Position numbers and translations under genes: made by a program | Origin: a virus | Virus record (IMG/VR): IMGVR_UViG_3300044999_000018 | Coordinates: 1 to 46,182 of that record | DNA length: 46,182 nucleotides | Direction: 5' to 3' (one strand) | Notes under the pieces: model-generated | What the model was told of the DNA's origin: nothing | Databases searched by the model: none | What the model saw: only the letters and a program-made list of their open reading frames with translations | In this document: one piece after another, positions 1 through 46,182 of the stretch | Layout: each line of letters begins with the position of its first letter | Position numbering within the stretch: the first letter of the stretch is position 1

Positions 1-2
1 GG

Positions 3-59
3 CGGGCCGTCATGGAGCTCACACCGTGCCGCGCATGCGAGGGGTCCGACGATGGGTGA
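3..59 (+). CDS. 3' end of an unidentified Cys-containing protein (partial)
   Basis: An open frame enters from the left edge and stops with TGA at 57-59. The visible tail is MELTPCRACEGSDDG after two or three further residues, with a CxxC pair. The next gene's ATG (52-54) lies inside it, an 8-nt overlap typical of translationally coupled phage genes. Either the ATG at 12 is the start of a 15-residue peptide or, more likely, this is the end of a longer gene outside the window. Function unknown. Confidence 0.4.
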   Translation, partial: RAVMELTPCRACEGSDDG

Positions 60-336
60 TGCCGACGGCACCTTCACGCACGGCACCACGAATGGCTACA
101 ACCAGCATGGCTGTCACTGCGAGGAATGCACGCAGGCAGCCGTCGACTATAAGCGTCGCCTGCGCGCGGCACTGCGTGCACGTCGCGTCCTGATCGACGG
201 TCGGTGGATCGCCACCGAAGCGTCATCGCATGGTGCGAGCACCCGTGCGCTCTGGGGTTGCCAGTGCGAGACCTGCCGGGCAGCGCATCGGGTCACGGCC
301 GCCGAGCGGCGGGCATCGAAGAGGGCCGGGACGTGA
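52..336 (+). CDS. small protein with two HGT...GC.C..C modules
   Basis: 94 aa. The N-terminal half has HGT-x2-GY-x3-GCHCEEC followed by a basic helix (DYKRRLRA). The C-terminal half repeats it as HGA-x5-GCQCETC followed by another basic helix. This is a module seen in many actinophage hypothetical proteins: a short Cys-rich, probably metal-binding knuckle plus a basic helix. It fits nucleic-acid binding, but no function is established. It is first in a rightward chain (overlaps 333-434) that converges on the late operon. A single-module relative lies at 42807-43088. Confidence 0.75.
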   Translation: MGDADGTFTHGTTNGYNQHGCHCEECTQAAVDYKRRLRAALRARRVLIDGRWIATEASSHGASTRALWGCQCETCRAAHRVTAAERRASKRAGT

Positions 337-434
337 TCCAGGTGTCCGGTCCGACGGCCGTGGTTCTGCTGGTCGCGGCGATGGCGGGAGTTGCCGCGGC
401 CAGCGTGGCGGGTGTCCGCGAGGTGTGGCCATGA
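333..434 (+). CDS. 33-aa single-span membrane peptide
   Basis: The GTG start at 333 overlaps the upstream TGA, and the stop at 432-434 overlaps the next ATG (431), so it fits exactly between two coupled genes. The peptide is nearly all one hydrophobic segment (AVVLLVAAMAGVAAASVAGV) with a short charged tail (REVWP). It is probably a tiny inner-membrane protein. Function unknown. Support comes from the perfect overlaps and the membrane segment, not from homology. Confidence 0.55.
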   Translation: MIQVSGPTAVVLLVAAMAGVAAASVAGVREVWP

Positions 435-670
435 AGGCGACGCCCGCGCAGATCGCGGCGGATCCGCGGCCGACACCGAGCACGCCGATCATCTGGCGTC
501 AGGGCGGCACGCTCCACACCGGAGCGGTCTGCAAGTACACGCGCGGTGATGGTCATAGGACTTTTCAGGCGCAGGAGTCCGCCGCGCCCTACGCATACGA
601 GGACCTGATGATCGGCGACCGCCGGATCATCGAGCCGGCCGAGTACGGGAAGGTGCCACAACGTGGGTAA
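431..670 (+). CDS. hypothetical protein, 79 aa
   Basis: The start is the ATG at 431, which overlaps the previous stop. A longer upstream reading of this frame is Arg/Gly-rich shadow. The protein contains IIWRQGGTLHTGAVCKYTRG and then YAYEDLMIGDRRIIEPAEYGKVP, which looks like a small beta-rich fold. No domain recognised. Its last codons overlap the GTG start of the following zinc-ribbon gene. Confidence 0.65.
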   Translation: MKATPAQIAADPRPTPSTPIIWRQGGTLHTGAVCKYTRGDGHRTFQAQESAAPYAYEDLMIGDRRIIEPAEYGKVPQRG

Positions 671-824
671 GGGTAATGCCCGCAGGGACGCCATACGCGA
701 CAGCGGGGGAAGCCAGTCGTGTAAACACCCGGCGCCGTGGGACTGGTCCTGTGACACTTCTACCGGCAAGACGGACTACTACTGCGGCCAATGCGGCAAG
801 CACATGAAGACCACCAAGGGGTAG
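663..824 (+). CDS. 53-aa zinc-ribbon-like protein
   Basis: The GTG start at 663 overlaps the upstream stop. The protein carries CKHPAPWDWSCD and later YYCGQCGKHM, giving C-x(8)-C and C-x2-C pairs separated by about 14 residues, as in a compact zinc ribbon. It is the last gene of the rightward cassette, followed by two hairpins. Function unknown; DNA or protein binding is plausible. Confidence 0.6.
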   Translation: MGKGNARRDAIRDSGGSQSCKHPAPWDWSCDTSTGKTDYYCGQCGKHMKTTKG

Positions 825-840
825 CCCGGACATGCCAGAA

Positions 841-908
841 CGCCCCCAGCGCGACCGCTGTAGCGGAAGCACTGGGGGCGTCGGCCGCTGTCGGGGGGAG
901 CAGCGGCC
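841..908. terminator. tandem hairpins between convergent genes
   Basis: The first hairpin has arms CGCCCCCAG (841-849) and CTGGGGGCG (872-880), with a nested CCGCT/AGCGG stem inside. The second has arms GGCCGCTG (883-890) and CAGCGGCC (901-908). They lie between the end of the rightward cassette (824) and the end of the leftward late operon (925). This is the expected place for a bidirectional terminator. There is no T-tract, as is usual in high-GC phages. Confidence 0.7.
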
Positions 909-924
909 GTCTCGGGGGATGCGG

Positions 925-1236
925 TCAGGCAGTCGGCGGCGCTGGGATGAAGCCACCTGTCGCGAACGTGACCGGCGGCTTGGGCTTCGGGTACATCGGT
1001 GTCCGGGCCGATCCGTTCAGCAGCCGCACCACCCACGCCGGCAACTTCGGCTCCAGCCACGCCAGCAGCGCCTTGTACGCGGCCAGCACCACTGGCACCG
1101 CGACCGCGGTACCCAGCGCACCCAGTGGAGCCGCGACGGAGTGCAGGACGGGCAGGTGGATCAGCAGCCATGCCAGGCCGGTGGACCACAGGGCCGGCAC
1201 GATGGTCCGGAGCCACGCGGTTGCCTTGTCGGACAT
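925..1236 (-). CDS. holin-like membrane protein
   Basis: 103 aa from the ATG at 1236; a GTG one codon upstream is possible. There are two hydrophobic segments: residues about 10-30 (LWSTGLAWLLIHLPVL) and 35-65 (LGALGTAVAVPVVLAAYKALLAW). The Pro-rich, charged tail ends at IPAPPTA. Start and stop overlap the endolysin gene (TGA at 1236-1238). Size, topology and position after the GH25 endolysin suggest a holin, but holins lack diagnostic motifs, so this is inference. It is the last gene of the late operon. Confidence 0.6.
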   Translation of the reverse strand: MSDKATAWLRTIVPALWSTGLAWLLIHLPVLHSVAAPLGALGTAVAVPVVLAAYKALLAWLEPKLPAWVVRLLNGSARTPMYPKPKPPVTFATGGFIPAPPTA

Positions 1237-2249
1237 CACGCACTTCCCTTCGTGATTGCAGCACCGAGCTGGGCCACGACGGACGGGCCGAACGCGGCCG
1301 TCAGGTCCGCCTCCAGCGTCTTGAGTTGGGCGTCCGACATGGACACCACGCCGGCTTTGACGTCGGCGTCCACGGCGGCGAGGGTCGTTGCGAGCTGGGC
1401 GATGCCGGCCTTGGTGTCGTTGTCCGCGCCCTGAACAGCACCGAGGATCGCGGCCTCGTCGGCGGAGAGGGCACCCGAGAGCGTTGAGAGCTGGGCCAGC
1501 ACGGGCTTCAGGGCGGTCGCCGACTGCTGCTGGAACCAGGTCAGGTCACCGCCGGGGGCCGCTGGTGCGCCGGCCGGCTGCGGCCACGGCAGGTAGCCGC
1601 CGGCGTGCATGCTGGCCACGCGCTTGCCAATGTCGGACAACTGGGCGAAAAGCGCCTTGATCTCATCGGGGGTCATGTCAGCTCCTCGGTCACTGGCTGG
1701 CGTCCAGCCGTTCATGAATTGGTCGGCGTCCACATTGCCCAGCACGCCGGGAATGGTCGCGGCGTTGGTGTTCTGCCACAGCACCAGCTGCGGGTGGGAC
1801 CAGCCGATCGCGGCGGCGTAGTGCGCGGCCCAGATGGTCGAGGCGGCGTCGATCCAGTTCGCCGGGTTCAACTGGCCGGTCAGGTAGCCCGTAGACGTGT
1901 AGAGCCGGAACCTGCTCACTCCGGTGCGCTTGCGGAACTGCGCCCGGAATGCCACTACCCATGCCCAGCCGACAGCGGGCACCTCTGCGTCCAGCACCGG
2001 GTCGAGTTGCCACGCCGCGCGCAGATGCTGGTCGGCGAAGTGGTTGGCCTCGACGACCGGATCCGCGCCGGTGGCGAAGTGGTAGGCACCGACCGGCTTG
2101 CCGCCAGCGACCGCACCGGCATGGTTGGCCGGCCAGAACGGGTCGGTGTAGCCGGTGCCCTCGGTGACCTTGACGTAGGCGCCGTCGATCGCCGGATCGG
2201 TCCGGTGCCAGTCGATGGTGCCCTGGTGGTTCGAGACGTCGATCAGCAT
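1236..2249 (-). CDS. GH25 muramidase endolysin
   Basis: 337 aa from the ATG at 2249, which overlaps the upstream TGA. The frame is open further upstream but reads as Arg/Gly shadow. N-terminal residues 1 to about 190 form a glycosyl hydrolase family 25 (lysozyme) domain: DVSNHQGTIDW at the start, KVTEGTGYTDP near 27, and the catalytic DxE (D87, E89) in VLDAEV. GH25 enzymes cut the MurNAc-GlcNAc bond of peptidoglycan. The last ~130 residues are Ala/Leu-rich helices with a WPQPAG linker, presumably a wall-binding or oligomerisation part. No signal peptide, so release would depend on a holin. Confidence 0.92.
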   Translation of the reverse strand: MLIDVSNHQGTIDWHRTDPAIDGAYVKVTEGTGYTDPFWPANHAGAVAGGKPVGAYHFATGADPVVEANHFADQHLRAAWQLDPVLDAEVPAVGWAWVVAFRAQFRKRTGVSRFRLYTSTGYLTGQLNPANWIDAASTIWAAHYAAAIGWSHPQLVLWQNTNAATIPGVLGNVDADQFMNGWTPASDRGADMTPDEIKALFAQLSDIGKRVASMHAGGYLPWPQPAGAPAAPGGDLTWFQQQSATALKPVLAQLSTLSGALSADEAAILGAVQGADNDTKAGIAQLATTLAAVDADVKAGVVSMSDAQLKTLEADLTAAFGPSVVAQLGAAITKGSA

Positions 2250-2524
2250 CAGTCGCCCCCCGCCAGTCGCAGCGCCTTGAGGCCGCCCCGGTCGATCCAC
2301 TGGCCGGCCTCGACGGACTTGCCGTTCCGCTCGACCTCGACGAACGCGAGAACATCCGCCGTGCACTCGAACACGACGTCCAGCGGTGCGGCCTTCGTGT
2401 CGTCCAGCCAGCGCTGCACCTCGCTGGACGCGGCGGAGGCCACGATGGCCATGGTGCCGTCGTCCTGCTCGTACGCCATCCACTCGAACCGGCGACGCCA
2501 GTCGTCGGGGATCTCAACCCACAT
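2249..2524 (-). CDS. hypothetical protein, 91 aa
   Basis: The ATG at 2524 overlaps the upstream stop, and the stop overlaps the endolysin ATG. It begins MWVEIPDDWRRRFEWM and is acidic with alternating hydrophobic residues, and no membrane segment. Unrecognised. Its place in the lysis cassette suggests a small soluble accessory protein, but nothing in the sequence fixes the role. Confidence 0.7.
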   Translation of the reverse strand: MWVEIPDDWRRRFEWMAYEQDDGTMAIVASAASSEVQRWLDDTKAAPLDVVFECTADVLAFVEVERNGKSVEAGQWIDRGGLKALRLAGGD

Positions 2525-2883
2525 CACTCGTCCCCCACGGTTTCCTTGGCTCGGTCCGGTTCGACGCCACGCGCCTGCGCCACGCGCCGCTCCCGCTTGT
2601 CCTTGCGGATGAGGTGGTCGATCACGAAGTCCGCCGCCACGAGCCAGGCGGCCACGATCCCGTTGATCACGACGTTCGTTGGCGTCGCCTTCAGTGGAAC
2701 ACCGGACAGGACACTGACGACGCCCTTGGTGTAGGTGAGAATGATGATCGCGATGAGGCTCATCAGCAGCCAGCCCAGCGGATTGCGCCACCACACCGCG
2801 CCGATCCAGTACCGCACCGGGAAGGCAACGGCGGCGACCACGGCGACCCACAGCAGGCCGAGGTCCAGGGCCTGGAGTGTCAT
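2524..2883 (-). CDS. three-span membrane protein, possible holin
   Basis: 119 aa from the ATG at 2883. There are three hydrophobic segments: residues about 5-25 (LGLLWVAVVAAVAFPV), 35-55 (LGWLLMSLIAIIILTY) and 72-92 (VVINGIVAAWLVAADFVI). A highly charged tail follows (RKDKRERR...). Upstream of the endolysin with overlapping ends. Class I holins have three spans and a charged C terminus, so this is the stronger of the two holin candidates by topology. Not provable from sequence alone. Confidence 0.65.
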   Translation of the reverse strand: MTLQALDLGLLWVAVVAAVAFPVRYWIGAVWWRNPLGWLLMSLIAIIILTYTKGVVSVLSGVPLKATPTNVVINGIVAAWLVAADFVIDHLIRKDKRERRVAQARGVEPDRAKETVGDE

Positions 2884-3065
2884 TGTGCTCGTCTCCTGAT
2901 GGTAGAACGGAAGGCTTCCAAGATCGCGTTTTCGCCGATGTGCATCTCGATGTTGTCCAGCACGGGGCTCATGCGTGCCTTCATCGCCCGGACCGCTTCC
3001 TCGGCGGCCTTCGCGGCCGCCAGCGCCTTGTCCGCCTCGGACTGCCCGTCGGAATGGCCCGTCAT
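2880..3065 (-). CDS. small helical protein (DUF7620-like)
   Basis: 61 aa from the ATG at 3065. The layout is a short polar start, an Ala/Lys/Glu helix (ADKALAAAKAAEEAVRAMKARM), then a second helix ending in FRSTIRRRAQ. This resembles small helical proteins next to lysis genes in many actinophages (DUF7620). The family match is from memory of the pattern and unverified. Coupled by 4-nt overlaps on both sides. Confidence 0.6.
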   Translation of the reverse strand: MTGHSDGQSEADKALAAAKAAEEAVRAMKARMSPVLDNIEMHIGENAILEAFRSTIRRRAQ

Positions 3066-3418
3066 TTGCTGCCACCACTTGCGAGCAGTTCCCGCACCGC
3101 CGTCATCGCCTTGTCGGTGATCTCGGCGGTGAGCTGCTGGCGTTCCAGCAGTTTGGTCTGGCCATCGAAAGCAGCCTTGATCGAGTCGTGCGATGCCTTC
3201 CACGTGACTGCCTCCTGCTGAGCCTTGTCGACAGCGGCTTTCAGTTCGGCGACCTCGGCGGCATGTTCGGCCCGCAACTCGGCGAGCCGGATCTCTCCGT
3301 CGCGCTTGGCGTCCTCCGCTCGGGAGGCCGGCACGAGCTTGCCCAGGAAAATGGCGCCCATAAGGCTGACGATGCCGCCCCCGGCGACCGTGGCGAGTGC
3401 GATCAGTATGCCGCTCAC
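3062..3418 (-). CDS. membrane-anchored coiled-coil protein of the lysis cassette
   Basis: 118 aa from the GTG at 3418, with GGAGG 5 nt upstream. Residues 3-28 form one membrane segment (ILIALATVAGGGIVSLMGAIFLG). Residues ~30-110 form a long charged coiled coil (AEDAKRDGEIRLAELRAEHAAEVAELKAAVDKAQ is split over heptads). One anchor plus a coiled coil is the layout of inner-membrane spanins. Actinobacteria lack a classical outer membrane, so a link to the mycolate or outer envelope layer, or to holin timing, is only a guess. Confidence 0.65.
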   Translation of the reverse strand: MSGILIALATVAGGGIVSLMGAIFLGKLVPASRAEDAKRDGEIRLAELRAEHAAEVAELKAAVDKAQQEAVTWKASHDSIKAAFDGQTKLLERQQLTAEITDKAMTAVRELLASGGSK

Positions 3419-3431
3419 GTGCCCCTCCGAG

Positions 3432-3968
3432 TCAGTCTCTCTGCGCGGCGGCCGTGATCATGTGCTCGTGGACGAGGTCCACCCGGGCGCGGTACCGAGC
3501 GGCGATCAGCCCGCTGCGCGTGACGGTGAGCTCATTGTCCTGTTTGGTCTCGCCGCCCGCCGACCAGTTCGTCGAACCGGTTACCACGTACTCGCCGTCG
3601 ACGATGACCACCTTCATGTGCATGATGGCGCCATGTTCGGACCGTCCGATCGCGACCGAGTTGGACGGGAACGCCGCCCTGTCCAGCAGGGCGCGCTCGT
3701 GCACACCGGCCGCCTGCGACGAGTCCAGCGTCAGCGACACGTAGACGTGCTCGGTGTCGAGCTTCTCGTGGATCGCGGCGGCCAGGTCTTCGTCATCGAA
3801 GCCGTACATCGCCACGACCAGAGACGACTGCGCGGAGCCGATGACGTCGAGCAGCACCTGGTGCACGTCGTCGACCGGGCTGAAGAAGTGCCGCACAACC
3901 GGCGGGTAGTCGGCCGGGAACGGGTCCTTCGCGTGGACTTCGAGCGCGGACAGATTGTCCAGCGTCAT
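3432..3968 (-). CDS. single-HKD phospholipase D superfamily protein
   Basis: 178 aa from the ATG at 3968, preceded by GGAGG 9 nt upstream. The HKD motif is H117-M-K119-x4-D124, followed by GSTNW at 131-135, the classic H-x-K-x4-D...GS/T-x-N signature. There is one HKD per chain, as in the dimeric bacterial endonuclease Nuc. The start of the fold is SSLVVAMYGFDDEDLAAAI (residues 48-66). No signal peptide or membrane segment. It sits between minor tail genes and the lysis genes. It may be a nuclease or a phospholipase; the Nuc-like size favours a nuclease, the neighbours favour lipid attack. Confidence 0.85.
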   Translation of the reverse strand: MTLDNLSALEVHAKDPFPADYPPVVRHFFSPVDDVHQVLLDVIGSAQSSLVVAMYGFDDEDLAAAIHEKLDTEHVYVSLTLDSSQAAGVHERALLDRAAFPSNSVAIGRSEHGAIMHMKVVIVDGEYVVTGSTNWSAGGETKQDNELTVTRSGLIAARYRARVDLVHEHMITAAAQRD

Positions 3969-4011
3969 CAGGTACCGCCTCCGATTAAACCTCGACCATG
4001 GTGGAATTGTG

Positions 4012-4521
4012 TCACAGGTTCACCGCCGTGTTGCCCACGTCGATACCGCAGTCCATGACCTTCAGCTCGGTCACGCGGGTGCCGTCCGCGAACAAGTTGA
4101 CCGAACCCGAACCGGCCTGCCGGGCGACACACAGCAGCAGCGACAACGTTTGGTTTCCGCTGGGTATGTATTGGATGTCAAAGGTGAGGGTGGGCCAGTT
4201 GCCGCCGTTCCCGGCGCTGTAACCCTGGCCACCCGGCAACGCGGTGTCGGTGATCCCGGCGGGGGTGCCGTCGGTGCGGTATCGGACTTGGCAGCGCACA
4301 TTGTCGGTGCCCACTGTGGACAGCGGGTTCAAGCTGTTGGTGCGGATCGAATAGGACCGGCCGGACACCACGGCGACGTTGTCTAGGCGTATCACACCGA
4401 TGTCGGTGGCGGTGCCGTTGACTGTGGATGCGGTGGTGCGGTATCCCCACGCGATGATCGTGCCCTGCGTCAGTTGCGACGCCCGGCCTTTCTGGCCTGC
4501 GAACCAGTTAGTGGCAGCCAT
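4012..4521 (-). CDS. minor tail-associated protein, 169 aa
   Basis: The ATG at 4521 has GAGGGG upstream and sits close behind the large minor tail gene. The composition is Thr/Gly/Asn-rich and beta-strand-like (e.g. RSYSIRTNSLNP, LTFDIQYIPSGNQTLSLLL), typical of tail-tip or fibre jelly-roll domains. Short N-terminal region MAATNWFAGQKG. Likely a virion tail-tip component; no family assigned. Confidence 0.7.
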   Translation of the reverse strand: MAATNWFAGQKGRASQLTQGTIIAWGYRTTASTVNGTATDIGVIRLDNVAVVSGRSYSIRTNSLNPLSTVGTDNVRCQVRYRTDGTPAGITDTALPGGQGYSAGNGGNWPTLTFDIQYIPSGNQTLSLLLCVARQAGSGSVNLFADGTRVTELKVMDCGIDVGNTAVNL

Positions 4522-4530
4522 GGTGTCCCC

Positions 4531-6765
4531 TCACAAGCCCAACACTGGTTGTTTCCACAACGTGACCGCCGCGTTCGCTGGTAGCGGATATGTGGTGGGG
4601 TTGACGGTGAACGTCTGGGGTGAGCCCGCCCCGGTGATGTTGGTGACCGTGACCTTCAGGCCGGCGACGGAGATGTTAAGCGGGAAGTCATCAGCGGCTG
4701 TGGTCCACAAGGGTCCGCTCGGCGTGGACACCGACAGGGACGTCGCGCCGGCCGCGACACCCACGGCCAAAGACGCGCCGTCGGATTCGAGGCGGAACGC
4801 GTACTCGCTCGTGTCACCAACCTCCTGCGCGATCGTCGCGACCCGCCACAAGTCATACGGTGAACAGTTCGCCACCACATCCCACATGTACTGGTCGATC
4901 GACTCCGTGTAGCCCTGAAGCACGTTGATGACGTTCTCCGGTGGCATCTGCGACAAGGCCGTCTGAATGTTCGCGACCACAATCGGCGTCAACAGGGGCG
5001 TGTTGAACCATTGGGTGAGGAACTGCGGCCGGCGATGCAGAGAGAACGCCAACTGTGGATAGCGGTAGCCGTCATAGGTTCCCAGGTGGACGAGCCACCC
5101 GGCGTACTGCGGCAGATCAACATCCCGGACCGTGTTGAACGTCCCCGAACTGGAGTAGACACCCACCGTGTTGGTGCCCAACGGGCTGGTGGTGTCGGCG
5201 AACGTGTATTGCGATCCGCCCTGCCGGGTGGCGACATACGAGTTGACGGTGAGCAGGTCGTCGTCGGTGGGTGCCCATGGGGGTGTCAGGTCCTGCGCCG
5301 ACGCGTCGAGCGTGAGGACGGCGCCGGCGTTTTCGCGGAGGTCCCGGCTGGTGTAGGTGAGGCCAGGGTTGAATCCGTCGTACAGCAGTCCTTGGTCGAC
5401 CGATTCGCACGACCGGAGCAGGTTCACATAGGTGTCAACAGGTTGGACACCCATGATGGCGTTGGATGTGCCGTGCACGGTGAGGTTCTCGCCCTGTTCG
5501 GCGCACAGCCGGGTGATCCGGGTGACGGGGTCCTGGTTCACCCAACCGTTCGCGGCGGCTTCGATCGCCCCCAAGTTCGGCGGGGTGTTCCACACCGCGA
5601 TGTGCCCGATCGACATCCCGTTGCGGTTCGGGTTGGGCGCGTTCGTGACTGAGGTGACGATACCCGCGACACCAGCCAGAGTGTTCGAGACAAACCCACC
5701 GTTGATAGCTAGGGTGAACACCTCGAATGTCCAGGTGAGAACACCACCGGACTCTGACACGAACAATTTGACGTAGGCCCACGCGGCGTAGAAATTACCG
5801 AATACCACATTCGAGAACAGCGTCGTTTTTGTGCCGGCTATGTCATACACGTTGAGCGTGACCGCGGTTCCAGCGCCGTCCACTGTTCCCTGCGCCACTG
5901 TCTCCCACGTTTTGTAGGTCCCAGTTGTGTTGATGTTCAGAACGGTGGTGTCCACAGTGGGTTGCGTGAACTGCTGGTACCAGTGCGCTTCCCAATACTG
6001 GGTCGGCGCGTAGGCCGGCACGTTCCCGATGATCAGACCTGTGCCGGTGGTGTCGTACGTCGGCAACCCGGTCGAACCGGGCACTCCCGTATTCGCCGCC
6101 AGCGTCAGCCCGGCGATCGTCATCGACGGCACACCAGCGATCGGGGACGTCATCGTCGTGCTGGATCCGGTGTCCTCCATCGGCCAATACGCCACCGCAC
6201 CGGCAGCCGCGGTCGCCCGCTCCAGCGGTGAGCGCAGCGGCGCGGTGCCCTGGTTCAGCCGGCGTAGCGTGCCGTTCGCCGCGAGCGTGGCGATGGCGTA
6301 GTTACCGGTCGTGTCCCACCCGGGCGTGAAACCAGTGGCGTAGCCGAAAAACCGGGTGAACGGGGTGCCCTGGTAGATCGCCCGTATCCGGACCGGCACG
6401 TTGCGTTTCACGTTCGGATAGTTCAAGCCGAGCGGGGAACGCGAGTAGGTGTTGCGGCGGTTGTCCAGCACGCACGACGCAGCCGCCGGCTGCGTCGTGG
6501 ATGCTTCATCCGCGCGCCCGGTGGTGATCGTGAGTTTCCGGCCGCCATCGACCTTCACGTCATGGGTGACGTCCGTCCACTTCCAGCCGGCCGGGTCCAT
6601 CCCCACCTGGCCGCCCCACGCGATCTCCACCACCAGCCGCAGATCCGTCCCGAACTGCTGTTGCAGGATCGGCACACCCGGCGGGATACCGGCAGCGGGC
6701 ACGCCAACAGTGACCGGAGAACCCCGCTCCAGCCACCGTGCATAGCGTGCCGCTACCCCCGCCAC
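4531..6765 (-). CDS. large minor tail protein (tail tip, LamG-like region)
   Basis: 744 aa from the GTG at 6765 with GAGGAG 6 nt upstream. The first ~190 residues (WTDVTHDVKVDGGRKLTITTGR..., CVLDNRRNTYS, PVRIRAIYQGTPFTRFFGYATG) resemble the baseplate-hub-like N terminus of actinophage minor tail proteins. Residues ~190-400 (AVAYWPMEDTGSSTTM... then a beta-rich stretch) match the layout of concanavalin/LamG-type lectin domains. The rest is beta-rich with VQPVDTYVNLLRSCE. It follows the tape measure block, the usual place for receptor-binding or tail-tip proteins. Confidence 0.85.
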   Translation of the reverse strand: MAGVAARYARWLERGSPVTVGVPAAGIPPGVPILQQQFGTDLRLVVEIAWGGQVGMDPAGWKWTDVTHDVKVDGGRKLTITTGRADEASTTQPAAASCVLDNRRNTYSRSPLGLNYPNVKRNVPVRIRAIYQGTPFTRFFGYATGFTPGWDTTGNYAIATLAANGTLRRLNQGTAPLRSPLERATAAAGAVAYWPMEDTGSSTTMTSPIAGVPSMTIAGLTLAANTGVPGSTGLPTYDTTGTGLIIGNVPAYAPTQYWEAHWYQQFTQPTVDTTVLNINTTGTYKTWETVAQGTVDGAGTAVTLNVYDIAGTKTTLFSNVVFGNFYAAWAYVKLFVSESGGVLTWTFEVFTLAINGGFVSNTLAGVAGIVTSVTNAPNPNRNGMSIGHIAVWNTPPNLGAIEAAANGWVNQDPVTRITRLCAEQGENLTVHGTSNAIMGVQPVDTYVNLLRSCESVDQGLLYDGFNPGLTYTSRDLRENAGAVLTLDASAQDLTPPWAPTDDDLLTVNSYVATRQGGSQYTFADTTSPLGTNTVGVYSSSGTFNTVRDVDLPQYAGWLVHLGTYDGYRYPQLAFSLHRRPQFLTQWFNTPLLTPIVVANIQTALSQMPPENVINVLQGYTESIDQYMWDVVANCSPYDLWRVATIAQEVGDTSEYAFRLESDGASLAVGVAAGATSLSVSTPSGPLWTTAADDFPLNISVAGLKVTVTNITGAGSPQTFTVNPTTYPLPANAAVTLWKQPVLGL

Positions 6766-6768
6766 CGT

Positions 6769-7290
6769 CTACTCCTCGACCGTGACCCAGCACAGCATGT
6801 TCACCGACGAGCCGAACGTCGCCCGCACGCGCACAAACTTGGATACCGCCGCGACTTCCCGCTCGTCCGGCAGGAACTGGTACTCGTACAGAGCTTCCCC
6901 CGTGCCGAGGAAAGTAGCGCCATCGATGCCGGGCTGAGCAAACGTGCGGGTAGTGGTGACGGTGCCCTCGGCGCTGGCCGTGTAGCCGGTCGCGGCGGCG
7001 CCCAACGTCATCAGGCTGGCAGGGACACCCGGCAGTAGCGGCTGCACACCGGATGCCGCATGCGCGGTGACCGTGGCTGCTACGTCGGTCTCGAGGAGTT
7101 CGACTTTCCCGGTCAGGTTGGTCGTGGGAAGCGAGTCGATCCACCATCCCCACGAGATGATGGTGAGCTGCCGTGTCGACGGTGTCGCGAGCTGCAACAT
7201 GGTTTTCGTGCCGGTGCCGGTTGCCACGGGCAGCATCGGGCCGGTCGTCGCCATGGCGGCGTTAAAGATCTTGTACCTATGCGTACTCAT
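6769..7290 (-). CDS. virion structural protein next to tape measure
   Basis: 173 aa from the ATG at 7290 (AGGAG close upstream). Thr/Ala/Gly-rich beta composition, with LTIISWGWWIDSLP near residue 42 and FLPDEREVAAVSKFVRVRATFG near the end. Downstream of the tape measure gene and upstream of the large minor tail gene, so it is probably a distal-tail or tip component. In this slot other siphoviruses carry a distal tail protein, but no Dit signature is evident. Confidence 0.7.
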   Translation of the reverse strand: MSTHRYKIFNAAMATTGPMLPVATGTGTKTMLQLATPSTRQLTIISWGWWIDSLPTTNLTGKVELLETDVAATVTAHAASGVQPLLPGVPASLMTLGAAATGYTASAEGTVTTTRTFAQPGIDGATFLGTGEALYEYQFLPDEREVAAVSKFVRVRATFGSSVNMLCWVTVEE

Positions 7291-7297
7291 TGGACTC

Positions 7298-10200
7298 CTA
7301 TCCAGCCTTCACGCGCTGGCCGTTGACGTTGAGCTGGATCTTGTCCTCGCGAACCATTTTCATGAGAAAGGTGCCGAACGCGCTGTCGGTGTTGCCGACG
7401 ATCGCGAACTCCACCTTGATCGGCGGCGCGCTCCCGCCGCTGTTCGCTGTGGGCGACACCGACGAACCACCCGGCACCCGCAGCCGCTCCGGGCCGTGCT
7501 CGCCGACACCGATCCACCCATCCGAACCGACCGGGCCACCCGCGCCGTACCAGTTGAACGCGGTCTCGTGGCCCCACGCCGCATCCGGCGACCCGTAGCG
7601 GCCCTTGATGTAGGACTCGCCCCACTGGAGCTGCGCGACGTAGTCACCCAAGTCGTAGGGATGCCCGTGCCCCAACGACTGCGGGATGCCATAAGCACCC
7701 GACGAAGGGTTGACCGCGTTGGGGTTCCACCCGGACTCCTGGTTGAACAACCGAATCAGGGACGGCATTTGATCCTGGCCCCACCCGAACTGAGACAGGA
7801 TGCTCGACGCATATGCCTGCGCCGCGCCAGCGACACCGCTGCCCGCCGCCAGCGAACCACCGCCAGGCACGGAACCCGACATGCCGCCGAACGCGCCCCA
7901 GTCCACCGCGCCGGCCTGCGGCAACTTCGGCGCCGGACCACCCAACGCGTGCAGCACCTGGCCGGCCACATCCAGGGCACCCCACTGCGCCGCCAGCGGC
8001 AAGTTCATGCCCAACGCCCCAACGGCACCGCCCGACGCGTACCCCTGGGCGTGCATCATCGAATTGGCGTGCGGCAACACACTCGACCCCGGCGCCAACT
8101 TCACCAACTCCGGGCCCTGCTCCCCCACCCACACCATGCCCTCCGCCGGGCCACCAGCCGCCCGCGCCCGCACACCCGGCGACCGGTAGCCGGCCTGCCC
8201 CGGACCCGGCAGGATCGACTCGATCTGCGAGAAGCTCATGCCCAGCTGGTTCCCGACCGCCACCAACTGCTGCGGATTCAAGCTCGGTGTTCCGGTGATC
8301 CCGAACCCGACCTGCATGCCGTTCAGGCCGTTCAGCGACCCGACCACATTGCTGATCTGGGAGTTCATGAAACCCATTTTCTCGCCCGCGACCTGGGTCA
8401 TCTGCGCGGCGAGTTGCTCCGACCCCGTCTGGTCTTTGTAGGCCAGGTAAATGTTTTCGATCATCTGCCGGTTCTGCGCGCCAATCAGGGTGTTCGCGTC
8501 CGTCGAGCGGGACTCGTTGCTGATCGCCGTGTTCAGTGCTTGCGACGCCGCGGTTTGGGCCTGCTTCGCCTGCCGCACCGCGACCTCGGCCTGCTGCTCC
8601 CCGTACTCGGCGTTCGTCACCGCCTGAACAGCCTGCTGCTGCGCGTACTCCGCGTTCGTCACACCCTGCGCCGCGGTGGTGACACCGTCATGGGCTTGCG
8701 CAAGGGCGTGTTCGGCGGTCAGGACAGCCGGGTTGTTGTCCACACCCTGCCGGCGGGCGGTGGACAGCGCGGACTGTGCGTTGCTGCTCGAATTCTGGGC
8801 GTCCGCGACCTGATTCTCCGCCGCGATCAACGCCTCCGCTGCCTTGACCTGGATCTCGTTCCAGGTGGTGATCCCCTGGCTGGCCATCTGCTGCGCGTTC
8901 CCCGGTGTCACACCCAGTTTCGCCGCGGCGGTTTGGGCGTCGAACAGGTTCGTGTTCGCCGACTGCGCACTGGCCGCCGCATCGTTGGCCTGCAACGACA
9001 ACGACACCAACGCCTGCTGCGCCTGCGTCCGCGCGGCCGTCACAGCCAACTGGGCCTGCTGCTCCTGATACACCGCGTTCGTATAGGCCTTCTGCGCGGT
9101 GGTCACCGCCAACGCGGCCTGCTCCTCACCGTGCCGCGCCGACGCGACACCCTGCGCCGCGGTGGCCACGCCGTGCTCCGCATTGGACACCGACTGGCCG
9201 GCCTGGTCATACGCTGCCCCAGCCGTCGTAACGGCCGCCTGCAACTGCTTCCAAGTCTGGACACCCTGACCGGCAGTGATGGACGACTTGTCGGTGGCAT
9301 TCTCCATATACGTTGCGCCAGCGGTCGCGTCCGAGATCGACTTCGACGCGGCCTGAATCGACAGGCCATAGCCGTTCGCGGCCTGCTGCCCAGCGGTCAT
9401 CGTGAACCCGAGCGCCTCCAACGCGTGCTGGTTAGCCGCGACCGTTGCCTTCATCCCAGCCAGGGCATTGTCGGCCTGCGGCACGATGTTGTTCAACGCG
9501 TTGAACTGGTCCACCGCCTGCTTCGCGGCCGGAGACAGTTTGGTGTAGGCGTCGTGGTTGCCGTTCACCTCGTCGGTCAAGTCCTTCACCGACATGGTGG
9601 TGTCCATGCCGGCGTCCCCGATGCCGTGAATCGAGATCGCCGCGTCCTCGCCGATCTGGGTCATGGTCATCATCTGGGCGCCGAGCTGCTTCTGCTGTTC
9701 GTGCAAACCCTTCGTGTAGCTCGTGGCCTGCGCGACACTCCCCGAATACTGCTGCCCGAACTGGCTGCCCGACTGCCCCAAGATCAGCAGGTCACCAGAC
9801 ATCTTCTGCATGTTCGCATTACCGCCGAGCATGCTCGCCGCGGCCGAACCCGTCGCGTTCCCCAACGCGATCATCTGCTGCGACAAGTCCTGCGTCGCCG
9901 CCGCTTGCGAACCGGTGGTCAAAAACATGCCCATCATCGCGATCTGCGCGACATTCATCAACATATACAGCGGGCCCATCGACGCACCCAAACCATGCGA
10001 CGCGTTAGCCGCTAGATCCTCACTCTTCGCCAGCGCGGCCGACGCCGACGCGGCCACAGCCTCAGACGCCCCGAGTTCCGCCTGCGCCTTCGAGTTCGCC
10101 GCGCCAGCCGCAGCCGCTTCCTCCTCCGCGGCCGCCAAGGCCAGTTGCGACTTCGTCGTCGGCTCCGCGTTCGCCTGTGCCTGGGCCGCGGCCAGTTCTT

Positions 10201-10684
10201 GCTGGGCTTTCGACTCCTGCTGCGCCGCAGCCGACGCAGCCGCGGCTGCCTCCTCGGCGGCCGCCTGGGTTTGGATCTTGAATGCGGCCAGCGAGGTGGG
10301 GTCGGCTTCGACGATGATGTTTTCGCGGACCTCCTGGCTTGTCTGGGCCACCAGTTCGCGCACGGCTTCCCGGTACTGGGCCGCGTTCGCGATCTCCACC
10401 GGGATGTTGGCCTTCGTGATCCCCGACAGTTCACCCAACGTCGCGTCCAGTTGTTCGAGGAACGGGACGGTGTCGGCGTTGACGGGGATCTCCAACGCCT
10501 GCTTACTGATCGTCTTCAGCGAGGCTTTGACCTGGGCCAGGAACGCCTCGTTGATCGGGTTGGTGGCGGTGATACCGATCGGCGCGAACGACTTCTCGAA
10601 CGTCTGCCACGACGCCTTCAACTCGTCCTTCGTCGCGGCCGTCAGGTCAGCGGCCTTGACCTCAATCAGGACCTCGTTGCCCAT
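7298..10684 (-). CDS. tape measure protein with lytic transglycosylase domain
   Basis: 1128 aa from the ATG at 10684, preceded by an unusually complete Shine-Dalgarno (AGGAGGTGATC). It sets tail length. Residues ~140-230 are Ala/Glu/Gln coiled coil, a hydrophobic segment follows (MGPLYMLMNVAQIAMMGMFL), and residues ~480-750 are repeated Ala/Gln/Val heptads. Gly-rich sections contain GEQGPEL and later GEHGPER, a tape-measure motif present twice. Near the C terminus NQESGWNPNAVNPSSGAYGIPQSLG (motif split here for reading: E983 then GAYGIPQ) is a transglycosylase-like active site for local peptidoglycan cutting during DNA entry. Confidence 0.93.
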   Translation of the reverse strand: MGNEVLIEVKAADLTAATKDELKASWQTFEKSFAPIGITATNPINEAFLAQVKASLKTISKQALEIPVNADTVPFLEQLDATLGELSGITKANIPVEIANAAQYREAVRELVAQTSQEVRENIIVEADPTSLAAFKIQTQAAAEEAAAAASAAAQQESKAQQELAAAQAQANAEPTTKSQLALAAAEEEAAAAGAANSKAQAELGASEAVAASASAALAKSEDLAANASHGLGASMGPLYMLMNVAQIAMMGMFLTTGSQAAATQDLSQQMIALGNATGSAAASMLGGNANMQKMSGDLLILGQSGSQFGQQYSGSVAQATSYTKGLHEQQKQLGAQMMTMTQIGEDAAISIHGIGDAGMDTTMSVKDLTDEVNGNHDAYTKLSPAAKQAVDQFNALNNIVPQADNALAGMKATVAANQHALEALGFTMTAGQQAANGYGLSIQAASKSISDATAGATYMENATDKSSITAGQGVQTWKQLQAAVTTAGAAYDQAGQSVSNAEHGVATAAQGVASARHGEEQAALAVTTAQKAYTNAVYQEQQAQLAVTAARTQAQQALVSLSLQANDAAASAQSANTNLFDAQTAAAKLGVTPGNAQQMASQGITTWNEIQVKAAEALIAAENQVADAQNSSSNAQSALSTARRQGVDNNPAVLTAEHALAQAHDGVTTAAQGVTNAEYAQQQAVQAVTNAEYGEQQAEVAVRQAKQAQTAASQALNTAISNESRSTDANTLIGAQNRQMIENIYLAYKDQTGSEQLAAQMTQVAGEKMGFMNSQISNVVGSLNGLNGMQVGFGITGTPSLNPQQLVAVGNQLGMSFSQIESILPGPGQAGYRSPGVRARAAGGPAEGMVWVGEQGPELVKLAPGSSVLPHANSMMHAQGYASGGAVGALGMNLPLAAQWGALDVAGQVLHALGGPAPKLPQAGAVDWGAFGGMSGSVPGGGSLAAGSGVAGAAQAYASSILSQFGWGQDQMPSLIRLFNQESGWNPNAVNPSSGAYGIPQSLGHGHPYDLGDYVAQLQWGESYIKGRYGSPDAAWGHETAFNWYGAGGPVGSDGWIGVGEHGPERLRVPGGSSVSPTANSGGSAPPIKVEFAIVGNTDSAFGTFLMKMVREDKIQLNVNGQRVKAG

Positions 10685-11245
10685 CGGTGATCACCTCCTG
10701 CCCGTAGTCGATGATGTTCACGTACCGCAACAGATCCGAACTCTCTGCCAGCAGCGTCGAGAGCGTGTAGCCGGGGAACCTCTGCAACAACGACAGGACC
10801 CGTTCCGCCTCGACTAGCTCGCGAGGCTTTCCGATGGGATTTCCGTCAGCATCGCTTCCGCCTCCGTCGGCGGCGACGAACCGCCACTTCCGGATGGCTT
10901 CGGCAAAGGGCGCGACACTCCAGTGACCGAGTCCAACCACGTCCCCAACAGCAAACCAACGAACTGGCCCTCCAAGGTCAGCAGTCCCGCGAGCGTTTCG
11001 GGCACCGCCGCACCGTCCTCTTCGGTGAGGTTCCAATCCACCAAGTGGTCCACGAACATGGAGTGCAGTTCAGCCACGTGCGCTTTGATGTCCTGAACCG
11101 TGTCGTTCGGGCTCTGCCAGCGCAGGTCGGTCGCGCGGAACGCCTCCTCGAGGGACGGCTTCTTGACGCGTACTTCCATGCCCTCGTACTCGGCGTCGAC
11201 GAACACGAGTTTCAGGATGGTGCGCGGAACGACGTAGCCGGTCAT
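10662..11245 (-). CDS. tail assembly chaperone, -1 frameshift fusion (GT-type)
   Basis: Translation starts at the ATG at 11245 and slips back one base on C CCT TTG (10910-10904) after codon 114. It then reads 80 further codons to the stop at 10662-10664, giving about 194 aa. The downstream part (AEAIRKWRFVAADGGG... YTLSTLLAESSDLLRYVNIIDYGQE) has no good start of its own near the overlap. The two-product arrangement directly upstream of the tape measure gene is the hallmark of lambda G/GT-type chaperones, which hold the tape measure during tail assembly. Confidence 0.85.
10814..11245 (-). CDS. tail assembly chaperone, unshifted product (G-type)
   Basis: 143 aa. It begins MTGYVVPRTILKLVFVDAEYEGMEVRVKKPSLEEAFRATDL in segments typical of phage tail assembly chaperones: a short beta start and then helices. 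It ends in a low-complexity tail (SGSGGSSPPTEAEA) reached only when no frameshift occurs. The ATG overlaps the upstream stop (11242-11244). The shorter form is normally made in excess over the fusion. Confidence 0.88.
   Translation of the reverse strand: MTGYVVPRTILKLVFVDAEYEGMEVRVKKPSLEEAFRATDLRWQSPNDTVQDIKAHVAELHSMFVDHLVDWNLTEEDGAAVPETLAGLLTLEGQFVGLLLGTWLDSVTGVSRPLPKPSGSGGSSPPTEAEAMLTEIPSESLAS
10904..10910 (-). promoter_or_regulatory. -1 ribosomal frameshift slippery heptamer
   Basis: On the minus strand the bases are C CCT TTG in the frame of the upstream product. This is an exact X XXY YYZ heptamer. Slippage of both tRNAs by -1 (CCC TTT) enters the 10662 frame, which is already open there. 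The upstream frame closes at 10814, about 90 nt later, so the two reading frames overlap across the site. A stimulatory downstream structure was not worked out. Confidence 0.8.
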
Positions 11246-11616
11246 GCGTTTTGCGCCTCCACAAACCTCGCGGTGACCTCCGCGCCGACCTCGCCCGCCA
11301 TGGCGTCCACCTTCTCCGCCGCCTCACGTGCGCTGCCGTAGCCCTTGAACCGGGTTTCCGGGAAGTTCCGCGAGCCCTGACCTTCCAACCACGGCCCATA
11401 CACCGAGGTGCCGTCGTTCACCACGGCCGACGTGTCCGACACCCGATCCACACGCAACGTCGACGTGTACCGGCCCTGGTTGACTTTGATGTTCGCGTCC
11501 AGGTTGGTGCGCCACGTCTCCATCGCCGTGTCCGCCACGGCACCGGTCAGGTCAGCGACGAGTTCGAACATCCCAACCTCCCAACCGCCGTCGAACAAAC
11601 CACCCTGAACCGGCAT
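11242..11616 (-). CDS. head-tail/tail completion-type protein, 124 aa
   Basis: The ATG at 11616 overlaps the stop of the HNH gene; the frame upstream is shadow. Sequence features: VGMFELVADLTGAVADTAMETWRTNL, then VYGPWLEGQGSRNFPETRFKGYG, and a helical end (REAAEKVDAMAGEVGAEVTARFVE). The YGPWLEGQGSRN...RFKGY pattern is like HK97 gp10-type proteins, which sit at the neck or tail-terminator position. Family placement is by eye. Confidence 0.7.
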   Translation of the reverse strand: MPVQGGLFDGGWEVGMFELVADLTGAVADTAMETWRTNLDANIKVNQGRYTSTLRVDRVSDTSAVVNDGTSVYGPWLEGQGSRNFPETRFKGYGSAREAAEKVDAMAGEVGAEVTARFVEAQNA

Positions 11617-12110
11617 CAGTAGCTCCCGTTCAGCTTTCGCGCTACCACGGCCCGCCGCTGCCGGGCACGAGCTACCTCCGGCGTGCTGTGGATGCGTGCA
11701 TGTTCCGCTCGGGTCACCATTTGCAGGTTCTCCAATCGGTCGTCGGACGGATCTTCGTTGACGTGGTGGACGATTCGGCCACGAGGGATCGGACCGTTGA
11801 CTGCTTCCCACACGAGCCTTGCCCGGTAGCGCCAACGTCCGTCCTGGCACTTGACCACGTACCGACCCTTGGCTTCGAGGCGTTCCGTACCGACCAGAAC
11901 CGCGCGCGGTGATGGCTTGCCACGCATGTGGTCGGCCAGGTCGAACCTTCGGACGTGGTCACCCTTGTGGCCCTCACTGCTTGCCCGCCTCCTCTCTTCG
12001 GTGTGCGGAACGCCTGTTAGCTTCCTTCGTCGTGTTTCATTCGCACACGGCATGCATTGTTTGGCGTTGGGATTCTTGGACCGTCCACAATCGCATAGTG
12101 TTGTGAGCAC
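11616..12110 (-). CDS. HNH homing-type endonuclease
   Basis: 164 aa, GTG start at 12110 without an obvious Shine-Dalgarno. N-terminal zinc-like pairs CDCGRSKNPNAKQCMPC. The nuclease core near residues 110-145 is RIVHHVNEDPSDDRLENLQM, then HARIH, an HNH_3-type motif with HH, N and H. It is a stand-alone enzyme inside the tail operon, between a tail-tube-like gene and a neck-type gene. The DNA around its start (about 12000-12140) is clearly lower in GC than its neighbours, which suggests recent insertion as a mobile intron-less homing gene. Confidence 0.88.
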   Translation of the reverse strand: MLTTLCDCGRSKNPNAKQCMPCANETRRRKLTGVPHTEERRRASSEGHKGDHVRRFDLADHMRGKPSPRAVLVGTERLEAKGRYVVKCQDGRWRYRARLVWEAVNGPIPRGRIVHHVNEDPSDDRLENLQMVTRAEHARIHSTPEVARARQRRAVVARKLNGSY

Positions 12111-12139
12111 AATGCAACTCTATCAGGTCCACATAGGTA

Positions 12140-12553
12140 CTAACTCCAAACTGGAACTGCTCCATCTGCCAAACTCAGCGGCACCTTCCACGTCAGGTCA
12201 CCGTTAGCGGCCCTCGTAAGCGGGTAGTCCGTGATCACACACACATTCGCCAGGGTCGCGCCGTTCACCACGATGTTCGTGGCCCGGTTCACCGTCCCCG
12301 ACCCGAGGTCCCGGAACACCAAGTGAGACACCGCCGCGTTGAACACCCCGGACAGGTTCAGGGTGAAGTCGCCGAGCAGCAGGAGCCGCTCGTGTGCGCT
12401 CTTGTCGATACCGGTGATGTCCTGCACAGCGCGTGGGGTCATGAAGTCGAGGTTGGTGCAGTCATTCCGCACGTCGGTCACTGTGGTGCCGTCGCTCTGC
12501 CTGACGGTCATAGTGGTCCAGCCGATGCCCGATGCCTTTGCCAACGAACTCAC
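12140..12553 (-). CDS. major tail (tube)-like protein, short paralogue
   Basis: 137 aa, GTG at 12553 overlapping the upstream stop. Contains DITGIDKSAHERLLLLGDFTLNLSGVFN split around residues 45-72. The same TGIDKSAHER motif occurs in the larger neighbour at 12963-13706. The rest is beta-rich (GTVNRATNIVVNGATLANVCV) and ends in LTWKVPLSLADGAVP, as tail tube proteins do. Likely a tail tube protein; the position before the assembly chaperone fits. Confidence 0.75.
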   Translation of the reverse strand: MSSLAKASGIGWTTMTVRQSDGTTVTDVRNDCTNLDFMTPRAVQDITGIDKSAHERLLLLGDFTLNLSGVFNAAVSHLVFRDLGSGTVNRATNIVVNGATLANVCVITDYPLTRAANGDLTWKVPLSLADGAVPVWS

Positions 12554-12963
12554 CCTCTCTCAATGATGCTGACGATCTTGTTGGTGTGGGTTGCGCAATC
12601 GTCAGCCCACTGATCACTCCGGTCGTACCGGCGGGCGGTTCCCCGGTCGCGCACGACATACAATTCCGGGCGGCCGGTCGGCACTTTGTGTTGGCTGGCC
12701 TTGAAACACGGCTGGCCGGCCTCGAACACGAAGTACACGGCCGGCGGGTCGTACTTCTCACCGGTGTCGGGGTCGACGTCGATGACGCATTCGCTCCAGT
12801 GGCGTCCGCTGGTTTTGACGGCGTGCTGCATGTGGTCGGGGAGCGTGTCGAGGCGGATGCGCCATCCGTTGTGGTAGTCGAGGCAGCCGATTTCTTCGCA
12901 TGTCGCTGTGCGCCAGTGGGTTGCGATTGGGGTGTCGATGGTCCAGTGCATCTGCTCGCTCAT
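12550..12963 (-). CDS. conserved phage hypothetical, 137 aa
   Basis: The ATG at 12963 overlaps the stop of the upstream tail gene. It has IGCLDYHNGWRIRLDTL, then YFVFEAGQPCFKASQH and ELYVVRDRGTARRYDRSDQWAD. This arrangement (YxxGW, FEAGQxCFxxxxH, LYVVR) recurs in actinophage tail regions as a conserved protein of unknown function. His/Cys residues may bind metal. Tightly coupled to both tail-tube-like genes. Confidence 0.72.
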   Translation of the reverse strand: MSEQMHWTIDTPIATHWRTATCEEIGCLDYHNGWRIRLDTLPDHMQHAVKTSGRHWSECVIDVDPDTGEKYDPPAVYFVFEAGQPCFKASQHKVPTGRPELYVVRDRGTARRYDRSDQWADDCATHTNKIVSIIERG

Positions 12964-13706
12964 CAGAACAGCAGCGCTCCTAGGTTCTGCGTCACCGTCA
13001 CGGCGAACGTGACCGACGTGAAGCCGCCTGTCGTGACGGTCACGGCGCGGACATACCGGCGCAACGTCGCAGTACCGCCGACCGCGATCCGCTGCGCCTG
13101 CGCCGTGATCGCGGTGATCTGCGTGAACCCGCCGCTGGCCACGTCCGCGAACGTCGAGTTATCGGCGGAGTCCTGCAACTTGACCGTCACATCCGTGCCG
13201 GTGAACGCCGAGACGTGCAGGAACGCTTGGAACCCGAACGACTGCGGCGCCAACAGGTCCACCGACGTGCCGTTGGTCGCCACCGTGTCCGTGCGGGGCC
13301 CGTTGGTGAGCTGCACACCCCAGTCCAACCCGTACTTGTCGCCGTCCAGCTCGGCCTTGAAAATCAGCGAGCCGTCGGTGCCACGTGTCGGGTCGTAGTT
13401 GGGTTGCACCGCGACGAGTGACGCTGCGGGTGAGCCGAGCCCGTAGCCGCGGAAGTAGGTGCCGATCACATCCGTGCGCGGCAGGGTTTTGAGCACAGTG
13501 TGGATGCCGCCGACCGCCGAGTTCCAATAGGTGGCGAGCGCCATCTTCCCGTCCCGCAACCCGGGGATGCGCTCGTGCGCGGACTTGTCGATGCCGGTGA
13601 CGTCGAGCAGCGCGGTCGGCATCGATAGCGCCACAGTTTGGACGTCACCGGATACCGGGACGCCGGAGATCCATACCCTGTCGCCGAGACCGGAACCCTT
13701 GCCCAT
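12963..13706 (-). CDS. major tail (tube)-like protein, long paralogue
   Basis: 247 aa from the ATG at 13706 (a GTG one codon upstream is possible). Residues ~37-55 read DVTGIDKSAHERIPGLRDG, closely matching the paralogue at 12140-12553. The middle portion is tail-tube-like (FKAELDGDKYGLDWGVQLTNG). The C-terminal ~90 residues are a separate Thr/Val-rich beta domain (LHVSAFTGTDVTVKLQDSADN...YVRAVTVTT), likely a surface-exposed Ig-like addition. Confidence 0.78.
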   Translation of the reverse strand: MGKGSGLGDRVWISGVPVSGDVQTVALSMPTALLDVTGIDKSAHERIPGLRDGKMALATYWNSAVGGIHTVLKTLPRTDVIGTYFRGYGLGSPAASLVAVQPNYDPTRGTDGSLIFKAELDGDKYGLDWGVQLTNGPRTDTVATNGTSVDLLAPQSFGFQAFLHVSAFTGTDVTVKLQDSADNSTFADVASGGFTQITAITAQAQRIAVGGTATLRRYVRAVTVTTGGFTSVTFAVTVTQNLGALLF

Positions 13707-14002
13707 CACTCACCGTCCTTCGTGGCCGTCACGGCCTGGTAGGCGTCATGGATTGCCGCCGTTGTCGGCAGGGTTGCCGGCGTGTCTGGGTGGTGGCGGG
13801 TGCACACCACATACGGGGTGCCTTCCACGTGGTGGCGCCCGATTCTCGGGCAGCCTTGGACGTGGCAGTTGTGTTTGTAGTAGGCGCCCGCGACGAGACC
13901 GAACACCCCGAACGACGGCAACGCGGAGAAGATGCCCGACCAGAACAGGTAGACGGGCCCGGACCCGTTGTCGAGTCCTGCCCAGTGCGCGATCCAGTTC
14001 AC
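13706..14002 (-). CDS. small membrane protein with Cys/His cluster
   Basis: 98 aa from the GTG at 14002, overlapping the upstream TGA. Residues ~15-40 form a hydrophobic segment (GPVYLFWSGIFSALPSFGVFGLVAGAY). A probable metal site follows: HNCHVQGCPRIGRHHVEGT and VCTRHHPD. This layout (one span plus C-x3-GC-x-R-x-GRH and CxxHHP) is frequent in actinophages. Function unknown. Confidence 0.72.
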   Translation of the reverse strand: MNWIAHWAGLDNGSGPVYLFWSGIFSALPSFGVFGLVAGAYYKHNCHVQGCPRIGRHHVEGTPYVVCTRHHPDTPATLPTTAAIHDAYQAVTATKDGE

Positions 14003-15207
14003 GGCGCTTGCCCCCAAACGTTGTCGACCACGAGGGGGATGTTGATGTCCATGATTCGGGTGGGCTGGTCCTTCAGGTATCCCGCGTCGGCCGACAGGGG
14101 TTTTCCGTTGGAGCCCAACACATCCACTTCGATGACCGACCCGCCGAGCGTGTATCCGGCCGTCAGGGTGCCGATCATCCCAGCGGCAGCGGTGGCCATC
14201 TGCGGGTCCACAGTGTCCAAGGCACCCGTGATCATCGGCATGTAGATCCGCAACGTGAACACCACCAGGCCGGCCGTCGAGTTCAAGCCCGAGAACTTCC
14301 TGGCCGGCCCGATCGTCTGCAACCACACCGCGGCGATCATCCCGGCGGGTGGGGGTTGGATGATCTCGTGCCCGGTGACGACGGCGAACAGGCCAGACTT
14401 CTCGGCCATGGTGACGAGCGAGTTGGTGAGCCCGTTAGCGTCGAACCCGGCGACGAACACCGCGATCGTGACCGGTTGCGCGGCGAACGCGGACAGGCTG
14501 TTGAGGTCCGTGACCGACACGAGGACCGCGTAGGTGCCGTTGCTGCTATAGGTGTGGCTGGCGGTGTTCAGGCTGGACACGGTTGGTGTGGTGCCGTCGC
14601 CCCAGTCGTACTTGTACACCGCCCCAGCGAGCCCCGCGCCGCTGTCGGTGGCGCTGATGGTCGCTGTCGCGACGGCACCAGCGGTGGTGATGGCCAGGTT
14701 CGTGATCGCAGGGCCGGCGATACCCAACGAGTAGACGAAGTCGTTGCCGTAGAAGGTGTGCGTGGACGACGGGGTGGTAGGGAAGTTCGTCTGTGTGGTG
14801 TTGAAGACACCGTTCCCGTTCGTGCCGTTGGAGAACGCGACCGCGGTGACGTTGTTGTCGGCCGAGTTGACCGCCGTGTCGAGGCCGTGGACGACCTGCC
14901 CGTACAGGCCGCCGGTCGTGTACGACACGACGAACCGGGACCCGGCCGGCCGGGTGACCGTGGCCACCAGGTTGTAGGTGGCCCACCCAGAGGTCAGGAC
15001 GTTCGGGAGGTTCGCGGCGCCGAGCAGCGTGCCGGTAGCCGACCAGATCCGGGCCTTCCGGCTCGCCACGGACACATCAGCCGGTCCGCCCCACAACCGG
15101 ACCGCGCTGATCGTCAAGTCCGAGTTCGCGATGTACTCGACGCCGAGTTCGTAGCCGTTGTTGTCGGTGCTGGCTGTCGGGTCCGCACCACCCCACCCGT
15201 TCGGCAT
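13999..15207 (-). CDS. tail-terminator-like protein with N-terminal DUF4082 and PKD domains
   Basis: 402 aa, ATG at 15207. Residues ~15-165 resemble DUF4082 (YELGVEYIANSDLTISAVRLWGG, RIWSATGTLLG, GWATYNLV, RFVVSYTTGGLYG). Residues ~170-250 resemble a PKD domain (YKYDWGDGTTP, HTYSSNGTYAVLVSVTD). Residues ~255-402 (NGLTNSLVTMAEKSGLFAVV, MIAAVWLQTI, VVFTLRIYMPM, IMDINIPLVV) look like a tail terminator or tail completion protein. Gene order (after the connector, before the tail tube) agrees. Both added domains are carbohydrate or cell-surface type in other proteins, so the neck may be decorated. Domain calls are by pattern. Confidence 0.75.
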   Translation of the reverse strand: MPNGWGGADPTASTDNNGYELGVEYIANSDLTISAVRLWGGPADVSVASRKARIWSATGTLLGAANLPNVLTSGWATYNLVATVTRPAGSRFVVSYTTGGLYGQVVHGLDTAVNSADNNVTAVAFSNGTNGNGVFNTTQTNFPTTPSSTHTFYGNDFVYSLGIAGPAITNLAITTAGAVATATISATDSGAGLAGAVYKYDWGDGTTPTVSSLNTASHTYSSNGTYAVLVSVTDLNSLSAFAAQPVTIAVFVAGFDANGLTNSLVTMAEKSGLFAVVTGHEIIQPPPAGMIAAVWLQTIGPARKFSGLNSTAGLVVFTLRIYMPMITGALDTVDPQMATAAAGMIGTLTAGYTLGGSVIEVDVLGSNGKPLSADAGYLKDQPTRIMDINIPLVVDNVWGQAP

Positions 15208-15209
15208 GG

Positions 15210-16289
15210 CTACACCAGCCTCGCCGCGGTACGGGTCCGCAACCGCTTGTACCGGGCGCGTGCCCGGGTGCGGAGGTCGTCCAGCGCCGTGGACACTTCC
15301 AGCGGCTCACCGGGGCCACCGGTCTTGCCACCGGATGCCCGTTTGACGACCTGGGTGAAGCCGCGCCGGGTCTGGGTCAACATCGACAGGGTTTCGGCGA
15401 CGCACCAGTCCCGGATCAGGGACGGCACGACGTGCACGTTGATGGCCGCGTTCAGCGCGTGGGTGGCTGCGGTGGTGCCGAGCGCTCCACGCTGGACGGT
15501 CAACAGCCGGGGCGCGTTGATGACGGCGCCGTTGGTGTGCTGCGCGAGCGTCGTGCCATCCCAGCCGCGGATCACCGTCAAGTTGTTGCCGACGATGTCC
15601 GTGACCAACATCTTCTCGCTGTCGACCATGATGACCTCGGTGCCCAGCGCTGCACCGGACTGCACGCCGACCGTGGTTGCGTTGGCTTGCGCGGGAAGCG
15701 TCACCGCTACGGTTTGGCCGGTCGCGGTCATGGCCTTGGCGGTGACGATCATGCGTTCGTTGTCGACCCGCAGGATCGCCCCAACACCAACCAGGCTGGA
15801 ATCGCTGACCGTCCCGACCGTGCCGGTGGTGTCGGCGAACGCAGTGATCGTGCCACCCGGGTTCTCGGCCGCGCAGTACCCGAACGTGCCGGTGACGGAG
15901 ATCGAACGCTGGAAGGTGTTGCCGGCATTGAACGCCGCGTTGGACGACAGGTCGATCTCCAGTTTCGTAAACGGCTCACCGTGCAGCGGCGCGTCGTCCG
16001 GGCGGAGCATCACCGACGAGGTGATGTCCACGCCGGCCGCCAACACCGCTGTGACACCGGTCAGTTCGCGCTGATCCAGCCACAGCCGCCACGGGGCGGT
16101 GTATTGATGGTCGGGCCAGTCGAAGGTCTGTGTACTGACGTTCGGGTAGAAGTAGCGGTGCAGCTCGCCCTCGATGCTCCGCGAGGCCGCCTGGATCTCC
16201 CGATCGATCTGAGTGTTGCTCCGCGCGGTCTCCGCCAAGTCCAATCCGGACTTGACTTCCTCCCGCCAGGCGTACATGACCTCTACCAC
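15210..16289 (-). CDS. head-tail connector-type protein with internal insertion
   Basis: 359 aa from the GTG at 16289, with GGAGG 9 nt upstream. The N-terminal ~75 residues (MYAWREEVKSGLD... REIQAASRSIEGELHRYFYP) and the C-terminal part (VPSLIRDWCVAETLSMLTQTRRG, then ALDDLRTRARARYKRLR) fit a gp6-like head-tail connector. The middle ~180 residues are beta-rich with repeated elements (ILRVDNERMIVTAKAM and VIMVDSEKMLVTDIVG), an internal duplication. Longer than typical connectors (about 100-150 aa). Confidence 0.72.
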   Translation of the reverse strand: MVEVMYAWREEVKSGLDLAETARSNTQIDREIQAASRSIEGELHRYFYPNVSTQTFDWPDHQYTAPWRLWLDQRELTGVTAVLAAGVDITSSVMLRPDDAPLHGEPFTKLEIDLSSNAAFNAGNTFQRSISVTGTFGYCAAENPGGTITAFADTTGTVGTVSDSSLVGVGAILRVDNERMIVTAKAMTATGQTVAVTLPAQANATTVGVQSGAALGTEVIMVDSEKMLVTDIVGNNLTVIRGWDGTTLAQHTNGAVINAPRLLTVQRGALGTTAATHALNAAINVHVVPSLIRDWCVAETLSMLTQTRRGFTQVVKRASGGKTGGPGEPLEVSTALDDLRTRARARYKRLRTRTAARLV

Positions 16290-16305
16290 CGTCAGTCACC
16301 TCCCT

Positions 16306-16521
16306 TCAGGGCCTACGCGGCTGCGCGTCCTCGACGCTGCCGTCCCAACGCCAGCCGTCGAACCGGCAGAACAGGACCCCGTCCTCGCCGCCAGCCCGAA
16401 CCGGTTCACCACAGTGCGGGCAGGCGACCGGGTCCCGTTCCCGGAACTCGCGCCACACCTCGCGGCCGGATCGGAGGAGGCCGAGCAGTCCGTACCACCC
16501 GGCACCCCCGTTCCCGGCCAT
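16306..16521 (-). CDS. small zinc-ribbon protein in head region
   Basis: 71 aa, ATG at 16521. After a Gly-rich start (MAGNGGAGWYGLLGLLRSG) it has CPHCGEPV and 13 residues later CRFDGW, a probable zinc site. Tiny zinc proteins at this spot between capsid and connector genes are seen in other actinophages. Function unknown. Confidence 0.65.
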   Translation of the reverse strand: MAGNGGAGWYGLLGLLRSGREVWREFRERDPVACPHCGEPVRAGGEDGVLFCRFDGWRWDGSVEDAQPRRP

Positions 16522-16524
16522 GGC

Positions 16525-16899
16525 CTATTCGCCGCCCTCGGCGGGCGACGCGTCAGCCACCGGCGTCTTGTCGGCTTCCTGAAGCCGCGCCACCAAGTCC
16601 GGTTTGTTGCCGGATACCGGCAGGCCCCGCGCCTCGCACTCGGTGATCAGTTCCGCCTTCGTGAAGACCTCGTAGCCGTCCACGGCACCATCACCGTTCA
16701 CGTCGGTCGGGGCGTCCTCATTGGACACGGCGTCGGCTGGCCCGTCGAACGGCGGGTGCACCAACTCCGGCGCTGCCTCACCGACGAACTCGGGCTCGGT
16801 GGCGGCGTGGCTGTGCACCACCATCCCCGTCGTCGGGTTGCCGTCCGGGTCGATCCCGTTGTAGACGTGCGGGTTGTGGGCGAACGGGGGATGCGACAT
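16525..16899 (-). CDS. hypothetical with EF-hand/dockerin-like loop and SAP/HeH-like C terminus
   Basis: 124 aa, ATG at 16899, GGAGG 8 nt upstream. Residues ~67-79 are DVNGDGAVDGYEVF, a D-x-N-x-D-G-x-V-x2-x-E calcium-loop pattern. The following FTKAELITECEARGLPVSG and NKPDLVARLQEAD match the helix-extended-helix SAP/HeH motif, which binds DNA or caps connectors. It lies just after capsid genes, where Rho-N/HeH proteins are often found. Acidic and Pro-rich N terminus. Confidence 0.65.
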   Translation of the reverse strand: MSHPPFAHNPHVYNGIDPDGNPTTGMVVHSHAATEPEFVGEAAPELVHPPFDGPADAVSNEDAPTDVNGDGAVDGYEVFTKAELITECEARGLPVSGNKPDLVARLQEADKTPVADASPAEGGE

Positions 16900-16914
16900 G
16901 TCTCGTACCTCCGA

Positions 16915-17424
16915 TCAGAACAGGGTCGCGGCGAGGTTCGCCGGGTCGCGCTTCGTCACCAGATCCGTGAGCAGCACATTGATCGACCCGAACCGGCCGA
17001 TCGCCGCCGTCACAGCACAGGACAGCGAGATGTAGTCGTTGCCGTCGTCCAAGTCCTTGGTGTTGACCTGCAACGCCGCCATGACCTGCTTGGTGGCGTA
17101 CGACGCACCCGGGATGGTGAGCGTCGAGCCAGCAGCCTGGGTCTGCTTCACCCACGTCTCGGTGCCGGCGAGGGTGGTGGCCTGCTTCAACCACCACGTG
17201 GTGATGTTCGCCAGCGCAGTGGTGGTGCCGGCCGCCGACAGGGTGTGCTCGTTCAGCGTGAACACCAGGTCGTCGGTACCGGACGCGGCGGCGGCCATGT
17301 TGATGAGGAAGATGCACGACTGGGCGTTGCGCAGGTTGACGCGCTTGCCGGTGACGGCACCGACGTGGAAGTCCTGCACGGCCGCGACCGGGCCGGCGTC
17401 GACGGTGTATCCGAGCTTGTACAT
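16915..17424 (-). CDS. virion structural protein after capsid, 169 aa
   Basis: ATG at 17424 with GAAGG 7 nt upstream. Features: DFHVGAVTGKRVNLRNAQSCIFLINM, WWLKQATTLAG, GASYATKQVMAALQVNTKDLDDGNDYISL. This resembles small proteins encoded directly after the major capsid gene in many actinophages. It may be a capsid decoration or head fibre component; the assignment rests on position. Confidence 0.7.
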   Translation of the reverse strand: MYKLGYTVDAGPVAAVQDFHVGAVTGKRVNLRNAQSCIFLINMAAAASGTDDLVFTLNEHTLSAAGTTTALANITTWWLKQATTLAGTETWVKQTQAAGSTLTIPGASYATKQVMAALQVNTKDLDDGNDYISLSCAVTAAIGRFGSINVLLTDLVTKRDPANLAATLF

Positions 17425-17463
17425 TGTGGAGCCTTCCCATTTCAGTTCCGGGTGGAACGAGGT

Positions 17464-17490
17464 GCCCGGCGGCCAGGGCGACTGCCGGGC
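17464..17490. terminator. hairpin after major capsid gene
   Basis: Arms GCCCGGC (17464-17470) and GCCGGGC (17484-17490), a perfect 7-bp stem in the 73-nt gap after the capsid stop. The late operon has to continue past it, so it is more likely a partial terminator or an mRNA 3'-end stabiliser that raises capsid expression than a full stop. Confidence 0.5.
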
Positions 17491-17497
17491 GGTTCGG

Positions 17498-18907
17498 TCA
17501 GTTGTGGCCGAGCACGACGTACGGCGACAGGGTGCCGGAGTTGTTGTGCGGGGTGATCGCGCTGCGCAGCCACGGCTGGCCGTCGATGCGGCCCAGGATC
17601 CGGAACGCGGTCTTGTCGGTGCCGAACAGGTAGTCGTCCGAGGACTGAAGCGACATGGCCTGCCGGTCGCCGATCAGGTACTGCGACCAGTCCACCAACA
17701 TCAGGTCACCGGTCGAACCCAGCGCCGGGACCTTCTCGGTGAAGTCGATCGGCCGGCCCAGCAGCGTCGCTTCGGGGGCACCGATCGCGTTCATCTGCCA
17801 CAACATCACCGGCACCGGGGTCGTCCCGCCGGCCGGGATGAACGAGAGTTCCGCGAGCTGCGGGAACGTGTCGATACCCGCGACCCACCGGGAGCGGCGC
17901 ATCGACGCCGGGTACATGCGGGCGTACATCTTGACGATGTCGTCGTACACAATGGTGTTCGTGGTCGTCCCGGCACGGGTGGTGGTGACGACACCCGGGC
18001 CGCCCTGCACACCCTGCGGCTTGTTGGTGCCGTCACCGGTCAGGAACGCGATGTCCTCGAACCAGCCGTACGCGGACGGGAACGCCTGCCCGAACCAGGC
18101 CACGAACGCGGCCGAGTCGTCCAACAGTTCGTTCGGGATACCCGAGTAGCCGAACAGCTTCTTCGCCACCAGGTTGATCTGCGCGAACTTGGCGGAACTG
18201 TCGACGCCGGCGCCGCCCTCAGCGGTCCAGTAGAACTGGATGCCACCGAAGATGTTCGTGACACGGCTGGTTTCGTCGACCGCCGGGATCGGCACGGTCA
18301 GCGAGTTCATCGGGATCACGGTCGAGTACGGGCGGGCGACCGCGCCTTCCATCGCGAGCTGGAGAATCTCCGACCGCAGGATCTCCGGGATCAGGAACCC
18401 ACCATCGGACGGCACCGTGGAACCGGCGGCGTTGCGGAGTTCCCGCGTGATCTTCTCGTGGTTCGCCATCTTCTGGCGCAGGTCGTCGATGTTGTGCAGG
18501 CCGGCGTTCTTGTGCCACGCCGCCTGGAAGAACTCGGCGTGGTTCGCGAACGCCTTGTCCAGTCCCGCACCGGGGGCCTTGGGGTTGTACCGCTGGCCCT
18601 TGTCCTTGTTGGTCAGTCCACCGCCCCAGCCCTGCTGGGCTTTGCGGACGTCGGTCATGTCGAGCTTCCCGACGTCGTTGCCGTTCGCGACGAGGAAGTC
18701 CCGCAGGTGCTTCTGGGTCTGTTCCTCGACCTGCTTGGCGATGTCGGTGTGCTTGGACAGGGACGCGGTGGCGTAGTTGGTCATGAAGTCCTTGAACGGG
18801 GCGTCGTTGCCGGCCGCCAGGTCCTTCACGATCGCGCCCCACTTGGCGTCGTCGTGCATGAACTCCTCAAGCTCGGAGGAGTCGGTGGGGATCGTCGGTG
18901 CGGTCAC
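17498..18907 (-). CDS. HK97-fold major capsid protein
   Basis: 469 aa from the GTG at 18907, overlapping the protease stop; the frame extends upstream as shadow. The N-terminal ~110 residues are charged and helical (KWGAIVKDLAAGND..., IAKQVEEQTQKHLRDFL), as in a delta/scaffold domain removed by the protease. The HK97 fold begins near VPSDGGFLIPEILRSEILQLAMEG and includes FYWTAEGG, FGYSGIPNELLDDSA, FLTGDGTNKPQGV and the end LRSAITPHNN. The central building block of the head, directly after the protease. Confidence 0.93.
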   Translation of the reverse strand: MTAPTIPTDSSELEEFMHDDAKWGAIVKDLAAGNDAPFKDFMTNYATASLSKHTDIAKQVEEQTQKHLRDFLVANGNDVGKLDMTDVRKAQQGWGGGLTNKDKGQRYNPKAPGAGLDKAFANHAEFFQAAWHKNAGLHNIDDLRQKMANHEKITRELRNAAGSTVPSDGGFLIPEILRSEILQLAMEGAVARPYSTVIPMNSLTVPIPAVDETSRVTNIFGGIQFYWTAEGGAGVDSSAKFAQINLVAKKLFGYSGIPNELLDDSAAFVAWFGQAFPSAYGWFEDIAFLTGDGTNKPQGVQGGPGVVTTTRAGTTTNTIVYDDIVKMYARMYPASMRRSRWVAGIDTFPQLAELSFIPAGGTTPVPVMLWQMNAIGAPEATLLGRPIDFTEKVPALGSTGDLMLVDWSQYLIGDRQAMSLQSSDDYLFGTDKTAFRILGRIDGQPWLRSAITPHNNSGTLSPYVVLGHN

Positions 18908-20097
18908 TGCCGCGCCTCCTTCACTTGATTGCTCTGCCTGAACGCGGCGCTGAACGCGGCGCGCAATTTCTCGGGGTCGATGTTGGGTGCGACCGGTTCG
19001 GGTTCCACCACGGCGACAGCAACCGGTGGGGTTGTGGCCGGTGCTGCCGGCGCGGGGGACGTCACCGGCAGCACCGGGGTAGGCGCCTGCTCGCGCCCGC
19101 TGTAGGCGTAGAAGGACAAGTTCCACGCCTTGTTCACCGCGGCCGGGGCTTGCCCGCGGGCGAGTTCACCAACCCGGTCCGCGAGCCCAGCCTCAACGGC
19201 TTCGTCGGCGTCGTACCAGGTTTCGGCTTTCATCGCGGCACGCCAGTCGTCGGCTGGTTTCCCGGTTTTGGTGGCGTAGATACCGGCGATGTTCGCGGAC
19301 ATCCGGTCGAGTAGTTCGGCCATCAACGCCATGTCGGTGGCGTTGCCGATGCACAGACCGGACGCGTCGTGGATCATCATCTGGCTGTTGGGCATCACCG
19401 TGACCGTGTCGCCGGCCATCGCGATATACGACGCCGCGGACGCGGCCAAGCCGTCCACCACAACGTCCACCGGTTTGGGGTGCGCGCGCAGCAGGTTGCA
19501 GATCGCCAGCCCGTCGAACACGTCGCCGCCCGGGGAGTTGATGTGCACTTCGATCGACGGTGCCTGCACGGCCTGCAACTGGGCGTTGAAGTCGGCGGCC
19601 GAGACACCCCAGAACCCGATCTCGTCGTACACGTCCAGGCGGGCGGGGGTGCCGTCGGTGTAGTCGGTGATGCGGAACCAGTCGTCCCGGTTGGACAGCC
19701 GATGCGCGCGCGGCAGGTGCCGTGCGACGCGTTCGTCCCCGGACAGGTTCGCCAGCGCGGTCAACCTGCGGTCGATCCCGCCAACGAGACCGGTGGCGAG
19801 ATCCGACTTGCCGTCGTCGAGGTGGGCCTGAAGGTGCGACTTCACGCCCGACCGGTCCCCGTCCGGGATGTCCGCGGAGTCCAGGCGCGCCAAGCCGTTG
19901 CGGCAGGCGGCGAGGTTCGCGGGGGCGCCTTTGTCGGTGGCGTGCGGGAACTTGTACGACCCCACCAGGTCAGCGTCGGCGGTGCCGTCGACCCAGGCGT
20001 AGCAGTACCGCAGCGCGGCCTCGCCCTCGGCCTTCACGCTGGACTTGTCCCAGGGCGTGTCGACCGTCGCGGTGTGGTGAACCGGCAGGGCGCCCAT
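18904..20097 (-). CDS. ClpP-type head maturation protease
   Basis: 397 aa from the ATG at 20097 (GTG one codon upstream possible). Residues 13-100 (VDTPWDKSSVKAEGEAALRYCY... HATDKGAPANLAACRNGLARLD) are a separate helical domain found at the start of many phage proteases. Residues ~145-310 are ClpP-like: INSPGGDVFDG (187-197), S220 in GLAASAAS, H243 in MIHDASG, and an Asp in ADRVG (about 307). The Pro/Ala-rich tail may be scaffold-like. It cleaves the capsid N-terminal domain after procapsid assembly. Overlaps both neighbours. Confidence 0.92.
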   Translation of the reverse strand: MGALPVHHTATVDTPWDKSSVKAEGEAALRYCYAWVDGTADADLVGSYKFPHATDKGAPANLAACRNGLARLDSADIPDGDRSGVKSHLQAHLDDGKSDLATGLVGGIDRRLTALANLSGDERVARHLPRAHRLSNRDDWFRITDYTDGTPARLDVYDEIGFWGVSAADFNAQLQAVQAPSIEVHINSPGGDVFDGLAICNLLRAHPKPVDVVVDGLAASAASYIAMAGDTVTVMPNSQMMIHDASGLCIGNATDMALMAELLDRMSANIAGIYATKTGKPADDWRAAMKAETWYDADEAVEAGLADRVGELARGQAPAAVNKAWNLSFYAYSGREQAPTPVLPVTSPAPAAPATTPPVAVAVVEPEPVAPNIDPEKLRAAFSAAFRQSNQVKEARQ

Positions 20098-20435
20098 CAC
20101 GCCACCGCGCCATCGGGCATCGCGGCGATCGCTGCGTCATAGATCTCCCGCGCCCAATCCGCATCCACACCCAGCTCGACGGCGATCCGGTCGAACGACC
20201 AGCCGTCCTTGCGGTGGTCGGCGATCCGCTTGAACATCGTGAACTTGAAGCCGTTCGAGAAATACTCGGGATCATTCAGCAACCACACCAACTGCTGCGC
20301 ACTGCACGGCACATGCAACGTCGACTGCCCAACACGGTCCAGGCGCAACACCACCTTGTCGCCCTCGCACGCCCGGGTGTCGATGGTGACCGTGAAGTCG
20401 TGGATGGACACGGTGTCCTGCTGCGCGGTCGTCAC
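20097..20435 (-). CDS. hypothetical with C-terminal HTH-like segment
   Basis: 112 aa, GTG at 20435 overlapping the portal stop. The N-terminal ~50 residues are beta-rich (TVSIHDFTVTIDTRACEGDKVVLRLDRVG). The C-terminal part (FKRIADHRKDGWSFDRIAVELGVDADWAREIYDAAI) reads like a small helix-turn-helix. It sits between portal and protease, an unusual slot for a DNA-binding protein, so the HTH may be incidental. Confidence 0.65.
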   Translation of the reverse strand: MTTAQQDTVSIHDFTVTIDTRACEGDKVVLRLDRVGQSTLHVPCSAQQLVWLLNDPEYFSNGFKFTMFKRIADHRKDGWSFDRIAVELGVDADWAREIYDAAIAAMPDGAVA

Positions 20436-21730
20436 GCCGCCTCCTTCTCAGTCTGGGCCGGCTCATACGTCTCGCCCGCCGGAAGCTGCGGCGGCATCAC
20501 CGTCGCCGGGATCACCCCGGTGTGCTTGATGTTCGGCAGCGACATCGCTTTCGCCACGTCATCCGGGTCATACCCGGCAGCCACCAGCTTCGCTGCGGCA
20601 CTGGCGTTGGCGTTGGTTGTCGCGGCGTCGGCTTGCCAGTTCTTCGGCACCGGGTTGTCGAAATCGAACTCGACACCGCTGCCCGCGGATCCGAACAACG
20701 GCAGAAACTGGGTGTTCAACACATCCTTGACGCGGGTCAGTTTCAACATCAACCGGTACTGGGCGTAGATGTACTCGCTGCCCTCGATGTTGGACCGGTT
20801 GACGTCCTCAACGACACCCAGCATGGCCTTGGATGTGCCGTAGCCCTCATAAATGATGTCCCGGCCGTCCTGGCGCAGTTCGGAGAACTGCATGTCCTGC
20901 ATCGACAAGTCACTGGACTGGAACGTCGCGCCCATCTCCAGGAACGCCACCCTGTGCGCCCGCTGCACGCCTTGGTGCTGCTCCGCCCACCGTTCGGTCA
21001 ACGTGTCGAACTGCTCATCGGACAGGGCTTCGGGGAACTGCACGAAGCCACCGGGGTTGGCGCTGTTCTTGAAGAAGTTCCGTTGCCAGTCCGACACGTA
21101 CCGGGCGGCCTCGATGTCCGGCAGCAGCGGTTCCACCGCGCCCATACCACCGTAAATGTTCAACGGGGCTGGTTGGCGTAGCCAAATCACCTCAGAGTTC
21201 TTCAACGGCACCATCTCACCGCTGGGCGACGTGTACACCCACCCGGCGATGAACTTCTTCACATCCGGCACCGGTTGCATCCGATCCGGCCGGATCGGCC
21301 ACATCGACGCGGGAATGGAACCGGCGTAGCCGATCACCCAGAACCCGAGGCCGGTGAGTTCGACGTGCTGCTGGCTGGCCTCGCGGAACAGTTGTCCCGG
21401 CATCCACGGGTTCGGTTTGGACCACATGTCCAGGGCGGCGTGCGTGGTGACCTCGGTGCGCGGGTCCGGTCCGCTGATCCGGCCGCGTCCGTCGCGGGTG
21501 CGGAACATGCGCCACGGCACGGTGGAGAAGCTGCCGGCGTTGAACGACACCGTTGAGTACAGGGTGCCGCTGCGGCCGAACATTTCCATCTGCTGTGCGG
21601 GGTCGCTGTTGTTGTAGAGGGACGCAAAGGTCGCGCGGATTCCTCGGCCGACCATCGGCACACGTGGCTGCTGCGCTGGCGTGGCGGTGTTGGTGGGGCG
21701 TCGGCGGGTGACGCTACCGATCAGGGACAT
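20432..21730 (-). CDS. portal protein
   Basis: 432 aa, ATG at 21730. HK97-type portal signs: STVSFNAGSFSTVPWRMFR near the start, THAALDMWSKPNPWMPGQLF, VIWLRQPAPLNIYGGMGAVEPLLPDIEAARYVSDWQRNFFKNSANPGG in the middle (segments), and SELRQDGRDIIYEGYGTSKAMLGVVEDVNRSNIEG toward the end. It forms the dodecameric DNA channel at the head vertex. Follows the terminase with a 17-nt overlap to the small membrane gene. Confidence 0.93.
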   Translation of the reverse strand: MSLIGSVTRRRPTNTATPAQQPRVPMVGRGIRATFASLYNNSDPAQQMEMFGRSGTLYSTVSFNAGSFSTVPWRMFRTRDGRGRISGPDPRTEVTTHAALDMWSKPNPWMPGQLFREASQQHVELTGLGFWVIGYAGSIPASMWPIRPDRMQPVPDVKKFIAGWVYTSPSGEMVPLKNSEVIWLRQPAPLNIYGGMGAVEPLLPDIEAARYVSDWQRNFFKNSANPGGFVQFPEALSDEQFDTLTERWAEQHQGVQRAHRVAFLEMGATFQSSDLSMQDMQFSELRQDGRDIIYEGYGTSKAMLGVVEDVNRSNIEGSEYIYAQYRLMLKLTRVKDVLNTQFLPLFGSAGSGVEFDFDNPVPKNWQADAATTNANASAAAKLVAAGYDPDDVAKAMSLPNIKHTGVIPATVMPPQLPAGETYEPAQTEKEAA

Positions 21731-22016
21731 CGCTCACCGCCACTCGCTCGACAGCCCAGTGCAGAACCAGCACCGCGATCCCGGTCGCGACGAGACCGGC
21801 CCATTCGTGCCACTGGTAGGCGGCGACGGTCGGGGCACCGAGCGCGACGGTGTCCACGACGAACTCGCGGACCTGTCGGGCGCGCCCCCGGAACCAGGTG
21901 GCTACGGTGCCGCGGCGGCTGGACTTGGCGGCTTCGCGGACCTTCGGGGCGAACACCTGGTAGGCGCTGCCGAGCAGGGTTGTGGACTCGCGGGTCCCGT
22001 TGGTTAGGACGGTCAC
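21714..22016 (-). CDS. small membrane protein between terminase and portal
   Basis: 100 aa from the GTG at 22016, overlapping the terminase TGA; the frame is open farther upstream but reads as shadow of the terminase. Basic N-terminal half (KVREAAKSSRRGTVATWFRGRARQVREF), then a hydrophobic segment at residues ~55-90 (WAGLVATGIAVLVLHWAVERVAV). Unknown function. Overlaps the portal start by 17 nt, so translational coupling is likely. Confidence 0.68.
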   Translation of the reverse strand: MTVLTNGTRESTTLLGSAYQVFAPKVREAAKSSRRGTVATWFRGRARQVREFVVDTVALGAPTVAAYQWHEWAGLVATGIAVLVLHWAVERVAVSDVPDR

Positions 22017-23416
22017 GCGACCCACCTCATCCACTTCGTGCGGCCGTGATCCATGTGCTGGACGAGGTACCGCATCGCGTCCATGCCGTGATCGTTTTCC
22101 TTGACCGGGTTTTCGCGTTGATCGGCTTTGACGCCCTGCGGCCACACGTACGACGAGATCTCGTCCTCGGTGCAGGTGGGTAGCGGTGGTAGCGCGGTGT
22201 CCCGGTCGTTGCATGCGCCCTTGATCAGGTACAGGCGCGGCCTGCCGTCCCCGGCGACTTTGAGTCTGGATTGGACGGCTTGGATCCCGTCCTTCACGGC
22301 CTTCTTCGCGGCCACCGTGACGAGCCCCGTCTTGGCCTGGAACGTGGCGCGGCCTTCGGCGTCGTGGTCGGCGACGATCGACTGCGGCTTGGGTTCGGTC
22401 CACTGCCTCTTCCCGGCGAGCCCGTCCTCTGCGCGGCCGTCGCGGGTGACCTGGTCCAGCACGGTTTTGGCGTGGTCTTCGACGAGGCGTTGGGTGCGGT
22501 AGATCTCGCCGTACAGGTACAGCCGGCTGTCGTCGTCCATCGCCCAGCGCTGCAACACGAAGGGGTTGGTGTAGCCGTAGTCGATGCTCCAGAACCTGGG
22601 CCACGACCACGGCAGGCCAGCCGAGCAGACGGGGGTGTCCTCGTGGAACGTGGGCGCGTCGATCAGGTGGAGGGAGGCGTCGAACGTGTCGTACACGATG
22701 CCCTCGGCCGCGGCCCAGATCCCGTCCAGCAGCCGCAGGCGGCGCACACCGGTCAGTCGGCCGAGTTTGCCGAGGATGTAGTCCTCGCCCTCGACGGTCA
22801 GCTGGCCTTCGGGGGTGTAGTAGCGGGGGTTGTCCTTGTGCCGCGAGTGCAGCATCGGCAGGGAACCCTTGGTGGCGCGCTGGTTGAGCCAGTGGTTGGG
22901 TGCGTCGGGGTTGCAGCACAGCACGATCTGCTTGTACGTGTCGGTCGGTGCACGCAACCGGGTGATCAGGGTTTCGAGGGCCTTCTCGGTGATCTCGGTT
23001 GCCTCGTCGACCACCACCCGGTCGTACTGGCTGGACAGGAACTTCTCGGGCTTGTCCAAGCCGCCGATGACGATCGTCGAGCCGTTAGCGTAGATGTACG
23101 CCGGTGGCTTGCGGGCGGATCCGCCGAACCATTTGATGATGCCCTCGCGGAGGGCGTCGGCGATGACTTCTTCCTCGAACGTGATCAGCGTCGTGCTCGT
23201 CAGGCTGATGTGCGTCTGGCGCACGATCAGCCCGCGGAGCTTCGCCTTCTGGAGACACGCGAGGTGGAGCTTCCACAGCGCGGCGAGGCTCTTGCCGGTC
23301 CCGGCCGGCCCGCTGAGTAGCAGCTCGGGTTCCCGGTTGGACATGAGTTCGCGTGCGGCGCCGCGGGGGTTGTAGCGCACCACCTGCACCGGGCGGTCCA
23401 CCAACGCAGTGGTCAT
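22013..23416 (-). CDS. terminase large subunit
   Basis: 467 aa from the ATG at 23416, overlapping the upstream stop. ATPase: Walker A GPAGTGKS (36-43), Walker B VVVDEAT (134-140), coupling motif VLCCNPD after that. Nuclease: SIDYGYTNPF (about residue 290), VADHDAEGRATF, and HGMDAMRYLV near the end supply the acidic RNase-H-like residues. Powers and cuts concatemeric DNA during head filling. The layout is like terminase_3/PBSX-type enzymes of other actinophages. Confidence 0.95.
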   Translation of the reverse strand: MTTALVDRPVQVVRYNPRGAARELMSNREPELLLSGPAGTGKSLAALWKLHLACLQKAKLRGLIVRQTHISLTSTTLITFEEEVIADALREGIIKWFGGSARKPPAYIYANGSTIVIGGLDKPEKFLSSQYDRVVVDEATEITEKALETLITRLRAPTDTYKQIVLCCNPDAPNHWLNQRATKGSLPMLHSRHKDNPRYYTPEGQLTVEGEDYILGKLGRLTGVRRLRLLDGIWAAAEGIVYDTFDASLHLIDAPTFHEDTPVCSAGLPWSWPRFWSIDYGYTNPFVLQRWAMDDDSRLYLYGEIYRTQRLVEDHAKTVLDQVTRDGRAEDGLAGKRQWTEPKPQSIVADHDAEGRATFQAKTGLVTVAAKKAVKDGIQAVQSRLKVAGDGRPRLYLIKGACNDRDTALPPLPTCTEDEISSYVWPQGVKADQRENPVKENDHGMDAMRYLVQHMDHGRTKWMRWVA

Positions 23417-23715
23417 CGGAGGATCCCGAGAACGAAGTGCGGGATGAGCCATCCGAACAGCGCGGTGACAGCGATGGCCATCGCCCAGTGCTCGGGTGCC
23501 CATTGACTGATCGGCTGGTTCGCGACCACGTCACCGAGCCGCCAGAACTGGGCGCTCAGCGTGTTTTCGGGGTGTCCGGTGGCGATGGCGTACAGTTCGG
23601 GCGGTAGGAACAGCACGAACACGAAGAACGACACGACGGATGCCCAGTAGGCGGACCACGCGTTGTAGGGGGCGTAGTCGATCGGCTGCGGCCCGATGGC
23701 CAGCGCGCCGGTCAC
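23413..23715 (-). CDS. two-span membrane protein
   Basis: 100 aa, GTG at 23715. Hydrophobic segments at ~20-42 (AYWASVVSFFVFVLFLPPELYA) and ~77-98 (WAMAIAVTALFGWLIPHFVLGI). Between terminase subunits. Similar small membrane proteins near actinophage terminases are unexplained. Confidence 0.7.
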   Translation of the reverse strand: MTGALAIGPQPIDYAPYNAWSAYWASVVSFFVFVLFLPPELYAIATGHPENTLSAQFWRLGDVVANQPISQWAPEHWAMAIAVTALFGWLIPHFVLGILR

Positions 23716-23918
23716 GTTCTGACCACCGTTAACGCCGCATTATCGGTGGTCAGAGTTGAGTCCACAGTGGACGTTGTTTGCCGAGCCGCTCGCCGCCGGT
23801 CGGCCCGGTTCGGCCGTGTCTGCCTCACGCGCTCAGTCAGATCCGGTGGCAGCGGGAAGACCTGGCCGTACGCCTCGAACACCCACGAACCGACACGACG
23901 CTGCGAGAAGCCGGTCAT
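23712..23918 (-). CDS. hypothetical, 68 aa
   Basis: ATG at 23918 and stop at 23712, both in 4-nt overlaps with neighbours, which is the main support. Starts MTGFSQRRVGSWVFEAYGQVFPLPPDL and continues basic (RQTRPNRADRRRAARQ). No domain seen. Confidence 0.6.
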   Translation of the reverse strand: MTGFSQRRVGSWVFEAYGQVFPLPPDLTERVRQTRPNRADRRRAARQTTSTVDSTLTTDNAALTVVRT

Positions 23919-24190
23919 GGCGCACCGACCGCAGGCATGCGCTCACGAATCACCGACAGCAGGTGTTCACGCACCCCGAGGTAGTCGTACACGCTGTCGT
24001 GCTTCTCGCCGGTCAAGGCCTCGGTCAGGGCGAGCACGCACTGTTCCGCAGCCTTCAGGCGGTCGGTCACGTCCCGGTTGTGCGCCGGCACCAGGTCGGG
24101 ATGAACCGATTGCGCCGGCCGCGTGTTATCGCGGATCTCGGTGAGCAGTTCGACGACCCGGCCGACCTGCCAGTCCATGCCGCCGCTCAT
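23915..24190 (-). CDS. hypothetical helical protein, 91 aa
   Basis: ATG at 24190 overlapping the small terminase stop. Helical with WQVGRVVELLTEIRDNTR at the start and LKAAEQCVLALTEALTGEKHDSVYDYLGVREHL later. No recognised family. Belongs to the packaging block by position. Confidence 0.68.
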   Translation of the reverse strand: MSGGMDWQVGRVVELLTEIRDNTRPAQSVHPDLVPAHNRDVTDRLKAAEQCVLALTEALTGEKHDSVYDYLGVREHLLSVIRERMPAVGAP

Positions 24191-24687
24191 ACGACGTCAC
24201 CCGGCTCGATCCCGGCGACCTCATAGCGCAACACCGACACCTCGGACTCGACCTTCGTGGCCGCGTCCGCGCCGATCATCTTCGACAACCGAGCCTGCGC
24301 CGCGATGATCGTCCGACCCGCGTCGAGCTTGGGTGCGTGATCCAACACCGGGACCTCGTCGCCCGTGTCCGGATCCGTCAACGTCACCACGCGGCCGTTC
24401 GAGTGGGCGATGTGATCCGCAGCCATCACCGCGGATGCGACCCGCATGACCTCGTCGAGCTGGTCGGCCATCTCCGCGCGCCGGGACGACACCTCACGGT
24501 CGATGACCGCGTCCATCGCTTCCCAATAGATCTGGTGTGCCCGCTGGCGGGACACGCCGAGTTCGGTGCCGATCTGCTCGAACGTCCGGCCGGCCCGGTA
24601 CCGCCTGACCACGCGTGCACGCCGCACGGCTGGCTCGTCGCCATCGTCAAGGGGGCTTGTGTCAAGGGTGTGGCTGTTGTCGGGCAT
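24187..24687 (-). CDS. terminase small subunit-like protein with HTH
   Basis: 166 aa from the ATG at 24687 (AAGGG 8 nt upstream); GTG codons at 24693 and 24696 are alternatives. Residues ~20-50 hold a helix-turn-helix (YRAGRTFEQIGTELGVSRQRAHQIYWEAM) of the sigma-region-4/small terminase type. The rest is helical and acidic, with AKLDAG-like helix repeats. First gene of the late operon and close upstream of the large terminase, so it probably recognises the packaging site. Confidence 0.75.
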   Translation of the reverse strand: MPDNSHTLDTSPLDDGDEPAVRRARVVRRYRAGRTFEQIGTELGVSRQRAHQIYWEAMDAVIDREVSSRRAEMADQLDEVMRVASAVMAADHIAHSNGRVVTLTDPDTGDEVPVLDHAPKLDAGRTIIAAQARLSKMIGADAATKVESEVSVLRYEVAGIEPGDVV

Positions 24688-24735
24688 GGCCACCACCCTT
24701 CAGCCGTTAACCCCGTGGTTAGGGGTGTTAGCCGC

Positions 24736-24765
24736 AGGATAGATGACTATCTGTTCATATGTCGA
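24736..24765 (-). promoter_or_regulatory. possible late-operon promoter
   Basis: Reading leftwards, TCGACA (24765-24760), an 18-nt spacer, then TATCCT (24741-24736). A start near 24730 would leave about 40 nt before the small terminase ATG. The leader holds ACCCC/GGGGT arms and GTTAAC repeats that could be a protein-binding site. Inferred from boxes only. Confidence 0.4.
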
Positions 24766-24806
24766 GGTGGTCATGTGTTGGGCGTGTCACGACGGATTGT
24801 GGGTGG

Positions 24807-24911
24807 TGGTGGCGCGACCCGGATTCGAACCGGGAACCTTGGATCTCAGGGGACTTGGCCGCGCGCTGGCCGCTACCCCACACCGTGCTCTATCCGTTGA
24901 GCTACCGCACC
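24807..24911 (-). tRNA. tRNA-like gene with oversized anticodon region
   Basis: Minus-strand fold: acceptor GGTGCGG pairs with TCGCGCC (7 bp, two wobble pairs), then TA, D-arm GCTC-AACGGATA-GAGC, T-arm CCCGG-TTCGAAT-CCGGG, and an encoded 3' ACCA. Between the D-arm and T-arm lie 51 nt where about 22 are normal. They contain a nested hairpin (GGGG...GGCC-loop-GGCC...CCCC), and no clean 5-bp anticodon stem with a 7-nt T33 loop was found, so the isotype is undetermined. It could be a defective tRNA, one carrying an insertion, or a tRNA mimic. Confidence 0.6.
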
Positions 24912-25015
24912 GTTGTGACTGACAGTTATACGTTACTGACTAGTTCGGGTCTCAGCCCGCGAATCCGGGGCCTTCCGGGCTGATTGCCGCCTCACCTGGT
25001 CACTGAGCGTTGATG
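24912..25015 (-). promoter_or_regulatory. intergenic control region: tRNA promoter box and hairpin
   Basis: A -10-like TATAAC (24930-24925, minus) sits about 14 nt before the tRNA 5' end; no convincing -35 box was seen. Further upstream, arms CAGCCCG (24953-24959) and CGGGCTG (24976-24982) form a 7-bp hairpin just after the stop of the gene at 25016. It probably ends the early leftward operon before the late region. Confidence 0.5.
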
Positions 25016-25681
25016 TCACCTGGTGACGTGGTGGATGTAGGAGCGGCCATCAGCGTCAACAAGTTCCACGCCGACGCACTCGGGGCGATGGATCGGCCGC
25101 ACGTACAGCACCAGGTCAGGGTCGGTGGTCGTGTAGACGACATGGCAGTTGTTCGCCGTGCCGCGCCACTCCCACCCCGGGAATGCTTCGCGGCGTCCAG
25201 CCTGCGGGTATCCCGGGTGCCAGGGTGGGTTCTGGTCGGTGACATCCCACGAGCCGTCGGGGAACGTTCGCCGTTGCGCACGTTCCGTGTCGGATCTGAT
25301 CGCCTGATCCCAGATCGTCTCCAACGCGACGGGATCGGCCGCCAGTTCGGTCCACTGAGACAGCGGCATGATCCACGAGAACTTGTCGCCCATTGGGAAC
25401 CGCTCGATCACACGGCACTTCGGCGTCGCCTCGAATCCCGAAGTGTCGTGCTGCACAGCTAGGCGGCGACCGCAGGGCAGTCGGTAACCGGTGGCCACGT
25501 CGGCGTACGAATTGCTGACGGCAGTGTCCGGGCCGAGTGGTTCGCCGTGTTGCCGACGCCACGCGTCCGCGCAGGTTTCGCCGCAGTAGTCCGCGGACGG
25601 CCCATCCGGCCGCAGGGCTGCCCCGCAGGAGCCGCAGGAGGGTGCGGTGACCTCGTCAATCAACTCGATGATGTCCGTCAC
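25016..25681 (-). CDS. conserved phage protein with N-terminal zinc finger
   Basis: 221 aa, GTG at 25681. Residues 16-45: CGSCGAALRPDG, then YCGETCADAWRRQH, a treble-clef-like C-x2-C...C-x3-C motif seen at the start of many actinophage proteins. Middle: YRLPCGRRLAVQHDTS, RVIERFPMGDKFSWIM. End: NCHVVYTTTDPDLVLYVRPIHRPECVGVEL. Last gene of its leftward chain. Function unknown. Confidence 0.75.
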   Translation of the reverse strand: MTDIIELIDEVTAPSCGSCGAALRPDGPSADYCGETCADAWRRQHGEPLGPDTAVSNSYADVATGYRLPCGRRLAVQHDTSGFEATPKCRVIERFPMGDKFSWIMPLSQWTELAADPVALETIWDQAIRSDTERAQRRTFPDGSWDVTDQNPPWHPGYPQAGRREAFPGWEWRGTANNCHVVYTTTDPDLVLYVRPIHRPECVGVELVDADGRSYIHHVTR

Positions 25682-25902
25682 GACGGGTCCGGGGGTAGCG
25701 TCATGCCCTCGTAGTGCCGCAGGTCAGCGTCCGGGTTGTTCCACAGCTCCCGGTGCGCAGCGGTGGCAGCGTCGAAGATGCGCGGGTGGGCGTCCACGGC
25801 GATCTCGCAGCCACCCGAGCTGACGGTGGCGACACAAACACCGAGGTCGTTGAACCAGGAGATCCGTTTGCCGCCCTTGATCTGTTCGATCTTCAGTTTC
25901 AT
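25678..25902 (-). CDS. hypothetical, 74 aa
   Basis: ATG at 25902, overlapping the upstream stop. Begins MKLKIEQIKGGKRISWFNDLGVCVATV and looks like a small beta-sheet fold, followed by FDAATAAHRELWNNP. Unrecognised. Confidence 0.68.
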   Translation of the reverse strand: MKLKIEQIKGGKRISWFNDLGVCVATVSSGGCEIAVDAHPRIFDAATAAHRELWNNPDADLRHYEGMTLPPDPS

Positions 25903-26072
25903 GTTGGGCTCTCTGTCCACTCGAACTGCATGTCTGCCGGGAGGACGCCGCTGGCGTGCAGCCGGTCGGTGATCTCGCGGGCAAGTCGCGGCATCTTCCA
26001 GGCCAGCCACGCCCGGTACTCGTCCTCGGTGATGAACGGCGGCCGAGGTGGCTCCGCGTCACTCGCACTCAT
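25899..26072 (-). CDS. hypothetical, 57 aa
   Basis: ATG at 26072, 14-nt overlap with the gene upstream; the longer upstream frame is shadow. Sequence ITEDEYRAWLAWKMPRLAREITDRLHASGVLP is one or two amphipathic helices. Unknown. Confidence 0.62.
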   Translation of the reverse strand: MSASDAEPPRPPFITEDEYRAWLAWKMPRLAREITDRLHASGVLPADMQFEWTESPT

Positions 26073-26442
26073 CGTCAACCACCTCGACCAGGTCGTACGC
26101 CTTGGCGCGCGTTTCCAACACGAACTCAGCGAACGTGAGCGCTTCCGCCCCGTACAGGCTGTCATCCATCCCGGCCACCGTGACGGTGACCAGCTCACGA
26201 TCGGCCGCGCACCGGATCAGGGTGGCGTGCGGATCCTGACGGGCGATGTGGACGGCCGTCGCCGCAGTGACCGCGCCGCCCCCGCTGTCACCGATAGCGA
26301 CGATGCAATCGTCCGGTACCTGCGTGTCGGTGTAGACCTCGTAGTGGTTACGGACTGTCCAGTTGCCTTGAACGGCAGCCTGCGCGATCTTCTCGGTCTC
26401 TTCGATAGCCGCCAGGAGGCGAGCGGCCAAATCGTCGGTCAC
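26059..26442 (-). CDS. DUF6221-like protein
   Basis: 127 aa, GTG at 26442. Helical start MTDDLAARLLAAIEETEKIAQAA, then VHIARQDPHATLIRCAADRELV, the diagnostic H-I-A-R-x-D-P...R motif of DUF6221 proteins common in Streptomyces and its phages. Function of the family unknown. Confidence 0.75.
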   Translation of the reverse strand: MTDDLAARLLAAIEETEKIAQAAVQGNWTVRNHYEVYTDTQVPDDCIVAIGDSGGGAVTAATAVHIARQDPHATLIRCAADRELVTVTVAGMDDSLYGAEALTFAEFVLETRAKAYDLVEVVDDECE

Positions 26443-26705
26443 GATGGCTCCCCATGGGCATCGAGGATGACGTTGACCGTCCGATCCAGTTCGTCGGTGT
26501 TCAGGTCCCGCGCCGGCATCGGGACGCCGTGCGCCAGCCAGTAGATGATCCGCTCCGCCAGCCGTTCGGCTTCCCGGTCGCCGAGACCGCAGAGCTTCGA
26601 CTCGGCCTTGACGATGCCGGCGAGCACATCAACCTGCTTGCGGAGGGCTGCGAGGGCCGCACCCTGCTCGTCGGGGGTCTTCCCGAGCGGCACGCCGCCG
26701 GTCAC
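26439..26705 (-). CDS. hypothetical helical protein, 88 aa
   Basis: GTG at 26705 overlapping the upstream stop. Helical, with AALAALRKQVDVLAGIVKAESKLCGLGDREAERLAERIIYWL in the core. No family recognised. Confidence 0.65.
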   Translation of the reverse strand: MTGGVPLGKTPDEQGAALAALRKQVDVLAGIVKAESKLCGLGDREAERLAERIIYWLAHGVPMPARDLNTDELDRTVNVILDAHGEPS

Positions 26706-27037
26706 GACTCGGTCCCGACGACTTCGAGATGACCGGCCGCCGCAGCCGCTTCGATCTCGTTCGCCGTCAACACGGCCAGCTCCGCCGGGGGCCGCGAGTG
26801 GTAGCTGACCGTCCGGTCGGCGTGCACGTGGTACTCGCTGCCCAACTCGGTCCGGTACCGCTGGGCCACGGGAGCGCGCGGCGGTGGCTTCTTCGTCCAG
26901 TCACCTTCGGTGATGTCCATCAGCTTTTGGCCCAGCCCCGGATACCCGTCGTTGATCAAATCGGCCACGTACTTGCGGAACTGGGTGGCCTGGATCATCA
27001 CGTACCCGGCCGGAGGCTGCGGGGATTCGTCCGTCAT
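26702..27037 (-). CDS. hypothetical, 111 aa
   Basis: ATG at 27037. YVMIQATQFRKYVADLINDGYPGLGQKLMDI then a beta stretch RYRTELGSEYHVHADRTVSYHS. Overlaps both neighbours. Unrecognised. Confidence 0.66.
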   Translation of the reverse strand: MTDESPQPPAGYVMIQATQFRKYVADLINDGYPGLGQKLMDITEGDWTKKPPPRAPVAQRYRTELGSEYHVHADRTVSYHSRPPAELAVLTANEIEAAAAAGHLEVVGTES

Positions 27038-27258
27038 GGTCGCTCCATCTTGGGTTCAGTGACGTCGATGGTGATCACCCACCGATCGGACAGCGGCTCC
27101 GTCATGCGCTCACCCAAGACAGTGAAGACCGGCTGGATGATGCGGGTGAACTCGACCTTGTGCGCGCCGCCGGCCGCGACGATGTCCGCCATGTCGCGCA
27201 GGAACTGCGCACCGGCACGATCGACCGCCTGCCCCACGTCGTTTGCACGCTGCGTCAT
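27034..27258 (-). CDS. hypothetical, 74 aa
   Basis: ATG at 27258 overlapping the ribbon-helix-helix gene's stop. MTQRANDVGQAVDRAGAQFLRDMADIV is a helix, then VFTVLGERMTEPLSDRWVITIDVTEP. The second gene of the leftward unit starting at 27596. Unknown. Confidence 0.62.
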   Translation of the reverse strand: MTQRANDVGQAVDRAGAQFLRDMADIVAAGGAHKVEFTRIIQPVFTVLGERMTEPLSDRWVITIDVTEPKMERP

Positions 27259-27596
27259 GTCTCGGTCCTCTCGGAAGCTTTCTGCGCCCGCTGGACGATC
27301 CACTGCGGCCACGGCATTTCCGGGTGCGCCAACACGTACGACGACTTGATCCGTTCTCCCGCCACCAACCCGAAGTCGCGGGCGTTGAGCTTCTCGCCGT
27401 TGTCGTCCCGGATGAGCATGTGCGTGTCTCGCCAGTCCGGAAGTGCCTCCGGGGTCTCCTCGCGGATGCGGGCGAGGATCAGTTGTCGGGCCAGGTCTGC
27501 GGCAGTCTGTCCAGCGTTGTAGGCGATGGCCTGGAATTGGCGTAGTTCGTGCTCGTCGAGCCGCACTGTGATCTTGGGTCGACCGGCTGTCGGCAT
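27255..27596 (-). CDS. putative ribbon-helix-helix DNA-binding regulator
   Basis: 113 aa, ATG at 27596. Begins with GRPKITVRLDEHELRQFQAIAYNAGQTAADLARQLIL: a short beta strand (KITVRL) and two helices, as in CopG/Arc-type RHH proteins. The C-terminal ~60 residues (DWRDTHMLIRDDNGEKLNARDFG...) are of unknown fold. The -10 box TAGGAT ends 6 nt before the ATG, so the transcript is probably leaderless. It faces a rightward gene across a palindrome-rich region and is the natural candidate to bind it. Confidence 0.7.
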   Translation of the reverse strand: MPTAGRPKITVRLDEHELRQFQAIAYNAGQTAADLARQLILARIREETPEALPDWRDTHMLIRDDNGEKLNARDFGLVAGERIKSSYVLAHPEMPWPQWIVQRAQKASERTET

Positions 27597-27672
27597 GTCA
27601 CAATCCTAGCACGGTGGGTCCCATTGTGAATCAATGGTTGCGGGTGGGACCCACCTCGGTTAGTATTCAGGT
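27597..27672. promoter_or_regulatory. divergent leaderless promoters with nested palindromes (operator)
   Basis: Rightward: TTGCGG (27638-27643), 17 nt, TAGTAT (27661-27666), ATG 6 nt later. Leftward: TTCACA (minus, 27630-27625), 16 nt, TAGGAT (27608-27603), ATG 6 nt later. Between and over them lie an 11-bp inverted repeat GGTGGGTCCCA (27613-27623)/TGGGACCCACC (27645-27655) and an inner CCATTG (27621-27626)/CAATGG (27632-27637). A protein bound to either repeat would cover both promoters. Confidence 0.72.
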
Positions 27673-28113
27673 ATGACGAACGCAGCGCAGGCCACCAGCC
27701 CCACCACCCACTGCCACCGCTGCGGCCGCCAGCTCACCGACCCCAAGCGCATCGCCGCCGGCTACGGCCGCACCTGCGCCGCCAAGATCGCCGAAGCCGC
27801 CCAAGCAGCCGCCCTCACCGAGACGGCCGCGCAGATGGCCAAGGCCACCGAACTGGTCACTGACGGTGGCATCGTCCGCATCACCCGCACCGTCTACCTC
27901 GCCACCAGCTCGGACGGCTCGGTGCGGTACGAGGTCAACCCCGCCGCCGGTATCCACGGCACCTGCACCTGCCGCGCCGGCCAATACGGACGCCGCTGCT
28001 ACCACATCCTGGCCGCCGAACTGCTGACGGCTCGTCCGGCCGTGGTGACTGTCGCTCCGGTCGCACTGGCCCGCCCGGCTGACCCGTTCGCCGCCTTCGC
28101 CGACGCCGCGTGA
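27673..28113 (+). CDS. SWIM zinc-finger protein with N-terminal Cys knuckle
   Basis: 146 aa, one of the few rightward genes here. Residues 14-36: CHRCGRQLTDPKRIAAGYGRTC (C-x2-C...GxGxxC, DUF6011-like). Residues ~97-112: CTCRAGQYGRRCYH, a SWIM motif (CxC...CxH). SWIM domains bind DNA or protein and coordinate zinc. Probably leaderless from TAGTAT. Divergent from the RHH gene and convergent with the gene at 28122, 8 nt away. Confidence 0.82.
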   Translation: MTNAAQATSPTTHCHRCGRQLTDPKRIAAGYGRTCAAKIAEAAQAAALTETAAQMAKATELVTDGGIVRITRTVYLATSSDGSVRYEVNPAAGIHGTCTCRAGQYGRRCYHILAAELLTARPAVVTVAPVALARPADPFAAFADAA

Positions 28114-28121
28114 GCACCCGC

Positions 28122-28538
28122 TCACGGCGAGGGTTTCCAGCATTCCGGGCCGCACTCGCCGGTGCCGTCATCGGTGTAGTGCGGCAGGCCAAACAGGTCC
28201 ACCTTCTCGTCCAGATCGGACAGCCCGACCGTGCCGACAGCTTCGAGCAGCCACCGGCCCTTCTCGGTGATCCACGAGCCGCCGACGCTGCCGCCGTGCT
28301 CCAGCAGCTCGACCTCGGCCAGCACGCCGAGCACGAAACCATAGGCGCGACCGAGGATGCCCTCCACCTGCTTCCACCGGCCGTCCTCGTAGAACGGGGC
28401 CAGCGACAGGAGTTCATGGATGAGCTCCCACGTCTCCTGTGGGCTGCCGCAGCCGCACTGGTGCAACTCCGTATAGAACACCTGGTTCAGGTGTTGCAGG
28501 GTGTCCTCGTGCGGCAGCATGTCGTCGTAGAGGGTCAT
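28122..28538 (-). CDS. conserved phage hypothetical, 138 aa
   Basis: ATG at 28538 overlapping the upstream stop. Helical, with HQCGCGSPQETWELIHELLSLAPFYEDG and later GGSWITEKGRWLLEAVGT. Final GECGPECW may bind metal together with the CGCG motif. Unrecognised. Confidence 0.7.
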   Translation of the reverse strand: MTLYDDMLPHEDTLQHLNQVFYTELHQCGCGSPQETWELIHELLSLAPFYEDGRWKQVEGILGRAYGFVLGVLAEVELLEHGGSVGGSWITEKGRWLLEAVGTVGLSDLDEKVDLFGLPHYTDDGTGECGPECWKPSP

Positions 28539-28912
28539 GGCTGCTCCAGGATCGTGCGGGCGAAAGCCAGGGCAGCGTCGTATGCCTCACGCACCGCGTA
28601 GAGCGACACCTGGGCCTCGACCCGATGGGCGGCCGGGATGTAGGACTCCAGGATCAGCGCGAGCGGCTTGGCCACGGCCGGGGACATGGTGCCGACCCAG
28701 GTCGCGTCGTTGCGGCCCTGGTCGGAGTCCTCAGTCTCGATGCAGCCCGATGGTCCGAGCACGGTCCAGCCGAACTCGCCGATGCCGCCCTGCCGCCATG
28801 GTCCGGGCGTCGCATGGCTCGCCAGACCTCGCAGTACAGCCGCTGCTGCCCGGAGGGTCTCGCTGGGAGACTGGCCAGCCAGTTCATGGACTTGCGTAAC
28901 GTCGTCAGGCAT
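28535..28912 (-). CDS. conserved phage hypothetical, 125 aa
   Basis: ATG at 28912, overlapping the upstream stop by ATGCCTGA. Pattern SPSETLRAAAAVLRGLASHATPGPWRQGG, then GRNDATWVGTMSPAVAKPLALILESY. Proteins with this ATPGPW...ATWVGTMSP layout are common in actinophages and of unknown role. Confidence 0.72.
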   Translation of the reverse strand: MPDDVTQVHELAGQSPSETLRAAAAVLRGLASHATPGPWRQGGIGEFGWTVLGPSGCIETEDSDQGRNDATWVGTMSPAVAKPLALILESYIPAAHRVEAQVSLYAVREAYDAALAFARTILEQP

Positions 28913-29096
28913 CGACGGTCACCTCCGGGTGGTAGCGGAGTGCCCAGCCGCAGCGTGGACACCACGGGTCGTTACCCAGGCCCATCCACTCCTGGCACGG
29001 AGTGCGGTCAGGACGACACGGGATGCAGTTCACGTTGCTGCACCCGACGCCACAGTCCACGCCCCACTCCGGGTCGTCGGGGATCGGATCAGGCAT
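28905..29096 (-). CDS. small Cys-rich protein, 63 aa
   Basis: ATG at 29096 inside ATGCCTGA, where the TGA would end the upstream gene in its shifted frame. The next junction downstream (28912/28905) has the identical 8-nt overlap. Nine cysteines: DCGVGCSNVNCIPC, TPCQEW and WCPRCGWAL, likely one or two zinc sites. The frame is also open upstream to 29570, so a single 221-aa product is an alternative reading. Confidence 0.6.
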   Translation of the reverse strand: MPDPIPDDPEWGVDCGVGCSNVNCIPCRPDRTPCQEWMGLGNDPWCPRCGWALRYHPEVTVDA

Positions 29097-29570
29097 CGCT
29101 TCCACCCGCCTCGCTGGTGTCGCTGTCCACCGACAGGCCGTAGCCGACCTCAGCAAAGGCGGGACGGCATAGCTCGGGCGGTATCCGGCAGCGGTGTTCC
29201 AGCCAGCCCAGCCAGCCCAGCCCTCCACGTGCGGCGTGGACTCCGCCCACGACGCCACGATCACGACCGGGGTCGCCCACAGCGGATCCAGCGAGGGCCG
29301 CAGGTGACCCACGCCGCACGAGCACATCAGCGACGGGCGGATCCACTCCCACTGCTCCCGGGTCAGCTTGACCGGCCCGACAGGGCGCCACTCGGGAAGC
29401 GACCGGTAGGCGTCCACCACGTCGTCGTAGCTGAGACCCGGGGCACCGATCGCCACGAGGTCGTCCGCGATGGCCGACTCCTCCTCGACGGCGCGGGTCG
29501 GCTGGCGACGCTTCGCGTAGTGCCAGGGCAGCAGTCTGGCCCACTTCGAAAGCATCCCTCGCGGTCTCAT
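29089..29570 (-). CDS. hypothetical, appears frameshifted near 29157
   Basis: ATG at 29570. To about 29160 the first frame gives a sensible protein (ESAIADDLVAIGAPGLSYDDVVDAYRSL, LTREQWEWIRPSLMCSCG, GYRPSYAVP). After that the -1 frame is better (FAEVGYGLSVDSDTSEAGGSDA, GC at 17 of 20 third positions by my count against 13 of 19) and ends at 29089 with an overlap onto the next ATG. The site reads CCG CCT TTG on the minus strand, close to but not an exact slippery heptamer. Either an indel or programmed slippage. Confidence 0.5.
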
Positions 29571-30019
29571 CGCTGTCCCTCCGGTCGTGGGGTGGCCGAG
29601 AGTCCGACCATCGCGCGCAATCGGGCCACCGTGGCGTCGTCCAACGGCTTCGGCCGGCGCCCGTGCGACGACGCGTCACGGGCCGCGTCGCCCAAAGCGA
29701 ATGCCGCACAGAGCTGGCCACAGAACCGGCGTCGTCGCCACGCTGCCCGACTGATGTGGTAGACGGGCCGCCGGTAGGTCTTGCCGCACCGCTCGCACAC
29801 CCGGTCCGGGAAGTCCGCCGCCGGCGGCAGTGGCCGGCGACGACGAGCCCGGTCGCAGACCCGGCACAGTCGGCGCACCGAGCCGTACCGGCGGTGGATG
29901 ATGCGGACGTTCGCCGGGTCGGTGATGTCGTGGTCTCGGGGACACCGGCCGTTGGCCCACAGGCGTGGCAGCGGGTCGATCACTCGCGTGGGGTCCGCTT
30001 CGGACAGGTGGCGGGTCAC
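29567..30019 (-). CDS. zinc-binding hypothetical, HNH-like layout
   Basis: 150 aa, GTG at 30019. CPRDHDITDPANVRIIHRRYG then CRVCDRARRRR, CERCGKTYRR and FCGQLCA: three Cys pairs, basic linkers. The CPxxHDI...CRxC...CxxC order is like small phage zinc proteins sometimes annotated as HNH relatives, but no His-His-Asn core is present. Ends with a helix LDDATVARLRAMVGL. Probably nucleic-acid binding. Confidence 0.68.
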   Translation of the reverse strand: MTRHLSEADPTRVIDPLPRLWANGRCPRDHDITDPANVRIIHRRYGSVRRLCRVCDRARRRRPLPPAADFPDRVCERCGKTYRRPVYHISRAAWRRRRFCGQLCAAFALGDAARDASSHGRRPKPLDDATVARLRAMVGLSATPRPEGQR

Positions 30020-30171
30020 GGCCGGGCCTCGTGGTCGTCGCCGAAATCGACCGGACCGATGACGACCTCGCTGGCCAAGACGCCGTGCTCGTCGGCGAGC
30101 CGCTGAGCCATGTCACCGAGGATGCGACCCAGCAGCGGCCGGGCGGTGGATGCGATGTCGCTACGGCACAT
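30016..30171 (-). CDS. hypothetical, 51 aa
   Basis: Start set at ATG 30171 because GGAG lies 6 nt upstream; ATG 30183 has poorer spacing. Overlaps the upstream gene by 11 nt. Helix RPLLGRILGDMAQRLADEHGV, then VVIGPVDFGDDHE. Unrecognised. Confidence 0.55.
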   Translation of the reverse strand: MCRSDIASTARPLLGRILGDMAQRLADEHGVLASEVVIGPVDFGDDHEARP

Positions 30172-30634
30172 GGACAGCTCCATCCTCGGCCGCCAGGGCC
30201 CGTCGTCGCGCATCCCAGCCAGCGCACAGCTCCTCCGGTGTCCCATCGGCCCTGTACGGCACGCTGTCCACGACCGGCGGGTCATAGCCGCCCGGCGGGG
30301 CCACATGCTCGGTGCCGGACGGGTGGACCCACTTCTCGACGCGGCGCAAGCCCTGGTGGCAGAAGAACCGGCCCGTCTCGGCGGCCATTTCCAGTTCGGT
30401 CGCGTCGCCCCGGTACATCGGGTCGTCACGCTTCTCCGGGCTGCCGGGGCGGTAGGCGCAGTCCTCGCACATCAGCCGCCGCGTGCTCGGCATGCCGATC
30501 GTGGGCGGTGTTTGGTTGGCGCTGTAGACGGCTTCCCAGCAGGTGCAGGCGTGCGGACCGTAGATGGCTACGCCGTAGCAGCAGACGATGCCGAGGTCGG
30601 GGAAGTCCTCGTGCTCGGGGCGGCAGATGCTCAC
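30161..30634 (-). CDS. conserved Cys-rich phage protein, 157 aa
   Basis: GTG at 30634. Several Cys pairs: VCCYG, CTCWEAV, MCEDCAYRPGSPE, FFCHQG, ELCAGW. CxDCAYRPGSPE recurs in actinophage proteins of unknown function. The pattern suggests a bound metal or Fe-S cluster, not tested. Confidence 0.7.
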   Translation of the reverse strand: MSICRPEHEDFPDLGIVCCYGVAIYGPHACTCWEAVYSANQTPPTIGMPSTRRLMCEDCAYRPGSPEKRDDPMYRGDATELEMAAETGRFFCHQGLRRVEKWVHPSGTEHVAPPGGYDPPVVDSVPYRADGTPEELCAGWDARRRALAAEDGAVHVP

Positions 30635-30996
30635 CGCTGGCCTCCAGTCGTCGGCAGGTCATCGAACGCGCCGAGGGAGCCGAGAGCCGCATGGATGCCC
30701 TGGTTGAACTCGTCGCGCCGCGTGGAGCCACTGACCAGGGTGTTCGCATCCAGCTCCAGCACGTCGTCGATGATCTGCGGGTCGCCGCCGACCAGGACAG
30801 TGACGGTGAGCCGTCGCCGCAGCAGTCCGCGCAGGATGTCCGGCCACCCGACGGTGACCGTGGTGCGCACGAACGGGTCCGATATCGGCTCCTGGAACGT
30901 GATGGTCCGGTCACCGATCCGGCTGGTGACGTGGTAGCGGTCTCCGGTCTCCCGGCTGTCGTAGGTCGGCTGGATGGACTGGCGCTTCTTGCTCAC
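30631..30996 (-). CDS. hypothetical, 121 aa
   Basis: GTG at 30996 (AAGGAG 7 nt upstream, overlapping the preceding TGA). Longer upstream frame is shadow. Begins MSKKRQSIQPTYDSRETGDRYHVTSR, beta-rich centre (DRTITFQEP), then LRGLLRRRLTVTVLVGGDPQIIDDVLELDAN. Unrecognised. Confidence 0.64.
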   Translation of the reverse strand: MSKKRQSIQPTYDSRETGDRYHVTSRIGDRTITFQEPISDPFVRTTVTVGWPDILRGLLRRRLTVTVLVGGDPQIIDDVLELDANTLVSGSTRRDEFNQGIHAALGSLGAFDDLPTTGGQR

Positions 30997-31169
30997 CGCT
31001 GGTCTCCTTCGCTGCTGCTGGTCGGATGCCACAGGCACGACCGTCCATCCGGGATCGGCAGGCCCAGCAGCCAGTGGGCCACCTGCACCCGGAAACAGGT
31101 CGGGCAGGGCGAGGGCTGGTCCAGGGTGCTGGCCAGCGGGACACGGGGCGGACGGGTCGAGGTGGTCAC
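30993..31169 (-). CDS. 58-aa Cys-containing protein
   Basis: Hidden between larger shadow frames but framed exactly by GTG 31169 (overlapping the upstream TGA) and TGA 30995-30993 (overlapping the next GTG). Product contains SPCPTCFRVQVAHWLLGL and SCLWHP, so a C-x2-C...C-x2-H zinc-type pattern. Function unknown. Confidence 0.6.
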   Translation of the reverse strand: MTTSTRPPRVPLASTLDQPSPCPTCFRVQVAHWLLGLPIPDGRSCLWHPTSSSEGDQR

Positions 31170-31381
31170 GGTCGGTCCGAAGTGTCAGCGGCCGGATGGT
31201 CGACGTCGCCGATCACCGCAGCCATCTCGGTCAGCCCGACCAGGCGCTCGTCGATCGAGAGCAGGGCGTGCAGGATCGCGCCCAGCAGTGCCCGGTCGGT
31301 GAGGGACGTGCCGGGGTGGTCATGCAGTTGCTGGACGTATCGGGCACTGGCGGCGTGGCTGCGGTCTGGCTGGGTGGTCAC
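31166..31381 (-). CDS. hypothetical helical protein, 71 aa
   Basis: GTG at 31381 overlapping the preceding stop. RYVQQLHDHPGTSLTDRALLGAILHALLSIDERLVGLTEM: two helices. Unrecognised. Confidence 0.62.
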   Translation of the reverse strand: MTTQPDRSHAASARYVQQLHDHPGTSLTDRALLGAILHALLSIDERLVGLTEMAAVIGDVDHPAADTSDRP

Positions 31382-31581
31382 GTCGGGTCCTCCGTTCGGG
31401 CGGCTTGGATGCGCTGGAAGTGACTGGTCCGGCCGTGCAGGTGCTGGCCGTCGGTGAGCGGGTTCACGCAGTACGCGTCCCGCTCCGCGCCGCATTTCGG
31501 GCACTGGACGGCGAGGGACTCGTCCTGGGCGGCCAGGTCCTCGGCCACCGGTGCGGTGACGGAATGCAGACGGCGGGTCAT
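31378..31581 (-). CDS. small zinc-finger protein, 67 aa
   Basis: ATG at 31581. CPKCGAERDAYCVNPLTDGQHLHGR: C-x2-C-x7-C plus His, a compact motif common in actinophages, where it often precedes HGxR...F. Overlaps the HNH gene's stop. Confidence 0.68.
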   Translation of the reverse strand: MTRRLHSVTAPVAEDLAAQDESLAVQCPKCGAERDAYCVNPLTDGQHLHGRTSHFQRIQAARTEDPT

Positions 31582-32084
31582 CGCAGGCGTCTTTCATCAG
31601 CCACCGTGCGGAACTCCCGGCAACAGCCGCAGTAGATGTCGATCGGGTCCGCGTTGGGAGGCGCGGTGCCGCACACCGGGCATGCCGGGTAGTAGCGGCA
31701 ACGCGGCAGTCCGTGGAAGTGCGCTCGCCGGATGCACAGGTCGCAGGCGAAGGTGACCGGTATGGCGGGGAACTCCGCGCCTGTCTTGAAGTTGCTCCGA
31801 CGCTGGTTGCACTCCTTGCACAGCAACCGCAGGTTCGTGGTGTCGTCAGCGCCGCCAGCCGACCACGGGATGATGTGGTCGATTTCCCACGGACCCTTGC
31901 GGGCGCCGCACATCTGGCAGTGCGCGTCGTCGCGGCGATAGACGAGGTGACGGACGATGCGCGGAATCGGCGGACGTTCACCAGTGCGGACGATCGGCCA
32001 GCGTTCGAGCGTGTCGGTCTCGACGGCCAACGCTTCGAGCATGCCGAGGAACGCGTCCGCCGTGACGGACGGGTGGTCGTTCAT
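31578..32084 (-). CDS. HNH endonuclease
   Basis: 168 aa, ATG at 32084. Core residues ~48-95: YRRDDAHCQMCGARKGPWEIDHIIPWSAGG, then NLRLLCKECNQRR, the His-x-Asn zinc-anchored McrA-type HNH. C-terminal half has further Cys pairs (CDLCIRR, CPVCGTAPPN, YCGCCRE). Located just downstream of the replication gene; could be a homing enzyme or a DNA-processing nuclease. Confidence 0.9.
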   Translation of the reverse strand: MNDHPSVTADAFLGMLEALAVETDTLERWPIVRTGERPPIPRIVRHLVYRRDDAHCQMCGARKGPWEIDHIIPWSAGGADDTTNLRLLCKECNQRRSNFKTGAEFPAIPVTFACDLCIRRAHFHGLPRCRYYPACPVCGTAPPNADPIDIYCGCCREFRTVADERRLR

Positions 32085-32734
32085 GGGACTTCACCTCGCA
32101 TTGCGGCTCGGACCAGCGCACTGCCGCGCTGGTTGCGTTCTTCGGCATTCGGGTCGTGATCGCAGATCGTTCGGCCGCGGTAGCCGCGGTCGTCGCACAT
32201 GTCGCAGGCCGAGATGGCGAGGTCGCGGCCGCGGGCTTTTTCTCGTGTGTCGTCGGATGGTGACGTTGGGTTGTCGTTTGGGGTGGGAGCGCGGCGCGAG
32301 AATTCGCGCTCCCCGCCCCCTCCTCTCTTTAGAGAGGGGGCGGGACGGGACGGGGCAGCGTTAGTGCCCCCGTTACTAACAGCGTGACTACCGCCGTTAC
32401 GGTGTGACTCACGCCACTTTCGCTGTCGTTCGGCCGACTTCTCGCGTTCCTCGAGGACCTTCTCCTTGCTCGGCTGGAACTCCAGATAGTCCTTGATCTG
32501 CCAGCCGCCAGGGCGTTCGTGCCACAGTTGCCGGTCAACGAGTTGGGCAGCGAAGCGTGCCGGCGTTCGCACCCGCGCACACACGAGTTCGAGATCATCT
32601 TCGGGCACGAATCCGTCAGTGAGGTTGCGTGCGCACCAGAAGATCGCCGAGACGTGCAGGCGGAATGCAGCATCCGACAGGCCATCTACCTTCCTGTTGA
32701 TCGGGAATGTGTCATCGAATCGAACCCATGGCAT
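32081..32734 (-). CDS. replication initiator-type protein (winged-helix N terminus)
   Basis: 217 aa from the ATG at 32734 (GGAAGGGA upstream); the longer frame is shadow. Residues 1-90 (MPWVRFDDTFPINRKVDGLSDAAFRLHVS..., LTDGFVPEDD, HERPGGWQIKDYLEFQPSKE) follow the layout of phage replisome-organiser N-terminal domains. Residues ~105-165 are low-complexity linker. The end has CDMC (177-180) and CDH (191-193), a possible zinc site. The linker codons carry the repeat cluster at 32285-32409. Confidence 0.78.
   Translation of the reverse strand: MPWVRFDDTFPINRKVDGLSDAAFRLHVSAIFWCARNLTDGFVPEDDLELVCARVRTPARFAAQLVDRQLWHERPGGWQIKDYLEFQPSKEKVLEEREKSAERQRKWRESHRNGGSHAVSNGGTNAAPSRPAPSLKRGGGGEREFSRRAPTPNDNPTSPSDDTREKARGRDLAISACDMCDDRGYRGRTICDHDPNAEERNQRGSALVRAAMRGEVP
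32285..32409. repeat. cluster of inverted and direct repeats inside replication gene (candidate origin)
   Basis: GGGAGCGCG (32285-32293)/CGCGCTCCC (32305-32313) is a perfect 9-bp inverted repeat. CCCGCCCC (32312-32319) with CTCTC (32323-32327) pairs with GAGAG (32332-32336) and GGGGCGGG (32337-32344), a 13-bp hairpin with a 3-nt bulge. GTTAGT (32360-32365)/ACTAAC (32375-32380) is a third. GTTAC...GTGACT occurs twice (32372-32389 and 32396-32409). Confidence 0.55.
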
Positions 32735-32795
32735 GAGTCGGTCCCTTCCTTTGGTTGAGCGAATGATCAGAAGGGAGAACGGTTGTCGGCAGGCA

Positions 32796-33239
32796 TCACT
32801 CCTTCTGCGGCCAAGGTGAGGCACGGCGTTCCACGAGCGCCTTCCGCTGGTGCCGGTCCAGGCCGCCCCAGATCCCCCACGGCTCATCAGCAGCCAGCGC
32901 GTACCGCAGGCACTGAAGAGCGACCGGACACCGGCCACACACCGCCTTGGCCGCATCGGTGTCGTTGGCTTCGGTGCGCGTGTGGGCGAACCAGCGGTCC
33001 TTGTCCGGCTCCGTCCGGCAGGCCCCGAACTGCTTCCACTCCTCCGACTGGCGGACCGGCCGCGGCACGCTCGGTTTCGGGTCGGTCCGCGGCCGACGGC
33101 GAGCCGCCCGGGCACGGAGGGAGCAGGCGATGGAGCAGAACTTCCGGGCCTTCCAGTCGTTGCTGGCGGTGTTCTTGCGGCGCCGGAAGACCTCGCCGCA
33201 ACCGGCGCAGGTCTTCGCGCCCACCAGTGGCGTGCTCAC
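32796..33239 (-). CDS. WhiB-family [4Fe-4S] protein with N-terminal zinc finger
   Basis: 147 aa, GTG at 33239. Residues 11-39: CAGC...FCSIAC (C11, C14, C35, C39), a zinc finger not normal in Wbl proteins. Residues ~68-145 are the Wbl domain: C74, C101, C104, C110 for the cluster, and GIWGG (122-126) with the basic tail HQRKALVERR. Wbl proteins bind sigma-A and redirect transcription; phage Wbls can block host WhiB2. Upstream of the replication gene. Confidence 0.9.
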   Translation of the reverse strand: MSTPLVGAKTCAGCGEVFRRRKNTASNDWKARKFCSIACSLRARAARRRPRTDPKPSVPRPVRQSEEWKQFGACRTEPDKDRWFAHTRTEANDTDAAKAVCGRCPVALQCLRYALAADEPWGIWGGLDRHQRKALVERRASPWPQKE

Positions 33240-33535
33240 GGCTTACCTGCCTGCCGTGAAGCGACGTAGGCCGCATACTCGTCGTGCATCGCCTGCGTCG
33301 GCAGGCCGTGCGCTGTGCAGATCTCGCAGGCGCACACCAGATCCCGCTGATGCAGGTGGACGACGATGGCCGAGGTCGCCGCGCGCTCCTGACTGTCGGC
33401 GATGCACTCCTCGGAGCAGTATCGGAAACCGTTGGCGCCCGGGAAGCCGTCCAGCCGCTCGACATGTAGCCAGCCGCCGCACTCCGGGCATTCGTCCGGT
33501 ATCACGTCGTTCTGCCCACAGGCGATGATCGTCAT
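33236..33535 (-). CDS. multi-zinc-finger hypothetical, 99 aa
   Basis: ATG at 33535. CPECGGWLHVERLDG..., YCSEECIADSQ, and VCACEICTAHG give three Cys pairs. The first two resemble the FYDLN/MYND-like finger found in neighbouring genes. Unknown role. Confidence 0.68.
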   Translation of the reverse strand: MTIIACGQNDVIPDECPECGGWLHVERLDGFPGANGFRYCSEECIADSQERAATSAIVVHLHQRDLVCACEICTAHGLPTQAMHDEYAAYVASRQAGKP

Positions 33536-34650
33536 GGCCGGCCTCCCTCGGTCTCCCGTGCCGCCCCGGCGGTGTCCGGCTCGGACGGGCTACGGACCCC
33601 ACCAGCGCCGAATTCGGCCAACGCTTCACCGATGCGGCGATCGACCTCCTTGTCGGGCTCGGACAGTCCTTCCCACGGCACGAGCCAGGACGCCTTCGGG
33701 TTCGGTTGCTCGCTGGCCCAGTCGATCCATATCTCGCGCACCTTCCGGCCGAGCGCCTCCCTGTCCACTGCCGAGGAAGGCGAAGGCGTCTGGGCTTCCA
33801 CTGTGGCAGAACGCCAGGACTCGGTCCGGCGGAGGACGCTGGCTGCGATGCGATGGGCGCCTGGATAGGTTGCCCAGTCCGAGCCAGCGGACTGGGCAAC
33901 GGCGGAAGCGATCTGCTGCTCGGCGTCCTCGGGTAGTACGACAGCAGAAGCCCGGAGAGCGACCAGGGACCACAGGCCCCGCACGTCGGCCCGCGCTTGG
34001 TCCCGTTCGACTGTCCTGCGGCGGAGTGCAGCGCACGCCTGCTCATAGGCCCATGCGGTCGGGTACGGCTGCCGGTCGTGCGCAATGGCTTGATCCCGTT
34101 CGGCGAGTGCCGTGTCCCGCTCGGCGACCTTGTTGATCACGTCGTATTGCGCGAGAGCCCGCATCTGGTCGGAGACGACAGCCGCCCACTCGGCTTGCTC
34201 CCGCTGCCACACCGCTTCGGCGTGCAGCCACGCCAGCAATTTCTCGCGGTCGTTCGACTGAAACAGCCGTTCCATGCGCACCAACATCACGCGATGCATC
34301 TCCGTGATGTTGGCGCGGGCGCGCTCGTAGTCATCCGGTTCCCAGCCGCCGGATTCGCCGTCGCTGGTGTAGTCGCACTCCTCCAGGGATGCCTCGACGA
34401 AGGACTCCAGCTCGACTTTCAGCCGGTCGCACTCATCGGCTACCGCCATCAGTCGGTCCTCGGCCGCAGTGAGCGAGGTCTGTGTCATGGCGTGGCGCTG
34501 CTCGCTGTGCATCAACTCCAAACGCAGGCGTTCGAAGGCCACGCACGTCGGGTCGGCGCAGTCGGTCAGCGTTCCGGGGTGGCGGAGAGTCGCTGCCGCG
34601 ACGCCCGCAAGCGGGTGGTATGTCCGCGAACCGGCCAGTTCGTCGCTCAC
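33532..34650 (-). CDS. coiled-coil hypothetical, 372 aa
   Basis: GTG at 34650. Long helical body (residues ~45-260) with repeated charged heptads (e.g. TQTSLTAAEDRLMAVADECDRLKVELESF). N terminus GTLTDCADPTCVAFERLRLE. The last ~90 residues (REALGRKVREIWIDWASEQPNP, SWLVPWEGL, KEVDRRIGEAL) match a short conserved module found alone or fused in other actinophage proteins. Function unknown. Confidence 0.7.
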   Translation of the reverse strand: MSDELAGSRTYHPLAGVAAATLRHPGTLTDCADPTCVAFERLRLELMHSEQRHAMTQTSLTAAEDRLMAVADECDRLKVELESFVEASLEECDYTSDGESGGWEPDDYERARANITEMHRVMLVRMERLFQSNDREKLLAWLHAEAVWQREQAEWAAVVSDQMRALAQYDVINKVAERDTALAERDQAIAHDRQPYPTAWAYEQACAALRRRTVERDQARADVRGLWSLVALRASAVVLPEDAEQQIASAVAQSAGSDWATYPGAHRIAASVLRRTESWRSATVEAQTPSPSSAVDREALGRKVREIWIDWASEQPNPKASWLVPWEGLSEPDKEVDRRIGEALAEFGAGGVRSPSEPDTAGAARETEGGRP

Positions 34651-35423
34651 GGCTGTTCCCCCCTCAGTGCCGCAAGAGCGCCAGCGTTGTCAATCGGCGT
34701 GATGTTGTCCGGCTTGACGACCCACCGCTCGCCGTTGTCGCGCATCACATACGCTTCTTCGCCGAAGTCTCCGGGCCCGACGGAGATGAGCCAGCCCTCC
34801 CACGATTCGCCTTCGTACTCGTAGCGGACGCGCTGGTCGGTGTGCCCGTCGGGGATATTCCGTGTCGCGGTCACATGCAGCGTCCGCATGATCGTCGTGG
34901 CTTCGTCGTCTGCTGGTGCCGCAGCGGGTTCGAACTCCTCGCGCAGCCACGCCACGATCCGCTCGTGTGCGATCCGGTAGCCGTGGGCGTATTCCGTCTC
35001 GTGGCGATCGACATTGGCGGTCGAGGCCAACTGGGCAGCCTCGCCGCCCAGTTCGTCAGCCGCCTGAAGATGGGTTTGCTGCGCTGCTGGGGCCAAAGGC
35101 AAGTCCAGGATCTCGACGCCCAGCAGCTGGAAGTCCTGGCCGTAGTCGGCATGCACCGACCCGTTGATCTCGGCCGTGCGGAACACGACACCCTCAGCGA
35201 CGCGGACGTAAGCCGCGTTCGCCTCTCGGTCCACCGTGACGTTGATCGCCGGCGGGGGTGTGGGTGCCGCGAGCAGGCCGGCAGCGGCCAAGCGTTCGAC
35301 CTGTGCGAGGAAGTACGGTTCGACGTTCGCGTCTTCCCCGGTCTCGGCGCACCACTCGGAATCGAAGTCGCTCAGAACCTCCTGAGCGCGGCGCTTGGCC
35401 CGCTCGATCTCATACCTAGCCAT
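34647..35423 (-). CDS. DUF2283-containing hypothetical, 258 aa
   Basis: ATG at 35423, in ATGGCTAG overlapping the preceding TAG; upstream frame is shadow. Residues ~60-105: INVTVDREANAAYVRVAEG and VHADYGQDFQLLGVEILDL, the DUF2283 fold. Later part ATNIP-type beta strands RVRYEYEGESWEGWLISVG and a KPDNITPID end. Its N-terminal helix QVERLAAAGLL resembles a module shared by neighbours. Unknown function. Confidence 0.7.
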   Translation of the reverse strand: MARYEIERAKRRAQEVLSDFDSEWCAETGEDANVEPYFLAQVERLAAAGLLAAPTPPPAINVTVDREANAAYVRVAEGVVFRTAEINGSVHADYGQDFQLLGVEILDLPLAPAAQQTHLQAADELGGEAAQLASTANVDRHETEYAHGYRIAHERIVAWLREEFEPAAAPADDEATTIMRTLHVTATRNIPDGHTDQRVRYEYEGESWEGWLISVGPGDFGEEAYVMRDNGERWVVKPDNITPIDNAGALAALRGEQP

Positions 35424-35808
35424 GCCGTGCCTCCTGGTAGTCCTGAATAGAGCCGTCGTCAGCCAGCAGCACGAGCCCGCGATTCGGCAGCCGCACCGGC
35501 ACCCGGGTCGTGTCGGCCCCCGTCTGGACGATGAAGCCAAACGCCTCGTACACGACGCGCATGCCGTTCGTGTTGGTGATCGCCATGTGGCAAAAACGGC
35601 AGGCATCACAGCCATTGCTGGCCGTCCACTTCCCGCCGCGGCCCTTGGCGATCCGATGCGAGAAGTCGTAGGCGCGGCCGACACAGCCCGACAGTCGCAG
35701 CTCGCACCAACCCCCGCTCCGGGCGCGCACCAGCAGCTTCGCCGCCTTCTCCTCCGGGCTCTTCCGCCGCTTGGCCGGTCGCATGCGGGAGCGCTTCACC
35801 GTGGACAC
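35416..35808 (-). CDS. HNH-like zinc protein, 130 aa
   Basis: GTG at 35808. Basic N-terminus; core GGWCELRLSGCVGRAYDFSHRIAKGRGG then CDACRFCHMAITN: C-x5-C...H...C-x2-C-x2-CH, an HNH-like layout in which SHR takes the first His and CH the last. C-terminal strands GLVLLADDGS. Might be a nuclease of the recombination module; catalytic residues are uncertain. Confidence 0.66.
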   Translation of the reverse strand: MSTVKRSRMRPAKRRKSPEEKAAKLLVRARSGGWCELRLSGCVGRAYDFSHRIAKGRGGKWTASNGCDACRFCHMAITNTNGMRVVYEAFGFIVQTGADTTRVPVRLPNRGLVLLADDGSIQDYQEARHG

Positions 35809-36023
35809 CGCCCCGCGTGGACATAGCCGAACTCGTCAGCCAACCGGGCGATCATCTGTCCCAGTTGGATCGGTCCCTCGCAGGCAGGGCAGAACCCCGA
35901 GTAGTTCGCAGGGAATGGCTGGCCCACCGTCTCCGGCCGCTCGATGACCTCGCCGCCGCGATGCTTGTCGCAGCCGCACTGGTCCACCAGCAGATCGGTC
36001 AAGTCGCAGCGCTGCTCGGTCAC
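35796..36023 (-). CDS. Cys-rich hypothetical, 75 aa
   Basis: GTG at 36023, overlapping the preceding stop. DQCGCDKHRGG, FCPACEGPIQLGQMIARLAD, and HAGRC: a zinc ribbon similar to PARP-type or HNH-associated fingers. Overlaps the next start by 13 nt. Confidence 0.64.
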   Translation of the reverse strand: MTEQRCDLTDLLVDQCGCDKHRGGEVIERPETVGQPFPANYSGFCPACEGPIQLGQMIARLADEFGYVHAGRCPR

Positions 36024-36196
36024 GACGACCGCCTCTTCCGCTCGTGCCGCCTCCATCGCTCACGCCGCACGAACGCGAGCTCCCACTGGTACGCCCGCTG
36101 GTCCTTGCGGGTCCACCTGCGCAGAGGCCAGAGCAGCGGCCAGGTGAGCCGTGAGAGCCAGCCGCGGATGCGACGGTGACGGCGGTCGGGGATCAT
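36020..36196 (-). CDS. small basic hypothetical, 58 aa
   Basis: ATG at 36196, coupled to the exonuclease stop. Very rich in Arg and Trp (RRHRRIRGWLSRLTWPLLWPLRRW, then RERWRRHERKRR). Could bind nucleic acid or lie on the membrane. Unknown. Confidence 0.5.
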   Translation of the reverse strand: MIPDRRHRRIRGWLSRLTWPLLWPLRRWTRKDQRAYQWELAFVRRERWRRHERKRRSS

Positions 36197-37182
36197 GGGG
36201 TCACCGCCGGCTTGGCGACGAACCCGAGCTTGATCTCCGTCGTCTTGTTCATCGGTGGCTGCACGCCAGTCTTGGCGTACTCGGCCCTCACCGCGTCGGT
36301 ATTCAGTCGGGAGACGGGGCTGACCGTCCACTGGAGAGCCTTCGAGTAGCCCACGTCGACCGGGTCGGACTTGCCCGTGGTGTTCGGCCGGATCGCGTCC
36401 AGCGCGCCCTTGGCTTCCTTCTCCAGCCGCTCGGCCGCCTTCTTCAGCCCGCGTGCCTTGGCGAGCTGCTTGGCCCACTTCAGCGCGTCCGGGTCGTCGA
36501 CGAACAGCACGGTGAGCGGGTCGCGGTTGGGGACCGCGTCACCCCAGCACGGCGTCCGGAACGGGCAGCCTTGACAGAACGCGGAGTCCGGCGCGTAGTC
36601 CCGGTTCAGGAACTCCGGGTCCCCGACGTCGCGGATGTTCTTCACCCACGCCAGCGCTTCCTTGACCGCGGTCGGGTCGAACGGCAACGGGACCGGGTGG
36701 GTGTTGCCGGTGTCGCGGGCGATGTAGTCGATGACCACCCGCCGAACCGGTCGGCCCTCCTGGATGAGGGCGGCGGCGTACAGCATGATCTGCCAGCGGT
36801 GCGCGCGGTCCGCGCCGTGGATCTTGATGTAGTCGATGCGGCGCTGGGTGGTGGTTTTGGTGTCGTCCACTTCGGCGTTGACCGAGTCGTACCGGTCAAG
36901 GTGTCCGAGGATGCCGGCGAACCGAACTTCGTGCTCGACGAGGTCGTCGGCGGGGATCTCGCCGGCCGCCTGCATCTCCCGGAACACCTGCTCCACCGCG
37001 CCATGGATGGCGGTGCCCATCACGGCCTGGATGGAGCCGGACGAGTCGACCGGGTCCGCGCCGGCCAGCCGGTAGCCGGCGCGGCGCTGGCAGCCGCCAA
37101 CCTCGGACATGCCCATCTCCCGCTGCTGGGACCGCGCACGGCGGCGATCCCACGCGAGCAGCAGGTCAGCGGTCGTGGTCAT
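36193..37182 (-). CDS. Cas4-like PD-(D/E)XK exonuclease with Fe-S cysteines
   Basis: 329 aa, ATG at 37182. Nuclease residues: H60 in GTAIHGAVE, D95 in GHLDRYD, D107-x-K109 in DDTK, and Q131/Y135 in the QIMLY motif (RecB-family nuclease motifs). Cysteines C31, C203, C206 and C212 sit as in Cas4/AddB Fe-S nucleases. The C-terminal ~100 residues add a charged extension. Directly after RecT with overlapping codons, so it is likely the 5'-3' resection partner of a RecT recombination pair. Confidence 0.85.
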   Translation of the reverse strand: MTTTADLLLAWDRRRARSQQREMGMSEVGGCQRRAGYRLAGADPVDSSGSIQAVMGTAIHGAVEQVFREMQAAGEIPADDLVEHEVRFAGILGHLDRYDSVNAEVDDTKTTTQRRIDYIKIHGADRAHRWQIMLYAAALIQEGRPVRRVVIDYIARDTGNTHPVPLPFDPTAVKEALAWVKNIRDVGDPEFLNRDYAPDSAFCQGCPFRTPCWGDAVPNRDPLTVLFVDDPDALKWAKQLAKARGLKKAAERLEKEAKGALDAIRPNTTGKSDPVDVGYSKALQWTVSPVSRLNTDAVRAEYAKTGVQPPMNKTTEIKLGFVAKPAVTP

Positions 37183-38030
37183 TCGGCGTCAGCACCTTCG
37201 GCGAACAGGCGCAGCGCTTCCTCGTCCGGCTCGACCGTCTCGCCGCCGAGGTGTTCCTTGGCCAGTTCCGCGACGGCTTCGGCGATCACGGCGTCGTCCT
37301 GCTCGGGCGCCGGCGGCACGGTGGCTGGCTGGTCACGCTCGGCCGCGACCTGTGCGAGGGTTGGCCGGTCGTCGTCGGCCGCCGAGTCCATCTCGCCCTC
37401 GATCGCGAACCCCATCCGGACCTCGGGGCAGATGAAGTCGGCGCAGAAGCCGGCCGCGCGCCACAGCAGCATCCGTTTGGTCCAGGTCTCCCACGGCAGC
37501 GGCTCACCGCTCTTGGACCGGGCGTAGGGCTTGCCTTCCTTCAGGCGCACCAGGTTCGCCGCGATCGCGTCGTCGATCGTGAAGGTCTCGCTGTGTTCCT
37601 CGCCGCTGTCGCCCCGCACGATCGTGACAGTGCAGCGGCTCTCGTCGTGATCTCCCTCGTACGGGTGGTCGGCGCCACGGTGTTCCTGCTTGCTCAGGAA
37701 GCAGATCGTGCACGGCACATACGCCTTGTGGCCTGCTTCACGGACTTTCGCCAGGAGAAGCTTCCCGGCCATCTGCGGGCGTCCCTTGACGACCGAGATT
37801 GTCTGGAGGGCGATGACGTGGGGAACGTTGAGCTGCTGGCCATAGAGGATGGTCAGGAACACGTTGGCGGGCTTGCCGCGCAAGTCCTGCGGCAGGATGT
37901 CCGCCTGTGCCAGCGCGACCGCGAGCCGCCATGCCTGGTCGAGGTCGTCGAGTTGGCCGGTCAGACGTACGGGTACCTTTGCCTGCTGCGCGGGCTGAGT
38001 GGCCGGCAGGTTGGGCGTGGTGTCGGTCAT
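37179..38030 (-). CDS. recT: RecT-family single-strand annealing protein
   Basis: 283 aa from the ATG at 38030, overlapping the preceding stop; the upstream frame is shadow. RecT signs: DLDQAWRLAVALAQADILPQDLRGKPANVFLTILYGQQLN near residues 29-65 (segments), KGRPQMAGKLLLAKVREAGH, WETWTKRMLLWRAAGFCADFICPEV. C-terminal ~70 residues are acidic and disordered (VPPAPEQDD...). Anneals single strands for recombination-based replication or repair. Partner nuclease lies immediately downstream. Confidence 0.9.
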   Translation of the reverse strand: MTDTTPNLPATQPAQQAKVPVRLTGQLDDLDQAWRLAVALAQADILPQDLRGKPANVFLTILYGQQLNVPHVIALQTISVVKGRPQMAGKLLLAKVREAGHKAYVPCTICFLSKQEHRGADHPYEGDHDESRCTVTIVRGDSGEEHSETFTIDDAIAANLVRLKEGKPYARSKSGEPLPWETWTKRMLLWRAAGFCADFICPEVRMGFAIEGEMDSAADDDRPTLAQVAAERDQPATVPPAPEQDDAVIAEAVAELAKEHLGGETVEPDEEALRLFAEGADAE

Positions 38031-38212
38031 CAGAATGCCCATCCGTCGTCCGGGAAGCCCACGGGCTCCGCGGCGGGAAAAGCGGTGAAGGGAGCGCCGA
38101 GGCCGTGCAGTAGGCACGTCTCGGACGGCTCGTATTCGGCCGGCAGTGGATCGGGCCACCCGCGTCCCTCATAGACGCACAGGCAGGTGCAGCCGTCAGG
38201 TAGGCCGGTCAC
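38030..38212 (-). CDS. hypothetical, 60 aa
   Basis: GTG at 38212 overlapping the upstream TGA. TGLPDGCTCLCVYEGRG with a CTCLC cluster, then SETCLLHGLGAP. Possible metal site. Overlaps the recT start. Confidence 0.58.
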   Translation of the reverse strand: MTGLPDGCTCLCVYEGRGWPDPLPAEYEPSETCLLHGLGAPFTAFPAAEPVGFPDDGWAF

Positions 38213-38442
38213 GCGAACCACCTCGGGTAGTCGGCGTCCAAGATGGTCAGCACCGCGCGGGCCAAGCCAGCGGGATCGGGGTGGCCGTCACGGATCGCCG
38301 CCAATGCACCGCGAGTGAGTTCGTCCTCAATGCCGTGAGCGCGTTCCGGATCATGGCGACCGGCCTTGGCGAACACGTCGCGGATCAACTCGGCTGTCGC
38401 CGGCTCAACCACGCGCCCATACAGGACGATCTCGGTGCCCAT
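38209..38442 (-). CDS. hypothetical, 77 aa
   Basis: ATG at 38442 (GTG one codon earlier possible). MGTEIVLYGRVVEPATAELIRDVFAKAGRHDPERAHGIEDEL: helices with a conserved-looking ELIRD start. Unrecognised; ends WFA. Confidence 0.62.
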   Translation of the reverse strand: MGTEIVLYGRVVEPATAELIRDVFAKAGRHDPERAHGIEDELTRGALAAIRDGHPDPAGLARAVLTILDADYPRWFA

Positions 38443-38879
38443 CACCGGTCACCCCACGCGGCGTACTCGTCCACGAGGTTCGCCCGGAACACGAGCTCCT
38501 CGTCGGGCACGCCGTCCACGGCTTCCTGCGCGACCGCGTGCAGCACCTCGATCGGCACCGCCGGTTCGCCTACCCGGTCGTGCGTGTGGTGGCACACGAG
38601 CTCCACCGCGTACCCGCGTTTGCGCCACGCCAGGATCAGCGGCTCCTGCACGGCCTGGGTGCCGGCGGCGTGGATGGCGTGCGACCACTCGCGCCGGAAG
38701 TCCCGGTCGAGGCCGGTGCCGCCGAAGTCGCCCCAGACGCAGGACGGGCAGTCGATCACCGGGGCCAGGGTGCGGACGTATTCAACATGGCTTGCATTGT
38801 CGGCGGCCGTATTAAAGGAAACGGCCGAATCCTTGAATACCGGCGCCGTGTCCGACACGGCGGGGATCGTGGAGGTCAT
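38442..38879 (-). CDS. hypothetical, 145 aa
   Basis: ATG at 38879. DCPSCVWGDFGGTG then REWSHAIHAAGTQ, KRGYAVELVCHHTHDR, VFRANLVDEYAAWGDR. CxxC and CHHTH suggest a metal-binding region. A small variant of the local Cys-protein family; role unknown. Confidence 0.66.
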   Translation of the reverse strand: MTSTIPAVSDTAPVFKDSAVSFNTAADNASHVEYVRTLAPVIDCPSCVWGDFGGTGLDRDFRREWSHAIHAAGTQAVQEPLILAWRKRGYAVELVCHHTHDRVGEPAVPIEVLHAVAQEAVDGVPDEELVFRANLVDEYAAWGDR

Positions 38880-39289
38880 CGCGCACCTTCCGGGTCCAGT
38901 TGGTTGGCACGGGCGAGCAGTCGCTCCCGGATGCTGCGCGTTGAACCCGCTACGGCCTGCCCGAGTGGGCCATCCAGGAGCACGGACGTGCGCGTCAACT
39001 CGGCGTGCGCGCGTAGCTCCTCGGCGACAGCGATCCGGCAGGCACCGGCCACGTCCGGATCGGCGAGGAGGCCGGCATCACGAAGCCGGGTTGCCTTCGA
39101 GCGCCACAAGTCCCGGCGGACCTCGCCCTCCAAGTCCCACGCTCGCTGGTCCGCGAGGTCGCAGTTGCACAGGGCCTTCGCGGCCTGTTCGATCACGGGG
39201 GCCCACTTGGCTTCGCGCGCCGCGACCCACTGGTCCTCGACAGTTGCGACATACGCCGCTTCGGCTCGCTCGTGGTCCTTGTCGTTCAT
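38876..39289 (-). CDS. hypothetical helical protein, 137 aa
   Basis: ATG at 39289, whose overlap with the previous TGA fixes the start. Helical: HERAEAAYVATVEDQWVAAREAKWAPVIEQAAKAL, then REVRRDLWRSKATRLRDAG-type helices and a RERLLARANQ end. Unrecognised. Confidence 0.62.
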   Translation of the reverse strand: MNDKDHERAEAAYVATVEDQWVAAREAKWAPVIEQAAKALCNCDLADQRAWDLEGEVRRDLWRSKATRLRDAGLLADPDVAGACRIAVAEELRAHAELTRTSVLLDGPLGQAVAGSTRSIRERLLARANQLDPEGAR

Positions 39290-39435
39290 CGCTCGCCGTC
39301 CTCGTCCTTGGCGTTGGCTTCCTGCCGCTTGCGCTCGGCCTCGGCCAGCTGCTTCTGGTGGTGGGTCTGCGAGCCTCGGACGACGGGACCGAACATCGGG
39401 TCGGTCGCCGGGTCGCCGTCTTTGTTCTTGGCCAT
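39286..39435 (-). CDS. 49-aa basic/helical peptide
   Basis: Hidden in shadow frames. ATG 39435, stop TGA 39288-39286 overlapping the next ATG. MAKNKDGDPATDPMFGPVVRG, then HHQKQLAEAERKRQEANAK, a short charged helix. Supported by precise overlaps and sensible composition. Confidence 0.58.
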   Translation of the reverse strand: MAKNKDGDPATDPMFGPVVRGSQTHHQKQLAEAERKRQEANAKDEDGER

Positions 39436-39440
39436 GTCGA

Positions 39441-39608
39441 TCAGTCCTCGTCCTCGTAGGCACCGGGGATGCCGTGAAATGGGTCGTCGGTGGCCGGGTT
39501 GTGGGGCGCGCGGTGCCCGTTGCGACCGGTGGTGGCGAGCGGGACCTGGCCGGGGACCTCGGAGACCGTCTGGCCCTGCTCGTTGGTGTAGGTGATCGCT
39601 TCGGTCAT
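39441..39608 (-). CDS. hypothetical, 55 aa
   Basis: ATG at 39608 with AAGGAG 8 nt upstream; the longer frame (to 39680) runs into the promoter. TEAITYTNEQGQTVSEVPG... acidic DDPFHGIPGAYEDED end. First gene of the leftward operon that leads to recT and onward. Unknown. Confidence 0.6.
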   Translation of the reverse strand: MTEAITYTNEQGQTVSEVPGQVPLATTGRNGHRAPHNPATDDPFHGIPGAYEDED

Positions 39609-39642
39609 CTCGGCTGCTCCTTGCTGGTCTCTGGTAGCACCA

Positions 39643-39715
39643 ATGCTAGACCAAGCCGCTTGGCCAAGCAAGTAGACCAACTAGACTTGTCCAAATAGAT
39701 TGGATCAGCTACCGT
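39643..39715. promoter_or_regulatory. divergent promoter/operator region of the early operon
   Basis: Leftward: TTGCTT (minus, 39671-39666), 17 nt, TAGCAT (39648-39643), start near 39636. Rightward: TTGTCC (39687-39692), 17 nt, TACCGT (39710-39715), then ATG at 39722 with 6 nt between, so possibly leaderless. Repeats: TAGACCAA at 39647-39654 and 39673-39680 (26 bp apart), TAGACTTGTCCAA nearby at 39682, and the palindrome GCTTGGCCAAGC (39658-39669) inside the leftward spacer. Confidence 0.62.
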
Positions 39716-39721
39716 AGAAGC

Positions 39722-40057
39722 ATGCGAACAGTCGGGGACACGAACCAGGCGACATGGCCAAGCGGGTGGTGCGACGATGGGGACATGACCGACTACCGTC
39801 CGAGCCCGCAACTCGCCGACGCTCTGGCCGCGTACACCGCCGCCCAGGAGGCCGCAGAGGATCGCCGCGTCGCGCTCCGTGCGGCCGTCGCCGCCGAGCT
39901 CATCGCCTACAGCGACCTGACCAACGAGCTGCTCGCCGAGCACCTGCCGTGGTCCGGCGAGACCGTTCGGGGCATCGCCCGCGAGTACGAGATCCCGCCC
40001 AAGCGCAAGCCCACCGTCCGATCCATCAAGCCGCAGAAGCGCCGCACCACTGCCTGA
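39722..40057 (+). CDS. putative HTH regulator of divergent switch
   Basis: 111 aa from ATG 39722, matching the promoter spacing; an internal ATG at 39785 (MTDYRPSPQLADAL) also looks natural. The C-terminal half has a likely helix-turn-helix: LTNELLAEHLPWSGETVRGIAREYEIPPKRKPT, with a basic tail KPQKRR. Divergent from the leftward early operon across repeats, so it may act there. Confidence 0.66.
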   Translation: MRTVGDTNQATWPSGWCDDGDMTDYRPSPQLADALAAYTAAQEAAEDRRVALRAAVAAELIAYSDLTNELLAEHLPWSGETVRGIAREYEIPPKRKPTVRSIKPQKRRTTA

Positions 40058-40078
40058 CCGAGAGCCACGGAGGGCACC

Positions 40079-40291
40079 ATGACCACCACCCGCGCCGTCC
40101 GCGACCTGGACACCCCGGCCTACTACCAGGTGACCCGCAACGCCGCCACCGGCCGATACGGCGTCTGGAACCCCGAGACCGGTCGCTTCTACGTCGACAA
40201 CGTCATCAGGGTGGAGGCCATCGCCCTCGCGAAATGGGCGCCGACCACCGGGCCGGTCCGCGAGGACTACTGGGCCCTGGCCAACGCCTGA
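40079..40291 (+). CDS. hypothetical, 70 aa
   Basis: ATG at 40079 with GGAGG 5 nt upstream. AYYQVTRNAATGRYGVWNPETGRFYVDN looks like a small beta-hairpin fold, then VEAIALAKWAPTTGPVREDYW. Second gene of the rightward unit. Unrecognised. Confidence 0.64.
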   Translation: MTTTRAVRDLDTPAYYQVTRNAATGRYGVWNPETGRFYVDNVIRVEAIALAKWAPTTGPVREDYWALANA

Positions 40292-40307
40292 CCTCTCCAC
40301 CCCTCGG

Positions 40308-40329
40308 CGCCCGGTCTCCACACCGGGCG
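40308..40329. terminator. hairpin between convergent genes
   Basis: CGCCCGGT (40308-40315) and ACCGGGCG (40322-40329), an 8-bp perfect stem with a 6-nt loop, in the 86-nt gap between the ends of a rightward and a leftward gene. Likely a bidirectional terminator without a T-tract. Confidence 0.7.
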
Positions 40330-40377
40330 TCGAAGCCATGCCCGGGACGTCGTACCGGAGACGGGCGGGGAGGGCGG

Positions 40378-40773
40378 TCACGATGCACGCTCCGACGGCA
40401 ACACCGTCGGTAGGCCGACCTGTGCCCGCAGCCGCGCCACCTCGGCCGCGTTGAGACACCCCGGCTTCCGTCGGTCGCGGGCCAGCACTTGATACAGGGC
40501 GGTGCGCTCGATCCCGATGCGCCGGGCGATCTCCGTCATCGTCAGGCCCTGGTCGCACAGTTCCCTGTACCGCCGGATCACGGTGGCCCGGTCCATCGCG
40601 ACGGCATTGAAACGGGGATAGTCGTCGAGGGCGCTGTTGGCGAAGGCCCACTGGTAGCAGGCCCCGCACAGGCCGCGTCCCACATGCTCAACGCCTTCGC
40701 GTCCCGAACACGGGACAACGAGGGGACCTCGTCGGCAACGGTGGCATTTCGCCGGCAGTGAAGCGCGGGCCAT
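40378..40773 (-). CDS. zinc/HTH DNA-binding protein, 131 aa
   Basis: ATG at 40773 overlapping the clamp gene stop; the upstream frame is shadow. N terminus: C10, C13 in CHRC and C36, C39 in LCGAC (probable zinc site). Residues 78-98: MTEIARRIGIERTALYQVL is a helix-turn-helix. Ends in AEVARLRAQVGL. Likely a regulator encoded at the end of the leftward segment. Confidence 0.78.
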   Translation of the reverse strand: MARASLPAKCHRCRRGPLVVPCSGREGVEHVGRGLCGACYQWAFANSALDDYPRFNAVAMDRATVIRRYRELCDQGLTMTEIARRIGIERTALYQVLARDRRKPGCLNAAEVARLRAQVGLPTVLPSERAS

Positions 40774-41486
40774 CACGCCTCCCCTGGTAGCTGGACGTCG
40801 AGCGGATACACGTCCCCACCCGGAGCAGCACCAGCCGCAGAGTCCTCGTCCCGCCATTTGAACTGGCTCACCATGCCGCGGTACTGCACCCCGATCTGGA
40901 TGGTCACCGGCAGTCGCTGGTGGTAGCGGAACATCTGCACCAGTTCGGCCCGCCGTGCCGCGACCTTCAGGAACGGCGCCAGCCTTGACGGGGCCAAGTC
41001 CGTGCGGGGCGCGGCCGGCGGACTGCCTTCCGGCGGGGAGATCTGGACCTCGGTGAGCATCGCCCGGACGCCGTCGTGCGGGAACTCGTCCACCGCGTAG
41101 CCGTTGAAGGTCAACGTCAGGCCCTCGCCGAACAGGTCCGGGTCCTCCGCGACCTTGATCGTGTCGCCGTCCTGGCTCAGTTCCACGCCGTGGTTCTTGT
41201 CCTTCCCCAACGGCCGCAGGACGGCGATGACGGCGCGCACGTCGCCGATGGGCCACAGCATCGGCTCCATCTGGCCGGCGCACCCGGTGTGGGCGTGGCC
41301 GATGACGACCCCGTCCGTGGCGGTCCCAACGAGCAGGTCTGTCGCACCGGGACTTTCGCCGACGTAGCCCCGCGCGGTGTGCAGCAGAATCCCGGCGGTG
41401 GCGCCGCTGTCGGCCGGGTCAGCGGCGGTGAGGGACAGGTCGGCCAGGAGCCCGACGAGCTCGTGGGTGGCGATCCGGACGGTCAC
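40773..41486 (-). CDS. sliding-clamp-like protein (DNA polymerase III beta type)
   Basis: 237 aa from the GTG at 41486, overlapping the preceding TGA; upstream frame is shadow. The pattern LVGLLADLSLTAAD, GILLHTARGYVGES, LLVGTATDGVVIGHAHTG, VKVAEDPDLF-like strand (IKVAEDPDLFGEG), and FNGYAVDEFPHDG matches proteins annotated as clamps in Streptomyces phages. Shorter than bacterial DnaN (about 370 aa). Its C-terminal section is rearranged. The match is from memory and unproven. Confidence 0.55.
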   Translation of the reverse strand: MTVRIATHELVGLLADLSLTAADPADSGATAGILLHTARGYVGESPGATDLLVGTATDGVVIGHAHTGCAGQMEPMLWPIGDVRAVIAVLRPLGKDKNHGVELSQDGDTIKVAEDPDLFGEGLTLTFNGYAVDEFPHDGVRAMLTEVQISPPEGSPPAAPRTDLAPSRLAPFLKVAARRAELVQMFRYHQRLPVTIQIGVQYRGMVSQFKWRDEDSAAGAAPGGDVYPLDVQLPGEA

Positions 41487-41761
41487 GCCGCCACCTCCGC
41501 GTACAACGCCTTGCAGTCCTCGCAGCCGCACAGCTTCACCGGGGGATGACCGAATCCGGGCCACGACGTCCCCGGCTTGACGACCGCCTCGACGGCATGC
41601 CCGGCGCTGTCGAACGTGCCGACCAGTTGGGGCTCGCCCAGGCGTCCCTTGGCACAACCGCACGGCAGTTCGAATCGGCAGCGACCCAAACCGGCGTCGT
41701 CGTTGTGGTCGTGCCAGATGTCCGCGTGGCCGCAGATGCACATGTGGACGATGACGCTCAC
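41483..41761 (-). CDS. Cys/His-rich protein, 92 aa
   Basis: GTG at 41761 overlapping the preceding stop. CICGHADIWHDHNDDAG, RCRFELPCGCAKGR and LCGCEDCKALYAE: probably two metal sites. This CICGH..H..H and CxCxxC layout is common among small actinophage proteins. Function unknown. Confidence 0.66.
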   Translation of the reverse strand: MSVIVHMCICGHADIWHDHNDDAGLGRCRFELPCGCAKGRLGEPQLVGTFDSAGHAVEAVVKPGTSWPGFGHPPVKLCGCEDCKALYAEVAA

Positions 41762-42088
41762 TGGTCCTCCTGTGTGGATGGGCGAGCCGGCCGGGAGGGA
41801 AGCCCAGCCGGATCGCCCGAGACTGCGTTGGCCTCGGCCGCGTACTCGGCGATCGCGAGGGTCCGGATGTGCGGGTTGGTGTCCTCGAAACCCCGGAAGT
41901 AGCTGACGTCCGGCTCGTCGCCCGGCCGGCGGGTGTCCAGGGCATCGGTGGTCCGGGTGCGGTCCGGGCCCGCCTGTTCGGCCTGAGGCTTGGGGTCCCG
42001 GGGCCCAGGTCGGGCAGAACGCCAGGACGAAGGCCGTCGTGATGATCCCGATGCCGACGCCACCGAGCAGCCAGTAGGCCCACGTCAT
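41758..42088 (-). pseudogene. membrane protein gene interrupted by a +1 shift
   Basis: Starts ATG 42088, overlapping the methyltransferase stop, with a membrane segment (MTWAYWLLGGVGIGIITTAFVLAF). After ~42000 that frame becomes Arg/Gly shadow. The +1 frame gives a normal-looking end (RDPKPQAEQAGP..., SYFRGFEDTNPHIRTLAIAEYAAEAN) that stops at 41758 in the expected overlap. The junction lies in TGGGCCCCGGGACCCC. Either one extra base (mutation or sequencing) or a programmed +1 shift. Confidence 0.5.
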
Positions 42089-42810
42089 GACGCACCCGCC
42101 ATCACGAGCCGGCCAATGTGCTCCGCAACCTGCGGAACTACGGCGTTGCCTACGGCTCGACGTCGCTCCATCCCGGCGGGAATCCCATAAGCCACTCTTG
42201 CCAGGGCGGGTTCGCCGGCCCACCAATTGCGTCGTTCAGATCCCTGCTCGACCGGCCGCCATCCAGTAGCCTGATCAACGTCTCCTCGTCCAATCCCCCA
42301 CGGACACCGTCGCTGGCTTTCGGTGTGGGCCAGGATGAACAGGCGTCGGCGTGGGTGTGGCGCGCCCACCGCGCAAGCGTTGATCTCGCCGGCGCGCGCC
42401 CGGTATCCGAGTGCCCGGAGGTCGGCGAGAACAGCGGCGAGTCCCCGGGTGCGCAGACCGGGCACGTTCTCGCCGATGACCCAGGTGGGCCGGAGTTCTC
42501 GGATGACGCTGGCCATCGCTGGCCAGAGCCACCGGGGGTCGGCCTGCGCCAGCCGTCGACCCGCGTCCGAAACCGGCTGACACGGGAAACCTCCAGCGAC
42601 AACATCGACTGCGGGTCGGGATCGGGACTGCCACCACTCGACCGCGGTGCGGACATCGTCGTGCCTCTCCACGTTCGGCCAGTGTTTCTCCAGGACCCGG
42701 CAGCAGAACGGGTCGATCTCGACCTGGCCGATGACAGTCATACCGGCGCGCTCCAGGCCCAGATCCAAGCCGCCCACGCCCGAGAACAGCGACAGCACGT
42801 TCCACGTCAT
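42085..42810 (-). CDS. DNA (cytosine-5) methyltransferase
   Basis: 241 aa from the ATG at 42810; the upstream frame is shadow. Motif I LFSGVGGLDLGLE, motif IV GGFPCQPVSDAG with catalytic C77, motif VI ENVPG (114-118), motif VIII PHPRRRLFILA, motif X AVGNAVVP near the C terminus. Compact target-recognition stretch (about residues 155-205), so a small orphan Dcm-type enzyme. No cognate restriction gene nearby; it likely protects phage DNA from host restriction. Confidence 0.94.
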   Translation of the reverse strand: MTWNVLSLFSGVGGLDLGLERAGMTVIGQVEIDPFCCRVLEKHWPNVERHDDVRTAVEWWQSRSRPAVDVVAGGFPCQPVSDAGRRLAQADPRWLWPAMASVIRELRPTWVIGENVPGLRTRGLAAVLADLRALGYRARAGEINACAVGAPHPRRRLFILAHTESQRRCPWGIGRGDVDQATGWRPVEQGSERRNWWAGEPALARVAYGIPAGMERRRAVGNAVVPQVAEHIGRLVMAGAS

Positions 42811-43088
42811 GACGGCACCTCGTTGTGGTGGGGTTGCGCGAGCCGCAGGAGCGCAGCGACCGTGCGAGGCCCCAGTTCCCGCCGGACGGCCTCGAACGCG
42901 CCGCTCGACGCGGTTGCCAGCAGCAGCCGCACCAGATCGACCGGGATGTGCATGGACCGGTAGTCGCCGTTGATGACCCGCAAGGCCCGGACGTAATCGG
43001 CTTTCGCGACCGCGCAGGGGGTGCAGACGGTTTCGTCGTGGCGCTTGTGTGCGGTCTGCCCTGCGGGCGTACCGCAGGACGGTCTCAC
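42807..43088 (-). CDS. small protein with single CGT...C..C module
   Basis: 93 aa from the GTG at 43088. CGTPAGQTAHKRHDETVCTPC then a basic helix DYVRALRV, the same plan as each half of the protein at 52-336. C-terminal helical segment VDLVRLLLATASSGAFEAVRRELGP. Preceded by a 12-codon minigene whose stop overlaps this GTG. Probably metal-binding; function unknown. Confidence 0.64.
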   Translation of the reverse strand: MRPSCGTPAGQTAHKRHDETVCTPCAVAKADYVRALRVINGDYRSMHIPVDLVRLLLATASSGAFEAVRRELGPRTVAALLRLAQPHHNEVPS

Positions 43089-43123
43089 CGGACACCGCCG
43101 GCGTGGCCCTGGTGGATGGTCAT
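43085..43123 (-). CDS. 12-codon minigene linking two genes
   Basis: ATG 43123 overlaps the TGA (43122-43120) of the DUF5131 gene. The peptide is MTIHQGHAGGVR, and its TGA (43087-43085) overlaps the GTG of the following gene. It exactly fills the gap between two genes that would otherwise be uncoupled. It may be a translational relay and not a functional peptide. Confidence 0.35.
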   Translation of the reverse strand: MTIHQGHAGGVR

Positions 43124-44187
43124 GACGCACCCGCCGGATATTCATCCCAGGTGCATCCGTCCAGTTCCCGGCCAGCCGCCTTCTTGCCCGCGCGCTGGTA
43201 CACAACAGAGTCCGGATGAGGTGCCCACCAGCCGTCGACCGGTTCACCATCGCCGAGCGTTGCGGGGAAGACATGGCCGTCCACGCAGTTTCTGTTTGGC
43301 GCCGTCCAGAACGGTGACTGTGCATCGGGCTCGTATGGCAGCCACTCGCCCCACTGCTTGAACAGAAACGGCGTGCCGGACGCCGCGCACTGGTCGCGCA
43401 GGGATCTGGCCCAGCCTGGGTGCATCGGCCGCGCACCGGGCCCGGACTCGCCGCCTACGACAATCCATTGCGGGCTGATGCATCGGCAGCATTCGGTCAC
43501 CTTCGGATCGGTGCCGTGTTCGTAGCCGCACGCCGGGAAGTCCTCGCATGGCAGGTACTGCTGTAGGTCGATCGGCCCGAGCAGCGGCTCGCAGGACAGC
43601 CAGTGCACCGCCGCGGGGGTATCCAGCAGTGCGGGGATGCGGATGTCCGCCCACTGCTGGTTCTCCACCGACACCCCGAGGTGCACGTTCGGCAGTGGCC
43701 ACTTCCAGTCGACTGGCTGGCGTTCCTGCTGGATCAGGTCGTACGCGGCCCGACCCGCAAGCAGTTGGAAATCTGGCGACGACAGCAGGGACCGCATTCG
43801 CGCGTGCCGCTTGGTCAATATCTGGAACGTGTGCCGGCGGGCCATCGACATCGTCACCCACACCTGCGCGATGAACTCGTCTGGCACCTGGTCGTGGAAC
43901 AGGTCGCTTTGCGAGTCCACGAAGATCCGGCGTGGCTTCCTCCACTTCAGCGGGAGCCCCAGCCGTTCCGGCAGTGTCCGGACCCTGTTGGTCCACACGA
44001 CACCGACACCGGGCCGGTATGCGGTCAAACCCTCAGCGGCGGCCGAGACCTTCTCGTTGGGGTTGAACGCCATGCGGTGCACGGTGCGCATCGCGTAGCA
44101 GTGGTCGCAGCCTGCGGACACGTTGGTGCACCCGAGGGTGGGTGACCATGTCGCGTTTGTCCACTCGATCGCGCTGTTGTCGCTCAC
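43120..44187 (-). CDS. phage Gp37/Gp68 (DUF5131) protein
   Basis: 355 aa from the GTG at 44187; the upstream frame is shadow. Diagnostic TWSPTLGCTNVSAGCDHCYA with C20, C27 and C30 (C-x6-C-x2-C). Then SQSDLFHDQVPDEFI, FQILTKRHARM, VHLGVSVENQQWADIRIPALL, WLSCEPLLGPI, IVVGGESGPGARPMHPGW and FLFKQWGEW, all DUF5131 hallmarks. The fold resembles radical-SAM barrels and is thought to be an Fe-S/nucleic acid modifying enzyme. Substrate unknown. Neighbours a HAD phosphatase and a DNA methyltransferase. Confidence 0.93.
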   Translation of the reverse strand: MSDNSAIEWTNATWSPTLGCTNVSAGCDHCYAMRTVHRMAFNPNEKVSAAAEGLTAYRPGVGVVWTNRVRTLPERLGLPLKWRKPRRIFVDSQSDLFHDQVPDEFIAQVWVTMSMARRHTFQILTKRHARMRSLLSSPDFQLLAGRAAYDLIQQERQPVDWKWPLPNVHLGVSVENQQWADIRIPALLDTPAAVHWLSCEPLLGPIDLQQYLPCEDFPACGYEHGTDPKVTECCRCISPQWIVVGGESGPGARPMHPGWARSLRDQCAASGTPFLFKQWGEWLPYEPDAQSPFWTAPNRNCVDGHVFPATLGDGEPVDGWWAPHPDSVVYQRAGKKAAGRELDGCTWDEYPAGAS

Positions 44188-44366
44188 CGGACACCCCCGG
44201 TCGTGTCGGTCACGCAGTCCGCACCGGCCAGGTACACCACAGCACCCGCGATGTCGTGTGTCCGCAGCAGCTCGTGGCCGTCCGACAGGTGCCCGACCAC
44301 GTCCACGGTGAGGTCCACCTCGGGGTGGTCCAGCGGGTGCACGTGGGCACCGATGATGGTGGTCAC
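44184..44366 (-). CDS. hypothetical, 60 aa
   Basis: GTG at 44366 overlapping the HAD stop; stop overlaps the DUF5131 start. TTIIGAHVHPLDHPEVDLTVDVVGHL with alternating strands. Unrecognised. Confidence 0.6.
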   Translation of the reverse strand: MTTIIGAHVHPLDHPEVDLTVDVVGHLSDGHELLRTHDIAGAVVYLAGADCVTDTTGGVR

Positions 44367-44884
44367 GAGGACTCACCGGCCTGCGCGCGCCATTCCGACG
44401 CCAGCATGAAGTCGACGTTCGCGATCCGGGCGCACTCCCGGTCCTCGTCCCGATCCCCGACCATCAACGCCATGTACGGCGGATAGATCTCGCCCGGGTG
44501 CTTCTCGGCCATCGCCAGCGCCGACTCGATCAGCAGGCCGGGGGATGGCTTGCGGCACCAGCAGCGCGCCATCTCCGGATGCTCGGCCGCCGGATGATGC
44601 CGACACCACGAGATCACTTCGAACAGCTGGTCGGTCAGTTGGTGGGTGCGCGTCATCGTGGCGGCGCATTGCGCCTGGGTGAAGTGGCCCAGCGCGATGC
44701 CGCCCTGGTTGCTGACGCCGACGATTCGGCCGCCGCCGGCCTTCCAGCGGCGCATCATCGTGACCGCTTCCGGGAAGATCACTACGTCTTCCGGGCCGTT
44801 GACGAACCGGCCGAGTTCGTCCAGGCCGTGCCGGACGGTGCCGTCGAGGTCGAGGTAGAGCACGGGTGTCGGTCGGTCGGTCAC
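44363..44884 (-). CDS. HAD-superfamily phosphatase
   Basis: 173 aa, GTG at 44884. LYLDLDGT with nucleophile D12 and D14, SNQGG (about residue 58), RKPSPG, and VGDRDED supply the four HAD motifs. The layout is HisB-N/GmhB or polynucleotide-kinase-phosphatase-like. Cys/His positions (CRHHP, RCWCRKPSPG) match the zinc site of GmhB-type enzymes. May hydrolyse sugar phosphates or 3'-phosphate nucleic acid ends. Confidence 0.88.
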   Translation of the reverse strand: MTDRPTPVLYLDLDGTVRHGLDELGRFVNGPEDVVIFPEAVTMMRRWKAGGGRIVGVSNQGGIALGHFTQAQCAATMTRTHQLTDQLFEVISWCRHHPAAEHPEMARCWCRKPSPGLLIESALAMAEKHPGEIYPPYMALMVGDRDEDRECARIANVDFMLASEWRAQAGESS

Positions 44885-45324
44885 TTTGCACCGTCCTCAC
44901 CGGACACGGCCGCCACGATCGCGAAGGCCGCCTCGTCATCCACGGGCGTCATCAGCCCGGTAGCCGTGTCGTCCGCCTCGACCTTGGCGTGCCGGCCGCT
45001 GGTCTCGGACAGGGTCTCCGGGAGGAGACCGTGCAGCGACAGTTCGCTGGCGAGCGTTCCCGAGTGCGATACGTCGGCGGCCGTCTCGTCCTCGACGAGC
45101 ATGGGTGCCATGGAGTCCCAGTTGTGCCGGCGTCCCTTGCGCACCAGCCGTGCCGCGTCGTCCCCGCGCTGACCCAGGCTCGGCTCGCCGGCACGCCGCA
45201 TGCTGCTGACCCACAGGTCGATCGCGACCCGCCCGAGGTGTCCCAACCAGAACAGGACCAGCACGGCCAGTCCGAGCGTGACCAACTGGCCGTCGGACAC
45301 CGTGGCGAAGTCGATGCTGATCAC
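44881..45324 (-). CDS. membrane-anchored hypothetical, 147 aa
   Basis: GTG at 45324 overlapping the preceding stop; upstream frame is shadow. One membrane segment at ~14-35 (LVTLGLAVLVLFWLGHLGRVAI), then a cytoplasmic region with basic turns (SMRRAGEPSLGQRG) and an acidic C-terminal end. Unrecognised. Confidence 0.66.
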   Translation of the reverse strand: MISIDFATVSDGQLVTLGLAVLVLFWLGHLGRVAIDLWVSSMRRAGEPSLGQRGDDAARLVRKGRRHNWDSMAPMLVEDETAADVSHSGTLASELSLHGLLPETLSETSGRHAKVEADDTATGLMTPVDDEAAFAIVAAVSGEDGAK

Positions 45325-45545
45325 CGGAGTACCCCCATCCGGTGAGCGATGTGCACGGCGTGCGGCGTCGACTTCGCACCCAACTTGCGACGGGCACTGC
45401 GCAGGAGGGAACCCACGGCAGACACGGACATCGGTGCTGTCGTGGAGATCCACTTAGCGGTGTGGCCGTCGGCGACCGCGCGGAGCACTTCAGACTCGCG
45501 CTGTGTCAATGGGGCGACGACCGGCGGTGCTGGTGCGGCGCTCAC
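45321..45545 (-). CDS. LuxR-type HTH protein, 74 aa
   Basis: GTG at 45545; upstream frame is shadow. TQRESEVLRAVADGHTAKWISTTAPMSVSAVGSLLRSARRKLGAKSTPHAV has the GerE/LuxR HTH consensus (LTxREsEVLrxvAxG...) but lacks any input domain. Compact HTH of this size are used as phage regulators or sigma partners. Neighbours are the membrane gene and DUF5131 block. Confidence 0.82.
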   Translation of the reverse strand: MSAAPAPPVVAPLTQRESEVLRAVADGHTAKWISTTAPMSVSAVGSLLRSARRKLGAKSTPHAVHIAHRMGVLR

Positions 45546-45922
45546 GTCGTCGCCTCCCCGGTCCCGCCGAAGCGATCGTTGAGGTAGCCGAGAATCCGAG
45601 GCAGCGCCTCGTCGGGCAGCATCCCCATCGCCTCGACGATGTTCGCGAGCTCGCCGAGTTCCTCCTGGACACTGGCGGCAGGCTCCACGACCGCGACCGA
45701 CCAACCCTTCGCGATGACCGGAATGACTGCCACCAGGTCGCGGAACACGATCTCCCGCTCGTCCTCGGTCAGGTGCGGCAGCAGTTCGGCGAGGTCGCCC
45801 GCGACGTCGGAGTTGCCGAACGGGCGCTTGCAGTCGATCGCGGGAGCGCCGTGTTCGCAGTCCTCCCAGCGCCAGTAGGCGTTCCGGATCAGCGTGATGT
45901 GGTCGGCCGTTGGCTCGATCAT
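45542..45922 (-). CDS. conserved phage hypothetical, 126 aa
   Basis: ATG at 45922 overlapping the next stop. WRWEDCEHGAPAIDCKRPFGNSDVAGDLAELLPHLTEDEREI contains CKRPFGNSDV, a motif found in many actinophage hypothetical proteins. Helical C terminus GELANIVEAMGMLPDEAL. Unknown role. Confidence 0.7.
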   Translation of the reverse strand: MIEPTADHITLIRNAYWRWEDCEHGAPAIDCKRPFGNSDVAGDLAELLPHLTEDEREIVFRDLVAVIPVIAKGWSVAVVEPAASVQEELGELANIVEAMGMLPDEALPRILGYLNDRFGGTGEATT

Positions 45923-46182
45923 GCCGACACCTGCCCGGCCAGTGCCCCGCCAGCCAGAGACTCCAACTCGGCCACCGAGATCTCCACGCTCTCCGGGGTC
46001 CCGACCGGCAACTCCTTGGCGAACGCCGTGATCTGGATCAGCGCGCCACCGAGGCGTCCCAACGCGCGGATCACCCTCGGCTCGTCACGGGAACCCGCAC
46101 CCACCTCGATCCGCTGCACATCGTCCAGCGCGGACAGCCACGCCAGCACGCCCCGGGGACCGCCCTGTGAGCCAACGGCCAG
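45919..46182 (-). CDS. hypothetical, 5' end beyond window (partial)
   Basis: Stop at 45919, frame open to the right edge, so the start is outside or at GTG 46149. GVLAWLSALDDVQRIEVGAG, VIRALGRLGGALIQITAFAKEL and VEISVAELESLAGGALAGQV suggest helical repeats. No family assigned. Confidence 0.55.
   Translation of the reverse strand: MAVGSQGGPRGVLAWLSALDDVQRIEVGAGSRDEPRVIRALGRLGGALIQITAFAKELPVGTPESVEISVAELESLAGGALAGQVSA

Follow-up and report, generated by a model that had tools for sequence, protein, structure and literature searches.

The window, a stretch of 46,182 nucleotides of viral DNA analysed over its whole length, carries on its minus strand, at positions 32081-32734, a gene for a protein of 217 amino acids (P0001). 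PHROG profile 2447, 'replication initiation protein', matched residues 1-163, the N-terminal part of this protein, with an E value of 1e-36, and profile 3926 and others matched as well; the match to 2447 bears out the view of an initial annotation of this DNA that the gene is a replication initiator. Relatives of the protein occur in 237 phage records, several of which are labelled 'replication initiation protein' or 'RepA-like replication initiator', and the nearest reaches 75% at best over the N-terminal domain, too distant for a classical comparison of synonymous sites. An AlphaFold2 prediction run with 24 aligned relatives gave an N-terminal winged-helix domain at residues 1-86 (32477-32734, minus strand), with helices at residues 21-37, 45-51 and 58-67, strands at 71-74 and 77-80, and a pLDDT of about 95 from residue 21. 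It is followed by a basic helix at residues 90-113 (32396-32467, minus strand; pLDDT about 95 across residues 91-110), the core of which, SAERQRKWR at residues 100-108, is encoded at 32411-32437 on the minus strand. The linker after the basic helix was modelled with low confidence and is predicted to be disordered. The closest predicted viral folds were those of actinophage initiators, replisome organizers and DUF1376 or Lin1244-like phage proteins, and a fold search of the PDB with the initiator returned nothing better than E 0.05, its matches being assorted winged helices. An HNH endonuclease gene (31578-32084, minus strand; PF01844, 2e-15) begins at the stop codon of the initiator gene, and many relatives have HNH genes flanking the initiator; a WhiB-family regulator is encoded just upstream (32796-33239, minus strand; PF02467, 2.5e-18), and farther away, at 36193-38159 on the minus strand, a Cas4/PD-(D/E)XK exonuclease adjoins a RecT-like annealing protein.

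The initial annotation had described four repeat features in the linker of this gene as a candidate origin, and we found all four, overlapping codons 108-150. The first is a perfect 9-bp inverted repeat at 32285-32313, with arms GGGAGCGCG (32285-32293) and CGCGCTCCC (32305-32313) around an 11-nt loop. The second, a bulged G+C hairpin at 32312-32344, has 11-bp perfect outer arms (32312-32322 and 32334-32344) and continues inward beyond the bulge; its DNA folding z score was -5.15, and 0 of 200 shuffles were equally stable. GTTAGT at 32360 and ACTAAC at 32375 make up the third, and the fourth consists of two bipartite GTTAC...GTGACT repeats, which are present at 32372/32384 and 32396/32404 but are not identical, since their spacings are 12 and 8. 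What the annotation had missed is a G-quadruplex motif, GGGGGCGGGACGGGACGGGG, at 32336-32355 on the plus strand, where the gene strand is C-rich. It is one of only two such motifs in the window and encloses a pentanucleotide tract, with a unit run CGGGACGGGACGGG at 32341-32354, which the bulged hairpin adjoins and overlaps.

A position weight matrix (PWM) for GTTASTAAC, built from nine relatives with the window excluded, was scored over 46,174 positions of the window, and four of its 14 best matches in 46 kb fell within 32360-32412, that is, within 53 bp of the linker. They are GTTACTAAC at 32372-32380 (rank 1, a perfect match to the consensus of the relatives and its sole exact copy in the window), GTGACTCAC at 32404-32412 (rank 4), GTGACTACC at 32384-32392 (rank 7) and GTTAGTGCC at 32360-32368 (rank 14); a half-site, GTTAC, at 32396-32400 continues the 12-bp register, which was taken from the relatives and the matrix. 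By these ranks the array is particular to this place in the genome, and its iterons, which are degenerate, are putative binding sites. Matches ranking 5 and 2, GTGACTGAC and GTTACTGAC, lie 17 bp apart at 24915-24940, and may represent either another site for the initiator or arm sites of an integrase. Beside them, at 24810-24911 on the minus strand, is a tRNA-like sequence of about 102 nt (Rfam RF00005, 40 bits; none by ARAGORN), possibly an interrupted tRNA or an attachment-site copy, apart from which an Rfam scan of the window gave nothing.

About 70 related phages and prophages were compared, and those read as DNA comprised 18 loci on viral and bacterial contigs, seven more, actinobacterial prophages and 21 named phages. 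In about 55 related actinophage and prophage initiators we found an array of short palindromic repeats at the same place, often spaced by 12 bp, so that the absence from relatives that would have spoken against the candidate origin was not seen. The order of the element in nearly all relatives is basic helix, palindromic repeats, a tandem tract of 4-6-nt units and a hairpin. Besides prophages, the bearers of the element are phages of Gordonia, Mycobacterium, Microbacterium, Arthrobacter, Propionibacterium, Rhodococcus and Streptomyces, and the repeat type differs by group, being GTTASTAAC, GACGCGTC, GTGAC/GTCAC, GTTCG/CGAAC, GAAGC/GCTTC, GCTCAAGCA, CGATCGG or GCATTGC. Among the relatives examined, VWB, SF3 and the HNH-fused group L068/L069/L076 had no such array. 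In eight relatives (L025, L047, L065, Anatole L095, Sonali L085, Barkley26 L086, TripleJ L094 and BIM BV-113 L099) the initiator frame ends ahead of the repeats, which continue past the stop codon as non-coding DNA. L025 stops just ahead of its array, so that its GAAGC/GCTTC repeats and CCCGTACCCGTACCCG are non-coding; in Anatole, Sonali, Barkley26, TripleJ and BIM BV-113 the initiator has 121-138 amino acids, and repeats are found in the gap of about 190-210 nt behind its gene. Two other sequences were noticed in some relatives. TTATCCACA or TGTGGATAA, which we take to be DnaA box-like, occurs in or near the linkers of L010, L011 and L014 and also downstream in L009 and L025, and a TTACGTA(A/G)- or TACGTAG-like sequence lies just past the tandem tract in Barkley26, Anatole, Sonali and Malibo L080.

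The tandem run of the window is short (14 nt) and, taken alone, has a background p of 0.043. Across the family, however, 49 of 67 members carry a tandem tract at the 5% background level, against about three expected, and its period is mostly 5 nt, no multiple of a codon. Of 57 members, 36 have a G-quadruplex motif on the template strand and two have one on the coding strand, compared with 4.3% of background windows. Since 21 of the 57 have no strict G-quadruplex, we rejected it as a universal feature and regard the short tandem tract as the shared one; some of the members without the motif carry GACA, GAAA, CTGGT or CCATTAA tracts instead, the CCATTAA repeats replacing the G+C tract in two relatives from lower-GC hosts. 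We found no AT-rich unwinding element beside the iterons of the window, where the neighbouring tract consists of G+C-only repeats.

Palindromic sites would also suit a regulator, and the non-coding arrays sit between the initiator gene and the next one, so the repeats might be an operator by which the initiator or another regulator controls its own or downstream transcription, with the origin elsewhere. We consider this unlikely. The sites are within the gene or beyond its 3' end rather than at its promoter; scans for promoters and terminators detected neither a sigma-70-like promoter nor a terminator at the element, and in the matrix scan the motif formed no cluster on the upstream side of the gene. 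Moreover, an operator would have no need of a tandem tract plus hairpin. An additional autoregulatory role may nevertheless accompany what we regard, from the sequence comparisons, as very probably the replication origin of the phage, placed inside its initiator gene.

That the linker is simply a disordered Asn/Ser/Thr-rich peptide, whose own repeats give the appearance of repeats in the DNA, seems to us very improbable. Some observations accord with it, namely the low AlphaFold confidence of the linker, repeated peptides such as DASxDAS in some linkers, and the generic 6-mer repeat content of the window linker alone, which did not exceed that of synonymous recodings (p = 0.23). However, the cluster of four among the top 14 matrix matches was never equalled when the gene was recoded synonymously 3000 times, and family-wide the linker repeats exceeded synonymous recodings (p<0.01) in 26 of 48 genes, compared with 3 of 48 for N-domain controls. 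Linker codons also run against the gene's own preference (0.82 falling to 0.63; Wilcoxon 5e-13), and 5-nt periods are foreign to a peptide repeat. The strongest argument is that relatives with a shorter gene still keep the repeats as non-coding DNA, which contradicts a peptide-level cause and points to the DNA, not the peptide, as the functional object. Both the recoding computations and the non-coding copies thus place the constraint on the DNA, and in the best explanation linker peptides such as SNGVSN and DASQDAS follow the DNA as a disordered by-product.

We found that the repeat type varies together with the basic helix. L005, L015, L025 and L026 have similar N-domains (similarity about 0.74-0.87) but different basic helices and different iteron cassettes, the repeats being of the GTTAC type in L015 and L026, GACGCGTC in L005 and GAAGC/GCTTC in L025, which indicates that helix and iterons move as a cassette. 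Computed over 57 members, iteron similarity correlated with helix similarity when the N-domain was held constant (partial r 0.39, permutation p<=0.0005) and not with N-domain similarity once the helix was held constant (0.036, p 0.09); with the C-terminal part as a linkage control, the standardised weights in 38 members were 0.31 for the helix, 0.13 for the N-domain and 0.07 for the C-terminus. When helix cores are aligned in the frame x(-3)..R(0)-Q..x(+4)-R, an aromatic residue at +4 with a non-basic one at -3 goes with GTTAS half-sites (13/13), a small residue at +4 with GTGAS half-sites (9/9) and Lys at -3 with GACGCGTC (17/19), and RM helices pair with GTTCG; the contrast of aromatic, 13/13, with small, 0/9, has a p of 2e-6 in training and new loci combined. 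Rules drawn from the first set agreed with all 14 later-fetched loci to which they were applied (4/4, 2/2 and 8/8), although the loci as a whole are related and the later ones come mostly from a single bacterial family. Circular counting is avoided because the counted DNA begins past the codons of the helix core, but part of the covariation could be co-inheritance, as helix and iterons are neighbours in the DNA. Judged by this covariation, the repeat type follows the basic helix just after the winged-helix domain and not the winged-helix domain itself, and the pattern suggests which initiator residues read which DNA repeat. The expectation of the initial annotation that the N terminus of the initiator reads the repeats thus holds in a narrower form, with the basic helix at residues 90-113 as the likely reader rather than the whole N-terminal domain. 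Although similar N-domains with different cassettes might also point to a recombination site for exchanging initiator modules (or the hairpins to mRNA signals), such a role has very little to recommend it, for a swap site should stay constant across cassettes, whereas the repeats vary and correspond to the protein helix with which they move.

The reading of the linker as an origin bound by its own initiator is in our judgement highly likely, and the proposal of the initial annotation that a candidate origin lies inside a replication gene gains support from the recurrence of the element, the codon bias, the survival of the repeats as non-coding DNA and the match to PHROG 2447. The accompanying expectation of a GC-skew minimum was not borne out, as the cumulative minimum lies at the right end of the fragment with only a local minimum near 30 kb; GC skew is weak and uninformative evidence here because the ends of the fragment are unknown and gene strands are mixed. 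In the mechanism that we propose, the initiator, once made, would bind the array, either within its own gene or on freshly replicated copies. Its basic helix (residues 90-113) would contact the palindromic iterons GTTASTAAC or GTGASTCAC in 12-bp register at 32360-32412, with the initiator probably binding as dimers and cooperatively over the array. By analogy with lambda and SPP1, the bound complex would then open the adjoining C-rich/G-rich tandem tract and hairpin (32285-32355), or keep their strands open, and helicase and primase would be loaded there, the tract and hairpin substituting for the AT-rich element of lambda. The Microbacterium phage Phonegingi encodes a helicase loader and DnaB directly after the initiator, and in the Arthrobacter phage ArV2 DnaB comes next. 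Since no helicase or loader gene was recognised beside the initiator of the window, we presume that host DnaB serves.

Mapped origins for most actinobacteriophages were not found in the literature searched, nor was a prior description of this element, subscription papers being outside the coverage of the search. If our reading is true, simple inspection will locate the origin in hundreds of annotated genomes, in which it now goes unnoticed as the linker of a 'hypothetical protein' or 'RepA-like initiator'. The helix-to-repeat rules would allow initiator specificity to be predicted, and tested by changing single residues, and could give compatible plasmid vectors for actinobacteria; they would also pose the problem of how an origin opens when it has no AT-rich DNA.

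Several known systems invite comparison. Lambda O is a winged-helix-type initiator with linked specificity. In lambda and the lambdoids, as in the window, origin iterons lie within the linker-coding part of the initiator gene; there is, however, no detectable sequence relationship, and in the window family the repeat type tracks the basic helix after the winged helix, with a 5-nt tandem and G-quadruplex tract. The likeness to the origin in lambda gene O drawn by the initial annotation therefore extends to the linker position inside the initiator gene but not to an AT-rich stretch, the window element having none. The lambda origin itself sits within gene O (PMC6022878), and in SPP1 (PMC6316719) oriL lies in gene 38, gp38 binds direct repeats within its own gene, and genes for a helicase loader and DnaB follow. 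The window element is of the same kind in its location inside an initiator coding sequence, with repeats that its product would bind; SPP1 differs in its AT-rich unwinding element and Firmicute host, and no family-wide residue code is described for it in the text consulted. The nearest predicted viral folds, those of replisome organizers and DUF1376 or Lin1244-like proteins, indicate kinship by predicted fold only. In cluster A mycobacteriophages the origin is presumed to lie 'within or immediately adjacent to repA' (PMC7157519), and the RepA of that cluster, a plasmid-type (pMSC262-like) initiator of 320-350 amino acids, is set beside the 217-residue protein by description. The helix rules recall eukaryotic bZIP proteins, among which AP-1, with NxxAAxxCR, reads TGACTCA and Yap1, with NxxAQxxFR, prefers 5'-TT ends as in TTACTAA (PMC8450079): the pairing of phage NxxRQxx[WFY]R with GTTASTAAC and of AxxRQxx[ASG]R with GTGAC/GTCAC resembles the way in which fungal Yap1 and AP-1 select TTACTAA or TGACTCA. 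Unlike a bZIP protein, the initiator belongs to a prokaryotic virus and has its helix after a winged helix, with residues beyond it that are predicted to be disordered and form no C-terminal leucine zipper; with no match to bZIP profiles in Pfam or solved bZIP chains in the PDB at E values up to 10, we rejected bZIP homology or membership. We tentatively entertain, with rather more doubt than belief, the broader idea that a convergent bZIP-like helix on a winged helix reads an in-gene origin by AP-1/Yap1 residue-to-base logic, that helix and iterons form an exchangeable cassette, and that strand opening in these G+C-rich origins takes place at a short tandem G-quadruplex tract, not at an AT-rich stretch. 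Origins within initiator genes are already known from lambda and SPP1; the present element is set apart by having no AT-rich part, a family-wide tandem tract, many interchangeable repeat types and a pairing of helix to repeat.
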